64,000 nucleotides of DNA. It comes from Erysipelotrichaceae bacterium (GTDB taxonomy: Bacteria; Bacillota_I; Bacilli_A; Erysipelotrichales; Erysipelotrichaceae). Location of the stretch: positions 62,001-126,000 of the forward strand of contig SVBJ01000002.1 in assembly GCA_015058955.1 (NCBI GenBank). The letters run 5' to 3'. Below, piece after piece: positions 1 through 64,000 of this stretch. Each line of letters begins with the position of its first letter. Within the stretch, counting starts at the first letter, position 1. Under the pieces are notes generated by a model. It saw only the letters and a list, made by a program, of their open reading frames with translations. It searched no databases and was not told the origin of the DNA. The position numbers and the translations under genes are program-made.

Positions 1-2800
<2,800 letters not shown>

Positions 2801-2813
2801 GAGGTGAGTTACA

Positions 2814-5294
2814 ATGGATGATAAGAGAAAAAAAGGTTATGACAAGATAGAATTTGTCAACATTACCGGAGAGGTCAAGGATTCCTTCCTTGACTATGCC
2901 ATGAGTGTTATCGTACAGAGAGCTTTACCTGATGCCAAAGACGGTTTAAAGCCGGTTCAGAGAAGAATACTCTATGGAATGAATACATTAGGCAACTATG
3001 CCAATGCCCCTTATAAGAAGTCAGCTCGTATTGTTGGTGAAGTCATGGGTAAATACCATCCTCATGGTGACTCATCAATATATGATGCCATGGTAAGAAT
3101 GGCTCAGCCTTTCTCATACAGATATCCTCTGGTTGACGGACATGGTAACTTCGGGTCAATAGACGGTGACCCGGCAGCTGCATCTCGTTATACCGAAGCC
3201 AGAATGTCAAAGATTTCCATGGAAATGCTGAGAGACATTCAGAAGGATACCGTAGACTTCATAGATAACTATGACGGCGAAGAACAGGAACCTGTTGTTC
3301 TGCCTTCACATATTCCAAACCTGCTTGTAAACGGTACAACAGGTATCGCAGTAGGAATGGCTACCAATATTCCACCACACAATCTGGGAGAAACCATTGA
3401 TGCCATTGATGCCATAATCGATGATCCTGATATCAGTGTCGTTGATCTGATGAATAAATACCTTCCTGGTCCTGATTTTCCTACAGGAGGTATTATTCTG
3501 GGCCGTGGAGGAATCAGAAAGGCATATGAAACCGGTAAGGGAATCATTTATAACCGTGCCAAGGTTGAAATCAATGAAATTGATAACGGAAAGCACGAAA
3601 TAGTCATAAAAGAGATTCCTTACGGTGTAAATAAGGAAAACATGTTCAAACATATTGCTGATCTGGCCAGAGAAAAAGTAATTGACGGAATTACCAGCAT
3701 GGTCGACGGGTCAAATATGAATGGTATAAAAATTACCATTGAAGTAAGAAAAGATGTTCAGCCTGAAGTTCTGCTGAATCACCTCTATCAGAAAACGGCA
3801 TTACAGACAACTTATGGTGTTAACATGCTGGCCTTGATTGATAATGTTCCAAAGATTCTAAACATCAAACAGGCCATTCAGGCATACATTGACCATCAGG
3901 TTAATCTTGTTGAAAGAAGAACACAGTATGATCTTAACAAGGCACTGGACAGAGCCCATATTCTGGAAGGTTTAAGAATAGCCCTGGATCATATTGATGA
4001 GATTCTTAATATCATCCGCTCTTCTGAAACAGATGACATCGCTATGGACAGACTGATGAGCAGCTTTGGTTTAAGTGAAATTCAGGCAAAATCAATCATG
4101 GACATGCAGTTCAGGAGACTTACCGGATTGCAGAGAAAGAAAATTGAAGAGGAATATGAAACATTACAGGCTGCAATAGCTGATTACCGCGATATTCTCA
4201 GTAAACATGAAAGAGTTCTGGGCATTATCAAGACTGAACTGGCTGAAATGAAGGCAAAATATGCCGATCCAAGAAGAACTGAGATCGTTGAAGCTGCCAG
4301 TGACATTGATGACGCTGACCTGATTCCTGTTGAAGAGTGCATGATTGCCATTACCACAAACGGTTACATCAAGAGAACAAGTGTTGACACTTACAAGATC
4401 CAGAACCGTGGCGGTAAGGGTGTCAAGGGCATGACACTGAACAATGATGACATCATCGATCAGGCAATAACCATGAGTTCTCATGATGACCTGCTGTTAT
4501 TTACCAACTTTGGTAAGGTTTACAGAATAAAGGGCTTCAATGTACCGGCTGCCAGCCGTATTTCCAAGGGTATTCCGGTAGTTAACCTGCTCAACATGTC
4601 TCCAAACGAAAAAGTCAGAGCACTTGTTGATGTAGTTGCCGGTCCTGAACTGGAAGACAAGTTCATGTTCTTTGTAACAAAGAGCGGTCTGGTCAAGAGA
4701 GTTCCAATGGGAGAATTCCTGTCAATCAGACAGTCAGGAAAGATTGCCATCTCATTAAGAGAAGACGATGAGCTGTTTGGCGCTCAGCTGACCAATGGAC
4801 ATGATGAGATCATCATTGGCGGCAGCAACGGCAAGGCTATCAGATTCAATGAAGATGATGTCAGACCAATGGGAAGAAATGCTGCCGGTGTCAAGGGCTT
4901 CAATACTGACGGTTCAGTAGTCGTCGGTATGGCAACAGACAAGATGGGAGGATATATCCTGTCTGTAACTGAAAAAGGTTATGGCAAGAAAACTGCTCTG
5001 GAAGAATACAGAATGACAAAACGTGGTGCCAAGGGAGTCAGCACAGTCAATATCACAGATAAGAACGGTCCATTAATGTGCTTAAGAGCTGTTTATGGTG
5101 ATGAAGATGTATTGATCATGACCGATAACGGTACAACGATAAGGATTTCACTTGAATCTGTTTCAATTTATGGCAGAAATACTCAGGGTGTCAAACTCAT
5201 TAACGTAGATGAGGAAGCCAGAGTAGCAACAATAGCGCTGATTAACAAAGAAGAAGAGGAAATTGAAGAAGAATCTGACGAAGAGGAGAATTAA
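2814..5294 (+). CDS. gyrA: DNA gyrase subunit A
   Basis: This 826-residue protein is the cleavage and strand-wrapping subunit of gyrase. The catalytic tyrosine is Y126 in AASRYTEAR. The quinolone-resistance region reads [12 protein letters not shown], with Ser and Asp at the two positions most often mutated in resistant strains, so it looks wild type there. The beta-pinwheel C-terminal domain contains QNRGGKG (about 4401-4421), a good GyrA-box, which favours gyrase over topoisomerase IV. The protein ends in an acidic tail rich in Glu, Asp and Asn. serS begins 3 bases after the stop, which suggests co-transcription. Confidence 0.98.
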
Positions 5295-5297
5295 GAT

Positions 5298-6587
5298 ATG
5301 TTAGATATGAATTTTATCCGTACTAATCCTGAATTAGTAAAGGAAAACATTAAGAAGAAATTCCAGGATGCCAAGCTGCCAATGGTAGATGAACTTCTGG
5401 AACTCGACAGAGAATATCGTTCAATTAAGACTCTGGATGATACTTTAAGAGGTCAGAGAAACAGTCTTTCCAAGCAGATCGGTGTACTGATGGGTCAGAA
5501 AAAGAGAGATGAAGCTGAGAAAATCAAAGCTCAGGTAAGATCAATCGGAGATCAGCTGGTAGAAAATGAAAAGAAGGAAGACGAATTATTCCGGAAAATA
5601 AGAAAGATCCAGATGCGGATTCCTAACATGATCGCTGATGATGTTCCAATTGGCAAAGATGACAGCTTTAACGTTGAAGAACGGCGTTTTGGTGAACCAA
5701 AGGTTCCATCATTTGATATTCCATATCATTCAGACATCATGGCTACTTTCAATGGACTGGACAAGGATGCTGCCGGCAGAGTAACAGGTAACGGATTCTA
5801 TTATCTGATGGGAGACATCGCCAGATTGCATTCAGCCGTGTTAGCATACGCAAGAGACTTCATGATTGATAAAGGATTCATTTACTGTATTCCGCCTTTC
5901 ATGATCAGAAGTGCAGCAGTTGATGGTGTAATGTCATTTGCTGAAAAAGAGAACATGATGTATAAGATTGAAGGCGAAGATCTGTATCTTATCGGTACAT
6001 CTGAGCACTCAATGATTGCCAAGTTCAAGGATCAGATATTAAAGGAAAAGGAACTCCCTATTACCATGACTTCATATTCTCCTTGTTTCAGAAAAGAAGT
6101 TGGGGCTCATGGAATCGAAGAAAGAGGCGTTTACAGAATTCATCAGTTTGAAAAGCAGGAAATGATAGTTGTATGTAAGCCTGAAGATTCTGAAGCCTGG
6201 TATGACAAGATGTGGAGTTATTCAGTAGAATTATTCAGATCTCTGGACATTCCGGTAAGAAAGCTGGTTTGTTGCTCAGGAGACTTGGCCGATCTCAAGT
6301 ACCGTTCATGCGACATTGAGGCATGGAGTCCAAGACAGCAGAAGTATTTCGAAGTATGTTCATGTTCTAACCTGACAGACGCCCAGGCCAGAAGACTTGG
6401 TATCAGAGTTCAGGGTGAGGATGGAAACAAATACTTCGCTCATACTCTGAATAATACGGTTGTTGCTCCTCCTAGAATGCTGATTGCTTTCCTGGAAAAC
6501 AACCTCAACGAGGACGGAAGCGTCAATATTCCTGAAGTATTACAGCCATACATGGGTGGTAAAAAGGTTTTGATCCCTAATAATTAA
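5298..6587 (+). CDS. serS: Seryl-tRNA synthetase
   Basis: This 429-residue class II aminoacyl-tRNA synthetase charges tRNA-Ser with serine. The N-terminal part (about 1-110) is the charged, helical tRNA-binding arm expected of SerRS (RGQRNSLSKQIG and following). The catalytic core shows the serine-site motif GTSEHSMIAKF, motif 2 near SYSPCFRKEVGAHG, and motif 3 near NNTVVAPPRMLIAFLEN. The length is typical. It follows gyrA by 3 bases with no T-box-sized leader, so it appears transcribed with the gyrase genes rather than under its own amino-acid-responsive control. A terminator lies 24 bases downstream, between two parS sites. Confidence 0.98.
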   Translation: MLDMNFIRTNPELVKENIKKKFQDAKLPMVDELLELDREYRSIKTLDDTLRGQRNSLSKQIGVLMGQKKRDEAEKIKAQVRSIGDQLVENEKKEDELFRKIRKIQMRIPNMIADDVPIGKDDSFNVEERRFGEPKVPSFDIPYHSDIMATFNGLDKDAAGRVTGNGFYYLMGDIARLHSAVLAYARDFMIDKGFIYCIPPFMIRSAAVDGVMSFAEKENMMYKIEGEDLYLIGTSEHSMIAKFKDQILKEKELPITMTSYSPCFRKEVGAHGIEERGVYRIHQFEKQEMIVVCKPEDSEAWYDKMWSYSVELFRSLDIPVRKLVCCSGDLADLKYRSCDIEAWSPRQQKYFEVCSCSNLTDAQARRLGIRVQGEDGNKYFAHTLNNTVVAPPRMLIAFLENNLNEDGSVNIPEVLQPYMGGKKVLIPNN

Positions 6588-6591
6588 AAAA

Positions 6592-6607
6592 TGTTCCACG
6601 TGAAACA
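6592..6607. promoter_or_regulatory. parS chromosome partition site 1
   Basis: The 16 bases TGTTCCACGTGAAACA match the widely conserved parS consensus TGTTNCACGTGAAACA perfectly. ParB spreads from such sites and loads SMC to organise and segregate the origin region. The site starts 5 bases after the serS stop codon. The neighbouring gyrase and recF genes support an origin-proximal location. A second identical site lies 31 bases downstream. Confidence 0.93.
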
Positions 6608-6610
6608 CAG

Positions 6611-6636
6611 ACAGCAGAGCAATTCTGCTGTTTTTG
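6611..6636 (+). terminator. Intrinsic terminator after serS
   Basis: An 8-bp stem, ACAGCAGA paired with TCTGCTGT around a 5-base loop, is followed by a run of T. It should end the recF-gyrB-gyrA-serS transcript. It lies exactly between the two parS copies. Confidence 0.85.
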
Positions 6637-6638
6637 TA

Positions 6639-6654
6639 TGTTCCACGTGAAACA
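6639..6654. promoter_or_regulatory. parS chromosome partition site 2
   Basis: This is a second perfect 16-base copy of TGTTCCACGTGAAACA, with the same base at the variable position as the first copy. The two copies flank the serS terminator. Paired parS sites near the gyrase genes fit the origin-proximal clustering known for ParB-parS systems. Confidence 0.93.
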
Positions 6655-6659
6655 TAAAG

Positions 6660-6774
6660 AAAAAACGCCCGTAATGCTCTATTATAGGTGAGCTGGACGT
6701 TTCTTCTTTCCCCTCATCACACGAATGTGATTTACCGTCTTTTCCTTCTCCGCTTTGGCATCTTTCAATGCCAA
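6660..6774 (-). ncRNA. Candidate independent small RNA, about 115 nt, unrecognised family
   Basis: Read on the minus strand, this stretch has the full anatomy of a stand-alone small RNA. A strong sigma-A promoter lies immediately upstream (6780-6808). The predicted 5' end falls on a hairpin with a 7-bp stem (6755-6761 with 6768-6774, TTGGCAT paired with ATGCCAA). A purine-rich stretch follows, then a 6-bp stem closed by a UUCG tetraloop (6716-6731). The tetraloop has its stabilising sequence only on the minus strand. The 3' end is a nested terminator: outer stem 6663-6670 with 6695-6702, inner stem 6676-6679 with 6690-6693, then six U. It faces the end of serS, so it is not the leader of a downstream gene. 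I see no coding frame worth naming and do not recognise a known RNA family. Confidence 0.65.
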
Positions 6775-6779
6775 GAAAG

Positions 6780-6808
6780 ATTTTATATCTCCAAAATACA
6801 ATTGTCAA
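6780..6808 (-). promoter_or_regulatory. Sigma-A promoter of the candidate small RNA
   Basis: On the minus strand there is a perfect -35 TTGACA (6808-6803), a 17-base spacer and a -10 TAAAAT (6785-6780). The expected start is near 6774-6772, at the base of the first hairpin. The -35 box lies back to back with the -35 of the SRP RNA promoter on the other strand, only 5 bases apart. Confidence 0.8.
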
Positions 6809-6813
6809 GCGTG

Positions 6814-6842
6814 TTGGCAAAAGACCTGATTCGTGGTATATT
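6814..6842 (+). promoter_or_regulatory. Sigma-A promoter of the SRP RNA
   Basis: TTGGCA (6814-6819), a 17-base spacer and TATATT (6837-6842) form a good sigma-A promoter. The predicted start is about 7 bases downstream at 6849, which is the first base of the SRP RNA closing helix. This agreement between promoter and RNA end supports both calls. Confidence 0.82.
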
Positions 6843-6848
6843 ATACAC

Positions 6849-6921
6849 GGTACAACACAACTAACTTTAATTTGGTCAGGATGGGAACATAGCAGCCATA
6901 TAAGCAAATTGTGTGTGTACC
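6849..6921 (+). ncRNA. ffs: Signal recognition particle RNA, small bacterial (4.5S-type)
   Basis: The apical loop reads GGTCAGG, AT, GGGAAC, AT, AGCAGCC, which matches the universally conserved SRP domain IV: a GGAA tetraloop, a symmetric loop and an asymmetric loop. The ends pair over 12 bp with one bulged G: GGTACA and ACACAA at 6849-6860 with the complementary TTGTGTGTGTACC end (6909-6921). The RNA is about 73 nt, the short form without an Alu domain. It binds Ffh and targets nascent membrane proteins. In many Bacillota this RNA lies beside tadA and dnaX. Here it is just upstream of tadA, which starts 20 bases later and probably shares its promoter. Confidence 0.92.
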
Positions 6922-6941
6922 ACTTTATTTAGGGAGAAACC

Positions 6942-7406
6942 ATGAATAATCCGGAAAAATACATGAAAATGGCCTATAAACTGGCAGAAAGAGCTGCTCA
7001 ACAGGATGAAGTGCCGGTTGGATGTGTAATTGTATACCAGGACAAGGTTATTGCCAGAGGTTATAACACCAGGAAAAACAGAGAAAGCACTATTGATCAT
7101 GCCGAAATTGTAGCTATTAGGAAGGCAAATAAGAAAATTGGCAGCTGGAGATTGGAGGATTGCGCCATCTTTGTGACATTGGAGCCCTGCTCAATGTGTG
7201 CTGGAGCCATCCAGCAAGCCCGAATCAAAGAGGTTTACTATGGTGCGACTGATAAAAAAGCCGGAGCCCTGGGTGGATTATATAACATGTATGATGTTAA
7301 AGGGTTCAATCATTATCCGGAAGTACATGGTGGAATAATGGGCGAAGAATGCTCAAAGATACTGTCTGATTTCTTCAGAAAACTACGTAATAAGCCGTCT
7401 AACTGA
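6942..7406 (+). CDS. tadA: tRNA adenosine(34) deaminase TadA
   Basis: This 154-residue cytidine-deaminase-fold enzyme converts A34 to inosine in the anticodon of tRNA-Arg(ACG). The zinc site is visible as H53-A-E55, with Glu as the proton shuttle, and P-C83-S-M-C86. The length is typical for TadA. The ribosome binding site is aggga, 9 bases before ATG. The gene sits 20 bases after the SRP RNA, and its stop codon lies inside the loop and stem of the following terminator. The order SRP RNA, tadA, dnaX, ebfC, recR resembles the Bacillus origin region, with the SRP RNA moved to the other side of tadA. Confidence 0.95.
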   Translation: MNNPEKYMKMAYKLAERAAQQDEVPVGCVIVYQDKVIARGYNTRKNRESTIDHAEIVAIRKANKKIGSWRLEDCAIFVTLEPCSMCAGAIQQARIKEVYYGATDKKAGALGGLYNMYDVKGFNHYPEVHGGIMGEECSKILSDFFRKLRNKPSN

Positions 7407-7416
7407 CGGCTTTTTA
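7392..7416 (+). terminator. Intrinsic terminator overlapping the tadA stop codon
   Basis: An 8-bp perfect stem, AAGCCGTC (7392-7399) with GACGGCTT (7405-7412), is followed by T. The tadA stop TGA (7404-7406) lies within the hairpin, so translating ribosomes could influence termination. Confidence 0.8.
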
Positions 7417-7430
7417 TTGTATAATATAAT
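7403..7430 (+). promoter_or_regulatory. Possible promoter of dnaX
   Basis: Two overlapping TATAAT boxes occur at 7420-7425 and 7425-7430, and CTGACG at 7403-7408 is a plausible -35 for the second with a 16-base spacer. The -35 overlaps the tadA terminator stem. Both -10 boxes are perfect, but the -35 is weak. Confidence 0.5.
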
Positions 7431-7444
7431 AAGAGGAATATAGC

Positions 7445-9082
7445 ATGGCATATAAGGCTTTATATAGGAAATACCGTCCTGCAACTTTTGAAGATGTCGT
7501 TGGACAGCAGCACATCGTTGCAACATTACAGAATGCAATTAAAAACAACAAACTGGCGCATGCCTATTTATTTTGTGGTCCAAGAGGAACCGGAAAAACG
7601 TCAATAGCCAAGCTTCTGGCTAAAACAATTAACTGTACTGATCCGGAAAATAAGCCTTGTGGCAAATGTGCTAACTGTCTGGATATCCAGGAAGGTACTC
7701 ATCCTGATGTAGTTGAGCTGGACGCAGCTACAAATAACGGTGTTGATGAGGTCCGTGATCTTATTGATAAGGTAAAATATGCCCCAATGCAGGGAAAATA
7801 TAAGGTATATATCATAGATGAAGTTCATATGATGACTCCAAGTGCCTTTAATGCGCTGTTAAAGACGCTGGAAGAGCCACCTGCCTACTGTATTTTTGTT
7901 CTTGCCACGACTGAACCTCATAAAGTACTGCCTACTATAGTATCAAGATGCCAGAGATTTGATTTCAACAAGGTTCCAACCCTTCTTATTAAGGAAAGAT
8001 TAAAATACATTGCTCAGCAGGAAGGAATTATCTGTGAAGATGCTGCATTAACACTGATTGCTGAAATAGCTGAAGGCGGAATGAGAGATGCCCTCAGTAT
8101 CATGGATCAGTGTATCGCCTATGCTCAGAACAACATTAAGGCTAGTGATGTCAGTGCTGTATATGGAATTGCCACTACCAGCGAAAAACTTGACCTGTTT
8201 GAGTGTGTAAGCAGAAAAGATACCAAACGGCTGATGGAAAAAGCCAGAAATCTGGCTAACAGAGGCATAGATCTGCAGAGATTGACTACGGATCTGATAA
8301 ATATTGCCAAGGAAACAGTAGTTTACAGTTATTCACAGGATAATGGATTGTTAACAGTAATTAATGAGGAACAGGCAAATAAATTAGCCAGTCTGTTTAC
8401 CGTAAAGGAACTGCTTGATAGCATAGATTATCTGATGGATGTGTCGATTAAATACAAGGATGCAACCGACAGTCTGTCATATTTTGAAGTTTGTCTGCTG
8501 AAAATGGTCAATATTTCCGATAATAACCCTGCTCAAATGGTAAAAACAGTTATAGCAGAGCCTAAAAAGGTTGAACGGAAAGCAGTTGAACCAATAAAGC
8601 CGGCAGTACAGGAACAGGTAAAGCCGGTTGTTCCGGAAAAGCCGAAGGAACCGGTTATCAAACATCTTACTAATGATCAGTTATATCTGATGCTGACCAG
8701 AAGCAGAAAAGAATACCGTGAAAGAGAAAGCAAGATATGGCCTGATATATGTAAAAATGTAAAAGGACTGGAAAATACTGCGATGATGGCATCGAGCGAG
8801 ACAGACATCATTGTTGTAGCTCAGTCCAGAGATCAGACAGATATCATTAATGAAGAAAACAAGCAACTTGAGATAGAGAGAGTTGTTGAAGACAAACTTG
8901 GTGTAAAAAAGAGTGTTACTGCCATTACACCGGATCAGAAGATATTGCTAATAAGTTACTTCCGCGAAAAGACAGGACCGATACCAATCATCAAGGAAGA
9001 ACCTAAAGAAACGATCAGCGAAACAGAAAAGAGACTGATCAATCTGTTTGGGAAAAACGGCTATAAGAAGACGGAGGACTAA
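7445..9082 (+). CDS. dnaX: DNA polymerase III subunit gamma/tau
   Basis: This 545-residue AAA+ protein is the motor of the clamp loader. The P-loop GPRGTGKTS is near residue 45. A four-cysteine zinc module lies in INCTDPENKPCGKCANC, Walker B is IIDEVHMM, and sensor 1 is LATTEPHKV. Residues after about 365 form a Pro/Lys/Val-rich linker and a divergent C-terminal domain that would hold the DnaB and polymerase contacts of tau. RBS aagagg precedes ATG at 7445. ebfC starts one base after the stop behind ggagg inside the dnaX end, so dnaX, ebfC and recR form a tight operon. Confidence 0.96.
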   Translation: MAYKALYRKYRPATFEDVVGQQHIVATLQNAIKNNKLAHAYLFCGPRGTGKTSIAKLLAKTINCTDPENKPCGKCANCLDIQEGTHPDVVELDAATNNGVDEVRDLIDKVKYAPMQGKYKVYIIDEVHMMTPSAFNALLKTLEEPPAYCIFVLATTEPHKVLPTIVSRCQRFDFNKVPTLLIKERLKYIAQQEGIICEDAALTLIAEIAEGGMRDALSIMDQCIAYAQNNIKASDVSAVYGIATTSEKLDLFECVSRKDTKRLMEKARNLANRGIDLQRLTTDLINIAKETVVYSYSQDNGLLTVINEEQANKLASLFTVKELLDSIDYLMDVSIKYKDATDSLSYFEVCLLKMVNISDNNPAQMVKTVIAEPKKVERKAVEPIKPAVQEQVKPVVPEKPKEPVIKHLTNDQLYLMLTRSRKEYRERESKIWPDICKNVKGLENTAMMASSETDIIVVAQSRDQTDIINEENKQLEIERVVEDKLGVKKSVTAITPDQKILLISYFREKTGPIPIIKEEPKETISETEKRLINLFGKNGYKKTED

Positions 9083-9083
9083 C

Positions 9084-9401
9084 ATGGATTTCAATAAACT
9101 GCTGCAGCGGGCGCAGAAAATGCAGGAAGACCTGGAAAAGAGCGAAGCTGAATTAAAACAGAAAGAATATACAAATAAGGTAGTCAGCAGTATAGTAAAT
9201 ATCAAAATGAACAGTGATTACCAGATTGAAGAAATTAAATTCGACGATAACTTTGTGAAGAATTTCACAAAGGAAGATTTTGAAGCATTGCGGGATGCAA
9301 TAATGCTGGCTGTAAATGATATTTCCCGGGAAATAACGGAAAATAAGGAAAACATGATGTCCGGCCTGGCTGGATCCATCAATATCCCAGGATTGAGGTA
9401 A
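9084..9401 (+). CDS. Nucleoid-associated protein, YbaB/EbfC family
   Basis: The protein is 105 residues when started at ATG 9084. An upstream in-frame ATG at 9048 lies inside dnaX and has no ribosome binding site, whereas ggagg at 9073-9077 is correctly placed for 9084. The N-terminal helix is rich in Met, Gln, Lys and Glu (MDFNKLLQRAQKMQEDLEKS), typical of this dimeric DNA-binding family. The position between dnaX and recR is the classic context across bacteria. Its role is nucleoid organisation; the exact function in this lineage is unknown. Confidence 0.93.
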   Translation: MDFNKLLQRAQKMQEDLEKSEAELKQKEYTNKVVSSIVNIKMNSDYQIEEIKFDDNFVKNFTKEDFEALRDAIMLAVNDISREITENKENMMSGLAGSINIPGLR

Positions 9402-9403
9402 TT

Positions 9404-9997
9404 ATGTACCCTTCTTCTATTGAAAAACTGATTGAATGTTTCCGTAAGTTGCCTTCTGTTGGAAGAAAAACTGCTGAACGCTATGCAATGGCAATTTTTG
9501 AAATGAGCAAAGAGGAAGCAGTAGACATCGCTCAAACATTAATAGATGTTACGGAAAACGTCAGATATTGCTCAATTTGCGGAAATCTTACCGAAAAAGA
9601 GATATGCCCTATCTGTGAAGACGAAAACAGAGATCATTCAACCATCTGTGTTGTTCAGAATCCCAAGGATGTCATAGCCTTGGAAAGAATTGGAATGTTC
9701 AATGGAGTTTATCATGTTCTTCATGGGGCTATCTCTACAACAAAAGGAATATTGCCGGAAGACATTAACATTGACTCCTTGCTCAAGAGAATCGATGAAA
9801 ACACTAGGGAGATCATCCTGGCAACAAATTCAACAATCGAAGGCGATACAACAGCCTTATATCTGTCGAAAATATTAAAAGAATATCCACATGTATCCGT
9901 AACAAGGCTTGCCAGTGGTTTACCAACCGGCGGTAATCTTGATTATGTTGATGACGTAACACTTATTAGAGCATTACAGGGAAGAATAAAACAGTAA
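9404..9997 (+). CDS. recR: Recombination protein RecR
   Basis: This 197-residue protein works with RecF and RecO in loading RecA at gaps. It has the N-terminal helix-hairpin-helix (FRKLPSVGRKTAERYAM), the four-cysteine zinc finger C-SI-C and C-PI-C (about residues 54-72), and a TOPRIM domain beginning near ICVVQNPKDVIALE and ending with the Walker-like RLASGLPTGGNLDYVD. The length matches the family. It begins 2 bases after the ebfC stop. recF, recR and gyrase in one window reflect the conserved origin-proximal cluster. Confidence 0.96.
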   Translation: MYPSSIEKLIECFRKLPSVGRKTAERYAMAIFEMSKEEAVDIAQTLIDVTENVRYCSICGNLTEKEICPICEDENRDHSTICVVQNPKDVIALERIGMFNGVYHVLHGAISTTKGILPEDINIDSLLKRIDENTREIILATNSTIEGDTTALYLSKILKEYPHVSVTRLASGLPTGGNLDYVDDVTLIRALQGRIKQ

Positions 9998-10020
9998 ATC
10001 TTTCTACAGGAGGTACCTAT

Positions 10021-10944
10021 ATGGCATCTATCGCATATGTAACAGACCGGAACATGCTTGATTTCCACCGTGTTAACGGAAGTCAGGAAATTGTCTTCTG
10101 GAGACTTTCCATGAAGAAATTCTCCTCTTTCCAACCTGGAGATCTGCTCTTTTTTCTGTCTAAAGGGGCTGAAACGGTAAAAAACAACGAGAAAGGCATA
10201 GTTGGATACGGATGTTATGTTGGCGACCGTGAGATGACAATAGACAACCTCTGGAAGAAATATGGCAACAAAACAGGATATACGTCCAAAGAAAATCTGG
10301 TTAGTGCCATAGAGAAGACCAATAAGGCCAGTACCCTTCCGGAGAAGATTTCATGTCTGTTTTTAAAGGATGTTATTTTTTTCCGGGGTCCGTTATACTT
10401 GGCAGATCTGGGAATCAACATTCCGAAGAATCTGGAATCATTTACCTATCTTGATGCTCACGAAGGACATGTTACCCTTGAACTGCTCCAGAAAGTCAAA
10501 GAAATAGGTTTGGATTACTGGTCTGCAGCACTTAACGGAAAGATAGTTGACATTGAAAGCTTTAACCGTGAGGTTCTCAGATATCAGGTAGCTACCATAT
10601 ATGAAAGCATGAACATCACGGCAATACACAAGAATCAGACCTTCCGGAAACACTGTTATAACCTTTACAGGGATAAGAATCCTGCCTGGGTCAACAGTGA
10701 TCAGAACTCCTTCATGACCTTTGATGATGGCTTTATGCTGTATTATATTTATAACAGCACTCAGCGTGACAACAAGGAAAACTTCATAAAACTGCTGGGA
10801 CAGATCATATATATAAAGAACTGTCTTAAGCAAACCATAGAGGAAGAAATCAGCGTAGTCGTTCTTAGTGGAACAGAGTTCACTGATCTGCAGAAAGAAA
10901 CCATGACTGACAGCAGAATTGCCTTCCAGAACATCGAAAAATAA
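10021..10944 (+). CDS. Uncharacterised protein with an EVE/PUA-like N-terminal domain
   Basis: This 307-residue protein has no signal peptide or membrane segment. The first 135 residues resemble the EVE branch of the PUA-like fold: a W-R-x-S segment, FQPGDLLFFLSK, then GIVGYGCYV, LWKKYGNKTGY and a second strand pair FLKDVIFF. EVE domains bind modified bases in nucleic acids. The C-terminal half (about 150-307) has no recognisable motif. It follows recR by 23 bases behind a strong site (aggaggt), so it is probably in the dnaX-ebfC-recR operon, and a terminator follows it. An RNA or DNA binding role is an inference from fold resemblance only. Confidence 0.55.
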   Translation: MASIAYVTDRNMLDFHRVNGSQEIVFWRLSMKKFSSFQPGDLLFFLSKGAETVKNNEKGIVGYGCYVGDREMTIDNLWKKYGNKTGYTSKENLVSAIEKTNKASTLPEKISCLFLKDVIFFRGPLYLADLGINIPKNLESFTYLDAHEGHVTLELLQKVKEIGLDYWSAALNGKIVDIESFNREVLRYQVATIYESMNITAIHKNQTFRKHCYNLYRDKNPAWVNSDQNSFMTFDDGFMLYYIYNSTQRDNKENFIKLLGQIIYIKNCLKQTIEEEISVVVLSGTEFTDLQKETMTDSRIAFQNIEK

Positions 10945-10972
10945 TAAAAAACAATAAAATAAACACTATCAG

Positions 10973-11004
10973 AGCTCTGTTTACATATTCAAACAGAGCT
11001 TTTT
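10973..11004 (+). terminator. Intrinsic terminator after the EVE-like gene
   Basis: A perfect 10-bp stem, AGCTCTGTTT with AAACAGAGCT around an 8-base loop, is followed by TTTT. It closes the dnaX-ebfC-recR operon and isolates it from the MarR operon. Confidence 0.9.
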
Positions 11005-11036
11005 ACATTTTTGCATATTAAAAATAGCTTAATTAG

Positions 11037-11092
11037 TTGACAGGTTAATTAAAAAGAGATATTATGTAGCAGGCTACATGTAATACGCTACA
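11037..11092 (+). promoter_or_regulatory. Promoter and double-palindrome operator of the MarR-ABC operon
   Basis: A consensus promoter (TTGACA 11037-11042, 17-base spacer, TATTAT 11060-11065) is overlapped by two abutting 14-bp palindromes. The first, 11065-11078, is a perfect inverted repeat TGTAGC-AG-GCTACA. The second, 11079-11092, is TGTAATACGCTACA, one half-site of which is degenerate. They begin at the last base of the -10 box and cover the expected start near 11072. This is the arrangement expected for an autorepressing MarR-family dimer, but which protein binds is inferred from position. Confidence 0.75.
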
Positions 11093-11116
11093 TATTTTTT
11101 GAAAGGAGGATGTGGA

Positions 11117-11578
11117 ATGAACAGAAATGAAGACATTGGCTATCTTATTCATAAAATCGATAATAAGATAAAAACCAACATAGATAATCATTTCAAAATC
11201 CATGACCTGACATTCTCTCAGTCACAGGTTCTGCATCTGCTGGGAACAAACGGCGGAACAGTCAACCAGAAACGGCTTCAGACAATGATGAATGTCTCTC
11301 ATCCTACAATGGTAGGTCTTGTCCAGAGACTTGAAGCCAATGGTTTTGTAACTACGGCTCCTGATAACCTGGACCGCAGAAACAAAATTGTTTCAATAAC
11401 AGAAGAAGCAGTTAAGTTTAAGGAAGAGATGGTAAAGTCAGGCGAAACATTTAACAGAACAATGCTTGAAGGCATAAATGACGAAGAACTCTCTGTAGTA
11501 ACAAGAGTTCTTAACAAGATGATAGACAACATCGAAAATCAGAAGGGAGTGCAGTATGTTAAAAATTCTGATGAGTAA
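11117..11578 (+). CDS. MarR family transcriptional regulator
   Basis: This 153-residue winged-helix regulator begins at ATG 11117, with aaaggagg 7 bases upstream; a TTG at 11099 would place the ribosome binding site inside the gene. The recognition region NQKRLQTMMNVSHPTMVGLVQRLE is followed by the wing GFVTTAPDNLDRRNKIVSITEE, whose D-x-R-x-K/R pattern is typical of MarR. Such proteins usually repress a linked efflux operon and release DNA upon binding an aromatic ligand. The gene overlaps the first ABC gene by 23 bases, so the regulator and exporter are co-expressed. Likely autoregulated through the upstream palindromes. Confidence 0.9.
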   Translation: MNRNEDIGYLIHKIDNKIKTNIDNHFKIHDLTFSQSQVLHLLGTNGGTVNQKRLQTMMNVSHPTMVGLVQRLEANGFVTTAPDNLDRRNKIVSITEEAVKFKEEMVKSGETFNRTMLEGINDEELSVVTRVLNKMIDNIENQKGVQYVKNSDE

Positions 11579-13292
11579 AATTGGGGAATATAAAAAGGAG
11601 ACGATTCTGACTCCTCTGTTCATGATTGGTGAAGTAGCCCTGGAAACCATAATTCCTACGGTAATGGCGATGCTGATCGATGAAATGACAGGCGAATCAA
11701 TGGCCCCGGTCTTCAAATACGGATCAATTCTGCTGGTTCTGGCTGGATGTTCACTGGTATGCGGTGCCTTGAGTGCCAGATACAGTGCCAAAGCATCCAC
11801 AGGATTTGCTAAAAACCTGAGAAGAGACCTGTTCTATAAGGTTCAGGACTTTGCCTTTGAGGACATTGACCAGTTTTCATCATCCTCACTTGTAACAAGA
11901 CTGACAAATGACGTATCACATATCCAGATGGCTTTTGGAATGCTGACGAGAATGGCTGTCAGGACACCTCTGATGCTGATATTCTCAGTAATAATGGCTT
12001 TCAGGATCAATTCAAGAATGGCTTTGATTTTCCTGGCTATTTTGCCAATACTGGCAATTGGCCTGATTGTCATATTCAACATTGCCCATCCTATCTTCAA
12101 GAGAATTTTTAAAAAATATGATGCACTTAACAATTCCGTACAGGAAAACGTTGCCGGTATCAGAGTAGTTAAGGCGTTTGTCAGAGAAGAATATGAAATA
12201 CAGAAGTTCAATGCAGCTTCGGAAGATGTCAGAAGCAACTTCACCAGAGCTGAAAGAGTTCTGGCCTTCAATAACCCATTGATGATGCTCTGTATCAAGG
12301 CAGCCAAGGATCTTATCTGCTACTTTGGCGCAGTTATCATCATAAACAGCCAGGCTACCGCACTGACAACCGGTCAGCTGTCATCACTGATCAGCTATGG
12401 TGTTCAGATTCTGGTAGCCATGAACATGTTATCAATGGTATTCCTGCAGATCGTCTTCTCTGCTGAAGCAGCAACCCGTATCTGTGAAGTTCTGACTCAC
12501 GAACCAAAGCTTGTGTCACCAGATAACGGTCTGACAGAGGTCAAGGACGGAAGCATCGTATTTGATCATGTAACCTTCAAGTACAATCCTGAAAGCAGGA
12601 GAAGTGCACTGACTGATATCAATCTTGACATCAAATCAGGTCAGACAATCGGTATCCTGGGTTCAACAGGTTCATCAAAGACAACACTGATCCAGCTCAT
12701 CAACAGACTGTATGATGTAACAGAAGGTGCTGTATATGTCGGAGGCGCTGATGTCAGAGAATATGACCTCAAGTCCTTAAGAGATGAAGTGTCTGTAGTT
12801 CTGCAGAAAAACGTTCTCTTCTCCGGTTCCATAAAGGAAAACCTCAGATGGGGCAACATGGAAGCAACCGATGAGGAAATCGAAAGAGTGTGCAAACTGG
12901 CTCAGGCTGATGAATTCATTCAGCAGATGCCGGACAAATATGACACAATGCTGACTCAGGGTGGTACAAATGTATCTGGCGGTCAGAAGCAGAGACTCTG
13001 CATTGCCAGAGCATTGCTGAAGAAACCGAAGATACTGATTCTGGACGACTCAACCAGTGCGGTTGATACCAGAACAGATGCTCTGATCAGAAAGGCTTTC
13101 AGAGAAGAGATCCCTGATACAACCAAGATCATCATTGCTCAGAGAGTCGGTTCGATCGAAGAAAGTGACCAGATCATTGTCATGGATGGAGGAAAGATCC
13201 GGGAACTGGGTAACCATGAGCAGTTAATGAAACTTAACGGGATTTATGCTGAGATTTATCAGTCACAGGTAAAGGGAAAGGAGGAAGACTAA
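11556..13292 (+). CDS. Heterodimeric ABC exporter, half with degenerate ATPase site
   Basis: This 578-residue type IV half-exporter has six N-terminal membrane segments (about 1-320) and a nucleotide-binding domain. The nucleotide site is non-canonical in three places. Walker A is G-S-T-G-S-S-K-T (369-376), with Ser instead of Gly before Lys. Walker B ends in LDDS with D498 where the catalytic Glu should be, and the H-loop His is Q529. Its signature motif VSGGQ (473-477) is intact. This is the pattern of the non-catalytic partner in heterodimers such as BmrCD or TM287/288. The second half follows one base after the stop. The substrate is unknown; drug or peptide export is plausible from the MarR partner. 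Confidence 0.93.
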   Translation: MLKILMSKIGEYKKETILTPLFMIGEVALETIIPTVMAMLIDEMTGESMAPVFKYGSILLVLAGCSLVCGALSARYSAKASTGFAKNLRRDLFYKVQDFAFEDIDQFSSSSLVTRLTNDVSHIQMAFGMLTRMAVRTPLMLIFSVIMAFRINSRMALIFLAILPILAIGLIVIFNIAHPIFKRIFKKYDALNNSVQENVAGIRVVKAFVREEYEIQKFNAASEDVRSNFTRAERVLAFNNPLMMLCIKAAKDLICYFGAVIIINSQATALTTGQLSSLISYGVQILVAMNMLSMVFLQIVFSAEAATRICEVLTHEPKLVSPDNGLTEVKDGSIVFDHVTFKYNPESRRSALTDINLDIKSGQTIGILGSTGSSKTTLIQLINRLYDVTEGAVYVGGADVREYDLKSLRDEVSVVLQKNVLFSGSIKENLRWGNMEATDEEIERVCKLAQADEFIQQMPDKYDTMLTQGGTNVSGGQKQRLCIARALLKKPKILILDDSTSAVDTRTDALIRKAFREEIPDTTKIIIAQRVGSIEESDQIIVMDGGKIRELGNHEQLMKLNGIYAEIYQSQVKGKEED

Positions 13293-13293
13293 A

Positions 13294-15216
13294 ATGCCAC
13301 CAAGACAGAGATTTGTTACAAATAAGAAAATAGATCCGAAGAGTCTCCTCCGCCTGATGAAGTATGTCTTCAAACGCTACAGCTGGAGATTACTGCTGGT
13401 AGCTGTCTGTATTATCATCAGTGCCGTATCCAACGTTATCGTAAATGCCTTCATGGCTCAGCTGATTGATACAGTAATACTGCCGGGTATTATAAGTGGT
13501 TTGAACAGTGTTGCCAAGGGGCTGGCTACAATCATCACCACCATGATCATATTTGACCTGTTGGGTGTTGTCAGTGCCATTATTTATCCGCAGCTTATGG
13601 CTACCGTCGGACAGGGAACAATCAAAGGCTTAAGAGATGACATGTTCGATAACATGGAAACTCTGCCAATCAGATATTTTGACTCCCATACTCATGGTGA
13701 GATCATGTCTACCTATACCAATGACGTTGACACGATCAGACAGCTGGTAGGATCAAGCATTCCTTCCTTCTTCCAGTCGATCATGTCAATTACAATGATC
13801 TTCTTCTCAATGCTGAGATACAGTGTCTGGATGTCCATCGTAGTAGTTCTGGTAATATCTCTGATGTTCAGAATTACCGGTAAGTTTGGCGGCAAGAGTG
13901 CCAAGTACATGAAGGCTCAGCAGGAATCCCTTGCCAAGGAAGAGGGTTTCATTGAAGAAATGATGGAAGGTATGAAGGTAGTTAAAGTCTTCAATCATGA
14001 AGAGGAAGCAAAGAAAGACTTTGATAAGCTTAATGAAAAGCTGTTCAATGACAGCAACACCGCCAACAGAACCGCAAATGCCTTAATGCCTATCCTGGCA
14101 AACATCGGCAACATCATGTATGTAATTCTGGCCATTACAGGAGGCCTTCTGGTAGTTGCCAAGGTTCCAAACCTGACATTAACAGGCATATCTCCGATTA
14201 CCATCGGTGTCATCGTATCATTCCTGGCTTTATCCAGACAGCTGTCTCAGACAGTTTCTCAGATCTCAATGCAGGTATCTACCATTGCCATGGCTTTAGC
14301 TGGCAGTGACAGAGTATTTGCCCTGATCGATGAAGAAAGTGAAAAGGATGAAGGATATGTAACCCTGGTAAATGCCACGAAAGACGAAAACGGTGAAATG
14401 CATGAAGCAGATCATCATACCGGCATGTGGGCCTGGAAACACTACCATGCTCAGAGTGACCACTCAACCACTTATGTTGAATTAAAGGGTGACATTCAGA
14501 TGGTCGATGTTGACTTTGAATACGAACCTGGTAAGCAAGTACTGTTCGACATTTCACTGTATGCTCATCCAGGTCAGAAGATCGCATTTGTCGGTGCAAC
14601 CGGTGCTGGCAAGACTACGATCACCAACCTGATCAACAGATTCTATGACATTCCTGACGGCAAGATCAGATATGACGGCATCAACGTTAATAAGATCAAG
14701 AAGCCTGACTTAAGAAGATCACTTGGTATGGTACTGCAGGACGTCAATCTGTTTACCGGTACGGTCATGGATAACATCCGTTACGGTAAGCTGGACGCAA
14801 CTGATGAAGAGTGCATTGCGGCAGCCAAACTGGCTAACGCTGATGACTTCATCACCAGACTGCCTGACGGCTATAATACAATGCTGACAGGTAACGGATC
14901 ACAGTTATCTCAGGGTCAGAGACAATTACTGTCAATTGCTCGTGCAGCTGTAGCTGATCCGCCGGTAATGGTACTTGATGAAGCTACTTCTTCAATCGAT
15001 ACCCGTACCGAAGCCTTGGTTCAGAGAGGAATGGATAACCTGATGAAAGGCAGAACGGTATTCGTCATTGCTCACAGGTTATCTACTGTCAGAAACTCTG
15101 ATGCCATCATGGTCCTGGATCATGGACGTATCATCGAAAGAGGTACTCATGATCAGCTGATTGCCCGGAAGGGTACATACTATCAGCTGTATACCGGTGC
15201 ATTTGAATTAGAATAA
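13294..15216 (+). CDS. Heterodimeric ABC exporter, half with canonical ATPase residues
   Basis: This 640-residue partner subunit has six membrane segments followed by a nucleotide-binding domain with Walker A GATGAGKTT, Walker B ending in LDEA (catalytic E563) and H-loop H594. Its signature is LSQGQ (538-542), with Q540 replacing the second conserved Gly. Combined with the first subunit, this gives one competent site (this Walker B with the other subunit's VSGGQ) and one degenerate site. An extra segment of about 45 residues rich in His, Glu and Asp (about 355-400) lies between membrane and ATPase domains. A terminator follows 9 bases after the stop. Confidence 0.94.
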   Translation: MPPRQRFVTNKKIDPKSLLRLMKYVFKRYSWRLLLVAVCIIISAVSNVIVNAFMAQLIDTVILPGIISGLNSVAKGLATIITTMIIFDLLGVVSAIIYPQLMATVGQGTIKGLRDDMFDNMETLPIRYFDSHTHGEIMSTYTNDVDTIRQLVGSSIPSFFQSIMSITMIFFSMLRYSVWMSIVVVLVISLMFRITGKFGGKSAKYMKAQQESLAKEEGFIEEMMEGMKVVKVFNHEEEAKKDFDKLNEKLFNDSNTANRTANALMPILANIGNIMYVILAITGGLLVVAKVPNLTLTGISPITIGVIVSFLALSRQLSQTVSQISMQVSTIAMALAGSDRVFALIDEESEKDEGYVTLVNATKDENGEMHEADHHTGMWAWKHYHAQSDHSTTYVELKGDIQMVDVDFEYEPGKQVLFDISLYAHPGQKIAFVGATGAGKTTITNLINRFYDIPDGKIRYDGINVNKIKKPDLRRSLGMVLQDVNLFTGTVMDNIRYGKLDATDEECIAAAKLANADDFITRLPDGYNTMLTGNGSQLSQGQRQLLSIARAAVADPPVMVLDEATSSIDTRTEALVQRGMDNLMKGRTVFVIAHRLSTVRNSDAIMVLDHGRIIERGTHDQLIARKGTYYQLYTGAFELE

Positions 15217-15225
15217 AAAAGGAAC

Positions 15226-15250
15226 GCCGCACTGAAATGCGGCTTTTCTT
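15226..15250 (+). terminator. Intrinsic terminator after the ABC exporter operon
   Basis: A 6-bp G+C-rich stem GCCGCA with TGCGGC around a 6-base loop is followed by TTTTCTT. Confidence 0.85.
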
Positions 15251-15322
15251 ATGCGCTTATTATAATAATGATATATTAAATATTTTAATAATAAGGTACC
15301 ATAACTAATCATGGGCAATATG

Positions 15323-15352
15323 TTGAGTAAACAGGCGGGTAAATCGTATAAT
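15323..15352 (+). promoter_or_regulatory. Promoter of the dipeptidase-deacetylase pair
   Basis: TTGAGT (15323-15328), an 18-base spacer and a perfect TATAAT (15347-15352) precede the ribosome binding site agaagagg of the M19 dipeptidase gene. Confidence 0.7.
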
Positions 15353-15377
15353 TAGAAAAAAAGAAGAGGTACGGATC

Positions 15378-16340
15378 ATGAAGAAATTTAGTGTAATTGA
15401 CATGCACTGTGATACCATGACGGGATTATGTCGCAGCGGTAAGGATTTCAGAGACAATGACTGTCATATTTCATTAAAGAAAATGACAGAAGGCAACTAT
15501 CTGATGCAGTGCTTTGCGATGTTTCTGTATCTGGAAAAAACTCCGGAACCGTTTAAGCAGTGCAATGTCTTCATTGACTACTTTGATAAGATGATGAGGG
15601 AAAACAGTGATGTCATCAGACCGGTAACGACAGTAGAGGAAATACTTGAAAACAGGGAAAAGGGCCTGATGAGTGCAATGCTGACAATAGAAGAAGGCGA
15701 AGCCATTGAAGGATCTCTGGAAAACCTTCAGCATTTCTATGACAGAGGAGTCAGAATGATGACTCTGACCTGGAACTTCGCCAATCAGTTGGCTTTCCCT
15801 AACTATGTCTATGAAGGAAGAATAGACACAGAAAGAGGTCTGACGGAAAAGGGTATAGAAGTTATTAAGAAGATGTGGGAAATCGGCATGATCGTCGATG
15901 TAGCTCATCTTAATGATGCCGGCATATATGACGTATTCAAATATGCCACAAAGCCAATTGTGGCATCGCACAGTAATGCCAGAGCAGTTCACGATGTTCC
16001 GAGAAACCTCAGTGATGACATGATCATCAAAATGAAAGAAAACGGAGGCATCATGGGTATCAACTACTGTCCGGATTTCATTTCCAAGGATACGGAGCAC
16101 AATCAGATCCCTGACATCATCCGTCATATAAAGCACATTGTTGAGGTCGGCGGAATAGAAACGGTTGCCCTGGGCAGCGACTTTGACGGAATTCCAACAC
16201 CGGTTGGCATGTCAGACTGTTCCAAGACCAATGATCTGTATGATGCCCTGGTACGGGAAGGCTTCAGTGAGGAAGACATTGACAAGATCTTCTATAAGAA
16301 CTTCTTAAGAGTATTAAAGGCAAATCAGGTAACAAAGTAA
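15378..16340 (+). CDS. Membrane dipeptidase (peptidase family M19)
   Basis: This 320-residue binuclear zinc peptidase cleaves dipeptides, including substrates with a C-terminal D-residue in characterised relatives. The first zinc motif is D8-M-H10-C-D12; further ligands are expected in TIEEGE (bridging Glu), VASHSNAR (His) and the LGSDFDGI Asp. No signal peptide or membrane anchor is visible, so despite the family name this copy looks cytoplasmic. RBS agaagagg precedes ATG. It is followed 25 bases later by a NagA-like deacetylase, probably in the same transcript, which hints at scavenging of wall-derived dipeptides and amino sugars, as an inference. Confidence 0.92.
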   Translation: MKKFSVIDMHCDTMTGLCRSGKDFRDNDCHISLKKMTEGNYLMQCFAMFLYLEKTPEPFKQCNVFIDYFDKMMRENSDVIRPVTTVEEILENREKGLMSAMLTIEEGEAIEGSLENLQHFYDRGVRMMTLTWNFANQLAFPNYVYEGRIDTERGLTEKGIEVIKKMWEIGMIVDVAHLNDAGIYDVFKYATKPIVASHSNARAVHDVPRNLSDDMIIKMKENGGIMGINYCPDFISKDTEHNQIPDIIRHIKHIVEVGGIETVALGSDFDGIPTPVGMSDCSKTNDLYDALVREGFSEEDIDKIFYKNFLRVLKANQVTK

Positions 16341-16365
16341 ACGACTGTTAACAAAGGAGAAAAAC

Positions 16366-17535
16366 ATGTTAATCAAAAACGCAAAGGTATTCATTGACGG
16401 TAACTTTCATGATACGGAAGTTCAGTTTGACAAAAAGGGAATCACAGCCATAGGGAAAGGGCTTGTTGATGATGAAGTAATCGATGCCGAAGGCAACTAT
16501 CTGTTTGCCGGACTTATCGATGCACATGTACATGGCGGCTGGGGCAGAAGTCTGGTATCAATTGAGAATACGGATAAATTCGGTGACATCGAAGAGCAGA
16601 TCAGCTATCTGTGCAACAGATTTCCGTCAACAGGTGTTACAACCTTCTTTCCGACTATTAATGCTGACTGGTCAGACTATGAAACTCTGGGCAGAATTAC
16701 CAGAGCAGTCAGAAATGTCAAAAAACGGGGAGTAAAGGGAGCCTATCCTCTGAAAAACCATTATGAATGTGCCTTCCTGACACTGGAAAGATATGTGGAT
16801 CAGTGCAAGGACTGGATGGCGCCGGCCAACATCAGGGACAGTGACATCATGGTTGACTATGATTACAGCGACATAGGCATCATTTCCCTGGCTCCGGAGA
16901 CTGAAGGTGCTCTTGATTACATTGATTACATTGTCTCCAAAGGTGTCATGCCGGAGATCGGTTATGATAATGCCACGGCTGAACAGGTCATTGAGGCAGC
17001 TGATCATGGCTTATGCCAGGCAACTCACCTGTATAATGGCTATCGCCCGATGCATCACAGAGAAAGCAATGCCAATGCAGCAGTGCTGTATGATGACAGA
17101 ATCAAGGCTCAGCTGACCATGGACGGTGTTCATGTTAATCCGTTCTGGGTAAAACTGACAATCAAGATCAAGGGAATAGACAACGTCTACGGCATTACCG
17201 ACTTCTCCAGCGAAGCAGGTTTGGAAGAAGGCTGGCATCAGTTTGGCAATGGCATGCGTTTCTTAACCAAAGATGGATTCAATTATCATGAAAACGGGCA
17301 TCTGTGTGGCGGCTCCAATGCCATGAATGACATGATGAGAAGAGCTCATAACATTGTCGGACTAACCAGAGAGGAAGTTGGATCACTGTATTCCGAAAGC
17401 CCGGCAAAATGTCTTAACATAACAGACAGAGGAAAGATTGAAGTTGGCAGAAAGAGTGACTTTGTCATAATGGACGCTGATTATAATGTTGAAAAGACCT
17501 TCATTGACGGTAAGGTCTTCTATCAGAAAGGATAA
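16366..17535 (+). CDS. N-acetylglucosamine-6-phosphate deacetylase-like amidohydrolase
   Basis: This 389-residue TIM-barrel amidohydrolase matches NagA, which removes acetate from GlcNAc-6-P. The first metal motif is D52-A-H54-V-H56-G. A second segment ATHLYNGYRPMHHRE corresponds to the NagA substrate motif HLFNAM followed by HHRE. The catalytic Asp lies in GITDFSSEAG. The final segment KIEVGRKSDFVIMD is the small beta domain typical of the family. HLYNGY replaces HLFNAM and the glycine-rich loop after the first His pair is altered, so a related acylamino sugar substrate is possible. No nagB neighbour is present. A bidirectional terminator follows. Confidence 0.82.
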   Translation: MLIKNAKVFIDGNFHDTEVQFDKKGITAIGKGLVDDEVIDAEGNYLFAGLIDAHVHGGWGRSLVSIENTDKFGDIEEQISYLCNRFPSTGVTTFFPTINADWSDYETLGRITRAVRNVKKRGVKGAYPLKNHYECAFLTLERYVDQCKDWMAPANIRDSDIMVDYDYSDIGIISLAPETEGALDYIDYIVSKGVMPEIGYDNATAEQVIEAADHGLCQATHLYNGYRPMHHRESNANAAVLYDDRIKAQLTMDGVHVNPFWVKLTIKIKGIDNVYGITDFSSEAGLEEGWHQFGNGMRFLTKDGFNYHENGHLCGGSNAMNDMMRRAHNIVGLTREEVGSLYSESPAKCLNITDRGKIEVGRKSDFVIMDADYNVEKTFIDGKVFYQKG

Positions 17536-17541
17536 AAAAAC

Positions 17542-17569
17542 AAACCCTGACTAGAAATCAGGGTTTTTT
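17542..17569. terminator. Bidirectional intrinsic terminator
   Basis: A perfect 9-bp stem, AAACCCTGA (17542-17550) with TCAGGGTTT (17558-17566), has a T run on its 3' side on both strands. It separates the plus-strand NagA-like gene from the convergent minus-strand NUDIX gene. Confidence 0.9.
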
Positions 17570-18098
17570 ACTTCTCAAGATTGTTTCTTATATATTCAAA
17601 CACCAGAGCTTCTTCGTTTTTGTGGATTATCAGTCTGTCAGCTCTGTCTTTGACCATCTGTTCAAGCAGGGTATAGTGAACATATTTTACTTCAGCTACT
17701 TCATGATCCCGGAAGACAAACTCGTTTTCCTTTAGTTTTGTTTTCAGCAGGTAGACATAACCGAATTCATTGTTGCAAGGACTCTCAAACCTGATGCGGG
17801 TGAGATAATGATAATCGCTTTCCTGGCTGTCGACGCCAAGTTCTTCCTTCAGTTCGCGGATCGCTCCCTGAATTACTGATTCACCGCAGCGGATATGACC
17901 AGCAGCAGAAATGTCCCAGTAATCGGGAAAGGATGATTTCTGGGGACTTCTTCTCTGCAGAAGAAGCTCCTTTTTTTCATTTAACAGCCAGATGTGTGCA
18001 GTACGGTGATAATCTCCATCTCTGTGTGCCTGCTGCTTTTCCTTTATTATTCCGGTCAGATTATCGTTTTCATCAACGATATCGAGATATTCAATCAT
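17568..18098 (-). CDS. NUDIX hydrolase, isopentenyl-diphosphate-isomerase-like
   Basis: This 176-residue protein contains a complete Nudix box: G-HIRCG-E-SVIQGAI-RELKEELGV, matching GX5EX7REUXEEXGU. The N-terminal sequence, including a HRTAHIWLLN segment and LLLQRRS, resembles the IDI-like and YfcD-like branch. These enzymes hydrolyse diphosphate-linked nucleosides or isomerise isopentenyl diphosphate; the substrate cannot be told here. It overlaps the upstream beta-lactamase-fold gene by 4 bases (ATGA) and is the last gene of a three-gene minus-strand operon. Confidence 0.88.
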   Translation of the reverse strand: MIEYLDIVDENDNLTGIIKEKQQAHRDGDYHRTAHIWLLNEKKELLLQRRSPQKSSFPDYWDISAAGHIRCGESVIQGAIRELKEELGVDSQESDYHYLTRIRFESPCNNEFGYVYLLKTKLKENEFVFRDHEVAEVKYVHYTLLEQMVKDRADRLIIHKNEEALVFEYIRNNLEK

Positions 18099-18811
18099 GC
18101 ACTTTCTCTTTCCGTCAGCTCAGCGAACATCTCAGCCCTGGTAATTTTGTCGGTATGAGCCGGGAAGGCAACTTCAAAGTCAACAGGTGTAAGTTCCCTG
18201 TGATATTCGCCAACCAGATCAGGATGATCGACCCAGTCCGGACCAACCAGTTCGGTATAGAAGGAATCTCCTAAAAAGAGGACTTTCTCTTCCTTTACCA
18301 GGACAACACTGCCGTCTTTTGAATGAGCATTGGTTACCAGGAAAGTTTCAATGGTCAGGCCTCCCAGATCAATGGAAAGGTGCCTGTCATATACGATTTC
18401 CGGTAATCTGATTCTTACTTCACTGATGTCGGAATATTCAATTTCCATGTGTTCAAATATGAATGGCTCGATCAGACCGCTTTTCTTGTATTCTTCGAAA
18501 TGCTCCTTATCCCAGATCTTCTTACTGTCCTGTTTTAATAGGTCGTAAGTCAGACGGTTGCAGATTGCGGGAATATTGAGAGCCCGTAATCCATAGGTAT
18601 GATCCCAGTGGCTGTGGGTTATTATGACAAAATCAGGTTCTCTTAATCCCAGTTCTCTTATTTCACCCAGAACCTCATTAATGTGTTTTGGACTGCTTCC
18701 GGCATCAATGAGAGCACTGTGTCTTTCTCCTGTGACATAACCCAGAACCGGTCTGTCAGATACTTCATCGTAATCGGTATAATATACTCTGTCGGAATAC
18801 TTATGCAGCAT
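18095..18811 (-). CDS. Metallo-beta-lactamase fold hydrolase
   Basis: This 238-residue protein has the HxHxDH zinc motif as H-S-H-W-D-H within IITHSHWDHTYGL. Further conserved elements are the strand ending LIDAGSS, a later His in TNAHSKDGS, the Asp in LFLGDSFY, and a terminal His in FPAHTDK. It has no signal peptide. The general family includes glyoxalase II-like thioesterases, lactonases and phosphodiesterases, and nothing here fixes the substrate. It overlaps the CYTH gene upstream by 11 bases and the NUDIX gene downstream by 4 bases. Confidence 0.88.
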   Translation of the reverse strand: MLHKYSDRVYYTDYDEVSDRPVLGYVTGERHSALIDAGSSPKHINEVLGEIRELGLREPDFVIITHSHWDHTYGLRALNIPAICNRLTYDLLKQDSKKIWDKEHFEEYKKSGLIEPFIFEHMEIEYSDISEVRIRLPEIVYDRHLSIDLGGLTIETFLVTNAHSKDGSVVLVKEEKVLFLGDSFYTELVGPDWVDHPDLVGEYHRELTPVDFEVAFPAHTDKITRAEMFAELTERESA

Positions 18812-19349
18812 GATCGTCCTCCTTCATGGTTTTAAGGAATCTTCTGTATTTTGAAACTTTATTCTGCTTGAATTCAATGTTGTGTTCGTTCAGAAAAGCT
18901 GTGAAAGCTTCACGGTAATCATGCGGTTTCTTTACTTCGTACTCTATTTCATAGTCATAAGTCCCATTATAGAAGTTGATGTCCAGACTTATTACTGCTA
19001 AGCTGGTATCCAGATCAGCTCTCAAGGTATCAAGCTGTCCCAAAACCTCAAAAGGCTGATACTCATTAAATGATGCCAGCAGTTCCATCAGTTCAGGATC
19101 GTCTTCCAGAGCACCAGTAAAGGCTTTTTCATATTCCATCAGTTCATCTCCCTGATGTTCCTTCAGAGTAAAAAGAGTTTCACCGTTTCTTTCCCTGATC
19201 CTGAAGGCATAATGGTTATGATTATTGCTGCGATAATAGGTATTTGCCTGATGAATGAATGGCACATTTTTGAATTTTCCAGCCAGTAAACGCTGCATCT
19301 GAGCAGGCTCCAGCAGCATTTTCAGCTCAGTTTCAACCTCATGATTCAT
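18801..19349 (-). CDS. CYTH domain protein (triphosphate tunnel family)
   Basis: This 182-residue protein begins with the CYTH signature ExExK as E6-T-E8-L-K10. Inward-facing charged strands typical of the triphosphate tunnel follow: FRIRERNG, LFTLKEH and MEYEKAF. Bacillus YjbK-type homologues bind or hydrolyse inorganic triphosphate or related substrates; the role here is unknown. It is the first gene of the minus-strand operon with the MBL-fold and NUDIX genes, three enzymes that all act on phosphate or ester bonds. It is divergent from the NAD kinase gene across a 53-base gap. Confidence 0.88.
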   Translation of the reverse strand: MNHEVETELKMLLEPAQMQRLLAGKFKNVPFIHQANTYYRSNNHNHYAFRIRERNGETLFTLKEHQGDELMEYEKAFTGALEDDPELMELLASFNEYQPFEVLGQLDTLRADLDTSLAVISLDINFYNGTYDYEIEYEVKKPHDYREAFTAFLNEHNIEFKQNKVSKYRRFLKTMKEDDHAA

Positions 19350-19350
19350 A

Positions 19351-19379
19351 TGTTAAACCTCACACAGTTATGGTACAAT
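19351..19379 (+). promoter_or_regulatory. Extended -10 promoter upstream of NAD kinase
   Basis: TG-G-TACAAT (19371-19379) is an extended -10 element, with a weak -35 TGTTAA (19351-19356) 17 bases upstream. It would transcribe nadK and the genes after it. Confidence 0.6.
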
Positions 19380-19402
19380 AATTAATACAGGATGTGAACA
19401 GA

Positions 19403-20185
19403 ATGAAAAAGTTTTCGATAGTAGCCAAAGATGACAGAGAATCTTTATTAGTAGCCAAGGACATCCAGAGAAGGCTGTTCAACGGCGCAATGAGCTATTC
19501 GGAAAAATGCCCGGACCTTGTCTGTGTTGTCGGTGGAGACGGAGCTTTTCTGACAGCTGTTCACAAGTACATCAACCAGTTGGACAGTGTTGCCTTTGTA
19601 GGCATTAATACCGGTACTCTGGGTTTTTTCATTGATTATACTGTTGATCAGATTGACAGATTCATTGATGACATTCTGAATAAGGAACCAGAAGTCGAAA
19701 GAAGAAGACTTCTGCAGGCTGATGTGATAAGCGAAAAGGGACGCAGGAGTTATCTGGGCATCAATGAGATCAGAGTGGAGAACATGCTGAAGACTCAGAC
19801 AATAGAGGTATTTATCAACGGAGAAAAACTGGAAACCTTCCGCGGATCAGGTTTATGCGTCAGTTCTCAGGCGGGATCGACCGCTTACAACAGAGCGCTG
19901 AAGGGTGCTGTCATTGAGAGAGGCCTGGAAGTCATGCAGCTGGTTGAAGTCGCAGGTATTCACCATGCCCATTACCGCTCCTTAGGAGCACCGCTGGTAT
20001 TGAGCGGCAGTAATACCATTGTAATGAAAAGCGACTATGTTGAAACATCGCTCTTGTGTTTTGACCGATATGCGATTAATCTAAAAGGAGCAGATACGGT
20101 TGCTGTTTCTCTGTCAGATGTTACGTTTGGAATAGCACACTATGAACCGGTTCAGTTCATGAGGAATCTCTCCGATCTGTTTTAG
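19403..20185 (+). CDS. nadK: NAD kinase
   Basis: This 260-residue cytoplasmic enzyme phosphorylates NAD to NADP. It carries the kinase motif VVGGDGAFL, the NTGTLGFF segment and the substrate loop SSQAGSTAYN, all hallmarks of NadK. I chose ATG 19403 over GTG 19394 because cagga at 19388-19392 is only correctly spaced for the later start. The length matches the compact Bacillota NadK. The EIIBC-like membrane protein starts 12 bases after the stop, behind agaaagg. Confidence 0.93.
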   Translation: MKKFSIVAKDDRESLLVAKDIQRRLFNGAMSYSEKCPDLVCVVGGDGAFLTAVHKYINQLDSVAFVGINTGTLGFFIDYTVDQIDRFIDDILNKEPEVERRRLLQADVISEKGRRSYLGINEIRVENMLKTQTIEVFINGEKLETFRGSGLCVSSQAGSTAYNRALKGAVIERGLEVMQLVEVAGIHHAHYRSLGAPLVLSGSNTIVMKSDYVETSLLCFDRYAINLKGADTVAVSLSDVTFGIAHYEPVQFMRNLSDLF

Positions 20186-20197
20186 AAAGGATACTGC

Positions 20198-21721
20198 ATG
20201 AAGAAAATATGGTATTCAACTTACGAAAGCATTAAAGGGCCGTTAGTAATGTATCTGATAGCCATGATTCTGCTGGCGATTCCTAATATCTTTACGTCCA
20301 CTAATGAAATCCTTGCGACGATATTAGTGGCTTTTCAGTATGCGGGAGGTCTGGTCAAGACCCTTTTCCCATTGCTGGTAACAATCAGTATCATAGGAAA
20401 GATCCACGAGGACAGTATTCCGGTTGTAGGAGCCGTAATCAGTTACGGTCTTATTCATCTGGTCACCATGTTCATGGCCAGACAGGATTTTGACAGCTGT
20501 TATTACACCAGTCTGGGTACCGGTTTATTAAGAGGTGTTGAAAGTATTGGCCGCCGGCCTTTGAATCTGGGCCTGATTGCCAGCGTCATCGTCATATTCA
20601 TCGTCATATTCACTTATCGTCTGTCAAGACAGAGATTCAATTACGGTATTCTGACTTTCATTGATAATGACAGCTGGTTTCTGATTACCAGTGCTCTGGT
20701 AACCATTGCGGCTGGAATCCTAATTTCTCTGGTTTTCCCATATGCAGTAAGCGGGCTGACCAGGATCATGACCTTCATATCACATAACTCAGCCAATCCA
20801 GGTGCCCTATATGTATACGGTCTGGTTGAAAGAATTCTGGAACTGTTTGGTCTGGAAGATGTTCTGCATAACGGTTTCTGGATCGGAAACTATGGCGGTA
20901 ACTGGATGGACGGTTCCGGAGCAGTACACATGGGCGACGTCGGAGTCTGGACAGCTCAGCTTTCCAGAGGAATGGTTGAACTGGGCGTAGGCAAGTACAT
21001 TACCCCATACTATATCATTAATATTTTCATCGTTCCGGCCCTGCTGATAGGGATCTACTGTCAGTTTTCCAGCAAGATCGAAAGAAGAAGATACCTGGGT
21101 CTGACCATTGTTACCATTGCCGTATCAATGACTTCAAGCAGCCTGATCCCGGTACAGATACTGTTACTGTTTATCTCGCCGTTACTGCTGGCAATCCATA
21201 TTCTGTTATCAAGTTCACTCTATATGGTATTTGCCCTTCTGGAAATCTATCTGGGATACTTCTATAACGGAGCCCTGGCATTTGCGATCCCGGGCACCAT
21301 AGTTGAGTTCATTAAGATGAGCGGCATGCTCAGTGCCAACAGTCTGAGAAACATTCTGCTGATTGGAGCGGGCTATGCACTTGTCTATTTCATCTTTGTC
21401 TGGCTATATTATGGCGTTTTGGCCATTGACTTCCTGGAAGGAAAGGAAGGAGACAAGAACCGCAAGGAACTTATCAGAGCTCTGGGCGGCATCAGCAATC
21501 TCAGAATTGCGGACGGTTCTCCGCTAAGCCTGTCGGTAGCTGTATATGATACCTCACGTATCAAAGCCCAGCCATTAATAGATTTAGGAGCCTATAAGGT
21601 GACAGAGTCGTTCTACTATCACCGTCTTTACTTCGGTCCGGGCAGTGTAAGAATAGCCCGCAAGCTGAAGAAGGAAATAAGGGAATACAACGGAGTAAGA
21701 AAATACATAGAAGCGAAATAG
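20198..21721 (+). CDS. PTS EIIBC-like membrane protein lacking the phosphorylation cysteine
   Basis: This 507-residue protein has about ten hydrophobic segments followed by a cytoplasmic domain of about 90 residues, the layout of glucose-family PTS EIIC-EIIB permeases. The C-terminal domain aligns with EIIB at ELIRALGGISNL, but the active-site motif D-A-C-x-T-R-L-R is D439-G-S441-P-L-S-L-S, so the phospho-cysteine is Ser and the basic residues are gone. The EIIC sugar motif GITEP, expected at about 311-320, reads MTSSSLIPVQ, without the Glu. It may be a sensor, a non-PTS transporter or a decayed permease. It lies between nadK and mutS with 3 bases to the mutS start. Confidence 0.68.
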   Translation: MKKIWYSTYESIKGPLVMYLIAMILLAIPNIFTSTNEILATILVAFQYAGGLVKTLFPLLVTISIIGKIHEDSIPVVGAVISYGLIHLVTMFMARQDFDSCYYTSLGTGLLRGVESIGRRPLNLGLIASVIVIFIVIFTYRLSRQRFNYGILTFIDNDSWFLITSALVTIAAGILISLVFPYAVSGLTRIMTFISHNSANPGALYVYGLVERILELFGLEDVLHNGFWIGNYGGNWMDGSGAVHMGDVGVWTAQLSRGMVELGVGKYITPYYIINIFIVPALLIGIYCQFSSKIERRRYLGLTIVTIAVSMTSSSLIPVQILLLFISPLLLAIHILLSSSLYMVFALLEIYLGYFYNGALAFAIPGTIVEFIKMSGMLSANSLRNILLIGAGYALVYFIFVWLYYGVLAIDFLEGKEGDKNRKELIRALGGISNLRIADGSPLSLSVAVYDTSRIKAQPLIDLGAYKVTESFYYHRLYFGPGSVRIARKLKKEIREYNGVRKYIEAK

Positions 21722-21724
21722 AAC

Positions 21725-24238
21725 ATGACAACACAGTATACCCCAATGATGACACACTACCTGGAAATAAAGAAAGCGTATCCTGATACGCTTGTCTTTT
21801 ATCGTTTAGGGGACTTCTATGAAATGTTCTTTGAGGATGCCAAAACAGCATCTCATGAACTTGATCTTGTACTTACCGGGAGAAATGCCGGTGCGGAAGA
21901 AAGAGTTCCGATGTGCGGGGTTCCTCATCATGCCGTTAAAAGCTACATTCAGAGACTGATTGCCAAGGGTTACAAGGTGGCAATCGTTGAACAGCTGGAA
22001 GACCCAGCCAATAAGGAAGGCATCATCGTCAAGAGAGATGTCATCCGCGTGGTAACTCCGGGAACTGCCATCGATGAAATCATGGATGAAAAGGCCAATA
22101 ACTATCTGGCTGCCATCTGTGACTATGATTACGGCTACAGTCTGGCCATAACGGAAATAACGACCGGAGAAAGCCGACTGCTCAACATCAGCCATGACAT
22201 CAACCTGCTTAAGCAGACTATCCTGGCCAACGACATCAGGGAAGTGGTAACAGCCGGCGATTTCAAGGCAGCATCACTGAAGAACTTTGTTACGGTATCA
22301 GTCTGTGATGATACGGCATTACTGCCTGATTACAGGCATCTGTATGAACACATTGAGGATGTTCATCTGCTGAAGGCCATTGGAAGACTGCTTAACTATC
22401 TGGAAGCAACCCAGAAGAGGGGCATGCAGTACATTGACCGTTTTGATCTGGAAGACAGTCTCAGCTACATGACGATGGATTATTCCACCATGCAGAATCT
22501 GGAACTTACCGACGCCAGCCGCACCAACAGTAAGGCGATAACTCTGTGGAGCTTTCTGGATAAGTGCCGCAGTGCTGCCGGTTCCAGACAACTGAAGAAA
22601 TGGGTACAGAAACCGCTAAGAGATCTGGGCAGAATAACCCAGAGACTTGACATGATCGAGTACCTGAAAAAACATTACATTGAAAGAGAAGACCTGAAGG
22701 AAAAACTCAGTGAATTATATGACCTGGAGAGACTGATTGCGCGTGTCTCCTATGGTAACGCCAACGGCAGAGATATTCTGAGACTGCAGAAGACTTTGGA
22801 TGCTGTTCCGGAAATACTCAAACTGGTCAGAAAGGCCATGGTTTATCCTGAATATGATGAACTTGATGCCTGTGATGAATTAAGAGAAAAGCTGCAGGGC
22901 TGTATCGTTGAAGACCCGCCGATCTCTACGCATCAGGGCGGAATCTTCTGCGACGGTTACAGTGAGCAGCTGGATGAACTGCGCAATGCCCAGAAGGACG
23001 GCCAGAAATGGATCGTATCCCTGGAACAGAGCGAAAGGGAAAGAACCGGAATCAAGACCCTGAAGGTCGGTTATAACAAGGTCTTCGGTTACTATATTGA
23101 AGTATCAAAGGGAATGGTTTCCCAGGTTAAGGAAGAATGGGGTTATAAGCGCAAGCAGACCCTGACCACCGGGGAAAGATACATTACTGAACAGCTGAAG
23201 GAAAAGGAAGATGCCATTCTACATGCTGAGGAAAGAGCCATCAGACTGGAAAGCGAACTGTTTGATGAGCTGATAACCTACATCAAGGGCTATCTTGCCT
23301 CCCTGCAGAAACTGGCCATTGCCCTGGCAGTCATTGATGCCAACTTTGCGTTAAGTGAGGTCAGCAGCAATAACGGCTACATCAGACCTTCATTCAACGA
23401 CAACAGAGTGCTGGACGTAAAGGAAGGCAGACATCCTATCCTGGAAAAAGTCGGCACTACTCAATACGTACCTAATGACATCCACATGGATGACCGTTAT
23501 CCGATTCAGATCATCACCGGACCTAACATGGGCGGTAAGAGTACCTACATGAGACAGTGTGCTCTGTTGGTGATCCTGGCTCAGATGGGATGCTATGTCC
23601 CGGCAAAGAAAGCCAGCATGCCGGTATTTGATGCAATATATACCAGAATCGGCTCAACCGACGACATTCTGGCCGGTCAGTCAACCTTCATGGTTGAAAT
23701 GACGGAAGCCAACAATGCCCTTAAGAATGCCACCAGAGACTCCCTGATCATCTTTGATGAAATCGGACGTGGAACCTCAACCTATGACGGCATGGCTCTG
23801 GCTCAGAGCATGCTGGAATTCATTGATGTGACCATAGGCGCCAAGACCATGTTCTCAACGCACTATCATGAACTGACTTCGCTGGAAAACAGCATGGACG
23901 GCATCAGAAACAAGCACGTTGACGTATACGAAGAAGATGACAAGATCACCTTCCTCTATAAGGTAAAGGACGGTAAGGCCAATAAGTCCTATGGTATTCA
24001 CGTAGCATCACTGGCCAAACTGCCTCAGCCGGTAATTGACCGTGCCGGGGAACTGCTGAAGGTATTTGAAGAAAGCAAGAAACACCGTAATGACCAGACC
24101 CAGATGGTCATGGTCGAAACGGTTCCAAAGCATCTTAAGGAAATAGAAGAACTGCTGAATCAGGTACAGCCTGATAACATGACTCCAATTGAGGCGTTGC
24201 AGTTCGTGGACATGCTTAAAAAGAAAAACACTAAGTAA
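21725..24238 (+). CDS. mutS: DNA mismatch repair protein MutS
   Basis: This 837-residue protein recognises mismatches and small loops. The N-terminal mismatch-reading motif is present (F-Y-E-M-F in LGDFYEMFFEDA). The ATPase domain has Walker A GPNMGGKST, Walker B FDEIGRGTSTYDG and the H-loop STHYHEL. The length is close to typical MutS1. The start is 3 bases after the previous stop with no strong ribosome binding site, so translation is probably coupled to the EIIBC-like gene. No mutL follows, which is unusual because mutS and mutL are often adjacent in Bacillota. Confidence 0.97.
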   Translation: MTTQYTPMMTHYLEIKKAYPDTLVFYRLGDFYEMFFEDAKTASHELDLVLTGRNAGAEERVPMCGVPHHAVKSYIQRLIAKGYKVAIVEQLEDPANKEGIIVKRDVIRVVTPGTAIDEIMDEKANNYLAAICDYDYGYSLAITEITTGESRLLNISHDINLLKQTILANDIREVVTAGDFKAASLKNFVTVSVCDDTALLPDYRHLYEHIEDVHLLKAIGRLLNYLEATQKRGMQYIDRFDLEDSLSYMTMDYSTMQNLELTDASRTNSKAITLWSFLDKCRSAAGSRQLKKWVQKPLRDLGRITQRLDMIEYLKKHYIEREDLKEKLSELYDLERLIARVSYGNANGRDILRLQKTLDAVPEILKLVRKAMVYPEYDELDACDELREKLQGCIVEDPPISTHQGGIFCDGYSEQLDELRNAQKDGQKWIVSLEQSERERTGIKTLKVGYNKVFGYYIEVSKGMVSQVKEEWGYKRKQTLTTGERYITEQLKEKEDAILHAEERAIRLESELFDELITYIKGYLASLQKLAIALAVIDANFALSEVSSNNGYIRPSFNDNRVLDVKEGRHPILEKVGTTQYVPNDIHMDDRYPIQIITGPNMGGKSTYMRQCALLVILAQMGCYVPAKKASMPVFDAIYTRIGSTDDILAGQSTFMVEMTEANNALKNATRDSLIIFDEIGRGTSTYDGMALAQSMLEFIDVTIGAKTMFSTHYHELTSLENSMDGIRNKHVDVYEEDDKITFLYKVKDGKANKSYGIHVASLAKLPQPVIDRAGELLKVFEESKKHRNDQTQMVMVETVPKHLKEIEELLNQVQPDNMTPIEALQFVDMLKKKNTK

Positions 24239-24253
24239 CAGGAGGTGTGAAAC

Positions 24254-24592
24254 ATGAAATTTTTACAGATTCTGATGGAAGTAGCTCTGTTTGCCCTGTC
24301 TGTAATTGAACTGATCTTTGTGATTCAGCTCAACGCTACAGTCAGAGTACCAATGAAAATCACAGCCATTCTGATCGTCATGATCATTCTGTTCGTTCTG
24401 CTGGTCACCTTTGAATTCCATGAAAGCAAGAAGAACAGAGAAAAAACCAGAAAAGTCAAGGAAGACTATGAACGCAAGATAGCTGATCTGCAGAAAAAGA
24501 TTGCTGAAGTTGAGCGGAAGAAGGAAGCAGAAGCTGCTGCCAAGAGAGAAAAGGAAATGGATAAACCGATTGATGTTGACATCATCGGTTAG
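24254..24592 (+). CDS. Small membrane protein with C-terminal coiled coil
   Basis: This 112-residue protein has two hydrophobic segments (about 4-24 and 35-56) and then a highly charged stretch of about 45 residues rich in Lys, Glu and Ala with heptad-like spacing, indicating a cytoplasmic coiled coil. I do not recognise the family; the layout recalls LapA-type small envelope proteins, but sequence support is weak. It has a strong site (aggaggtg) and sits between mutS and the MurT-like gene, 15 bases from each neighbour, so it probably belongs with the following envelope genes. Confidence 0.8.
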   Translation: MKFLQILMEVALFALSVIELIFVIQLNATVRVPMKITAILIVMIILFVLLVTFEFHESKKNREKTRKVKEDYERKIADLQKKIAEVERKKEAEAAAKREKEMDKPIDVDIIG

Positions 24593-24607
24593 GTTTCAGG
24601 TTTCTGA

Positions 24608-25978
24608 ATGAAGAAAATCAGGTTTTTCCTCAGCCTGTGGGCTGGAAAGCTGGTACTGTGGTACTACATAAGAAAAGGAAGAGTCAATGATGACAGACCG
24701 GGAATGCGGTCAATGCGACTCTTTTTTGACTTTGTAAGGTATGTTGCCAAACCAAAGATCGTGGTTGCGGTAACAGGTACCAACGGAAAGACCTCAATAA
24801 CCAAGATAATTGCCGACATGTTTGAGGCTCAGGGATACAGCGTAGCATACAACAGCTGGGGAGCCAATGACAATGCCGGTTATGCCCGCCTGTTTTTAGG
24901 GGCAACTGATGTCTTCAACCGTACCACCAAGGATGTGGCGGTAGTGGAAATGGATGAGATCACCATTGCCTACATGCTGGAAATGGTAAAGCCTCAGTAC
25001 CTGATCATCAACAATCTGGCAACGGATTCACTGCACCGCAATGGAAATCCGGACTATGTTTCCCAGCGCATTATTGAAGGGTGCAATAAATACAGAGATA
25101 CGGTACTGATCGTCAATGGCGATGATCCGATCTGCTGCGGCATCGGAGAAAACAATAAGAGAGTGTTCTTTGGAGTAGCCGATCAGGGACGGGCAGAAGT
25201 AAAATATCTGACCAACGATTTTCCGGTCTGTCCTAAATGCGGGGGCACACCGGTATACAGATACAGAAATTACCGTCATTTCGGAGAATTCTACTGTCCG
25301 AAGTGCGGATACAGATCTCCTGAAAGAAGCGTCTTTGTTGAGGAAATCAGAGAGAACTCTCTGGTTGTCCGGGAAGGAAAGCAGAAAAACGAATACCCTG
25401 TTCTAAGTAATGCGCTGTTCAATGTATACAACGAAACGGCAGTCATAACTCTGTTCAGACAGCTGGGATATCAGCCTGAGCAGATAGCCGGTCTGCTGAA
25501 ACAGGCAAAATTACCGGAAAACCGCGACAGAACAGTAGAAGTAAACGGAGTACAGATCCATGACCTCTGCAGCAAGCGGCAGAATCCTACCGCCATGAGC
25601 ACGACCATGGAATATGCTGGCAGGGAGCCGGGTAATAAAGCAGTCATCATGTTATATGATGAACTGGTAAAGGAAGATTACCGCATTGAAGCAACCCCTT
25701 ATCTTTACAGCACGGACTATCAGTTCCTTAATGACGAATCCATTAAGCACATCATTGTGATTGGGCAGAGGTGCAGGGAACATAAGATAAGACTGCTGCT
25801 GGCAGGAGTTAAGCCTGAAAGAATTGCGGTTGCGGAAAGAATCGAAGAGATAGATCCTCTGATCAGTTTCGCTGATGTGGATAAGTACATCATTCTTCAT
25901 GATGTTACATATTCCATTGCGAACAGAGACCACATCATTGATGTCATCAGGGAAAACATTGCGGAAAGGGGTGCGTAA
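24608..25978 (+). CDS. MurT-like Mur ligase with zinc ribbon
   Basis: This 456-residue protein has the Mur ligase P-loop TGTNGKTS near residue 60 and a four-Cys zinc ribbon inserted in the middle domain (C208, C211, C230, C233), the hallmark of MurT. Known MurT amidates the alpha-carboxyl of D-Glu in lipid II using ammonia from GatD. This copy is divergent: the segment that usually resembles N-x-x-RDQ-x-DRYGE reads NNLATDSLHRNGN, and the C-terminal D-V-S-W-I-W-D region, which contributes to the GatD active site in Staphylococcus, is replaced. It may activate D-Glu but use a different amine. It is followed by its GatD-like partner after 1 base. Confidence 0.8.
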   Translation: MKKIRFFLSLWAGKLVLWYYIRKGRVNDDRPGMRSMRLFFDFVRYVAKPKIVVAVTGTNGKTSITKIIADMFEAQGYSVAYNSWGANDNAGYARLFLGATDVFNRTTKDVAVVEMDEITIAYMLEMVKPQYLIINNLATDSLHRNGNPDYVSQRIIEGCNKYRDTVLIVNGDDPICCGIGENNKRVFFGVADQGRAEVKYLTNDFPVCPKCGGTPVYRYRNYRHFGEFYCPKCGYRSPERSVFVEEIRENSLVVREGKQKNEYPVLSNALFNVYNETAVITLFRQLGYQPEQIAGLLKQAKLPENRDRTVEVNGVQIHDLCSKRQNPTAMSTTMEYAGREPGNKAVIMLYDELVKEDYRIEATPYLYSTDYQFLNDESIKHIIVIGQRCREHKIRLLLAGVKPERIAVAERIEEIDPLISFADVDKYIILHDVTYSIANRDHIIDVIRENIAERGA

Positions 25979-25979
25979 G

Positions 25980-26699
25980 ATGAAACGGGAAATTCTGTAT
26001 CCTGAACTGACCACCCTGTACGGTGACGGGGGCAACATGCTCCTGCTTAAGCAGTGCTGCAATGATGCCGTCTTCAGAGAAACCGGGCTGGAAGAAGTCC
26101 CGTGGTTTGTCAGTGAAGATGTCGATTTCATCTGCATCGGTTCCATGAGTGAACCAAAGCAGCTGCTGGTCCGGGAAAAACTGAAACCTTATAAGGAAAG
26201 AATCAGAGAACTGATTGAAAAGGGAACGGTGTTTCTGGTAACCGGCAATGCCATGGAACTGTTCGGTCAGTACATTGAAGACAGGAAGGAAAGAATGGAG
26301 ATGCTGGGTATCTTTGACTATCATGCCCAGCGCAATCTGGATAAAAGACTTAACTACATAGTCCTGGCACAGTATGAAAAACTGCCGGTAGTTGGGGTCA
26401 AGTCACAGTTTTCCCAGATCCATGGACTGGATAACCACCATTTCCTGAAGATGGTCAAGGGACTGGGTGATAATGAAGGCAGTGAATTTGAGGGAATTCA
26501 TTACCGTAACTTCTTTGGAACTTACTGTCTGGGACCTCTGCTGGTATATAATCCGCAGTTTACGAAACATCTGCTGGAATTATGCGGGCAGAAAGGCGAA
26601 ATAGTATTTGAAAAAGAGCTTGAAGAAGCATATTATGAAAGGCTGCGGAAGTACAGACATCCGGATTCACCGGTGGTACTTGGCCACGGCTTCATTTAA
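25980..26699 (+). CDS. GatD-like class I amidotransferase subunit without catalytic Cys and His
   Basis: The protein is 239 residues from ATG 25980, one base after the MurT-like stop; longer in-frame starts lie inside that gene. It aligns with GatD through TLYGDGGNMLLLKQ at the N-terminus and EGIHYRNFFGTY near the C-terminus. The nucleophile elbow, L-T-I-C-G-G-Y-Q-F-L-G in S. aureus GatD, reads L-V-T-G89-N-A-M-E-L-F-G, so Cys is Gly. The catalytic His of GTYLHGP is L184 in GTYCLGP. Glutamine hydrolysis is therefore not expected. C183 lies nearby but outside the elbow. The subunit may be structural or regulatory for the MurT-like ligase. Confidence 0.8.
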   Translation: MKREILYPELTTLYGDGGNMLLLKQCCNDAVFRETGLEEVPWFVSEDVDFICIGSMSEPKQLLVREKLKPYKERIRELIEKGTVFLVTGNAMELFGQYIEDRKERMEMLGIFDYHAQRNLDKRLNYIVLAQYEKLPVVGVKSQFSQIHGLDNHHFLKMVKGLGDNEGSEFEGIHYRNFFGTYCLGPLLVYNPQFTKHLLELCGQKGEIVFEKELEEAYYERLRKYRHPDSPVVLGHGFI

Positions 26700-26708
26700 A
26701 AAGGAGAA

Positions 26709-27863
26709 TTGCATATTTTTAACTTATTGCTTGTAGTACCGCTCATCATTTTGAGCATGATCCCGAAAGTACATAAGAACAAAGTGGCAGTAGCTGCGGT
26801 TTTTGTCGTATATACTTTCATCCTGGCGATCCGATACGGTCAGGGCAGTGACTATTTTGCCTATGAACTGATCTTCAACCAATGTAACTCTCTGGAGGCA
26901 GTTTTCTCTGGACAGATCGATGTTCATTCTGAACTGCTGTTTCAGCTGATCTGTGTACTGTTCAATCCGATTGGATTCAAGTGGTTTGTGGTACTGGTAA
27001 GCATATTCCAGATGAGCATGCTGTACAGATTCTGCACGAAGTACAGTGACAATCCGCTGCTGTCCTTTGCGATAGCCTATCCTACGCTTTATTCCACATA
27101 TTTCTTCTCAACCATGAGACAGGGACTGACCATGAGCATTTTCCTGGGTCTTATGTATCCGCTGTTAAGAGAAAAGAAGTATGTTCCTTATTATCTGCTG
27201 TCTGCCTTCTGCATCGGAATTCACAGTTCCTCAGCCATTTATGCCCTGGTACCTATCGTACGGAGCCTGAAACTGAATGAACTGTGGGGATTGGACCTGC
27301 TCTGTCTGGTAGCCGGAACGGCAATAACTCTGGCGTTCCTGGTGCTGGTACATTTTGAAACGCTGTCAGGAACCGCCAAGATGTATCTGACCTCAGATGT
27401 TTCCATTGTTTCCCTGGGAGTAAGAATACTAAAACTTCTGATCCTGTATACCCTGATGAGATTCAGTGAAGACAGACAGAAAGTCAAAGAAAATGAAACG
27501 ATGCTGAAGATGTACGCAACCAGTCTGATCATGTACGAACTGCTGATGTGGTCGCCAATCATCTCATCGCGTCTGGCTGTTTTCTATGAAGTAGTGGGCA
27601 TAGCTTTACTGCCTAATCTGCTGAATGTGAAGCCGTTACTGAAAAAGGCCGCTTTGGCTTTAACGGCATGTCTGATTCTGGTAATGACCTATAAGAACAT
27701 CAGCGCCTACGTCTGGCAGGGAGAATATACCTGCTCTACGATGGAATATCCGTATGTCACGGTATTCAATGCCGATAAGATCTACGAATACAGAAGAAAT
27801 CCATATGAACGCTACTGGTTCTATGATTTCATAGATAACCCGTATGGCGGATTTGATAAGTAA
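26709..27863 (+). CDS. EpsG-like polysaccharide polymerase
   Basis: This 384-residue protein is almost wholly hydrophobic, with roughly ten membrane segments. It has the EpsG-family N-terminal pattern (A-x-RYGQGSDYFAYE) after two helices. EpsG proteins are Wzy-type polymerases that join repeat units on the outer membrane face. The start is uncertain: TTG 26709 is only 2 bases from ggag, and the next in-frame codon with good spacing is ATT 26715, so initiation may be inefficient or non-canonical. The gene begins 9 bases after the GatD-like stop, connecting the two groups of envelope genes. Confidence 0.78.
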   Translation: MHIFNLLLVVPLIILSMIPKVHKNKVAVAAVFVVYTFILAIRYGQGSDYFAYELIFNQCNSLEAVFSGQIDVHSELLFQLICVLFNPIGFKWFVVLVSIFQMSMLYRFCTKYSDNPLLSFAIAYPTLYSTYFFSTMRQGLTMSIFLGLMYPLLREKKYVPYYLLSAFCIGIHSSSAIYALVPIVRSLKLNELWGLDLLCLVAGTAITLAFLVLVHFETLSGTAKMYLTSDVSIVSLGVRILKLLILYTLMRFSEDRQKVKENETMLKMYATSLIMYELLMWSPIISSRLAVFYEVVGIALLPNLLNVKPLLKKAALALTACLILVMTYKNISAYVWQGEYTCSTMEYPYVTVFNADKIYEYRRNPYERYWFYDFIDNPYGGFDK

Positions 27864-27882
27864 AGAGGCAGTAGTCTATAAT
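27853..27882 (+). promoter_or_regulatory. Internal promoter in the polysaccharide locus
   Basis: TTGATA (27853-27858), an 18-base spacer and TATAAT (27877-27882) precede the Wzz-like gene. The -35 overlaps the end of the polymerase gene. It would allow independent transcription from the Wzz-like gene onward. Confidence 0.6.
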
Positions 27883-27903
27883 AAGAAGGCAGGTAAGTAG
27901 TTT

Positions 27904-29037
27904 ATGAATGCATATGAAGTAAGTGTTAAGGATCTCATCAGAATACTGCTGAAAAAATGGTATATCATTGTCCTGTGTACAGCCATTCTGGCTGCCGGAG
28001 GACTGGCATATACCAGATTACAGAAGACCACAACATATTCAATGACGGGAAGAGTGGAACTTGAATCGGAAAAGGTTGACATCCACGAAGCCCTCAAGGT
28101 CATGGAAGACCGTCACTATTTAGCGAGAATCACCAAGAGCCGTACCGGCTGCAAATACAGCGTCAGACAGATAACTTCAATGTTTCTGATTCTGATATCT
28201 CCAAGCGGAAAGGATGCCGAGTTCGACATGAGCTATGGCGAAAAGGGACAGCTTGAGGAGATCATGAAGGAATACATGAAGGTGTACGTTGAGGAACTCA
28301 ACAGGATCACCGGTGATGTAACCCTGAAATCAATGACTTCAACTGAACTGAAGGAAAATGTCCGTTACGGCAGCAAGTCCAAAAACCTGATAATGGGTGC
28401 CGGAATCGGGCGGATCGGAAGCGTGGCTCTGATCTGTTCCTGGTACATCCTGAGAGAAGCTCTGCTTAATCAGGAAAACATAGAAAATGCCTTAGGCAGA
28501 AGAAGCCTTGGCAAAATCGGAAAATCAGCTGTCACACTGGGAGCGAAGCTTGACAGTGATAAGGACCGTCAGGTAATTGATTCCGCAATCAATGACATCA
28601 GACTGCATGGTTCAAAGGCGAAAATGATCGGCTTTGTCTCACCAAAACCGAATCAGGCGAAAGATAAGGCAGCACAGTTCGCCAATGTTCTGGCTGAAGA
28701 AGGAAAAAAAGTCCTGTTTATTGACAATAATGCCTCTGTTTTAAAGGAAGGCAATACAATCGAAACAGTAAATGATAAAATATATTATCTTAATAACAGT
28801 TATCTGGCAGATGATCCTGCCGGTAAGCTGGAAGAGCTGAAGAAACAGTATGACATGATCATCTGCAGTTCTGACCAGCTGCTTAAGGATGACTGTTCAA
28901 AAGCCTGTGCAGCCCGGGCAGATTCCGTCATCACCCTGATCAGGGAAGACAGAGAAACCACGGCAGCAGTCAGGGCAATTAAGGAAGAGCTTGAATATAT
29001 CGGAGCTAACAGCGACGGATATATTCTGGTCAGATAA
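27904..29037 (+). CDS. Wzz-like chain-length protein fused to a degenerate BY-kinase domain
   Basis: This 377-residue protein has an N-terminal Wzz-like part with membrane helices near residues 18-38 and 160-182. Its C-terminal domain resembles the cytoplasmic tyrosine autokinase that controls chain length. The kinase P-loop is destroyed: residues 246-254 read S-P-K-P-N-Q-A-K-D where S-x-x-x-G-E-G-K-S/T is expected. Walker B, normally IIDTPP, reads IICSSD, and no C-terminal tyrosine cluster is present. The extracellular part is also short. It is likely a non-enzymatic scaffold for polymer assembly. Confidence 0.75.
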   Translation: MNAYEVSVKDLIRILLKKWYIIVLCTAILAAGGLAYTRLQKTTTYSMTGRVELESEKVDIHEALKVMEDRHYLARITKSRTGCKYSVRQITSMFLILISPSGKDAEFDMSYGEKGQLEEIMKEYMKVYVEELNRITGDVTLKSMTSTELKENVRYGSKSKNLIMGAGIGRIGSVALICSWYILREALLNQENIENALGRRSLGKIGKSAVTLGAKLDSDKDRQVIDSAINDIRLHGSKAKMIGFVSPKPNQAKDKAAQFANVLAEEGKKVLFIDNNASVLKEGNTIETVNDKIYYLNNSYLADDPAGKLEELKKQYDMIICSSDQLLKDDCSKACAARADSVITLIREDRETTAAVRAIKEELEYIGANSDGYILVR

Positions 29038-29055
29038 GAGATGAGGTGTTTGGAT

Positions 29056-30099
29056 ATGATGGAAAAAGGCGCAACATTAATGATTACCGGTGGAACCGGT
29101 TCATTCGGAAATACCGTTCTGAAGCATTTCCTGGATTCTGATCTGGGAGAAATAAGGATCTTCTCCCGTGACGAAAAGAAACAGGATGACATGAGACATG
29201 AACTGCAGGCTAAGCATCCTGATCTTGCCAAGAAGGTAAAGTTCTACATTGGCGATGTCAGAAACCCTGATTCAATCAGAGATGCCATGCATGGTGTAGA
29301 CTATGTCTTCCATGCAGCAGCATTAAAACAGGTACCTTCCTGTGAGTTCTTCCCGATGGAAGCCGTCAGAACAAACATCATCGGTACAGACAACATGCTG
29401 CATGCTGCCATCGCCGAGAGAGTAAAGCGTGTCGTATGTCTGTCTACTGACAAGGCTGCCTATCCTATCAATGCCATGGGGATCTCCAAGGCCATGATGG
29501 AAAGAGTCATCTATGCCAATGCCAGAGTAGCTGCTGAACAGGGCAATACCGTCATCTGCTGTACCAGATATGGTAACGTCATGTGCTCAAGAGGTTCTGT
29601 CATTCCTCTGTTCATTGATCAGATCAAGGCCGGTGAGCCAATCACCATCACTGATCCGGACATGACCAGATTCTTAATGAATCTTGATGAAGCCGTTGAT
29701 CTGGTTCAGTTTGCTTTTGAACATGCCAATCCTGGTGATCTGTTCATCCAGAAGGCTGATGCTTCCACGATCGGAACTCTGGCTAAGGCTGTTCAGACCG
29801 TATTCGGCGATACCGGTACCAGAATCATCGGTACCAGACATGGAGAAAAGCTCTATGAGACATTAATGACCCGTGAGGAACGCTTAAGAAGCGAAGACAT
29901 GGGCAGATACTTCCGCGTTGCTGCTGACAACAGAGACCTTAACTATGACAAGTTCTTTGTGGACGGCAAGGTACAGACCATGGCTGATGAAGCCTATACC
30001 AGCCATAACACCAACAGACTTGATGTTGAAGGCACCATCGCCAAGATCAAGACTACTGACTATGTAAAGGAACAGATGGAAATACTGGGAATTAAATAA
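29056..30099 (+). CDS. UDP-GlcNAc 4,6-dehydratase/5-epimerase (CapE-like)
   Basis: This 347-residue SDR enzyme carries the nucleotide motif TGGTGSFG and the catalytic region STDKAAYPINAMGISKAMME, where Met replaces the usual SDR Tyr, as in CapE/WbjB/FlaA1-type dehydratases. It performs the first step of UDP-L-FucNAc synthesis. Start choice: ATG 29041 precedes the ribosome binding site gaggtg, so ATG 29056 (or 29059) is preferred. The next two genes encode the CapF-like and CapG-like enzymes of the same pathway. Confidence 0.9.
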   Translation: MMEKGATLMITGGTGSFGNTVLKHFLDSDLGEIRIFSRDEKKQDDMRHELQAKHPDLAKKVKFYIGDVRNPDSIRDAMHGVDYVFHAAALKQVPSCEFFPMEAVRTNIIGTDNMLHAAIAERVKRVVCLSTDKAAYPINAMGISKAMMERVIYANARVAAEQGNTVICCTRYGNVMCSRGSVIPLFIDQIKAGEPITITDPDMTRFLMNLDEAVDLVQFAFEHANPGDLFIQKADASTIGTLAKAVQTVFGDTGTRIIGTRHGEKLYETLMTREERLRSEDMGRYFRVAADNRDLNYDKFFVDGKVQTMADEAYTSHNTNRLDVEGTIAKIKTTDYVKEQMEILGIK

Positions 30100-31305
30100 A
30101 TGAAGATACTGATTACCGGAGCAAAAGGCTTTGTAGGAAAGAATCTTACGGAAAACCTGAAAAACATCAGAGATGGCAAGAACCGCACCAGGAGCATATC
30201 GGTTGAGGACATTTTTGAGTATGACCTCGACTCCACTGCCCGGCAGCTGGAGGAATACTGTTCAAAGTGCGACTTTGTCTTTAATCTGGCCGGGGTAAAC
30301 AGACCGAAGGACGCTTCCGAGTTCATGAAGGGAAACTTCGGGTTTGCCAGTACCCTGCTGGATACTCTGCAGAAATACGGGAATACCTGTCCGGTAATGT
30401 TATCAAGTTCGATTCAGGCTACTCTGATCGGACGATATGGGGAAAGCGACTACGGCCGCAGCAAGCTGGCCGGGGAGGAACTGTTCTTCCGGTATGGACA
30501 AAAGACCGGGGCCAGGGTGCTGGTTTACCGTTTCCCTAATCTTTTCGGTAAGTGGTGCAGACCTAACTACAACAGTGCCGTAGCTACTTTCTGCAATAAC
30601 ATTGCCAATGATCTGCCTATAATCGTCAATGACAGAAATACCAGGCTGGAATTACTGTATATTGATGATCTGGTAGAGGAAATGCTTGATGCTCTGGAAG
30701 GAAAGGAGCATCACTGTGATTATGACGGTCTGGATCCTGTCAATAGTGATGAGGGAAAATACTGTTATGTTCCGGTGACCCATAAAGTTACTCTGGGAGA
30801 AATAACCGATCTGCTGTATCAGTTTGAACGGCAGAGAAAGACTCTGATCATGCCGGAAATACCGGAAGGATCCTTTGCCAAGAAGCTTTATTCAACATAT
30901 CTTTCCTATCGGCCGCCGGAAAAGATGGTTCTGGAATTCAACGGCAACGCTGATGAAAGAGGCTGCTTTACCGAAATGGTTAAGACTCTTAACTGCGGTC
31001 AGTTTTCGGTCAATGTATCCAAGCCAGGCATTACCAAGGGACAGCACTGGCACAACACCAAGTGGGAAATGTTCATGGTGGTATCAGGCAGGGCACTGAT
31101 CCAGGAAAGAAAGATTGATACGGATGAAATAATTGAATTTGAAGCTGACGGGGATCACCTGAAGGCAGTCTACATGCTGCCGGGATATACCCATAACATC
31201 ATTAACCTGTCTAAGACCGAAAACCTGGTAACTCTTATGTGGGCTAATGAACTGTTTGATCCGAAGCACCCGGACACCTTTTATCTGAAAGTCAAGGAGG
31301 ACTGA
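30100..31305 (+). CDS. CapF-like reductase/epimerase of the UDP-L-FucNAc pathway
   Basis: This 401-residue fusion has an N-terminal SDR domain (MKILITGAKGFVGKNL) and a C-terminal cupin (about 285-400) with PGITKGQHWHNTKWE as the metal-binding stretch. That architecture is characteristic of CapF/WbjC, which epimerises at C3 and reduces at C4 to give UDP-L-TalNAc. The ATG directly abuts the TAA of the CapE-like gene, indicating tight coupling. The product is converted to UDP-L-FucNAc by the next enzyme. Confidence 0.92.
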   Translation: MKILITGAKGFVGKNLTENLKNIRDGKNRTRSISVEDIFEYDLDSTARQLEEYCSKCDFVFNLAGVNRPKDASEFMKGNFGFASTLLDTLQKYGNTCPVMLSSSIQATLIGRYGESDYGRSKLAGEELFFRYGQKTGARVLVYRFPNLFGKWCRPNYNSAVATFCNNIANDLPIIVNDRNTRLELLYIDDLVEEMLDALEGKEHHCDYDGLDPVNSDEGKYCYVPVTHKVTLGEITDLLYQFERQRKTLIMPEIPEGSFAKKLYSTYLSYRPPEKMVLEFNGNADERGCFTEMVKTLNCGQFSVNVSKPGITKGQHWHNTKWEMFMVVSGRALIQERKIDTDEIIEFEADGDHLKAVYMLPGYTHNIINLSKTENLVTLMWANELFDPKHPDTFYLKVKED

Positions 31306-31308
31306 ACC

Positions 31309-32475
31309 GTGAAGAAAACAGGATTTGAGAATAACGGAAAACTGAAACTGATGATCATAGTCGGTACCAGACCGGAAATCATCAGACTATCGGCCGTAAT
31401 CAGAAAATGCCGTCAGTATTTTGATACTCTGCTGGTCCATACCGGCCAGAATTACGATTACAACCTTAACGGGGTATTCTTTAAGGATTTGGAACTGGGT
31501 GAACCTGATTTCTATCTTGACGCCGTGGGCAGGGATCTGGGTGAAACCGTTGGTAACATCATTGCCAAGTCATACCGGCTGATGGTGGAGACTTCCCCGG
31601 AAGCCGTACTGGTACTTGGTGATACCAACAGCTGTCTGGCCGTCATCGGTGCAAAGAGACTGCATATTCCGGTTTTCCACATGGAAGCTGGCAACAGATG
31701 CAAGGATGAATGTCTGCCGGAAGAAACCAACAGAAGGATCGTTGACATCATCGCTGACGTCAATCTGCCTTACTCTGAACATGCCCGCCGTTATCTGATT
31801 GAATGCGGATTTCCTAAGGAAAGAACATTCGTTACCGGTTCACCAATGGCTGAGGTGCTTCATGGCAGTCTGGCAAAGATCGAAAAATCAGACATTCATG
31901 AAAGACTTGGCCTGGAAAAGGGCAGATATATCCTGTTATCAGCACACAGGGAGGAAAACATCGATACTGATGAAAACTTTACCTCACTGTTTACAGCCAT
32001 CAACAGAATGGCTGAAAAATACGACATGCCTGTTCTTTACTCCTGTCATCCAAGAAGCCGCAAGAAACTGGAAAAAAGCGGATTCAAGCTGGATGATAGA
32101 GTAATCCAGCATGAACCTCTGGGTTTTATTGACTATAACTGTCTGCAGATGAATGCTTTCGCAGTCGTCAGTGATTCAGGTACCTTACCGGAAGAATCAA
32201 GTTTCTTTACATCAGTGGGAAAGCCTTTCCCGGCTGTATGCATCAGAACTTCAACCGAAAGACCGGAAGCACTTGATAAGGCCTGCTTCGTGATTGCAGG
32301 CATCAGAACCGAAAGCCTGTTACAGGCAGTTGATACTGCCGTGGAAATGAACCGTAACGGGGATCATGGCATACCGGTTCCGGACTATCTGGACGAGAAT
32401 GTTTCCGTCAAGGTAATCAAGATCATCCAGTCATATACTGAGATCGTCAATAAAATGGTCTGGAGAAAGAAGTAA
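31309..32475 (+). CDS. UDP-N-acetyl sugar 2-epimerase (CapG/WecB-like)
   Basis: This 388-residue non-hydrolysing epimerase has the family opening MIIVGTRPEIIRLSAV, the HTGQNYD motif, HMEAGNR and the late SDSGTLPEESSF motif. In CapE-CapF-CapG clusters it converts UDP-L-TalNAc (6-deoxy) to UDP-L-FucNAc; UDP-GlcNAc to UDP-ManNAc is the alternative. Translation begins at GTG 31309, with aaggagg 8-9 bases upstream. The order of three pathway enzymes in sequence supports the FucNAc assignment. Confidence 0.9.
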   Translation: MKKTGFENNGKLKLMIIVGTRPEIIRLSAVIRKCRQYFDTLLVHTGQNYDYNLNGVFFKDLELGEPDFYLDAVGRDLGETVGNIIAKSYRLMVETSPEAVLVLGDTNSCLAVIGAKRLHIPVFHMEAGNRCKDECLPEETNRRIVDIIADVNLPYSEHARRYLIECGFPKERTFVTGSPMAEVLHGSLAKIEKSDIHERLGLEKGRYILLSAHREENIDTDENFTSLFTAINRMAEKYDMPVLYSCHPRSRKKLEKSGFKLDDRVIQHEPLGFIDYNCLQMNAFAVVSDSGTLPEESSFFTSVGKPFPAVCIRTSTERPEALDKACFVIAGIRTESLLQAVDTAVEMNRNGDHGIPVPDYLDENVSVKVIKIIQSYTEIVNKMVWRKK

Positions 32476-32488
32476 AGGGGTAATTGAA

Positions 32489-33688
32489 TTGAAAAAGCTT
32501 GTACAGATCAATTCCGTCTGTTACGGGAGTACGGGCCGAATTGCCCGTTCAATCAGTAATGCTGCCAGAAAGAACGGTTATGAAGTTCATACCTTTTTTG
32601 GCCGCGGCCTGCCGTTTGATGAAACCTGCACCCGTATCGGCAACACACTGGAAATCTGCCTGAGTGGCCTTAACACCAGGCTTTTTGGCGTACATGCCGA
32701 ATGGAGCAGGTCTGCAACCAGACAGCTCATTGAAGAAATAGAAAAAATTCAGCCTGATGTCATTCAGATCCATAACGTTCACGGTTATTATCTGAATAAG
32801 ACAATGCTGTTTGAATATCTGAAGAAACACGACTATCCGGTAGTGTGGACCATGCATGACTGCTGGGCCTTTACCGGTCACTGTGCCTATTTTGATTATC
32901 CGGCCTGTGATAAGTGGATGACGGGCTGCAGTAACTGCCCGCGTAAAAAAGACTATCCGCAGTCCTGGGTAATTGATGCATCCGCAAAGGAATACCGGAA
33001 GAAAAAGGAACTGTTTAATGGGGTTAAGAACATGACCCTGGTAACTCCTTCCGAATGGCTCAAGGGTCTGATCGGCCAGTCTTTCCTGAAGAATTATGAC
33101 TGCCATTGCATTAATAACGGCATTGACATCAGCAGTTTTCACAAGACAGAAGACGCAAGTCTTTATGAAACCTTCGGCATTCCGCAGGATAAGAAGATCG
33201 TCTTAGGTGTTGCGTCAATATGGGAAAGAAGAAAAGGTCTTGATGACCTTGCTGAACTGGCAGGGATCCTGGATGATGAATATCAGATCGTTGCGGTAGG
33301 TCTTAATGACAAACAGATCAAGGAACTTGATTCAAGGATCATCGGCATTAAGAGGACGGAAAACATTCAGCAGCTGGCCGGCCTTTACAGCATGGCTTAT
33401 GCTCTGATCAATCCTACTCTGGAAGATAACTTCCCGACAACCAACCTTGAGGCCATGGCCTGCGGAACACCGGTAATAACCTACAATACCGGCGGAAGCA
33501 TTGAAGTCATCAATGAAAAAACCGGTCTGGTTACGGAAACCAATGACCGGAAGGGTCTGTTAAAGGCCATAAAGGAACTAAAGATCCGTCATGTACCTGA
33601 GTATGAAGCTCTTAAGTACTCTGATGAGAACATGTGCAAAGCTTATCTTGAGCTGTATGACGCTGTTTCAGGTGGAAAGAATGAATAA
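32489..33688 (+). CDS. GT4 glycosyltransferase
   Basis: This 399-residue GT-B enzyme has the GT4 nucleotide-sugar motif near residues 310-330 (LINPTLEDNFPTTNLEAMACGTPVI). The N-terminal half contains a cysteine-containing segment (about 130-165) with AFTGHCAYFD, seen in colanic-acid-type transferases. The start is TTG 32489, with aaagggg 8 bases upstream. Its substrate cannot be assigned. The following flippase gene overlaps it by 8 bases. Confidence 0.9.
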   Translation: MKKLVQINSVCYGSTGRIARSISNAARKNGYEVHTFFGRGLPFDETCTRIGNTLEICLSGLNTRLFGVHAEWSRSATRQLIEEIEKIQPDVIQIHNVHGYYLNKTMLFEYLKKHDYPVVWTMHDCWAFTGHCAYFDYPACDKWMTGCSNCPRKKDYPQSWVIDASAKEYRKKKELFNGVKNMTLVTPSEWLKGLIGQSFLKNYDCHCINNGIDISSFHKTEDASLYETFGIPQDKKIVLGVASIWERRKGLDDLAELAGILDDEYQIVAVGLNDKQIKELDSRIIGIKRTENIQQLAGLYSMAYALINPTLEDNFPTTNLEAMACGTPVITYNTGGSIEVINEKTGLVTETNDRKGLLKAIKELKIRHVPEYEALKYSDENMCKAYLELYDAVSGGKNE

Positions 33689-35138
33689 CAATATCAAAAA
33701 GAACGTTGTTTATCAGACAATATACCGAGTGCTGACGGTTCTGACACCATTAATAACGAGTCCGATTTTATCCAGGGCTCTGGGTGCTGATAAGCTTGGA
33801 ATCTATTCAGCAACGATTACCTGGGTAAATTACTTCATGTTACTGGCGTTACTTGGTATCGAGAACTACGGCAGCCGCTCCATTGCCATTGTGCAGGATA
33901 ATGACGAAAAAAGGAAACAGACGTTCTGGGACATATATGCGATCCAGATCATTTCGTCGTTGCTGGCACTGGGGCTGTATGCGGTATCGCTTCTTTTCAT
34001 TGCCCCGGAAAGACATGCAATTGCCATCATTCACGGCTTATGGCTGATCAGCTACATCATCAATGTCAACTGGTACTTCATCGGCATTGAGGAGTTCAGG
34101 CTGACGGCGATCCGCAACATCATTACCAAGGTACTGGCGGTAGTGCTGATCGTTCTGCTTATCCATAAACCTGAGGATCTTAATCTTTATGCCCGGATCA
34201 TGGCCGGGGATGCCGTACTGACCAACCTGATCATTCTGCCGTTTCTGTTCAGGGATACGGGATTCAGGAAACCAAGTTTTGACGGCATGAAGAAACACAT
34301 CAAGCCGATACTGATTCTGTTTGTTCCGATCATTGCCTGGAGCATTTTCCATCTGGCAGACAAGAGTCTGCTGGACAGATTTGCCTCAGAAACACAGTCA
34401 GGTTATTACTATAACGCTGACAAGATCATTAACATACCTCTGGCGGTCGTTACCGGATTAAATACGGTATTTCTGCCAAGGATATCTCATGTTTACAGCA
34501 AGGGCGACCGTAAGGAAGCCGGCCGACTGATCGGTAATTCGATTGAACTGATGCTGTTTATGGCCTGTGCCATCGGCATCGGTATTGCCAGTGTATCAAA
34601 AGAATTCGTGCCTTTCTTCTTCGGTGAAGGATATGAGCCTGTAACACAGTTAATTTACTGGTTTACTCCGGTTCTGTTCTGTAACTCCCTAAGTGAGCTG
34701 ATCAGATATCAGTACATGATTCCGAAGAAACTGGATAAGCATTATAACCTGTGTGTTGTAATAGCTGCCGTCTGTGCGGTAATTGCCGATTTCCTTCTGA
34801 TTCCAAGACTGGGACCGGTTGGAGCGGTAATGGGAACACTGATTGGTGAAGCAACGATCGTAGTCGTTGAGCTGATCGTCTGTCATGGACATATCTCCTT
34901 CCTGGGTTATCTGGGAAAGAATATCATATATTTCATTCTGGCAGCTGCCATGTTTGCCACTGTCAGGGCAACAGCTTCCATTCTCAACATCAGACCGCTG
35001 TTCAAGATAGCCATCATGATCATGGCCGGTGGTGCAGTATACATGATCGGCTGCATAATTTACTGGTGCATCAACAGACAGAGTCTGTTCAATGAACAGG
35101 TAATCAGAAGAGTTCAGAGAATGTTCTTTAATAAGTAA
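33681..35138 (+). CDS. Wzx-type polysaccharide flippase 1
   Basis: This 485-residue protein has about twelve to fourteen hydrophobic segments of the MOP superfamily, with the typical N-terminus NNNIKKNVVYQTIYRVL. I chose ATG 33681 because the longer frame (from 33591) lies within the glycosyltransferase gene and aggtgg precedes 33681. It would flip undecaprenyl-linked repeat units. A second flippase is present at 42597. Only 43 bases separate it from the LCP gene. Confidence 0.9.
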   Translation: MNNNIKKNVVYQTIYRVLTVLTPLITSPILSRALGADKLGIYSATITWVNYFMLLALLGIENYGSRSIAIVQDNDEKRKQTFWDIYAIQIISSLLALGLYAVSLLFIAPERHAIAIIHGLWLISYIINVNWYFIGIEEFRLTAIRNIITKVLAVVLIVLLIHKPEDLNLYARIMAGDAVLTNLIILPFLFRDTGFRKPSFDGMKKHIKPILILFVPIIAWSIFHLADKSLLDRFASETQSGYYYNADKIINIPLAVVTGLNTVFLPRISHVYSKGDRKEAGRLIGNSIELMLFMACAIGIGIASVSKEFVPFFFGEGYEPVTQLIYWFTPVLFCNSLSELIRYQYMIPKKLDKHYNLCVVIAAVCAVIADFLLIPRLGPVGAVMGTLIGEATIVVVELIVCHGHISFLGYLGKNIIYFILAAAMFATVRATASILNIRPLFKIAIMIMAGGAVYMIGCIIYWCINRQSLFNEQVIRRVQRMFFNK

Positions 35139-35181
35139 ATATCTTTATATTTCATAAAACGTCTATATATGCGGAGGACCA

Positions 35182-36855
35182 ATGGCCAGAAAACAAACCA
35201 GGAAGAAAAATTCCATCGTCATATACATTATCTCAATGGCTGCAGCCGTTGGTTTAGGCGTGGCTTCCTGGCTGGCATTTAACACCGTAACCGGTCTTAA
35301 CATCATTCCGCAGAAATATACTGACATCATGATGTATGTTCTGATCGGCATTAATGCCTTATTTGGATTAATTGCCATCATACCCGGTGTCAGCAATCTC
35401 AACAAGATCCTGCAGACCGTAATATCGGCAGCGCTGGCTGTCGGCCTGATATATGGAAATACCGTAATTCCTCAGTACATGGGACAGTTTGAAAGAATGT
35501 TCAATAAGGTCCCGGAGGAAGGAACACTGCTGATGAGCGTTTATACACTCAAAGATTCGGAAATACAGGATGTTGAAGATCTGGAAAATGTCAGTGTCGG
35601 TGTTCTGGCAAAAAAGGATGCTGATTATCTGGATTATTCCTATAAGGTCATATCGAGAGAACTCAACGGGGAACAGATCGTACCTGTTGAATATGAAGAC
35701 ATCTATCTGCTGGGAGAGGATCTGTTAAGCGGAAAGATCAAGGCTGCCCTGATGAACCAGACGTATGCTCAGTTCATATCCGAGAACTCTGATTTTGAGA
35801 GTTTTCCCCAGGATACACAGGTCATCTATACCATTGAACACAAGATCCAACTGAACTATCAGTCCAATGCCGTTGGTAATATAACTCAGGAACCATTCAT
35901 CATTGCGGTAAGCGGCAATGATACCTGGGATTACCGGGAAATGAATCCGAGCAATCTGACCAGATCAGACGTTAACATGCTGGTAGTGGTCAATCCTCTG
36001 ACCAAAAAGGCACTGATCGTATCAGTCCCAAGAGACACCTATGTACCTTTATGGGGCGATTACGATGCCATGGATAAGCTTACCCATGCTACCATCTATG
36101 GCATGGATACCTGGGAACAGACGCTGAACAGTCTGCTGGAAACGGACATCAACTATTTTGTAAGGATCAATTTCCAGTCGCTGGTCAATGTCATTGATGC
36201 CTTGGGCGGCATTGAAATTGACAATCCATACGAGATGACCATTGCCTTCAATACTTTTGACAGGGAAACAGGAAGGCTTGGCGGCGAGACTCATACCTTT
36301 GAAGAAGGAAGGATCCACATCACCGGCAATCAGGCTCTGGGATATGTCAGAGAGAGAAAGAGTTTGAGAAACGGCGACGTTGACAGAGTAAAGCATCAGG
36401 CAGTGGTTCTGAAGGGAATCATTGACAAGGTAACGCAGGTATCGGTAATTACCAAGGTAACAGACCTGCTGAAAGCTGTTGAAGGTACCTTCATTACTGA
36501 TCTGAATACTGATCAGATCTATGCTCTGGTTCAGATGCAGTTAGATGACATGGCCAGCTGGACTCTGGCTTCCACGACCATTACCGGTTATGGAGACATG
36601 AGAACAAGCTATGCCATGGGCAGCGGTGACTATGAGGTTGAAGAAGAAGTTGAAGTTGAAGTGCCGGTTGTTGATGAAGAAGGAAACCCTGTCTATGACG
36701 AAGAAGGCAATCAGCTTATCGAGATCGTAACGGAAACCCAGACAGTTACCCATGAAGCTCAGACTTATGCGGTATTCATTCCGGATGAAGCTTCGGTGCA
36801 GAATGCCATAAATGCGATAAATGAAATCATGAATGAAAGGCCGGTGGAACAGTAA
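35182..36855 (+). CDS. LytR-CpsA-Psr (LCP) family glycopolymer ligase
   Basis: This 557-residue membrane protein has three N-terminal hydrophobic helices. A region of about 150 residues outside the membrane follows (residues 110-240), and then the LCP catalytic domain. Hallmarks are the DVNMLVVVNP strand, SVPRDTYVPL and the NGDVDRVKHQ motif that contacts the pyrophosphate of the lipid donor. LCP enzymes move polymers from undecaprenyl-diphosphate onto peptidoglycan. The C-terminus has an acidic repeat (alternating Glu and Val, then two DEEGN copies) of unknown role. RBS ggagga precedes ATG. Located inside the locus, it likely attaches the local polysaccharide to the wall. Confidence 0.93.
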   Translation: MARKQTRKKNSIVIYIISMAAAVGLGVASWLAFNTVTGLNIIPQKYTDIMMYVLIGINALFGLIAIIPGVSNLNKILQTVISAALAVGLIYGNTVIPQYMGQFERMFNKVPEEGTLLMSVYTLKDSEIQDVEDLENVSVGVLAKKDADYLDYSYKVISRELNGEQIVPVEYEDIYLLGEDLLSGKIKAALMNQTYAQFISENSDFESFPQDTQVIYTIEHKIQLNYQSNAVGNITQEPFIIAVSGNDTWDYREMNPSNLTRSDVNMLVVVNPLTKKALIVSVPRDTYVPLWGDYDAMDKLTHATIYGMDTWEQTLNSLLETDINYFVRINFQSLVNVIDALGGIEIDNPYEMTIAFNTFDRETGRLGGETHTFEEGRIHITGNQALGYVRERKSLRNGDVDRVKHQAVVLKGIIDKVTQVSVITKVTDLLKAVEGTFITDLNTDQIYALVQMQLDDMASWTLASTTITGYGDMRTSYAMGSGDYEVEEEVEVEVPVVDEEGNPVYDEEGNQLIEIVTETQTVTHEAQTYAVFIPDEASVQNAINAINEIMNERPVEQ

Positions 36856-36856
36856 G

Positions 36857-38056
36857 ATGAAAATATTAGTTGTGTGCCAGCATTACTGGCCGGAACCTTA
36901 TCCTCTGACCAATACCTGTGAGGAACTGGCCAGAAGAGGTCATACCGTTCATGTCCTTACGGATGTGCCGAATTATCCTCTGGGTGTTACCTATGAAGGA
37001 TATGAAAAAGGAAAAAACAGGATCCAGGAAAGAAACGGAGTAAAGATATTCAGAAGCTTTACCGTACCGAGAAAAAAGGGACCGGTATTCCGCGTAATGA
37101 ACTATTACAGTTATTCGCTCTCTTCAGAACAGTACCTGAAGAATCTGGATAATGACTATGATGTGGTATTTGCCAATCAGTCATCACCGATCATGATGGT
37201 ACGTGCAGCGATGAAATACCGTAAGCTTCACGGAACCAAAGTCCTGTTATACTGCATGGACCTGTGGCCGGCATCATTGTCAGCCGGCGGCATCAGTTCC
37301 GGAGCAGTCTATCAACATTATCTCAAGGTATCTCAGCATTACTATAAGCAGGCTGACCGCATACTGGTCACTTCTGAGATGTTCAAGCAGTATTTCAATG
37401 ATGTCATTGGAATACCAGCTGAAAAGATTGGCTGGCTGCCGCAGTTTGCGGATGACTCCTTTGAAGACAGTCCGGTAACTGAAAACAGGGATGGTAAGTT
37501 CCATCTGATGTTTGCGGGCAATATCGGTACAGCACAGAGCGTTGATACCATATTGAAAGCTGCAGAGATCATTGAAAAGGAATACAGCTGCAATGATGTT
37601 CAGTTTGACATTGTCGGTGATGGCAGTGAACTGGAACATCTGAAGCAGTTAAAACGGGAAATGGGAATTCATAATGTTGAATTCCTGGGCCGTAAGCCTA
37701 AAGAAGAGATGCCAAAGTACTATGCCATGGCAGATGCCATGATGGTAACACTGGTTAATGACGAATTCATTTCCCTGACTCTGCCTGCCAAGGTACAGTC
37801 CTACATGGCAGCAGGAAAACCGGTATTTGCCGCCGCAACCGGTGAAATACCAAAGGTCATTGAAAACAGCGGCTGCGGTATCTGCGTACCGCCGGAAGAT
37901 TTCAGAGCCTTAGCTAAGGCTATCATGGACAACAGAAACAGAGAATATCTGAAAGAAGCCGGACGCAAGGGCAGAGAATACTATGATGCCAACTTCAATA
38001 AGAAGATCGTCGTAGACAGACTGGAAGAAGAACTCTCCAGACTGACAGGAAAATAA
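36857..38056 (+). CDS. GT4 glycosyltransferase, WbuB-like
   Basis: This 399-residue GT-B enzyme starts at ATG 36857, one base after the LCP stop. Its opening (KILVVCQHYWPEPYPLT) and the segment PNYPLG are typical of WbuB-type transferases, some of which add L-FucNAc. The presence of the UDP-L-FucNAc pathway upstream makes that donor plausible, but this is inferred. The donor motif region SLTLPAKVQSYMAAGKPV lies near residues 300-320. Confidence 0.88.
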   Translation: MKILVVCQHYWPEPYPLTNTCEELARRGHTVHVLTDVPNYPLGVTYEGYEKGKNRIQERNGVKIFRSFTVPRKKGPVFRVMNYYSYSLSSEQYLKNLDNDYDVVFANQSSPIMMVRAAMKYRKLHGTKVLLYCMDLWPASLSAGGISSGAVYQHYLKVSQHYYKQADRILVTSEMFKQYFNDVIGIPAEKIGWLPQFADDSFEDSPVTENRDGKFHLMFAGNIGTAQSVDTILKAAEIIEKEYSCNDVQFDIVGDGSELEHLKQLKREMGIHNVEFLGRKPKEEMPKYYAMADAMMVTLVNDEFISLTLPAKVQSYMAAGKPVFAAATGEIPKVIENSGCGICVPPEDFRALAKAIMDNRNREYLKEAGRKGREYYDANFNKKIVVDRLEEELSRLTGK

Positions 38057-38077
38057 AGAAGAAAACAGGAGCAGACA

Positions 38078-40387
38078 ATGAGGAAAATGGTAAGAATTCT
38101 ACTGATACTGGCCACATGCTTATCAGCCATGATTACCAATCAGGCCGGTTTCATTGTGTCTGCGGAAGTGCTTCCTACTGACGGACGGCGGTATGCCGTA
38201 CTGGATGGGGAAGGAAAACTGCTTTTTGTCAGAAGCAGTGAAACTTATGAAAACAACACAGTCGGTACGGTTACTGACATATACGGGAACAGTTATACCG
38301 GAACGATATATTCAGACGTGGAGAACACCGAAACAATACCGTGGGCAGATAAGAGAAGCAGTATTGTAAGTGTTGAAGTGGCAGCTGATACAGTGATCAG
38401 ACCGCGGAACATGATGTGGTGGTTTGGCAACATGATCAATCTGACCTCATTCGAAGCAGAGGGCTTTGATACGGAAGACGTTACCAACATGAGCCATCTG
38501 TTCTATAACTGCCGCTCGCTGACTTTCCTGGATGTCAGTCATTTCAATACCGGAAAGCTGACGGTAGCCAGCAGTATGTTTGAAGGCTGCCGTTCTCTGA
38601 CGACGCTGAACGTTACAGGACTCAGTACGGCACATGTCTATGACATGATTGAAATGTTCAAGGACTGTGAAAGTCTGAAGACTCTGATCGTCAGCAGTTT
38701 CATTACTTCCAATGTCATTTCCATGAAGGGAATGTTTAACGGATGCAGGTCCTTGAGCGGACTTGATCTGTCGGGATTCTCTACCGTCAAGGTAACGGAC
38801 ATGAGTGAAATGTTCCGTAACTGTGAATCCCTTACCTCTCTTGACCTCAGTAAATTCAATACTGCCAGGGTTGAGGATACCAACGAAATGTTCAGAAACT
38901 GCAAGGCTCTGACTTCACTTAACCTCAGCAGTTTCAATACCGCAAAAGTCAGAAACATGGCTTCAATGTTCACCAACTGTTCCGCACTGACATCTCTTGA
39001 TCTCAGCAAGTTCAATACGGCAGTTGTTACCGACATGTCCGCCATGTTCTATGGCTGTAATTCCTTAAGTGATCTGAATCTAAGCAGTTTTGATACCTCC
39101 AATGTTGTTTCAATGGATGGCATCTTCGCCAACTGCAAGGCACTTAAGACGCTGGACATTGACCATTTCGCCACAGGCAAGCTGGAAAACATGGCCTTTG
39201 CGTTCTATGGATGTTCTGCTCTGGAAGAACTGCACATCGCCGGTTTCAATACTTCAAAGGTGACCGACATGAGCAGCCGGTTTACCGGTAATGACAGCCT
39301 GCTGGAAATCAGACTGTCAGAACAGTTTTCAAAGTGGTCAGATAACGCATATTTTCCGGAAGGTTACTGGAAGAACGGCCGTCTGATAAAGAGCGAACAG
39401 GAACTGTATGACAACTATACTTCCAATCTGCCTGACTGGGCCGGAACCTGGATCAAGACAGTGAAAAATGATTACATCAAGAGAGCGTTTGGAGCTAACA
39501 GATACAAGACTGCTCTGGCTGTAACTGATGTCTTCATGGAAGTTACCCAGAAGGAAAAGCTCAGTACGCTGATCATAGCCAGCGGTAACAGCTTCGCTGA
39601 TGCCTTAGCCGGCAGCTATCTGGCAGCAGTAAAGGAAGCTCCGATCATTCTGGTCAATGATACAAACCTCATCCGGGTAACTGCGTATGTCAGTGAAAGG
39701 ATGGATCCGGAAGGAATGATTTACATTCTGGGAGGAGGAACCGCCGTATCCTCTGAAATCAAGGATCAGTTTGAGGAAATAGCGAATGTAAAGAGACTCC
39801 AGGGTTCCAACAGGTACCTTACAAATCTGGAGATCCTGAAGGAAGCCGGAATGGATAAGGATGCGATCCTGGTCGGAACCGGTCTGAATTTCGCCGATTC
39901 ATTAAGTGCATCTGCCACAGGACTGCCGATTTTGCTGGTTAAAGATTCCCTTACTGATGAACAGAAGCGGTTTATGAGTGAAAACCGGGGAAAGAAGATC
40001 TACATTCTGGGCGGAACCAGTGCTGTAAGTTCAGCAGTTGAAAGACAGCTGAAGAATTACGGTGAAACCGAAAGACTTGAAGGAAGCAACCGTGTGGCCA
40101 CTTCCGTCAAGATTGCGGAAAAGTTCTTCCCTGATGCCATGGTGGCAGTTCTGGCTTACAGCCATGACTTCCCGGATGGCTTATGCGGAGGAGCACTGGC
40201 TTACCGGCTTGATGGTCCGGTACTGCTCACCAGAGCAGAGAACAAAGCCATCACTAAGAGCTACGTTAAGAACAGTTCACTTGGCAGCGCCGTAGTTACA
40301 GGCGGCATGACCAAACTGGATGATGCCCTGGTCAAGGAGATCATGGGTGTCTCTGATAACTATGTAATACGGTATTACTACCGATAG
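38078..40387 (+). CDS. Secreted BspA-like surface protein with 11 DUF285 repeats and cell-wall-binding-2 repeats
   Basis: This 769-residue protein begins with a signal peptide (hydrophobic core 5-27, predicted cut near residue 29). A cap module (about 36-124) begins YAVLDGEGKLLFVRSSE. Eleven DUF285 repeats of exactly 26 residues (78 bp each) run from 38450 to 39307, with pattern L-D-L-S-x-F-N-T, V-x-x-M, M-F-x-x-C-x-x-L. A tail ending in AGTW follows. From about residue 464 come three cell-wall-binding-2 repeats with F-A-D-A-L-A-G-S and GGTxAVS motifs. The gene lies between glycosyltransferase and Stealth genes, so it is likely co-expressed with the polymer it may bind. Confidence 0.9.
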   Translation: MRKMVRILLILATCLSAMITNQAGFIVSAEVLPTDGRRYAVLDGEGKLLFVRSSETYENNTVGTVTDIYGNSYTGTIYSDVENTETIPWADKRSSIVSVEVAADTVIRPRNMMWWFGNMINLTSFEAEGFDTEDVTNMSHLFYNCRSLTFLDVSHFNTGKLTVASSMFEGCRSLTTLNVTGLSTAHVYDMIEMFKDCESLKTLIVSSFITSNVISMKGMFNGCRSLSGLDLSGFSTVKVTDMSEMFRNCESLTSLDLSKFNTARVEDTNEMFRNCKALTSLNLSSFNTAKVRNMASMFTNCSALTSLDLSKFNTAVVTDMSAMFYGCNSLSDLNLSSFDTSNVVSMDGIFANCKALKTLDIDHFATGKLENMAFAFYGCSALEELHIAGFNTSKVTDMSSRFTGNDSLLEIRLSEQFSKWSDNAYFPEGYWKNGRLIKSEQELYDNYTSNLPDWAGTWIKTVKNDYIKRAFGANRYKTALAVTDVFMEVTQKEKLSTLIIASGNSFADALAGSYLAAVKEAPIILVNDTNLIRVTAYVSERMDPEGMIYILGGGTAVSSEIKDQFEEIANVKRLQGSNRYLTNLEILKEAGMDKDAILVGTGLNFADSLSASATGLPILLVKDSLTDEQKRFMSENRGKKIYILGGTSAVSSAVERQLKNYGETERLEGSNRVATSVKIAEKFFPDAMVAVLAYSHDFPDGLCGGALAYRLDGPVLLTRAENKAITKSYVKNSSLGSAVVTGGMTKLDDALVKEIMGVSDNYVIRYYYR
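38450..39307 (+). repeat. Eleven tandem 78-bp coding repeats (DUF285)
   Basis: Eleven in-frame units of 78 bp with no length variation encode 26-residue leucine-rich-like repeats. Central units (5-9) are most alike, consistent with recent expansion by unequal recombination. Confidence 0.88.
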
Positions 40388-40401
40388 GAAACAGGTAAAC
40401 A

Positions 40402-41409
40402 ATGGAAAAGATAGATTTCGTGATAACATGGGTCGACAGTGAAGATCCTAAGTGGCAGCGGGAAAAGGAAAAGTACAGCCCGAAGAAGAGCTTCAGCGCT
40501 TCCTTTGATAACCGCAAGGAAAGATACAGAGACATGGGTACTCTGAAATACTTTTTCCGTGCCATCGACAAATATGCCCCATGGGTCAATAAGATATACT
40601 TTGTGACCTGCGGACAGAAACCGGAATGGCTTGATGAAAACTGTGAAAAGCTTGTTCTGGTAAATCACAGTGATTACATGCCGCGGGACTGCCTGCCGAC
40701 ATTCAATTCCAATGCCATTGAAGCAAGTCTGCACAGGATCGAAGGGCTTTCCGAACATTTCGTATATTTTAACGATGACATGTTCATCGTCAATCCGGTC
40801 TCACCGGAGGATTTCTTCAGAAACGGACTTCCGGTTGATACGCTGTCCCTGGAACCGATCCTGGCTACCGGAACGGCAACTGACGGTTTCTTTAAGAAAA
40901 TCGCCAACAACGTTCAGATCATCAACAAGTATTTCAGCTTCAGACCGTTCTTTAAGAAAAACTGGAGGAAGGTCCTGTCATTCAGTCAGGGTCTGAAATA
41001 CTGGATCAGAACAGCCACCATGTGCAATTATCCGTGTTTTTCTGGTTTCCACTGCACCCATCTGCCTAACCCTTATCTCAAGAGTGTCTGGCAGGAAGTC
41101 TGGGAAAAGGAACCGGACATTCTCAATGCGACCATGAGCTTCCGTTTCCGTAACAACCGCGACAGCGTCAATCACTGGCTGTTCCAGTACTGGCAGTTTG
41201 CCTCCGGAAGATTTGAAACCAGAAAACAGTCCTTTGGCAAGCTTACGGTTGTGGGAGACAGAAATCTGATCCGGGATGTAACCGGAAGCAGGTACAAGGT
41301 ACTCTGCATAAATGATGATTATGACAATGAAAACTTTGAGCAGGCAATGCAGGAACTGATTGACTGCTTTGAAAGAAAACTACCGGAGAAATCACAGTTC
41401 GAAAAATGA
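40402..41409 (+). CDS. Stealth-family sugar-phosphate transferase
   Basis: This 335-residue protein contains conserved region 1 of the Stealth family (IDFVITWVDSEDPKWQ) and region 2 (FNSNAIEASLHRIEGLSEHFVYFNDDMF), followed by FHCTHLPNPYLKSVW near residue 215. Stealth enzymes transfer hexose-1-phosphate to a sugar, giving phosphodiester-linked capsules; the metazoan relative is GlcNAc-1-phosphotransferase. This predicts a phosphate-containing polymer. It overlaps the following glycosyltransferase by 4 bases (ATGA). Confidence 0.9.
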   Translation: MEKIDFVITWVDSEDPKWQREKEKYSPKKSFSASFDNRKERYRDMGTLKYFFRAIDKYAPWVNKIYFVTCGQKPEWLDENCEKLVLVNHSDYMPRDCLPTFNSNAIEASLHRIEGLSEHFVYFNDDMFIVNPVSPEDFFRNGLPVDTLSLEPILATGTATDGFFKKIANNVQIINKYFSFRPFFKKNWRKVLSFSQGLKYWIRTATMCNYPCFSGFHCTHLPNPYLKSVWQEVWEKEPDILNATMSFRFRNNRDSVNHWLFQYWQFASGRFETRKQSFGKLTVVGDRNLIRDVTGSRYKVLCINDDYDNENFEQAMQELIDCFERKLPEKSQFEK

Positions 41410-42581
41410 AGAAAGTCGGGATCCTGATCGATACACCGTTCTCTTTAGGCGGTGTACAGCGTGTAAGCACGGTTTTGGCCAATTATCTTAATGATAACGG
41501 TTTTGATGTGTCTTTCCTGGTCTTCGGAAGAAACATCAGAATCGATTATGATGTCTATGGCCTTAATGAAAGTGTTCATCTGGTCAGGATGGATGAATAC
41601 AACAGAACGGCTTACCGCATCTTAAGAAGGATTCCCTATGAACTGAAAAAGGTAAAAAACAGCAGAAACCTGTTTGGCATGACCCTGCAGGGACAGTTGG
41701 ACATGTTTGCCGGCAGAATTGATGCCGGGATCATTGCGAAATACGTCAACGATCTTGATCTGGACTATGTGATCGGTCCGGCCATTGAAAACACGGTCAG
41801 ACTGGCTGTCGCCAGAAAGCAGTTTACCAGGGCAAAGGTCATTGGCTGGCAGCATTCCTGTTACCAGGCCTATTTTGAAACTCCGGGGATCCGCATGTAC
41901 AACCTCGACAAAGCCTCTGAATTCACCTTTGAAAACATTGACCGGTATGTCGTGCAGACCAGAGATGATCATGACAGAATTCTGAAAAGGTTTGGCTATG
42001 ATGCCACTGTCATCAACAACCCCAATACCTTCAACAGTGATCAGACCAGTACTCTTACCGCCAGAAACTTTCTGGCTGCCGGCCGTTTTGTCCCGCTTAA
42101 GGGTTTTGACAGACTGCTGGAAGCCTTCCGGAAGTTTGCCGAGACGGATAAGGAGTGGAAGCTTGTTCTGGTCGGTGAAGGACCGGAAAAGGAGAACTAT
42201 CAGGAACTGATCAGCAGACATGGAATTCAGGACAGAGTCATCATGCCGGGAAGATCCAACAGAATGGAAGATCACTATCTCAACGCCTCAGTATATCTGA
42301 TGACTTCCCAGTGGGAAGGCTGGGGCATGACCGTTGCGGAAGCCATGGAATACGGCCTTCCGGTGATCAGCTTTGACATTCCGAGCATGCACGAGATTTT
42401 CGGGGAAACGGAATGCGGAATAATCGTCCCGATGAATGATGTAGAGGCGATGGCAAAGGCCATGACGGAACTGACCTGTGATCCGGAAAGATTAAGAAGA
42501 CTGGGACACAACGGAGAAAAACAGATCGAACAGTTTGACGCAGACATTGTCTGCCGCAGATGGCTGGAGATACTGAAATAA
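41406..42581 (+). CDS. GT4 glycosyltransferase
   Basis: This 391-residue GT-B enzyme has a glycine-rich N-terminal loop (FSLGGVQRVSTVLANYL), which binds the acceptor, and the GT4 donor motif SQWEGWGMTVAEAMEYGLPVI near residues 305-320. It is translationally coupled to the Stealth gene by a 4-base overlap. Donor sugar and linkage are unknown. Confidence 0.92.
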   Translation: MKKVGILIDTPFSLGGVQRVSTVLANYLNDNGFDVSFLVFGRNIRIDYDVYGLNESVHLVRMDEYNRTAYRILRRIPYELKKVKNSRNLFGMTLQGQLDMFAGRIDAGIIAKYVNDLDLDYVIGPAIENTVRLAVARKQFTRAKVIGWQHSCYQAYFETPGIRMYNLDKASEFTFENIDRYVVQTRDDHDRILKRFGYDATVINNPNTFNSDQTSTLTARNFLAAGRFVPLKGFDRLLEAFRKFAETDKEWKLVLVGEGPEKENYQELISRHGIQDRVIMPGRSNRMEDHYLNASVYLMTSQWEGWGMTVAEAMEYGLPVISFDIPSMHEIFGETECGIIVPMNDVEAMAKAMTELTCDPERLRRLGHNGEKQIEQFDADIVCRRWLEILK

Positions 42582-42596
42582 CAGAAGGAAACATTA

Positions 42597-44144
42597 ATGG
42601 AAAATTCAAGAACCCGTAATTCATTCAGAAACATGGTTGCTTCAGCAGCTGCCAATATCATCACGTTTCTTCTGGGCATAATTGCCAGAAGATACTTTGT
42701 GCTGATTCTGGGGGATGAATATCAGGGTCTTAACGGGTTATATACCAACGTCATCAGCATGCTGGGTGTAGTCGAACTTGGCATGGGCAATGCGATCATA
42801 TATAACCTGTATAAACCTATACACGAAAACGACAGGGAAACGATTAATTCCCTGATGGATTTCTACCGCAAGAGCTATCACATCATCGGACGGCTGGTGG
42901 CTGTCATCGGTGTGGCGATAATTCCGCTGCTGCCGTTTTTTGTCAAGGAAGTTACGGTTGACATCAATTCAACAGTCGTATACCTGTTCTTCCTGGCTGA
43001 TGCGGTATTCTCCTATTTCCTGTCATATAAGAGAAGTCTGTTATATGCCAGACAGGAAAACTACATTGTCCAGATCATTCACATCCGGTGTCTGACCGCA
43101 ATGAAGATCATTCAGACGCTGATACTGTATGTTACAAGAAACTACTATCTCTATCTGGTAATCATGGTCGTATTGCGCATAGTTGAGAACGCGATCATTA
43201 CGATGCTGGTAGACAGGAAGTATCCGGATCTTTCAGGAAAGGGAGCTGCTCCTTTGAAAAAGGAGATCAGAGACGACATTTTCCTGAAGACCAAGGGCCT
43301 GTTCCTTCATCAGATCGGTGCCTTTATGGTTAACGGTACCGACAACATGATAATATCCAGATTCCTGGGTCTGGTTACGGCCGGACTGTATTCAAACTAT
43401 GCCCTGATCATCGATTCGATCAAGAATCTGACCAAGCAGGTAATTGATGCCACCACTCCTAGTGTCGGCAACCTGTTGGTAACGGAGACCAGGGAAAAGC
43501 AGTACGATGTCTTTAAGAAAATGAGATTCATTGACTTCTGGCTGGCCGCCTTCTGCGGCATATGCCTGTATGTCATCATGGAACCTTGGGTCGTCATCTG
43601 GATCGGCAGGGAAAGACTGCTGCCGGACTATGTCATGCTGGTGCTGGCTTTCAACTTCTTCCAGAAGACCATGAGAAATACCTATGGGGCCTTTAAGACA
43701 GCAGCCGGTATTTTCCATGAAGACCGTTTTGTACCGATCATTGAATCGGTTCTGAATATCGGTTTCAGCATTATTCTGGTAAAGACAATTGGTCTGGCAG
43801 GTGTCTTCATCGGCACGACCATCAGCGGTCTGGCCTTATGGTGCTACAGTTATCCGAAATATGTTTACAGAAATCTTTTCGGAAGAAGCTATAAAGACTA
43901 CGCTAAGGAAACAGTAGGCTATATTCTGATGTTCTTTGTCCTGCTGTTTACCACCTCATTTATTGCGAACAGGTTTATAATATCCAATAATCTGTTAAAA
44001 TTAATAGTGAACATGGCTGTGTGTATAGTGGTTCCTAACGTAATGATGGTGCTGTTCTATTTCAGAACAGATAACTTCAGGTACTGTGTTCAGACGGTGA
44101 TGGGCATTATTAACAGGCTGCTGGGAAGGAGAAATAAAGCATGA
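42597..44144 (+). CDS. Wzx-type polysaccharide flippase 2
   Basis: This 515-residue protein has about twelve hydrophobic segments of the MOP exporter superfamily, with the early motif [25 protein letters not shown] typical of polysaccharide flippases. It differs clearly from the flippase at 33681, so the locus may export two different units or one may serve a second polymer. RBS aagga precedes ATG. The stop overlaps the dehydrogenase start by 4 bases. Confidence 0.9.
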
Positions 44145-45310
44145 AGATCGCAATAGCCGGAACGGGTTATGTCGGACTTTCACTTGCGGCTCTGCTGAGT
44201 CAGAAACATGAAGTGGTTGCCCTGGATGTAATTCCGGAAAAAGTTGAAAAGGTTAATAACCGTATTTCTCCGATCAGAGATGAATACATTGAAAAGTACT
44301 TCAGAGAAAAGAAACTTGATCTGAGAGCTACGCTTGATTACAGAGAGGCTTTTGAAAATGCCCGCTTTGTGATCATTTCCACACCTACCAACTATGATTC
44401 TGAAAAGAACTACTTTGATACTTCATCAGTGGAAGACATCATTCAGAAGGTGCTTTCCATGAATGATGAAAGCATCACAATGATAATCAAAAGCACCATT
44501 CCGGTAGGTTATACCGAGAGTGTCAGAAAGAAATATCACACCGACAACATCATCTTCAGCCCGGAATTTCTGAGAGAAGGCCGTGCGCTGTATGATAACC
44601 TTTATCCATCCCGCATCATTGTCGGTGATAAGGGAGAAAGGGGGCAGCAGTTTGCACAGCTGCTGAAGGAAAGCGCTCTTAAGGAGAATGTTGAAGTCAA
44701 ACTGATGAATTCAACGGAAGCTGAAGCGGTTAAGCTGTTCGCCAATACCTACCTGGCATTAAGAATAGCTTACTTCAATGAACTGGATACCTATGCGGAA
44801 GCCAAGGGATTGAATACCAGAGACATCATTGACGGTGTCTGTCTGGATCCCCGCATCGGCAATCATTACAACAATCCTTCCTTCGGATTCGGCGGATACT
44901 GTCTGCCTAAGGATTCCAAGCAGCTTAGGGCCAACTATCAGGATGTTCCGGAAAACATCATCAGTGCCATAGTTGAATCCAATGCCACCAGAAAGGAATA
45001 TATTGCCGGTGAGATAATCAGAAGAGAACCGAAGACAGTAGGTGTTTACCGACTGACCATGAAGAGCGGGTCCGATAATTTCCGTGAAAGCGCCATACAG
45101 GGTGTCATGGAAAAGATCCGCGAAGCGGGTATTGAGATGGTTATATACGAACCTGCATTGAAAACGGACAGCTTCAACGGCTATAAGGTCATTGGGGATC
45201 TGGATGAGTTTAAGCAGATAAGTGATATCATATTAGCAAACAGAAAAGAGGAAGCATTAAAGGATGTAGCTGAAAAGGTCTACACCAGAGATGTATTTGA
45301 AAGAGATTAG
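44141..45310 (+). CDS. UDP-glucose 6-dehydrogenase
   Basis: This 389-residue NAD-dependent enzyme has the dinucleotide motif [10 protein letters not shown], the segment STPTNYD, the KSTIPVGYT motif and the catalytic-cysteine stretch [14 protein letters not shown]. It converts UDP-glucose to UDP-glucuronate, in two oxidations. The short form with STPTNYD resembles Gram-positive Ugd proteins. UDP-N-acetyl sugar dehydrogenase is the less likely alternative. The product would add a negative charge to the polymer. The start overlaps the flippase by 4 bases. Confidence 0.9.
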
Positions 45311-45315
45311 AACAG

Positions 45316-46359
45316 ATGAAGAAAATCGTAGTAGTTGACACTGCGGCCAGTTATGGCGGAGCCATGACCGTATTAAAGGATTTCCATGAGGCAGTTAAGA
45401 AAAGTGACAAGTCTGTAGAATGGCACTTCCTTTTGTCGGGCCCATACCTGGAAGAAACGGAGAACATCAGGATCCATGTCATTCCGAATGTAAAGAGTTA
45501 TCCGCAGCGTATCTACTTTGACCTGCACAGAGGAAAGAAGATCATCGAGGAAATTGATCCTGATCTGGTGTTCTGCATGCAGAATACGTTGGTCAGAGGG
45601 CTGAAGATACCGCAGGTACTCTATGTACAGCAGTCCATACCTTTCCAGGAAACCTACAATTTCTCATTTTTAAAGAAACCGGAACTCAAGATAGCGGTCA
45701 TCCAGAATTTCCTGGGGGCTCTGATAAAGAATTCCGTTAAGCACGCTGACAAGGTCATTGTTCAGACCAAGTGGATGAACAGGGCAGTAATAGATCAGTG
45801 TCACATTTCACCTGACATGATTTCCCAGGTATATCCGACTACCAAGGACATCGTCAACAGAACGGACTATGTCACGACAAACAGATTCTTCTATCCTACA
45901 TCAATAGAGGTATACAAGAACATACCGCTGATTGAGCAGGCCTGCGAGAGACTGGATGAAGACGGCATAGAATATTCCTGCCAGATCACGGTCAACAGTA
46001 CCGGCAAGGCCAGAGGCATCAATTACAGCGGGCATATAACCCTGGATGAAGTCTATAAGAACTATGAAGATGCCTGCCTGGTGTTCCCAAGCTTTGTGGA
46101 AGCATTAGGATATCCGTTACTGGAAGCCAGAAGCGTTGGCTCAATAATCCTGGCTTCTGACTGTAATTTCTCCCATGAACTGCTGGACGGTTATGAGAAT
46201 GTATATTTCTTTGACCCGTTCAATGCGGACAGCCTTTATCAGCTGATGAAGAAAGTGGCATTGGGAGAAATAAAGAGAAAAGAAATAACCAGTGTTTCAC
46301 CGGTAGGCAAGGATACCTGGAACGAAGTAATCAGAATATTAAAAGAAAACCTGAAATAA
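45316..46359 (+). CDS. Glycosyltransferase (GT-B, GT4-like)
   Basis: This 347-residue protein starts with KIVVVDTAASYGGAMTVLKDF, the acceptor-loop pattern of GT4 enzymes, and has the late motif PSFVEALGYPLLEARSVG. It follows the dehydrogenase by 5 bases with only a weak ribosome binding site. Substrates are unknown. Confidence 0.87.
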   Translation: MKKIVVVDTAASYGGAMTVLKDFHEAVKKSDKSVEWHFLLSGPYLEETENIRIHVIPNVKSYPQRIYFDLHRGKKIIEEIDPDLVFCMQNTLVRGLKIPQVLYVQQSIPFQETYNFSFLKKPELKIAVIQNFLGALIKNSVKHADKVIVQTKWMNRAVIDQCHISPDMISQVYPTTKDIVNRTDYVTTNRFFYPTSIEVYKNIPLIEQACERLDEDGIEYSCQITVNSTGKARGINYSGHITLDEVYKNYEDACLVFPSFVEALGYPLLEARSVGSIILASDCNFSHELLDGYENVYFFDPFNADSLYQLMKKVALGEIKRKEITSVSPVGKDTWNEVIRILKENLK

Positions 46360-46378
46360 CTGATCCTGGAGGATAATC

Positions 46379-47452
46379 ATGAAGAAGATCGCATTTGTAT
46401 TAGGAAACATATCATTAGGAGCGGGTACCGAAAGGGCCGTAACCAATCTGGCAAATGCTTTCAGCAGGGATGAGAACAATCAGGTTTTTATTGTGAGCAT
46501 AAACAGTGAGGATAAGGATAAGCCATATTATCCACTGGAAAAGGGCATAAAGGTCATTCACATGAATGCCGGAAGAGGCAGCAAGGTACAGCGTCTGCTG
46601 GGATATTACGGAATCGTTGGTCAGCTTAATAAGATCATGGCTGACAATGACATTGACTATGTTCTCGGTACAACTCATGCCTTTAACATCCTGCTCAGTT
46701 TCCTTAAGGGAAAAGTAAGGAAAATCGGCTGTGAACACATGAGCTACAATGCCTGTCCTAAGGCATCACAGATCATCAGAAAGAACCGTTATAAGCATCT
46801 TGATGCTGTAGTTCTTCTGACACAGATGGACAGGGAGCATTATGACTTCCTGCCGTCAGACAAGACCTTTGTCATACCTAACATCCGTTCCTTCCAACCG
46901 GATAAGCCGGCAGTTCTGGACAATAAGAGGATCATAACAGTTGGCAGACTGGACAGCCAGAAGGGATATGACATTATGGTTGAGCTTGCACCGGACTTAA
47001 AGGAAAGAATTCCTGACTGGAAAATAGACATATATGGTTCCGGAGCAATGAAGCAGCAGCTGGAAGACAGAATAAAGGAGCTGGGCATCCAAAATTATGT
47101 CTTCATCAATGAGCCTGTAAAGGAAATCAGGGAAGAATTTGAAAAATCCAGCATGTATCTTATGACCTCCAGATTTGAAGGTCTGCCGATGGTACTGTTA
47201 GAAGCACAGGCCTGTGGCTTACCAATAGTTTCGTTCAACTGTCCGGAAGGACCGGCCGATGTGATCAATGATGGTGAAGACGGATATCTGATCGATGATT
47301 TCAATAAGAAAGAAATTGTTGATAAGACTGTCCGCATCGCTCTGGATGAACAGTTAAGAAAGAAAATGGGAGCCAATGCCTTTAAGCGGTCGGACCGTTT
47401 TTCTGAAGAATCAATCCTTAAAAAATGGTATTCCTGTTTTGAAAAATGCTGA
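46379..47452 (+). CDS. GT4 glycosyltransferase, EpsF/GalNAc-transferase-like
   Basis: This 357-residue GT-B enzyme has the acceptor loop SLGAGTERAVTNLANAF and the donor motif SRFEGLPMVLLEAQACGLPIVSF near residues 260-283. The segment NCPEGPADVI is typical of the GalNAc and galactose transferase branch. RBS ggagg lies 7 bases upstream. It is the last gene of the polysaccharide locus; a terminator follows 3 bases later. Confidence 0.92.
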   Translation: MKKIAFVLGNISLGAGTERAVTNLANAFSRDENNQVFIVSINSEDKDKPYYPLEKGIKVIHMNAGRGSKVQRLLGYYGIVGQLNKIMADNDIDYVLGTTHAFNILLSFLKGKVRKIGCEHMSYNACPKASQIIRKNRYKHLDAVVLLTQMDREHYDFLPSDKTFVIPNIRSFQPDKPAVLDNKRIITVGRLDSQKGYDIMVELAPDLKERIPDWKIDIYGSGAMKQQLEDRIKELGIQNYVFINEPVKEIREEFEKSSMYLMTSRFEGLPMVLLEAQACGLPIVSFNCPEGPADVINDGEDGYLIDDFNKKEIVDKTVRIALDEQLRKKMGANAFKRSDRFSEESILKKWYSCFEKC

Positions 47453-47455
47453 AAG

Positions 47456-47481
47456 CACAGTAAAAAATACTGTGTTTTTTC
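47456..47481 (+). terminator. Intrinsic terminator ending the polysaccharide locus
   Basis: A 7-bp stem CACAGTA with TACTGTG around a 5-base loop is followed by six T. Confidence 0.85.
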
Positions 47482-47510
47482 TTTATGAGCAGGTAACAAG
47501 AGGGTATAAT
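47482..47510 (+). promoter_or_regulatory. Promoter of the second surface protein gene
   Basis: A perfect -10 TATAAT lies at 47505-47510. The -35 at 47482-47487 (TTTATG) is poor. RBS gggagg precedes ATG 47542. Confidence 0.5.
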
Positions 47511-47541
47511 GAATTTGAATAATAAATAGGGAGGAAGTATA

Positions 47542-49932
47542 ATGACACAATTCTTGAAAAGAATCGCCATCGTGACTCTGGCTGTTTTAATGTGCCTGAC
47601 AGGATTATCTGTTAAAGCACAGGCAGAAGATACAGCGATTGCAACCGCACTTTATATGGAAGATAACATTGTCCCTTTGAATGGTACGATATGGATCGAT
47701 TTCTGGCTTGATCCATGGGACAAGGACGTCAGCAGAGAGTTAAAATGGGAAAGCGCTGACGAAAGCATTGCGACAGTTGATGACAGAGGAAATGTAACGG
47801 GTCATAAACCAGGCGATGTAAAAATCTATGCAACAACAACAGACGGGTCAAATATTAAGGCAGAATGTAATGTCTGGGTTTTGAATGAAGAAAGTGCAGC
47901 CTATGCTGTTTTGATGGATAACGGTGATTTCGTATTTTTGAGATCTTTTGAGGAACCGGCTAATTACGGAGACGGACAGGAAATAAAAGATATTAAAGGA
48001 AATACTTATAAAGGCAAGGTTTTCAGTTACATTGAAAGAAAATATGCAAATGAATGGACGTATGCTGAAGGTATAAATGATAAGATAAAAAAAGCATATG
48101 TAGCTGAAGGATCAACAATTTATCTTCTGGATATGCAGAATTTCTTTTATAACTGTGTAAACATGACAGAAGTTAACTTCAATGGTTTCAATACTGAAAG
48201 AGTAGAGCGCTTTGATCATATGTTTGCTAGATGCGGATCACTTGAAAAGATTGATATGAGCGGTGTTTCAATGAAGTCTGTTGAAGGCTACTATAATATG
48301 TTCGGCGAATGTGACAGTTTAACAGAAATTATATTAGGAACAGAACTTAATGCCTGGGCATTAATGGAATTGCCGGCCGGAAAATGGACAAGAGGTACAG
48401 AGAGTTATCTGGCATATGACATTGCCATAGAGTATTCTTCTCATCCAGAAGATCTGGCAGGAACATGGACAAGAAAACTGGTTCCGGCAACAGCCATAAA
48501 ATTTGAGTATGATGAATATGAAGTATGGTGTCCTAACTATGGAACAGAGCTGAAGGTTATTTTTACTCCTGAAGATGCAACATCTCCTTTGGAATGGAAA
48601 AGTTCAGATGAAACTATTGCAAAAGCATATTCATCAGGAGAGGTTGTAGGATACAAGCCTGGAACAGTAACCATAACTGTCAGAACAACAGATGGTACAA
48701 ATCTGAGTGCAACCTGTACTGTTAATGTTGTACCTAGACCAGAGCCTGTTTATCTGCAACGGTTCAAGTTCACGAAAAAAGAATATGAGGTACCGGTAAA
48801 TAGTCATCTTGTACTTGAATATGAGGTTACACCGGAAGGAGCAGAAATAGAGGATCTGTTCTGGGAAAGCTCTGATGAGTCCATTGCTGAAGTCTATGGA
48901 GGAGTAGTATATCCTTATAACATGGGAACGGTAACAATTACAGGAAGAAATGGTGATGGAACTATAAAAGATACCTGTACAGTAACAATTACTGAAGCGG
49001 TGGAAAAATACTATGCATACAGAGTGTCAGGTTCTAACAGATACAAAACAAGTCTGGAGATAGCTACCGTGTTCTGTGAATGGTGGGATGAAACAAAAGT
49101 TGAAAATATCATTCTTGCCTTCGGTGGCAATTTTGCAGATGCTTTGGCTGGCAGCTACCTGGCAGCAGTAAAGAAAGCTCCAATTGTCATAATCAATGAC
49201 CGGAATATTGATCTGGTTAAGAAACACGTGCAAAAATATCTGGACGAGAAGGGAACAATCTATATTCTGGGTGGTACAGCTGCTGTCTCTGATAAAGTAG
49301 AAAAGGAAATGAAAAAAATTACCAAGAATGTCAAGAGACTGGCTGGAAGTAACAGATATGGCACTAACCTCGCTATTCTTAATGAAGCAGGTATGAATTC
49401 TGATACTATTCTGGTAGCAACAGGTGGAAACTTCGCTGACTCATTAAGTGCTTCAGCAACAGGATATCCAATGCTTCTGGTAAAAGATGCCTTAACTGCT
49501 GAACAGAAAGCCTTCTTAAAGAAGAACAGCGATAAGAAGATCTACATTCTTGGCGGAACAAACGCAGTTAGCAGTACTGTGGAAAAAGAACTGAATGCAT
49601 ATGGTAAAGTACGTAGACTTGCTGGTGCCTCAAGATTTGAAACATCTGTACTGATCGCTGAGAAATTCTTTGAAAATCCTTATGGAGCAGTAGTTGCTTA
49701 CAGTAATGATTATCCTGATGGCTTATGTGGTGGTCCATTAGGATACAAGGAAGGAATTCCACTGTTACTGACTAGATCAGATAAGCTTGATGCCGCTCGG
49801 AAATATATAAAGGATAATGGTATTATGATGCTTGATGTCCTTGGCGGTGAAGCCAGACTGACAAACAAAGACATTAAGAAGCTGTTTGGCAATAAAGAAG
49901 TTAATTATTATCACGAAGAATACAAAGATTAA
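47542..49932 (+). CDS. Secreted surface protein: three Big2 domains, short DUF285 block, three cell-wall-binding-2 repeats
   Basis: This 796-residue protein has a signal peptide with a predicted cut after AQA near residue 28. Domain order: Big2 Ig-like domain (about 30-115); cap module beginning YAVLMDNGDFVFLRS (about 120-200); about three DUF285 repeats (200-275); AGTW tail near 312; two more Big2 domains (about 318-400 and 407-485, each with SSDE-x-IA and C-T-V or C-T-V-T-I ends); and three cell-wall-binding-2 repeats (490-796). The function is probably adhesion or cell-surface scaffold. The coding sequence looks more A+T-rich than the polysaccharide genes before it. Confidence 0.9.
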   Translation: MTQFLKRIAIVTLAVLMCLTGLSVKAQAEDTAIATALYMEDNIVPLNGTIWIDFWLDPWDKDVSRELKWESADESIATVDDRGNVTGHKPGDVKIYATTTDGSNIKAECNVWVLNEESAAYAVLMDNGDFVFLRSFEEPANYGDGQEIKDIKGNTYKGKVFSYIERKYANEWTYAEGINDKIKKAYVAEGSTIYLLDMQNFFYNCVNMTEVNFNGFNTERVERFDHMFARCGSLEKIDMSGVSMKSVEGYYNMFGECDSLTEIILGTELNAWALMELPAGKWTRGTESYLAYDIAIEYSSHPEDLAGTWTRKLVPATAIKFEYDEYEVWCPNYGTELKVIFTPEDATSPLEWKSSDETIAKAYSSGEVVGYKPGTVTITVRTTDGTNLSATCTVNVVPRPEPVYLQRFKFTKKEYEVPVNSHLVLEYEVTPEGAEIEDLFWESSDESIAEVYGGVVYPYNMGTVTITGRNGDGTIKDTCTVTITEAVEKYYAYRVSGSNRYKTSLEIATVFCEWWDETKVENIILAFGGNFADALAGSYLAAVKKAPIVIINDRNIDLVKKHVQKYLDEKGTIYILGGTAAVSDKVEKEMKKITKNVKRLAGSNRYGTNLAILNEAGMNSDTILVATGGNFADSLSASATGYPMLLVKDALTAEQKAFLKKNSDKKIYILGGTNAVSSTVEKELNAYGKVRRLAGASRFETSVLIAEKFFENPYGAVVAYSNDYPDGLCGGPLGYKEGIPLLLTRSDKLDAARKYIKDNGIMMLDVLGGEARLTNKDIKKLFGNKEVNYYHEEYKD

Positions 49933-49942
49933 TAAACGAGAA

Positions 49943-49968
49943 AGCCCTCCTTCTTAGGAGGACTTTTA
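49943..49968 (+). terminator. Intrinsic terminator after the second surface protein gene
   Basis: An 8-bp stem with one mismatch, AGCCCTCC with GGAGGACT around a 6-base loop, is followed by TTTT. Confidence 0.75.
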
Positions 49969-49992
49969 CTATGGTTAGTAATAACACATTGT

Positions 49993-50021
49993 TTGTAAAA
50001 AAACGTTTTCTACGTTATTAT
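49993..50021 (+). promoter_or_regulatory. Possible promoter of the third surface protein gene
   Basis: TTGTAA (49993-49998), a 17-base spacer and TATTAT (50016-50021) lie in an A+T-rich gap. The predicted start near 50028 would place the palindrome at 50035-50063 at the very 5' end of the message. Confidence 0.45.
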
Positions 50022-50034
50022 AAAAGATATAGTG

Positions 50035-50063
50035 AACAGATAAAAACACGATTTTTATCTGTT
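50035..50063 (+). promoter_or_regulatory. 12-bp inverted repeat in the leader of the third surface protein gene
   Basis: AACAGATAAAAA (50035-50046) pairs perfectly with TTTTTATCTGTT (50052-50063) around 5 bases. It is not followed by a T run, so it is more likely an operator or a 5' stabilising hairpin than a terminator. It lies 37 bases upstream of the start codon. Confidence 0.5.
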
Positions 50064-50099
50064 AATCAAAACAGAAAATAGAAAGGAAGCATAGGAATT

Positions 50100-53000
50100 A
50101 TGGAAATATCTAGAAAGCTGAAACAGCTAATGAAGGTTTTGTTAGTTGTTTTCATGTCTTTAACAATGATTATTCCTGATGGATTGGTAAAAGCAGAAAA
50201 TAGTCTTAGTACTGACAAGACTGAATACGAAGCAGGTGAACCAATTGTGGTAACAGCTTCAACAGATTTATCAGGTGCTTGGGTTGGATTGTATGATGAG
50301 AACACATCTATACATCTTCAATCTGTTGCCTGGTACTATGTCAGTGATTATCCGGGAGTAGCTGAAAATCTGTTGGCTCATCCGAATAATAAAGATGGTT
50401 TTCCTGTTGATAATCTGCCTGCCGGGAATTATAGAGTTGAATTACTTTATAGTAATAATGGTATTTATACACAAATAGTAGATCCAATAGCTATAACTAT
50501 TGTGTCTAATGTTCCTGAAGAAATACATGTTGATAAGGAAGATGACGGATTTAAGTATCATCAGTATAAGTATTCTGAAAAGGTACTTGTAACAGCAACA
50601 AGTCCAGATCCAGCAGCAACCGTAAGATTATGTGATGAAAGCCCATCAGCTGATTATGGATATGATAATGGTTCATATGTAAGCTATAAGTTAACAGACT
50701 ATGAAAATCCAGTAGATATTCTCGCATTAGCAATAGAAAAAGGTGTAAAGCCTGAAGCGGGAAAACAGTATAGGATTTATCTTGTCAATGGTGCTGGTGA
50801 TTGGGTAACGCAGGCAAGATGTGAACTGTTGGTTACTTATGATGATGAAAATGTTAAATGGGCATTATCTGAAGATAAGACATCAGCAACTATCACTTTT
50901 AAACGTGTTGATGATGAAACAAAAACCGAAACATTTGATGCTGTTTTAGGTGAAAAGACAGTTAAGAAGGCAGCTACATGTACTGAAACTGGAACAGATG
51001 AATACTCTGTATCATTCCAGTTTGGCGAAGAGCCATTAGTAACTGTAAATGATACCTTAGCATTTACAGGTACAGTTGAAGATGAAGTTGCTGCATTAGG
51101 TCATGCATGGGGTGAATGGGAAGTTATTACCCCGGCTACTGAAGAAAATCCGGGATTAGAAAGAAGAGTATGTCGGAACGATCCTAATCACATCGAGGAA
51201 AGAGAAATACCTGTATTAACACATGTCCATTCACTGACTCATACTGAAGCAAAAGCAGCAACATGTACAGAACGGGGAAATAATGAATATTATGTTTGTT
51301 CCGGCTGTGGCAAATACTTTAGTGATGCAGAAGCAACTCACGAATTAAATGCAGAGGATGTAATTTTACGGCCGTTGGGTCACAACACTGGCAATTGGGT
51401 TTGTGAAAATGGCAAGCATTATAAAGTATGTGAACGCTGTGGAGAAAAAGTAGATGAAGCAGATTGTGAATATGAAAGCGTAATTAAAGATAATACGGTT
51501 ACTTTTACATGTAAGGTTTGTGGCAACAGCTATAATGTTGAATTGGTTGAAACTGATAAGAATGTTTATGAATATGAAGAGCCAATCAATGTAACAATTA
51601 ATGGTTATGACTGTGCAACAGGATACGTATGGGTTGGTTTATATAGCAAAGATGCAACTCCTGCAGGAACAAACCCTGCTATCTATTGGTATGATAACAG
51701 TAATTATGATTTAACGAAGGCTGTAGATATTAAGAAAACAGATAACTCCAGCGGAAAAATGATAGATTATGAAACGGGTGGAGAATACGACGTCGTATTA
51801 ATGTATCAGTCAGCTGATGGGAATTATTACAATGTTGTAGGAAGAAAGACTGTTACGATCAATCCAAGTACAGTAAAAGATAATATTGTAGTTGACAAGA
51901 ACGATGATGGATTTGAATATCATAACTACAAGTATTCTGAGAAAGTACTTGTAACAGCAACAAGCCCAAATCCAAAAGCATCTGTAAGGCTTTGTGATAA
52001 AAATCCTAGTGATTCACATGGATATGATAATGGATATTATGTAAGTTATAATCTGTCAGATTATGATGAGCCGGTTGATATTCTCGCATTAGCGCTCGAA
52101 GAAGGCGTTAAGCCAGAACCTGGAAAACAGTACAGATTATACTTAATCAGCCCTGTAGAATCAAATACAAACAACTGGGTAATGCAGGCAAAAGTTGAAC
52201 TTTTGGTTACTTATTATGACGATGAAGAACATGTTGAATGGAAATTATCAGAAGATAAGTCAACAGCAACTATTACATTACCAAGAGTTGATGATGATAC
52301 AAAGAAGGTAACCTTTGACGCAGTTGTTGGTCAGAAAACCAATAAAAAGGCTGCAACATGTACAGAAACAGGAATTGATAGTTATGCCGTCTCCTTTGAA
52401 TTCACAGATGATAACAGAGTTGTTACAGTAAATGACACTGAAAAGTTTACTGGAAATGTCGATGTTGAAACAGATGCATTGGGTCATGAATGGGGCAAAT
52501 GGCATACTGATCCAAATGATCCAACCAAGGAAATAAGAGAATGTAGTCGTTGTGGTGCTACTGAAACAAGAGATTATGTCCCTTGTGATCACCAGTTCCC
52601 ATTAAATCACATTGAAGCTAAAGACCCTACATGTACTGAACCAGGTAATATTGAGTATTGGACTTGTTCAAAATGTGGCCGATTCTTCTCTGATGCTGAG
52701 GCAAAGAATGAAATTGATGAAGCTAATACAGTAGTAAAGGCTTTAGGTCATAATTACAGTAATAATTGGACTTTCAACGAAGAAAAGCATAATCATTACA
52801 AAGAATGCTCACGTTGTCATGACAGAATTGAAGAAGCATGTACGTTTGAAAACAAAATCAGCAATGGTGTTGTTACCCATACCTGTTCAGTCTGCGGTGG
52901 CAGTTATGAAGAAAAGTTCTTATGGACTGACAAGAAGGAATACAAACAGTATGAGCCAATCATGGTATATGTAGATCTTTCTGTAGTAGCTGATTACGAA

Positions 53001-54821
53001 GGTCTGGATTTAGCGAACTCATGGGTATCTATGTATCCTGCTGGTGAAGTACCTAGAGCAGATATGTCAATTAGATGGCATTATATTAGTACAACACCTA
53101 GTCCGTTTGACATGTTGGCTACCTTGTATATCAATGGTGAAGGAGGATCTGGAACAACAAACGGCAGAGATGGATATTTAACTACTGCTGGAGATTATGA
53201 TATCTATCTGTTAGCTGATGGTGGTTATGATAAGAGAATATCCTACATAACAATTACAATAACAGAGGAAACAATTGCTGCAAGTGAGATTAAATTTGAG
53301 TTCAACGGCAAGGCTCAGGAAATGGAACAGAAGAATGAGTTTGTTCTGCCGATTGAAACTATGAATTTTAAAGTTTCAGTTGAAGAACCATATGGTTCAT
53401 GGGTAGGTGTTTACAAAGCAGAATACGAAAAAGATTTTGACTTTGCATCAATTTCTTCATACAAATGGTGGTATATCAGAGATATCAATGATACCCTTGT
53501 TGATTTGAAGGATGTTTGTGGTGAAGCCGGTAAGTATACTCTTGTAGTATTTGGAAGCGGCGGACACAGTGACATTAGAAACCTGATTTACATTGAAGTA
53601 ACAAAAGAAATCGTTGAAGAAAAGATAACAATAGAACCAACATGTACCAGTGCTGGCAGTAAGCATGTCAAGTATTCTGATAATACAGAAGAAGATCTGC
53701 CAATTCCTGCATTAGGCCATGAATGGGGTGAATTCAAGTTTGATGGTGAAGCAGCTAAGACTCATACCAAGGAATGCTCACGCTGCCATGAAAAGGTAAC
53801 TGAAGAGTGCACATTCACTTCAGAAGAAAAAGACGGAATCATCACTTATACGTGCGAAGTATGCGGTGGTCAGTATACTTATGAAAAGACAGTTGCTGAT
53901 GAACCTGTATACAGAGCTTCTGGTCTTAACAGGTACTTTACAGCTATCCAGGCTGCTGATGTATTCATGCAGAAGACCGGCAAGGAAAAGCTTGATACAG
54001 TAGTATTAGCTTGCGGCACTAATTTCGCTGATGCCTTGGCAGGCTCATATCTGGCAGCAGTTAAGGATGCTCCTATCCTGTTAATTGATGATAACGAAAA
54101 AGCTGTAACAGTTGAGAACTACATCAAGGAACACATGGTTGAGGGTGGATTAGTATACATTCTTGGCGGTGATAAAGCAGTAGCGCCTAAGTTTGAAAAT
54201 GATCTGAAGAAGGCTGGGTTAACAGTCAAGAGATTAAAGGGCGACAACAGATATGGAACTAACCTTGAAATTCTGAAAGAAGCCGGCATTGAGGGTGATA
54301 CAATTCTGGTAAGTGTTGGCAGCAACTATGCTGACAGCTTAAGTGCATCTGCAACAGGATTACCTGTACTGTTAGTTAAGGATGCTCTGACAAAGGAACA
54401 GAAGGACTTCTTAAGCAACTACAGCGGCAAGAAGATCTACATCCTTGGTGGAACCAGTGCTGTTAACAGAACAGTTGAAGGCGAAATGGGCGAGTATGGT
54501 ACAGTCAAGCGTATTCAGGGTGATAACAGATATGAAACATCAACGAAGATTGCTGAGCAGTTCTTCAAGGATGCTGATACGATTCTGCTGGCTGTTGGCG
54601 ATAATTTCCCTGATGGATTATGCGGAGGTGCATTAGCTTATCAGTTACATGCTCCTGTAGTATTAGTCAAGGATGGCAGAGCTGATTATGCCAAGAAGTT
54701 CGTCAAGAACAACGGTATTGAAAAAGCTGTTGTACTCGGCGGCGAAAATGCCCTGAAGAAGGCATTGGTTAACGAAATCTTAGGACGTGATCCTAAGGCT
54801 GATATCCCTGCTTATCAGTAA
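50100..54821 (+). CDS. Giant secreted protein: repeated Ig-like modules, Cys-rich ribbons and three cell-wall-binding-2 repeats
   Basis: This 1573-residue protein starts with a signal peptide (hydrophobic 10-28). It alternates WVGLY-type Ig-like modules (about 38-145, 486-594, 940-1058 and 1063-1170) with a second module type (144-247 and 597-706) beginning V-D-K-x-D-D-G-F. Cys-rich blocks (about 287-480, 750-939 and 1178-1262) carry C-T-E-x-G, Y-x-C-S-x-C-G and LGHxWG motifs like those in many clostridial surface proteins. Three cell-wall-binding-2 repeats end it (1270-1573). No enzymatic motif is visible. A role as a long stalk or adhesin is inferred. Confidence 0.87.
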   Translation: MEISRKLKQLMKVLLVVFMSLTMIIPDGLVKAENSLSTDKTEYEAGEPIVVTASTDLSGAWVGLYDENTSIHLQSVAWYYVSDYPGVAENLLAHPNNKDGFPVDNLPAGNYRVELLYSNNGIYTQIVDPIAITIVSNVPEEIHVDKEDDGFKYHQYKYSEKVLVTATSPDPAATVRLCDESPSADYGYDNGSYVSYKLTDYENPVDILALAIEKGVKPEAGKQYRIYLVNGAGDWVTQARCELLVTYDDENVKWALSEDKTSATITFKRVDDETKTETFDAVLGEKTVKKAATCTETGTDEYSVSFQFGEEPLVTVNDTLAFTGTVEDEVAALGHAWGEWEVITPATEENPGLERRVCRNDPNHIEEREIPVLTHVHSLTHTEAKAATCTERGNNEYYVCSGCGKYFSDAEATHELNAEDVILRPLGHNTGNWVCENGKHYKVCERCGEKVDEADCEYESVIKDNTVTFTCKVCGNSYNVELVETDKNVYEYEEPINVTINGYDCATGYVWVGLYSKDATPAGTNPAIYWYDNSNYDLTKAVDIKKTDNSSGKMIDYETGGEYDVVLMYQSADGNYYNVVGRKTVTINPSTVKDNIVVDKNDDGFEYHNYKYSEKVLVTATSPNPKASVRLCDKNPSDSHGYDNGYYVSYNLSDYDEPVDILALALEEGVKPEPGKQYRLYLISPVESNTNNWVMQAKVELLVTYYDDEEHVEWKLSEDKSTATITLPRVDDDTKKVTFDAVVGQKTNKKAATCTETGIDSYAVSFEFTDDNRVVTVNDTEKFTGNVDVETDALGHEWGKWHTDPNDPTKEIRECSRCGATETRDYVPCDHQFPLNHIEAKDPTCTEPGNIEYWTCSKCGRFFSDAEAKNEIDEANTVVKALGHNYSNNWTFNEEKHNHYKECSRCHDRIEEACTFENKISNGVVTHTCSVCGGSYEEKFLWTDKKEYKQYEPIMVYVDLSVVADYEGLDLANSWVSMYPAGEVPRADMSIRWHYISTTPSPFDMLATLYINGEGGSGTTNGRDGYLTTAGDYDIYLLADGGYDKRISYITITITEETIAASEIKFEFNGKAQEMEQKNEFVLPIETMNFKVSVEEPYGSWVGVYKAEYEKDFDFASISSYKWWYIRDINDTLVDLKDVCGEAGKYTLVVFGSGGHSDIRNLIYIEVTKEIVEEKITIEPTCTSAGSKHVKYSDNTEEDLPIPALGHEWGEFKFDGEAAKTHTKECSRCHEKVTEECTFTSEEKDGIITYTCEVCGGQYTYEKTVADEPVYRASGLNRYFTAIQAADVFMQKTGKEKLDTVVLACGTNFADALAGSYLAAVKDAPILLIDDNEKAVTVENYIKEHMVEGGLVYILGGDKAVAPKFENDLKKAGLTVKRLKGDNRYGTNLEILKEAGIEGDTILVSVGSNYADSLSASATGLPVLLVKDALTKEQKDFLSNYSGKKIYILGGTSAVNRTVEGEMGEYGTVKRIQGDNRYETSTKIAEQFFKDADTILLAVGDNFPDGLCGGALAYQLHAPVVLVKDGRADYAKKFVKNNGIEKAVVLGGENALKKALVNEILGRDPKADIPAYQ
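50520..50850 (+). repeat. Direct repeat, copy 1 of a 110-residue module
   Basis: The DNA here is closely similar to 51885-52220: long stretches such as that around 50570-50616 match 51931-51977 with few differences, and synonymous positions are also conserved. This indicates a fairly recent intragenic duplication. Confidence 0.8.
51885..52220 (+). repeat. Direct repeat, copy 2 of a 110-residue module
   Basis: This is the second copy of the module at 50520-50850. It retains the opening D-K-x-D-D-G-F and the DILALA block. A small insertion near its end encodes extra Ser/Asn residues. Confidence 0.8.
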
Positions 54822-54847
54822 TAGGGATAAAGAATATTAAGCTGAAT

Positions 54848-54880
54848 CAGGGCTCATCGTAAGGTGAGCCCTGGTTGTTT
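54848..54880 (+). terminator. Intrinsic terminator after the third surface protein gene
   Basis: A perfect 9-bp stem, CAGGGCTCA with TGAGCCCTG around 8 bases, is followed by a T-rich tail. Confidence 0.88.
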
Positions 54881-54903
54881 TATTTACCTGTTTTTTTTAT
54901 AAT
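54875..54903 (+). promoter_or_regulatory. Promoter of the glycosidase-phosphoesterase surface protein gene
   Basis: TTGTTT (54875-54880), a 17-base spacer and TATAAT (54898-54903) overlap the tail of the preceding terminator. RBS agaggag (54951-54957) precedes ATG 54966. Confidence 0.68.
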
Positions 54904-54965
54904 ATATGTATTGGAATTGGAACTAATCTCATGATTAATCCATTAGTATTAGAGGAGAAATCTAT

Positions 54966-57900
54966 ATGAAAGTACAATTTAAAAATGTGTTCATTGCAGC
55001 TATTGCTATTCTGAGTTGCTTTGTTCTTTCATTTGGCGCATTTGATAAAATGCGGGCTAATGACATTGAGAACTATGCAGTAGAAACAGCAGCAATCAGC
55101 GCTGACCACTCCATGCTGAATCCTGAAAGCATTGCTTACGGGAAGACAAGTGCAGGTGATGATGTAACAATCAGAACCTTCAATACTTCACGGGACCTGG
55201 ACCCGGGAATAACTGTTTCCGTAACAAAGAGTAAGGTAATCGTACAGGTTAATGGCGTGGGATCAGGCGGAACAGCCAATCTGTACAGCTATGATCCTAA
55301 CGACTATCATCCGAAGGATACCTTAAGAGGATTAAGTACCGGTAATGGTTACAGCGCTACCGATATCGGTGAATATAAGCTTGGTTCAAACGCTTCGTTT
55401 GAGTTCAACCGCTATGTTCACGGCAGCGGTTATGATAATCTGTACCGCAAGTTCTATATTGTCAAGGACGGCAATATCGTTGCCGGCCCTGTCTATGCAT
55501 CAGAAATTGAAGCATACAGAGACGTCAAGCCTTTTGAGACCAATACAAAGAAGGGTCTTATCTGCGAAGACTTCAGTACCATTAATACCGCTAAGGAAAT
55601 GGGCATTGGCAGAACAGTTATCAACTGTGACCTGGGTTCATTGATCCTTGCCAACGAGGATGCAAACGGTAATCCTATTGATAACAGCAAGAGACCTAAT
55701 ACTGTTTCATTCGAATCAAACGGTGAAACTTTCTATTTTGATACTGAATGGTTAAGCCTTCAGGACCAGCTGACGATTCCTTTCTCAAAGGCAGGAATCA
55801 ACGTTACTTTCGTAGTAATCGTATGGCAGCAGACGACTGTTGGCAGTAAGGAATATCCTGAATCATTAAGATATGACACAGGTGGAACCGATACCGTAAC
55901 ATTAGGTGTCAATACCGGTAATCCATTAGGTGCAAAATATGTTATCGCAGCTATGGAATTCCTGGCTGAAAGATATTCAAAGTCTCCTGAAACGGGTCTG
56001 GTTGACCGTTGGGTAATCGCTAACGAAATCGACTATGCTTATGACTGGTTCCTGATTCAGTCCAGAGCAAAGGGTTCTGACGGCAAGTATCACAAGTATG
56101 ATTTCAACATCTTCATGGAAGAATTTGCCCGTTACTTCAGACTGTCCAACGCAGCAGTTCAGAAATATAACAAGAACAATAAGGCATACATCTCTCTGAC
56201 TCATAACTGGGCAGAAAGCTGTCTGGATTCATACGGTGAAGACCCTAATACTTCAAAGAGATTCTTTGCCTGGGCACCTCTTGATATCCTTGAATGGATG
56301 AAGAAGTATGATGCACCACGCGGTGACTTCAACTGGGGTATTACCGTTCACCCATATCCAATCGGAACTACTTCCAGCAATCCATGTGTCACTGACTTAC
56401 ATGCTGACAGACTGAGTCCTAAGTGGAAATCAATCAACGGTAACTATAAGACATCTCCATGGATCACGGCTGCTAACCTTGAACTTTATCAGCAGTATTT
56501 CGATCTGCCTGAAAACAAGTACAAGGGAACTGAAATGAGAAATGTCATCCTGACAGAAACCAGTATCTGTAACAAGGTCAAGGGAACTGTTTCGGATGCA
56601 GAATACGAAGAATCAATCAATGAACAGGCTGCAACAATTGCGATGTACTATTACAGAGCAGCCATGCTGCCATGCATTGATGAAGTTGACTACTTTGAGG
56701 AGAATGACCAGCCTGGTTCATATGCCTTAGGTCTGATTGCTCATGACGGAACCAAGAAGCCTTCATGGACTATCTGGAAATATGTTGATACTGAACTCAG
56801 CTTCGAATATGCCAACAGATACCTGAAGTACATTTGCGAAGAACAGTTCAAGAATGCTACAAGCTACAGAGAATTCATGGACGTTGTTACTGCAGAATCA
56901 GGATTCAACTGGGATGCATACTGGGATGAAGCCAAGATCATGACCAGACCGATAACCGGTGGAGAATCTCTGGATCCGGCAATCCGGACAGATAAGGATT
57001 CATATGCAGGCAACGAACCGATTCTGGTAACTGCCAGCGGTACTGACGGCAACAGAGTAGGCTTATTCAAGAAGTCAGATGATGTAAATGCTGTTGAACC
57101 TATCTATGTTTATACTCTTGGCTTAACAACCAATGGTGTAAAGGCAGGTAATGGTGCTCAGTGTGATATTCTGGCTTATGGTGATATTTCAGCATCACGT
57201 TCTGCAGATCAGAATCTGCCGGCTGGTGATTATAAAGTTGTCTTATTAAATGGCAAGAATGATAAGGTCAAGGAATTCAAGATCACATCTGCTAATAATT
57301 TCGGCAGTGAAGAGTACTCATTATCAGTAGCTAAGAATACATTTGCTTATGGTGAACCGGTATTCGTAAGTGCTACAGGTCCGAACAACGGAAGCTGGGT
57401 TGGTATCTATGGTGAAGATCAGACTCCACAGCAGGTTACATCAATCTTCTGGTATTACGTAAACGACGGAACTCTGTTATCAGGAAAACCGGTAGCAATC
57501 CAGAATCAGCGTCATGAAAGAGATTCTCTTACTCCTGGTAACTATAAGATCATTCTGTTCAACGATGGTAATTACAGCGTTAATCAGACTGTTCATATCA
57601 CTGTTGAAGAAGGAACAATCGGTGATCTAAAGAGCATAAGATACACACTCAACAACAATACAGACGGATTTGCTAATGGTATTGTCTCAGTTAACAGAGG
57701 CGATTCAGGCGCAACTGACTGTGTAATGTTCTGGGCTGATGCAAACGGAAAGCCATTGGAAGGATATGATTCCTTACAGATGTTCAAACTGACTGACGTT
57801 GTTACAGACCATAAGATGGTTACTCATACCTTCATTCCTGAAGGCGCAAAGAAGCTGATTGCTTATGGATCCAATGGCAGTGCATTATCAGCCAATTATG

Positions 57901-59993
57901 TTAGTGTTGATTTACCGGACAGCAGCACATATGCAGTTCCAGATGACTACATTATGGAATTCCAGATCATGAGTGACGTTCATGTTACTACTCCAGAGGG
58001 AGCAACAGGTGAAGTTACTCTGTCCAATCAGCACTTCAAACAGATGCTTGAAGACATCAAGCATAACAGCCCTGACAGCCAGGGTATGTTCATCAATGGT
58101 GATATTGCCAATACAGGCAGTGAAGAAGAATTCAAGATGGTTTACAACATGTACATGAATTCCGTAAATGCCGGTGACGGTACATTACCGAAGATTCACA
58201 TGTCCATTGGTAACCATGACTGGATGAAGGGAAACCCTAGCAAGCAGTTCCAGAGATATGTAAGAATCTTCAACGATGCTGTTGAGCAGCCTGAAGAAGT
58301 TTACTACGATGAAGTAGTCAACGGTTATCATTTCGTCTATTTGGGCGGTGAACAGCCGGGCTTACATGCAATTCTGAGTCAGAAACAGCTTGACTGGTTT
58401 GATAACTTAATGGCTGAAATTACTGAAGAAGATCCTGACAAGCCGGTATTTGTATTCATCCATCAGTCATTCTATAACACTGTATCAGGCTCATTACCTG
58501 GTGAAGGATGGAATGGTGTTGATGATGAAACCAAGTTAATGAACATCATGGTCAAGTATGATCAGATCATCCTGTTCAACGGACACAGCCATTGGCACAT
58601 GAACTCAATTGCCAACATGTTTGCCGGTGATGAGAACCATCCGGTAGCATTCAATACATCTGCCGGTGGTTATCTGTGGAACGGTTATGATGTCATTTCC
58701 GGTGTATATCTGGAAGGATCACAGGGTTATTACGTAAGAGTTTATGATGATAAGGTTATCTTCATGGGACGTAACTTTGACAAAGGTAACTGGATCCCTT
58801 CAGCATTGTATATAGTTGAAAAGCCGGTAGCCAGCGGTGCATCAAGAGACATTTCACTGTTACTGAACGGTGAAAGCCAGAACATCTATGATGGTGCCCG
58901 GAGCGGTGTTGACTATGTATCAAGCAATACAGGTGTTGTCATCATCAAGGAAGACGGTACATTGGTTCCTATGTCTGTAGGTACAGCTGATGTATTCGCA
59001 ACAGCTCCTGCAACTGATACAACAGTTGTTGCCAGAAGCAAGTTCAAGGTTTCAGTCATCAACTCCAACCTGTTCCGTATCTTCGGTGACAACAGATACA
59101 AGACATCATTACGGTTATCTGATGCTTATAAGGCACAGATTGATAAGGCAAAGTTTGACAATGTCATCGTTGCCAGCGGTGTAAACTTCGCTGATGCCTT
59201 AGCAGGAAGCTATCTGACAGCCAAAAAGAGCGCTCCGATCCTGATCGTTAATGATGCAAACATTGCCAATGTTACAGCATACATCAAGGAAAACGTTCAT
59301 AAGAACGGTACAGTTTACATCCTTGGCGGTAACCGGGCTGTAAGTTCCAAGATGGAGAGCGGCTTAGGAAGCTACAATGTCAAGAGACTTGCCGGTAACA
59401 ACCGTTATGCAACTAACCTGCAGATCCTTGATGAAGCTGATGTCTGGGAAGACGATATTCTGATCTGTACCGGCAATAACTTCGCCGACAGTTTAAGTGC
59501 ATCTGCATCAGGCAAAGCCATCATGCTGGTTAAGGAACAGTTAACTGAAGACCAGCTGACCTTCATCAAGGGCCACAGATATAACAAGTACTACATCCTT
59601 GGCGGTGACAAGGCTGTAACAAAGGCAGTTGAAAACGAAATCAATAAGATCGTCAAGACTGAGCGTATTGCAGGTGCAAGCAGATATGAGACTTCAACAA
59701 TGATTGCGGAAGCATTCTTCGAGAATCCTGATACTGCAGTATTCGCCTTTGCTAACAACTTCCCAGATGGCTTATGTGCAGGTCCATTGGCTTATGGCTT
59801 GAATGCACCGGTCATCTTAACGGCAACCGGCAGAACAGATGCAGCTGTTGAGTACATCAAGAATGCCAAGGTAGTCAAGGGTGTTGTCTGTGGCGGTTCC
59901 GGATTGATTTCAAACAGCGATATCAGAAAGATCTATGATCTGGATGACAAGATTTCAATCACTGACTGGAGTCAGGGAAAACTGTTTGATTAA
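54966..59993 (+). CDS. Giant secreted enzyme: GH-like (DUF5722-type) domain fused to metallophosphoesterase, with cell-wall-binding-2 repeats
   Basis: This 1675-residue protein has a signal peptide. Residues about 40-660 resemble DUF5722, a TIM-barrel glycoside-hydrolase-like family; WVIANE354 and ILTE531 fit the acid/base and nucleophile of clan GH-A. Two WVGLY-type Ig modules follow (about 675-770 and 778-880). A calcineurin-like phosphoesterase spans about 995-1290, with all metal ligands visible: D1004, H1006, D1046, N1083, H1166, H1207 and H1209. A short Big2-like domain and three cell-wall-binding-2 repeats (1370-1675) end it. Its target may be a phosphate-bearing glycan, perhaps the local polymer or a host glycan, as an inference. 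Confidence 0.85.
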   Translation: MKVQFKNVFIAAIAILSCFVLSFGAFDKMRANDIENYAVETAAISADHSMLNPESIAYGKTSAGDDVTIRTFNTSRDLDPGITVSVTKSKVIVQVNGVGSGGTANLYSYDPNDYHPKDTLRGLSTGNGYSATDIGEYKLGSNASFEFNRYVHGSGYDNLYRKFYIVKDGNIVAGPVYASEIEAYRDVKPFETNTKKGLICEDFSTINTAKEMGIGRTVINCDLGSLILANEDANGNPIDNSKRPNTVSFESNGETFYFDTEWLSLQDQLTIPFSKAGINVTFVVIVWQQTTVGSKEYPESLRYDTGGTDTVTLGVNTGNPLGAKYVIAAMEFLAERYSKSPETGLVDRWVIANEIDYAYDWFLIQSRAKGSDGKYHKYDFNIFMEEFARYFRLSNAAVQKYNKNNKAYISLTHNWAESCLDSYGEDPNTSKRFFAWAPLDILEWMKKYDAPRGDFNWGITVHPYPIGTTSSNPCVTDLHADRLSPKWKSINGNYKTSPWITAANLELYQQYFDLPENKYKGTEMRNVILTETSICNKVKGTVSDAEYEESINEQAATIAMYYYRAAMLPCIDEVDYFEENDQPGSYALGLIAHDGTKKPSWTIWKYVDTELSFEYANRYLKYICEEQFKNATSYREFMDVVTAESGFNWDAYWDEAKIMTRPITGGESLDPAIRTDKDSYAGNEPILVTASGTDGNRVGLFKKSDDVNAVEPIYVYTLGLTTNGVKAGNGAQCDILAYGDISASRSADQNLPAGDYKVVLLNGKNDKVKEFKITSANNFGSEEYSLSVAKNTFAYGEPVFVSATGPNNGSWVGIYGEDQTPQQVTSIFWYYVNDGTLLSGKPVAIQNQRHERDSLTPGNYKIILFNDGNYSVNQTVHITVEEGTIGDLKSIRYTLNNNTDGFANGIVSVNRGDSGATDCVMFWADANGKPLEGYDSLQMFKLTDVVTDHKMVTHTFIPEGAKKLIAYGSNGSALSANYVSVDLPDSSTYAVPDDYIMEFQIMSDVHVTTPEGATGEVTLSNQHFKQMLEDIKHNSPDSQGMFINGDIANTGSEEEFKMVYNMYMNSVNAGDGTLPKIHMSIGNHDWMKGNPSKQFQRYVRIFNDAVEQPEEVYYDEVVNGYHFVYLGGEQPGLHAILSQKQLDWFDNLMAEITEEDPDKPVFVFIHQSFYNTVSGSLPGEGWNGVDDETKLMNIMVKYDQIILFNGHSHWHMNSIANMFAGDENHPVAFNTSAGGYLWNGYDVISGVYLEGSQGYYVRVYDDKVIFMGRNFDKGNWIPSALYIVEKPVASGASRDISLLLNGESQNIYDGARSGVDYVSSNTGVVIIKEDGTLVPMSVGTADVFATAPATDTTVVARSKFKVSVINSNLFRIFGDNRYKTSLRLSDAYKAQIDKAKFDNVIVASGVNFADALAGSYLTAKKSAPILIVNDANIANVTAYIKENVHKNGTVYILGGNRAVSSKMESGLGSYNVKRLAGNNRYATNLQILDEADVWEDDILICTGNNFADSLSASASGKAIMLVKEQLTEDQLTFIKGHRYNKYYILGGDKAVTKAVENEINKIVKTERIAGASRYETSTMIAEAFFENPDTAVFAFANNFPDGLCAGPLAYGLNAPVILTATGRTDAAVEYIKNAKVVKGVVCGGSGLISNSDIRKIYDLDDKISITDWSQGKLFD

Positions 59994-60016
59994 TCAGAGA
60001 AATCCATAAACAAAAG

Positions 60017-60048
60017 AAACACGGTATGTTTGATTCATACCGTGTTTT
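60017..60048 (+). terminator. Intrinsic terminator after the glycosidase-phosphoesterase gene
   Basis: A perfect 12-bp stem, AAACACGGTATG with CATACCGTGTTT around 7 bases, is followed by T. Confidence 0.9.
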
Positions 60049-60120
60049 AATGTGAAATAAATAATAAATTGTTTTCCATATATAAAATAAATTATAAAGA
60101 ATAAAAGACAAAAAATGCTG

Positions 60121-60129
60121 TGATATAAT
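60121..60129 (+). promoter_or_regulatory. Extended -10 promoter of the last surface protein gene
   Basis: TG-A-TATAAT is a perfect extended -10 element. No convincing -35 is present in the A+T-rich stretch upstream. RBS aggggtg precedes ATG 60162. Confidence 0.6.
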
Positions 60130-60161
60130 AACCTTGATAAATTAGTTATAGGGGTGCCAAT

Positions 60162-63100
60162 ATGAAGAAACTAATAAAAATCTGTTTATCACTGTTGATG
60201 AGTATATCAACTGTTTTTTCGACAGGGTATACTCATTTTCTTGTTCAGGCAGATGATCAGGATCCTGCCGAGACAATTGAGACATACTGCTCGTGGATAA
60301 ATCATATCTCATCGGAAGATGAAACGGATAATGATGCACTGTTTGAACAGTATATCAGCAAGAGATTTGAGGAAAACCTTCCGTCAATACATTATGAGAT
60401 AAAACCTGGACGGGATACAGAAAGAACAAAGGTTACATTTGATGAACCGAATAGAATTTTATATGAATTTCTGGAAGGCTCCATTATTAGCACAGCAAAT
60501 GGAGAAACTGTTTCAACAGTGTACAGTATACCTGTAGAGGAGTTCGGTACATGCACGGTCAATGCAAGTGCATTGGGCTTTTCAACATTTACGGAAAATG
60601 GCAAGCTTACTGAAATTGCAGCTCAAGAAATCTCTAAGTGGTTCTATTCTCGTTTAGATATAGATAAGATCATTGATGTTTTACTGTTAGATCATCCTTA
60701 CGAGATGTATTGGTATGATAAGACAGCAGGCTTGAAATATGGAGGATTCGCAATAAGCACTGAAAATAATGGAAGATCGGCTACAGTCGTAGGAGATCTT
60801 ACTTTCTCTTTTTCGGTTGCCAGTGAATACGCAGCTGGTCAATATGAAATAGATCCTTCTTATGGAACTATGGTAACAACTGCAATTGACAATGCCAACC
60901 GGATAGTGGGTGAACATCAGGAAGAAAGCGATTATGAAAAAATCAAAGCATACAGAGATGAAATCTGTGAACTTGTTGAGTATAACTATGCTGCTTTAGG
61001 TGATGAGGTTTCCTATGGCAATCCTTGGCAGTTAATCTGGGTATTCGATGGTGATCCGGACACAAACGTAGTGTGTGAGGGATATTCAAAGGCTTTCCAG
61101 TATTTGTGTGATGCTTCATGGTTTGCAAACAGCAATATTAACGCTTACTGTGTAACAGGTGAAATGAAAGGCGGAACCGGAGCAGGCAGACACATGTGGA
61201 ATATCGTCACAATGGATGATGGAAAGAACTATCTCGTTGACGTTACAAACTGTGATGGCAATTCAGTTGGAGCAGATTATGAACTGTTCCTGATTGGTGT
61301 TGATGAAAACGACAATACCAGCAGTCCAAGCAGTGGTTACACATTCAAGCCTAACGGATCAGCAATTACATATACTTACGACGAAGATTTATATTCAGTT
61401 TATTCAACAGATGAATTAACCATAGCAAAAGGCAATTATCAGGCACCGGAAGCAGCTGAACCAGACAGCGGTATTGCTTATGCAATATTAATGGATAATG
61501 GCAATCTGATTTTCTTCAGAAGTAACGAAGAATATGAAGATGGAGTATATACAACTGTTACCGACATTCACGGAAATACATATGAAGGTACAGTCTATGC
61601 TGATGTTGAAAACGGTGCACATGGCTGGAATGCTGATGCATCCATGTTACCTGATGAAAGTGATGCAAACTACGATGTGAAAAACGTCTATGTTGCCAAT
61701 AATACTGTCATCAGACCAACATCAATGCAGATGTGGTTTAACAAATGCCTTGCACTTGAAACATTCAACGGCAGAGGATTTGATGGAAGTCAACTGGAAA
61801 ACACAGCTGCAATGTTTAACAGATGCAGACAGTTGACAGGTATAAATACTCTGTTCAGTACAGAAAACGTAACCAATATGATGGGCATGTTCTGCAACTG
61901 CACAAACCTGGTTGAATTCGATACAAGTTTATTAGACACTTCAAGCGCAACTGATATTTCAGAAATGTTTGAAGGATGTGAAAGTCTGACTACTCTTGAC
62001 GTCAGTAATTTTAACACAGCAAAAGTAACAGATATGACTGCCATATTCAAAGATTGCGGGAATATCACAAGATTAGACCTCACAGGATTTGATACTTCTA
62101 ATATTGATTATGCTCAGTATGAAAGTGAAGAAGACTATGTCAGCAAGATGTATGGCATGTTTGACGGATGCGACAGACTGTTGGAAGTAACCCTGGGAAC
62201 AGGCTTTACAACATGGTATGGCGATGCAAAGCTTCCTGAAGGTGTCTGGAGTAATGGAGATATCAGTAAGAGTCAGACAGAACTCTACCAGCAATATCCG
62301 GCAAATGCCTCATCATGGGCAGGCACCTGGACAAGAACATTGCCTTTCCATCCGCATATGAGTGACATTGAACTGGTCTTAACCCCTGGTGATACATATC
62401 AGCTTAAAGTAATATATGAACCGGAAGATTATCCTGTTATCAGTACGAACTGGATGCTTGGATCAGGTGATTCAAATGTTGTTACCGTCGACCAGAATGG
62501 ATGGGTTACAGCGCTTAATGAAGGTACTGTTAATGTTCTTTGTGAGGTAACTGACCGGAACGGCGGCTATTTCACTCATTGTGAAGTTACAGTCAGCACC
62601 AACTTAAGACCTTATGCTGTACTCACGGACGAGAAAGACCTGATATTCGTGAACAGCTATGGCAGGTACAGAAATGATCGCGGAGTAATACAGGATCCAA
62701 ACTTTGTAAAATATTATGGAGTTGTATTTGAAGACGTTAATGATTCGTTTAGCGGATATGAAATTGATCATGTTTTTGTAGCACCAAACAATACAGTAAA
62801 AGTAGATGATTGGTATGCAAAGTTCTCTGGAACAGGAATAACATGGTTTGAATCAGCAGGATTTGACACATCAGATGCAACAGACATGAGCAGTGTCTTC
62901 TATAACTGTGATCAGTTGGTAACAGCAGACTTATCCGGATTCAATACCGAAAAAGTAACAACGTTCAGCGGAATGTTTGCAGGTTGCAGTTCATTGCAAT
63001 TTGCTGATTTATCTACGTGGAATACACCGGTGTTACAATCCGTTAATTCAATGTTTGAAAATTGCAGTTCAATGACTGGCGTCGTTTTAGGAGAAGGATT

Positions 63101-64000
63101 TACTACTGATAATGTCGCGTTCTTTAACAGCATGTTTGCGGGATGTTCATTTATAACTCATCTTGACTTGAGCAGTTTTAATACAGCCCAGGCAACACAG
63201 ATGAAGAACATGTTTAATGGATGTGGCCTGCTGGTATCCTTAGATATCTCTTTATTTGATACGCAAAATGTTACAGACATGGAGAACATGTTTGCAAATT
63301 GTCCGATTCTAAGTACGGTTGATCTGGGAGCAGGCTTTGGTAATAACTGGACTTCAAATGCATACCTGCCAGAAGGAAACTGGACAAATAGGGAAGCAGA
63401 AGAAACTCTGACAGAAACAGAACTTTATAATCGGGATAATTCTGTTTTGGCAGGAACATGGGAAAGAAAAGAAGCAAAGCCAAAATTAAGCGAAGGATCG
63501 CTGACGCTTGCGGAGAACGAAAGCTTTGATCTTGATCTGATACTTCCTGAATACTATCCAGCTGTAACGGCAGAATGGTTTACAACTGATGAAAACGTTG
63601 TAACAGTTGACCAGGAAGGTGTAGTAACAGCTGTTGCACCTGGAACGGCAAATGTAAGTTGCATGATTCGCTGGGAAAACAATTCAGTATCTTCAGTTGG
63701 ATGTGTCGTTACTGTAACAGGAGGAGGACAGGTCGAAGATTTAGTATACGCAGTATTAACAGATGAGGGAGAACTGATCTTCTTAAAGAGTAAGAATGTT
63801 TATCCTTCAGATGAAAGACGGACAGTAACTGATATAAACAATAATCAATATACTGGCATGGTATTTGCCGATGCAGCAAAAATAGAAAACTTCTATTTAT
63901 GGAATAACCACAGGGACGAAATAAAATCAATCAGAGTAGCAGACAATACAACAATAGAGTTTAATAGTTTAGCATACGCCTTTTCTGGCCTCAATGAACT
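60162..64000 (+). CDS. Giant secreted protein with transglutaminase-like domain and DUF285 modules (3' end outside window)
   Basis: The frame from ATG 60162 is open to the window edge, giving 1279 codons without a stop. A signal peptide is followed by a predicted cut after VQA near residue 31. A transglutaminase-like cysteine protease domain (about 260-390) shows a complete triad: C305 in VVCEGYSKAFQYL, H344 in GRHMWNIV and D360 in YLVDVTN. Three cap modules follow (beginning near 61478, 62612 and 63748). The first two lead into DUF285 repeat blocks ending in an AGTW tail. Big2-like domains lie between. The C-terminus is not visible, so cell-wall-binding repeats are expected but unproven. It may crosslink or cleave surface protein or host targets. 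Confidence 0.88.
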   Translation, partial: MKKLIKICLSLLMSISTVFSTGYTHFLVQADDQDPAETIETYCSWINHISSEDETDNDALFEQYISKRFEENLPSIHYEIKPGRDTERTKVTFDEPNRILYEFLEGSIISTANGETVSTVYSIPVEEFGTCTVNASALGFSTFTENGKLTEIAAQEISKWFYSRLDIDKIIDVLLLDHPYEMYWYDKTAGLKYGGFAISTENNGRSATVVGDLTFSFSVASEYAAGQYEIDPSYGTMVTTAIDNANRIVGEHQEESDYEKIKAYRDEICELVEYNYAALGDEVSYGNPWQLIWVFDGDPDTNVVCEGYSKAFQYLCDASWFANSNINAYCVTGEMKGGTGAGRHMWNIVTMDDGKNYLVDVTNCDGNSVGADYELFLIGVDENDNTSSPSSGYTFKPNGSAITYTYDEDLYSVYSTDELTIAKGNYQAPEAAEPDSGIAYAILMDNGNLIFFRSNEEYEDGVYTTVTDIHGNTYEGTVYADVENGAHGWNADASMLPDESDANYDVKNVYVANNTVIRPTSMQMWFNKCLALETFNGRGFDGSQLENTAAMFNRCRQLTGINTLFSTENVTNMMGMFCNCTNLVEFDTSLLDTSSATDISEMFEGCESLTTLDVSNFNTAKVTDMTAIFKDCGNITRLDLTGFDTSNIDYAQYESEEDYVSKMYGMFDGCDRLLEVTLGTGFTTWYGDAKLPEGVWSNGDISKSQTELYQQYPANASSWAGTWTRTLPFHPHMSDIELVLTPGDTYQLKVIYEPEDYPVISTNWMLGSGDSNVVTVDQNGWVTALNEGTVNVLCEVTDRNGGYFTHCEVTVSTNLRPYAVLTDEKDLIFVNSYGRYRNDRGVIQDPNFVKYYGVVFEDVNDSFSGYEIDHVFVAPNNTVKVDDWYAKFSGTGITWFESAGFDTSDATDMSSVFYNCDQLVTADLSGFNTEKVTTFSGMFAGCSSLQFADLSTWNTPVLQSVNSMFENCSSMTGVVLGEGFTTDNVAFFNSMFAGCSFITHLDLSSFNTAQATQMKNMFNGCGLLVSLDISLFDTQNVTDMENMFANCPILSTVDLGAGFGNNWTSNAYLPEGNWTNREAEETLTETELYNRDNSVLAGTWERKEAKPKLSEGSLTLAENESFDLDLILPEYYPAVTAEWFTTDENVVTVDQEGVVTAVAPGTANVSCMIRWENNSVSSVGCVVTVTGGGQVEDLVYAVLTDEGELIFLKSKNVYPSDERRTVTDINNNQYTGMVFADAAKIENFYLWNNHRDEIKSIRVADNTTIEFNSLAYAFSGLNE

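Follow-up and report, generated by a model that had tools for sequence, protein, structure and literature searches.

The window, as we call the whole stretch of 64,000 nucleotides that was analysed, carries a MurT/GatD-like gene pair from a clade, present in some gut bacteria, in which the ligase half looks intact but GatD has lost its catalytic Cys and His and, judging from its residues, is not a Cys-His glutaminase as known. What the pair joins to a cell wall precursor is probably not ammonia derived from glutamine. We prefer, tentatively and at slightly less than an even chance, to read it as a glutamine-independent relative of MurT/GatD, an ATP-dependent ligase that would join a precursor carboxyl to an amine not coming from GatD, with GatD as a structural subunit.

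The window, with a GC content of 43%, belongs to contig C1; the genome comprises 1.78 Mb in 37 contigs. The features of the pair are collected in Table 1. The MurT-like protein matched the Pfam families MurT_C (3.6e-15) and Mur_ligase_M (6.7e-11) as well as solved MurT chains of the PDB (1e-30 to 1e-35), and the GatD-like protein matched Pfam GATase_3 (2.1e-9) and S. aureus GatD (1.7e-19). The FemAB domain, PF02388, was absent from the pair, which matches other families. The mechanical open reading frame of gatD begins at 25875, while the homologous start is the ATG at 25980, one base after the murT stop codon. The pair is about 25% identical to S. aureus MurT/GatD, and the NCBIfam equivalog cut-offs were not reached (131.8 vs. 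800 bits for MurT; 76.7 vs. 450 and 67.3 vs. 400 bits for GatD). Since pairs of this kind score nearest to isoglutaminyl synthase models, annotation by the nearest model would probably assign them a wrong function.

Table 1. Position of the MurT/GatD-like pair and of its diagnostic residues in the window.
Feature	Position	Strand	Basis
MurT-like Mur ligase, partner of the GatD lacking Cys-His, 456 aa	24608..25978	+	Pfam, PDB MurT chains, AF2
P-loop GTNGKT, residues 57-62, intact	24776..24793	+	alignment
Loop TDSLHRNGNPD, altered active-site/interface loop (intact MurT: RDQxDRxGExx)	25022..25054	+	class-specific columns D137, E141 (S. aureus MurT)
Cys4 zinc ribbon, Cys208/211/230/233, intact	25229..25306	+	alignment and column counts
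KRQNP loop, with two residues more than the KNP loop of intact MurT; spacing as in MurD SKATNP	25574..25588	+	
Ala362 at the third triad residue position (S. aureus MurT Asp349)	25691..25693	+	alignment
GatD-like subunit without Cys-His pair, 239 aa	25980..26699	+	GATase_3, S. aureus GatD match, AF2
Gly89 (codon GGC) at the nucleophile Cys position, inside TGNAME	26244..26246	+	alignment
Leu184 (codon CTG) at the catalytic His position, inside CLGP	26529..26531	+	alignment

A sequence-only reading had placed Gly89 and Leu184 at the Cys and His positions of a GatD with an intact frame and its fold motifs kept, next to a MurT with P-loop and four zinc Cys retained and with altered RDQxDRYGE and DVSW segments. 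Alignment with S. aureus GatD confirmed both substitutions (Gly89 corresponds to Cys94, Leu184 to His189), and the AF2 model of the subunit (mean pLDDT 94.6) has an ordinary GatD fold. The MurT claims held as well: the GTNGKT P-loop and Cys208/211/230/233 are in place, RDQxDRYGE is replaced by TDSLHRNGNPD, and D(V/T)SW aligns with ATPY. In S. aureus, MurT Asp349 is the residue that completes the GatD catalytic triad (PMC6113224). The MurT-like model has a mean pLDDT of 90.0, and the top PDB matches of the two models were MurT and GatD, respectively, of S. aureus and streptococci.

Of the 117 genomes of the GTDB family that were searched for MurT_C, 79 had a match; further loci came from Clostridia metagenome genomes and from a second Bacilli family. 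Removal of duplicates left 116 distinct MurT/GatD pairs, 46 lacking the catalytic residues (hereafter, Cys-less pairs) and 70 intact; the class-specific column analysis used 50 and 88 rows, respectively, with some genes present twice. The nucleophile Cys is replaced by Gly in 46/46 Cys-less pairs and is present in 70/70 intact ones; the catalytic His is likewise lost in all of the former and present in all of the latter, and the equivalent of MurT Asp349 is retained in 14 of the 46. Cys-less pairs occur in Erysipelotrichaceae, in the second Bacilli family and in Clostridia metagenome genomes, and within the family survey the two kinds of pair were never seen together in one genome. A GatD gene lay beside every MurT gene of this survey except one (L072). 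GatD was also not found alongside the MurT genes of L105, L107 and L109 (two of them titled Gastranaerophilales), whose MurT catalytic motifs look intact.

Several genomes carry two or three diverged pairs, with three in G062 and G082 and two in the window's genome. The second pair of the latter, on contig C5, has Gly at the Cys, Asn at the His and Glu at the D349 position and differs from the window pair in its loops; no intact MurT/GatD pair was found in this genome.

The sequence-only reading had proposed a family tree of these proteins. In two MurT trees (88 and 61 sequences; quick, unrooted searches without bootstraps) MurT of the Cys-less pairs formed one side of a branch with an SH-aLRT support of 99. 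The Cys-less state is that of a clade and not a stray mutation. Its likely origin is a loss of Cys-His, since Cys-His glutaminases are general in the superfamily and intact pairs are found across many phyla. Relative to the orthologues of the genus mate G020, dN/dS was 0.08 for the window MurT and 0.11 for the window GatD; values for Cys-less MurT and GatD ranged from 0.04 to 0.25, with 0.07 for MutS, and are rough, several dS exceeding 1. The Cys-less pairs are under purifying selection, and pseudogene decay was rejected because of the dN/dS values and of conservation.

As can be seen from the class-specific columns, the change in GatD extends over the glutaminase site (G60, D63, C94, G95, G96, Y97, Q98, E147, H149 and H189 in S. 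aureus numbering). Cys-less GatD has an invariant Gly and a new conserved motif, TGN[AS]x[ED], from which it follows that the site is evidently kept and is not drifting. In MurT, the P-loop Lys and the acidic residues E108, D110 and E111 (S. aureus numbering) are invariant in both groups, the Lys being present in all Cys-less rows that cover the P-loop. Three places in MurT are class-specific, namely loop 135-143, an AADG stretch that precedes D349, and the KNP loop. In the first of these D137 is lost and E141 becomes His or Asn, such that RDQxDRxGE of intact MurT reads RDxxxRNxH in the Cys-less clade. We considered this His as a returned Mg-binding His of Mur ligases and dropped the idea, the residue being at E141 and not at Q135. 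In S. pneumoniae MurT the loop lies at the GatD interface and at the ammonia gate as well, and replacing Asp139 or Glu143 by alanine has minor effects (PMC6085368); given this role and these effects, the loop change may only reflect the loss of ammonia transfer. The Cys-less clade has also lost the AADG stretch, which in S. aureus is associated with binding of the muropeptide (PMC6113224).

The KNP loop is longer by two residues and reads KxxNP, as judged by a pattern count and by aligning its profile with that of intact MurT, and it aligns without a gap with SKATNP of MurD. Residues Lys319 and Thr321 of MurD belong to this motif. Lys319 approaches the nucleotide and the substrate (PMC4652230), and Thr321 is able to form a bond with D-Glu mimetics (PMC3527612). 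By analogy, Cys-less MurT may use its KxxNP loop as MurD does.

The function that we propose builds on experiments with the S. aureus enzyme, in which neither MurT alone nor GatD alone amidated lipid II with any nitrogen donor, whereas the MurT/GatD-C94G complex lost the use of glutamine and kept NH3-dependent amidation of lipid II at pH 8.5 (PMC3266927). A structural role of GatD is thus established in a relative, and would explain why a GatD without catalytic residues is retained. In the Cys-less pairs the MurT half would activate a carboxyl with ATP, most likely the D-Glu α-carboxyl of the peptidoglycan precursor, and join it to an amine from a source other than GatD, with an amino acid or another primary amine being the most likely; the GatD half would hydrolyze no glutamine and would be kept as an obligatory structural subunit. 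We infer that the pair is an active ligase; homology and, in some loci, the gene neighborhood point to the D-Glu α-carboxyl as acceptor, and the loops and duplications suggest an amino acid or another primary amine as the second substrate. Preference for an amine other than ammonia is suggested by multiple diverged pairs with different loops, by TGN[AS]x[ED] and by KxxNP; none of these grounds is decisive. A broader version, in which this MurT clade is widespread and turned from ammonia to amino acids or other amines, with a structural GatD, to build D-Glu branches, partly in bacteria without FemABX, duplicated pairs adding different residues, we regard as unlikely.

The surroundings of the pairs vary. 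The window pair lies between mutS with a small membrane protein gene and an exopolysaccharide cluster (EpsG), with no wall genes beside it; the genus mate locus L065 also has mutS upstream and other surface-polysaccharide genes downstream. The second pair of the window's genome is preceded by a MurJ-like flippase gene and followed by murC and a PBP gene, both of the latter read from sequence, the order in L049 is flippase, sugar-transfer-associated ATP-grasp, murT and gatD, and in L059 the pair follows apparent MraY and MurD genes (also read from sequence). A wall context of Cys-less pairs therefore recurs but is not universal. The ATP-grasp gene was seen beside Cys-less pairs in three genera (L049:7271-8293, L050:1490-2539, L060:5845-6861 and L063:1578-2594); PF14397 was tested in three of the four proteins.

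FemABX (PF02388) had no match anywhere in the window's genome, and DAP epimerase was not found there. Two MurE paralogues are encoded a few genes apart on contig C21 of this genome (L245:4108-5622 and L245:7619-9211) and also in genus mate G020 (L246); their third-residue recognition motifs are SDSR and GHLR, vs. DDPR in most relatives. The missing FemABX and DAP epimerase, together with the MurE motifs, hint at an unusual stem peptide. Strong FemABX matches were present in 12 of 26 genomes with Cys-less pairs and in 23 of 26 with intact ones (Fisher p 0.0025, kinship ignored). A clean replacement of FemABX by the Cys-less pair was rejected, as several genera with such pairs have FemABX.

Erysipelothrix rhusiopathiae and Holdemania filiformis have type B1δ peptidoglycan (PMC4062643), and Erysipelothrix lies in the GTDB family of the window's genome. 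Genus g52 is Erysipelothrix, because both published Erysipelothrix 16S primer sites were found at the expected distance in 6/8 genomes tested (MO102 exact, MO101 with one or two mismatches). Its genomes gave no MurT_C match, the Cys-less MurT profile retrieved generic Mur ligases only, and GatD had no match among the five genomes listed. Erysipelothrix genomes (e.g., L241 and L242) were also seen to be without FemABX and to have the MurE motif HDNR. Genus g30, with genomes of 3.7-3.9 Mb and a GC content of about 49-56% in the stretches read, is probably Holdemania, as judged by size and GC alone; MurT was not found in it, and it has FemAB genes.

Several other explanations have to be weighed against a glutamine-independent ligase using an amino acid or similar amine. 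The pair could be a free-ammonia amidase that makes D-isoglutamine from the NH3 of an ammonia-rich gut, the glutaminase residues and the gate having decayed together. The activity of the C94G complex at pH 8.5 means that ammonia needs no new chemistry, and the GatD and MurT gate changes are all expected if the glutaminase alone was lost; at pH 7.5, however, neither the S. aureus wild type nor C94G used NH3 (PMC3266927), and simple amidation needs neither a strongly conserved new GatD motif nor two additional residues in the KNP loop nor two or three diverged pairs per genome. We consider this amidase somewhat unlikely, though a serious contender. That GatD hydrolyzes glutamine after all by means of a different nucleophile, or that its state is an annotation or assembly artefact, is hardly credible. 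The overall fold of GatD is intact, but the glutamine-site residues are gone together with the Cys, and the identical state in dozens of independent genomes speaks against an artefact. A Cys-His pair elsewhere in the subunit, named by the sequence-only reading as a finding that would overturn it, was looked for in the alignment columns and the AF2 model and not found: the 50 Cys-less rows contain no conserved Cys column, which led us to reject an alternative nucleophile, and their commonest His column is filled in 22.

The acceptor and the role in the wall may also be seen differently. The sequence-only reading had suggested that the pair attaches another amine or free ammonia to D-Glu, possibly as the cross-bridge ligase of type B peptidoglycan. 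The first part is sensible given the lost Cys-His, the kept frame and the kept ligase machinery; the tie to type B was not borne out. As a special case of our preferred explanation, the pair would attach the first amino acid of the bridge to the D-Glu α-carboxyl, the carboxyl fitting by homology and the FemABX, DAP epimerase and MurE findings in the window's genome being in favor. Yet the pair is missing from B1δ Erysipelothrix and from the genus that is probably Holdemania. Members of the same family thus build type B walls without it, and a general correlation was rejected. None of the genomes with a Cys-less pair was traceable to a species whose wall type is known, and for these lineages the link is unsupported rather than refuted; we consider a type B ligase quite unlikely. 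An acceptor other than peptidoglycan, such as a carboxylated polymer or a lipid-linked precursor of the adjoining exopolysaccharide cluster, would agree with EpsG and the other genes next to the window pair, with the loss of AADG and with the sugar-transfer ATP-grasp beside four pairs, but the exopolysaccharide neighborhood is not kept across the clade and other pairs lie by murC, a PBP gene, a flippase gene or apparent mraY-murD, which makes this reading very unlikely.

Compared with known systems, the window pair shares with the MurT/GatD isoglutaminyl synthases of S. aureus, S. pneumoniae and S. pyogenes (PDB 6gs2, 6fqb and 9sq9) the two-gene arrangement, the folds, the P-loop, the acidic Mg residues and the zinc ribbon; it differs from them by the absence of Cys94, His189 and most glutamine-site residues and by its altered loop 137-141 and KNP loop. 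Like GatD-C94G of S. aureus (PMC3266927), the clade has Gly for Cys and keeps GatD as a subunit, but the former is a single laboratory mutation, whereas in the natural clade the entire catalytic site and two loops of MurT have changed together. MurD has the same KxxNP spacing in its C-terminal domain loop, but it has an N-terminal domain and neither a GatD partner nor a zinc ribbon, and it has serines in place of the two acidic residues that MurT retains (PMC6085368). Archaeal MurT-like proteins (PMC11915815) are likewise relatives of MurT that have no active glutaminase at their side; there, however, no GatD homologue is found, whereas here GatD is conserved and predicted to be inactive. FemABX aminoacyl transferases, which add amino acids to the stem peptide, may overlap in role, but their fold and tRNA-dependent chemistry are unrelated. 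No description of a GatD without Cys was found among the open-access papers searched, which is weak evidence of novelty.

S. pneumoniae cannot do without amidation of D-Glu in its wall precursor (PMC6085368), and S. aureus becomes more susceptible to methicillin when this amidation is reduced (PMC6113224). From Bacillaceae murT/gatD is nearly absent (PMC6085368). With the glutaminase lost in every member and the ligase site remodelled, the natural clade described here allows a direct test of which amine such an enzyme can use. If that amine is an amino acid, the pairs would provide a cytoplasmic route to D-Glu branches without a need for FemABX.

Two minor observations can be added. At L069:4292-6393 a Cys-less pair is encoded in reversed order, with gatD before murT. 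Downstream of the exopolysaccharide cluster the window encodes four large secreted proteins (38078-40387, 47542-49932, 50100-54821 and 54966-59993), whose C-terminal repeats resemble, by eye, cell-wall-binding repeat 2.
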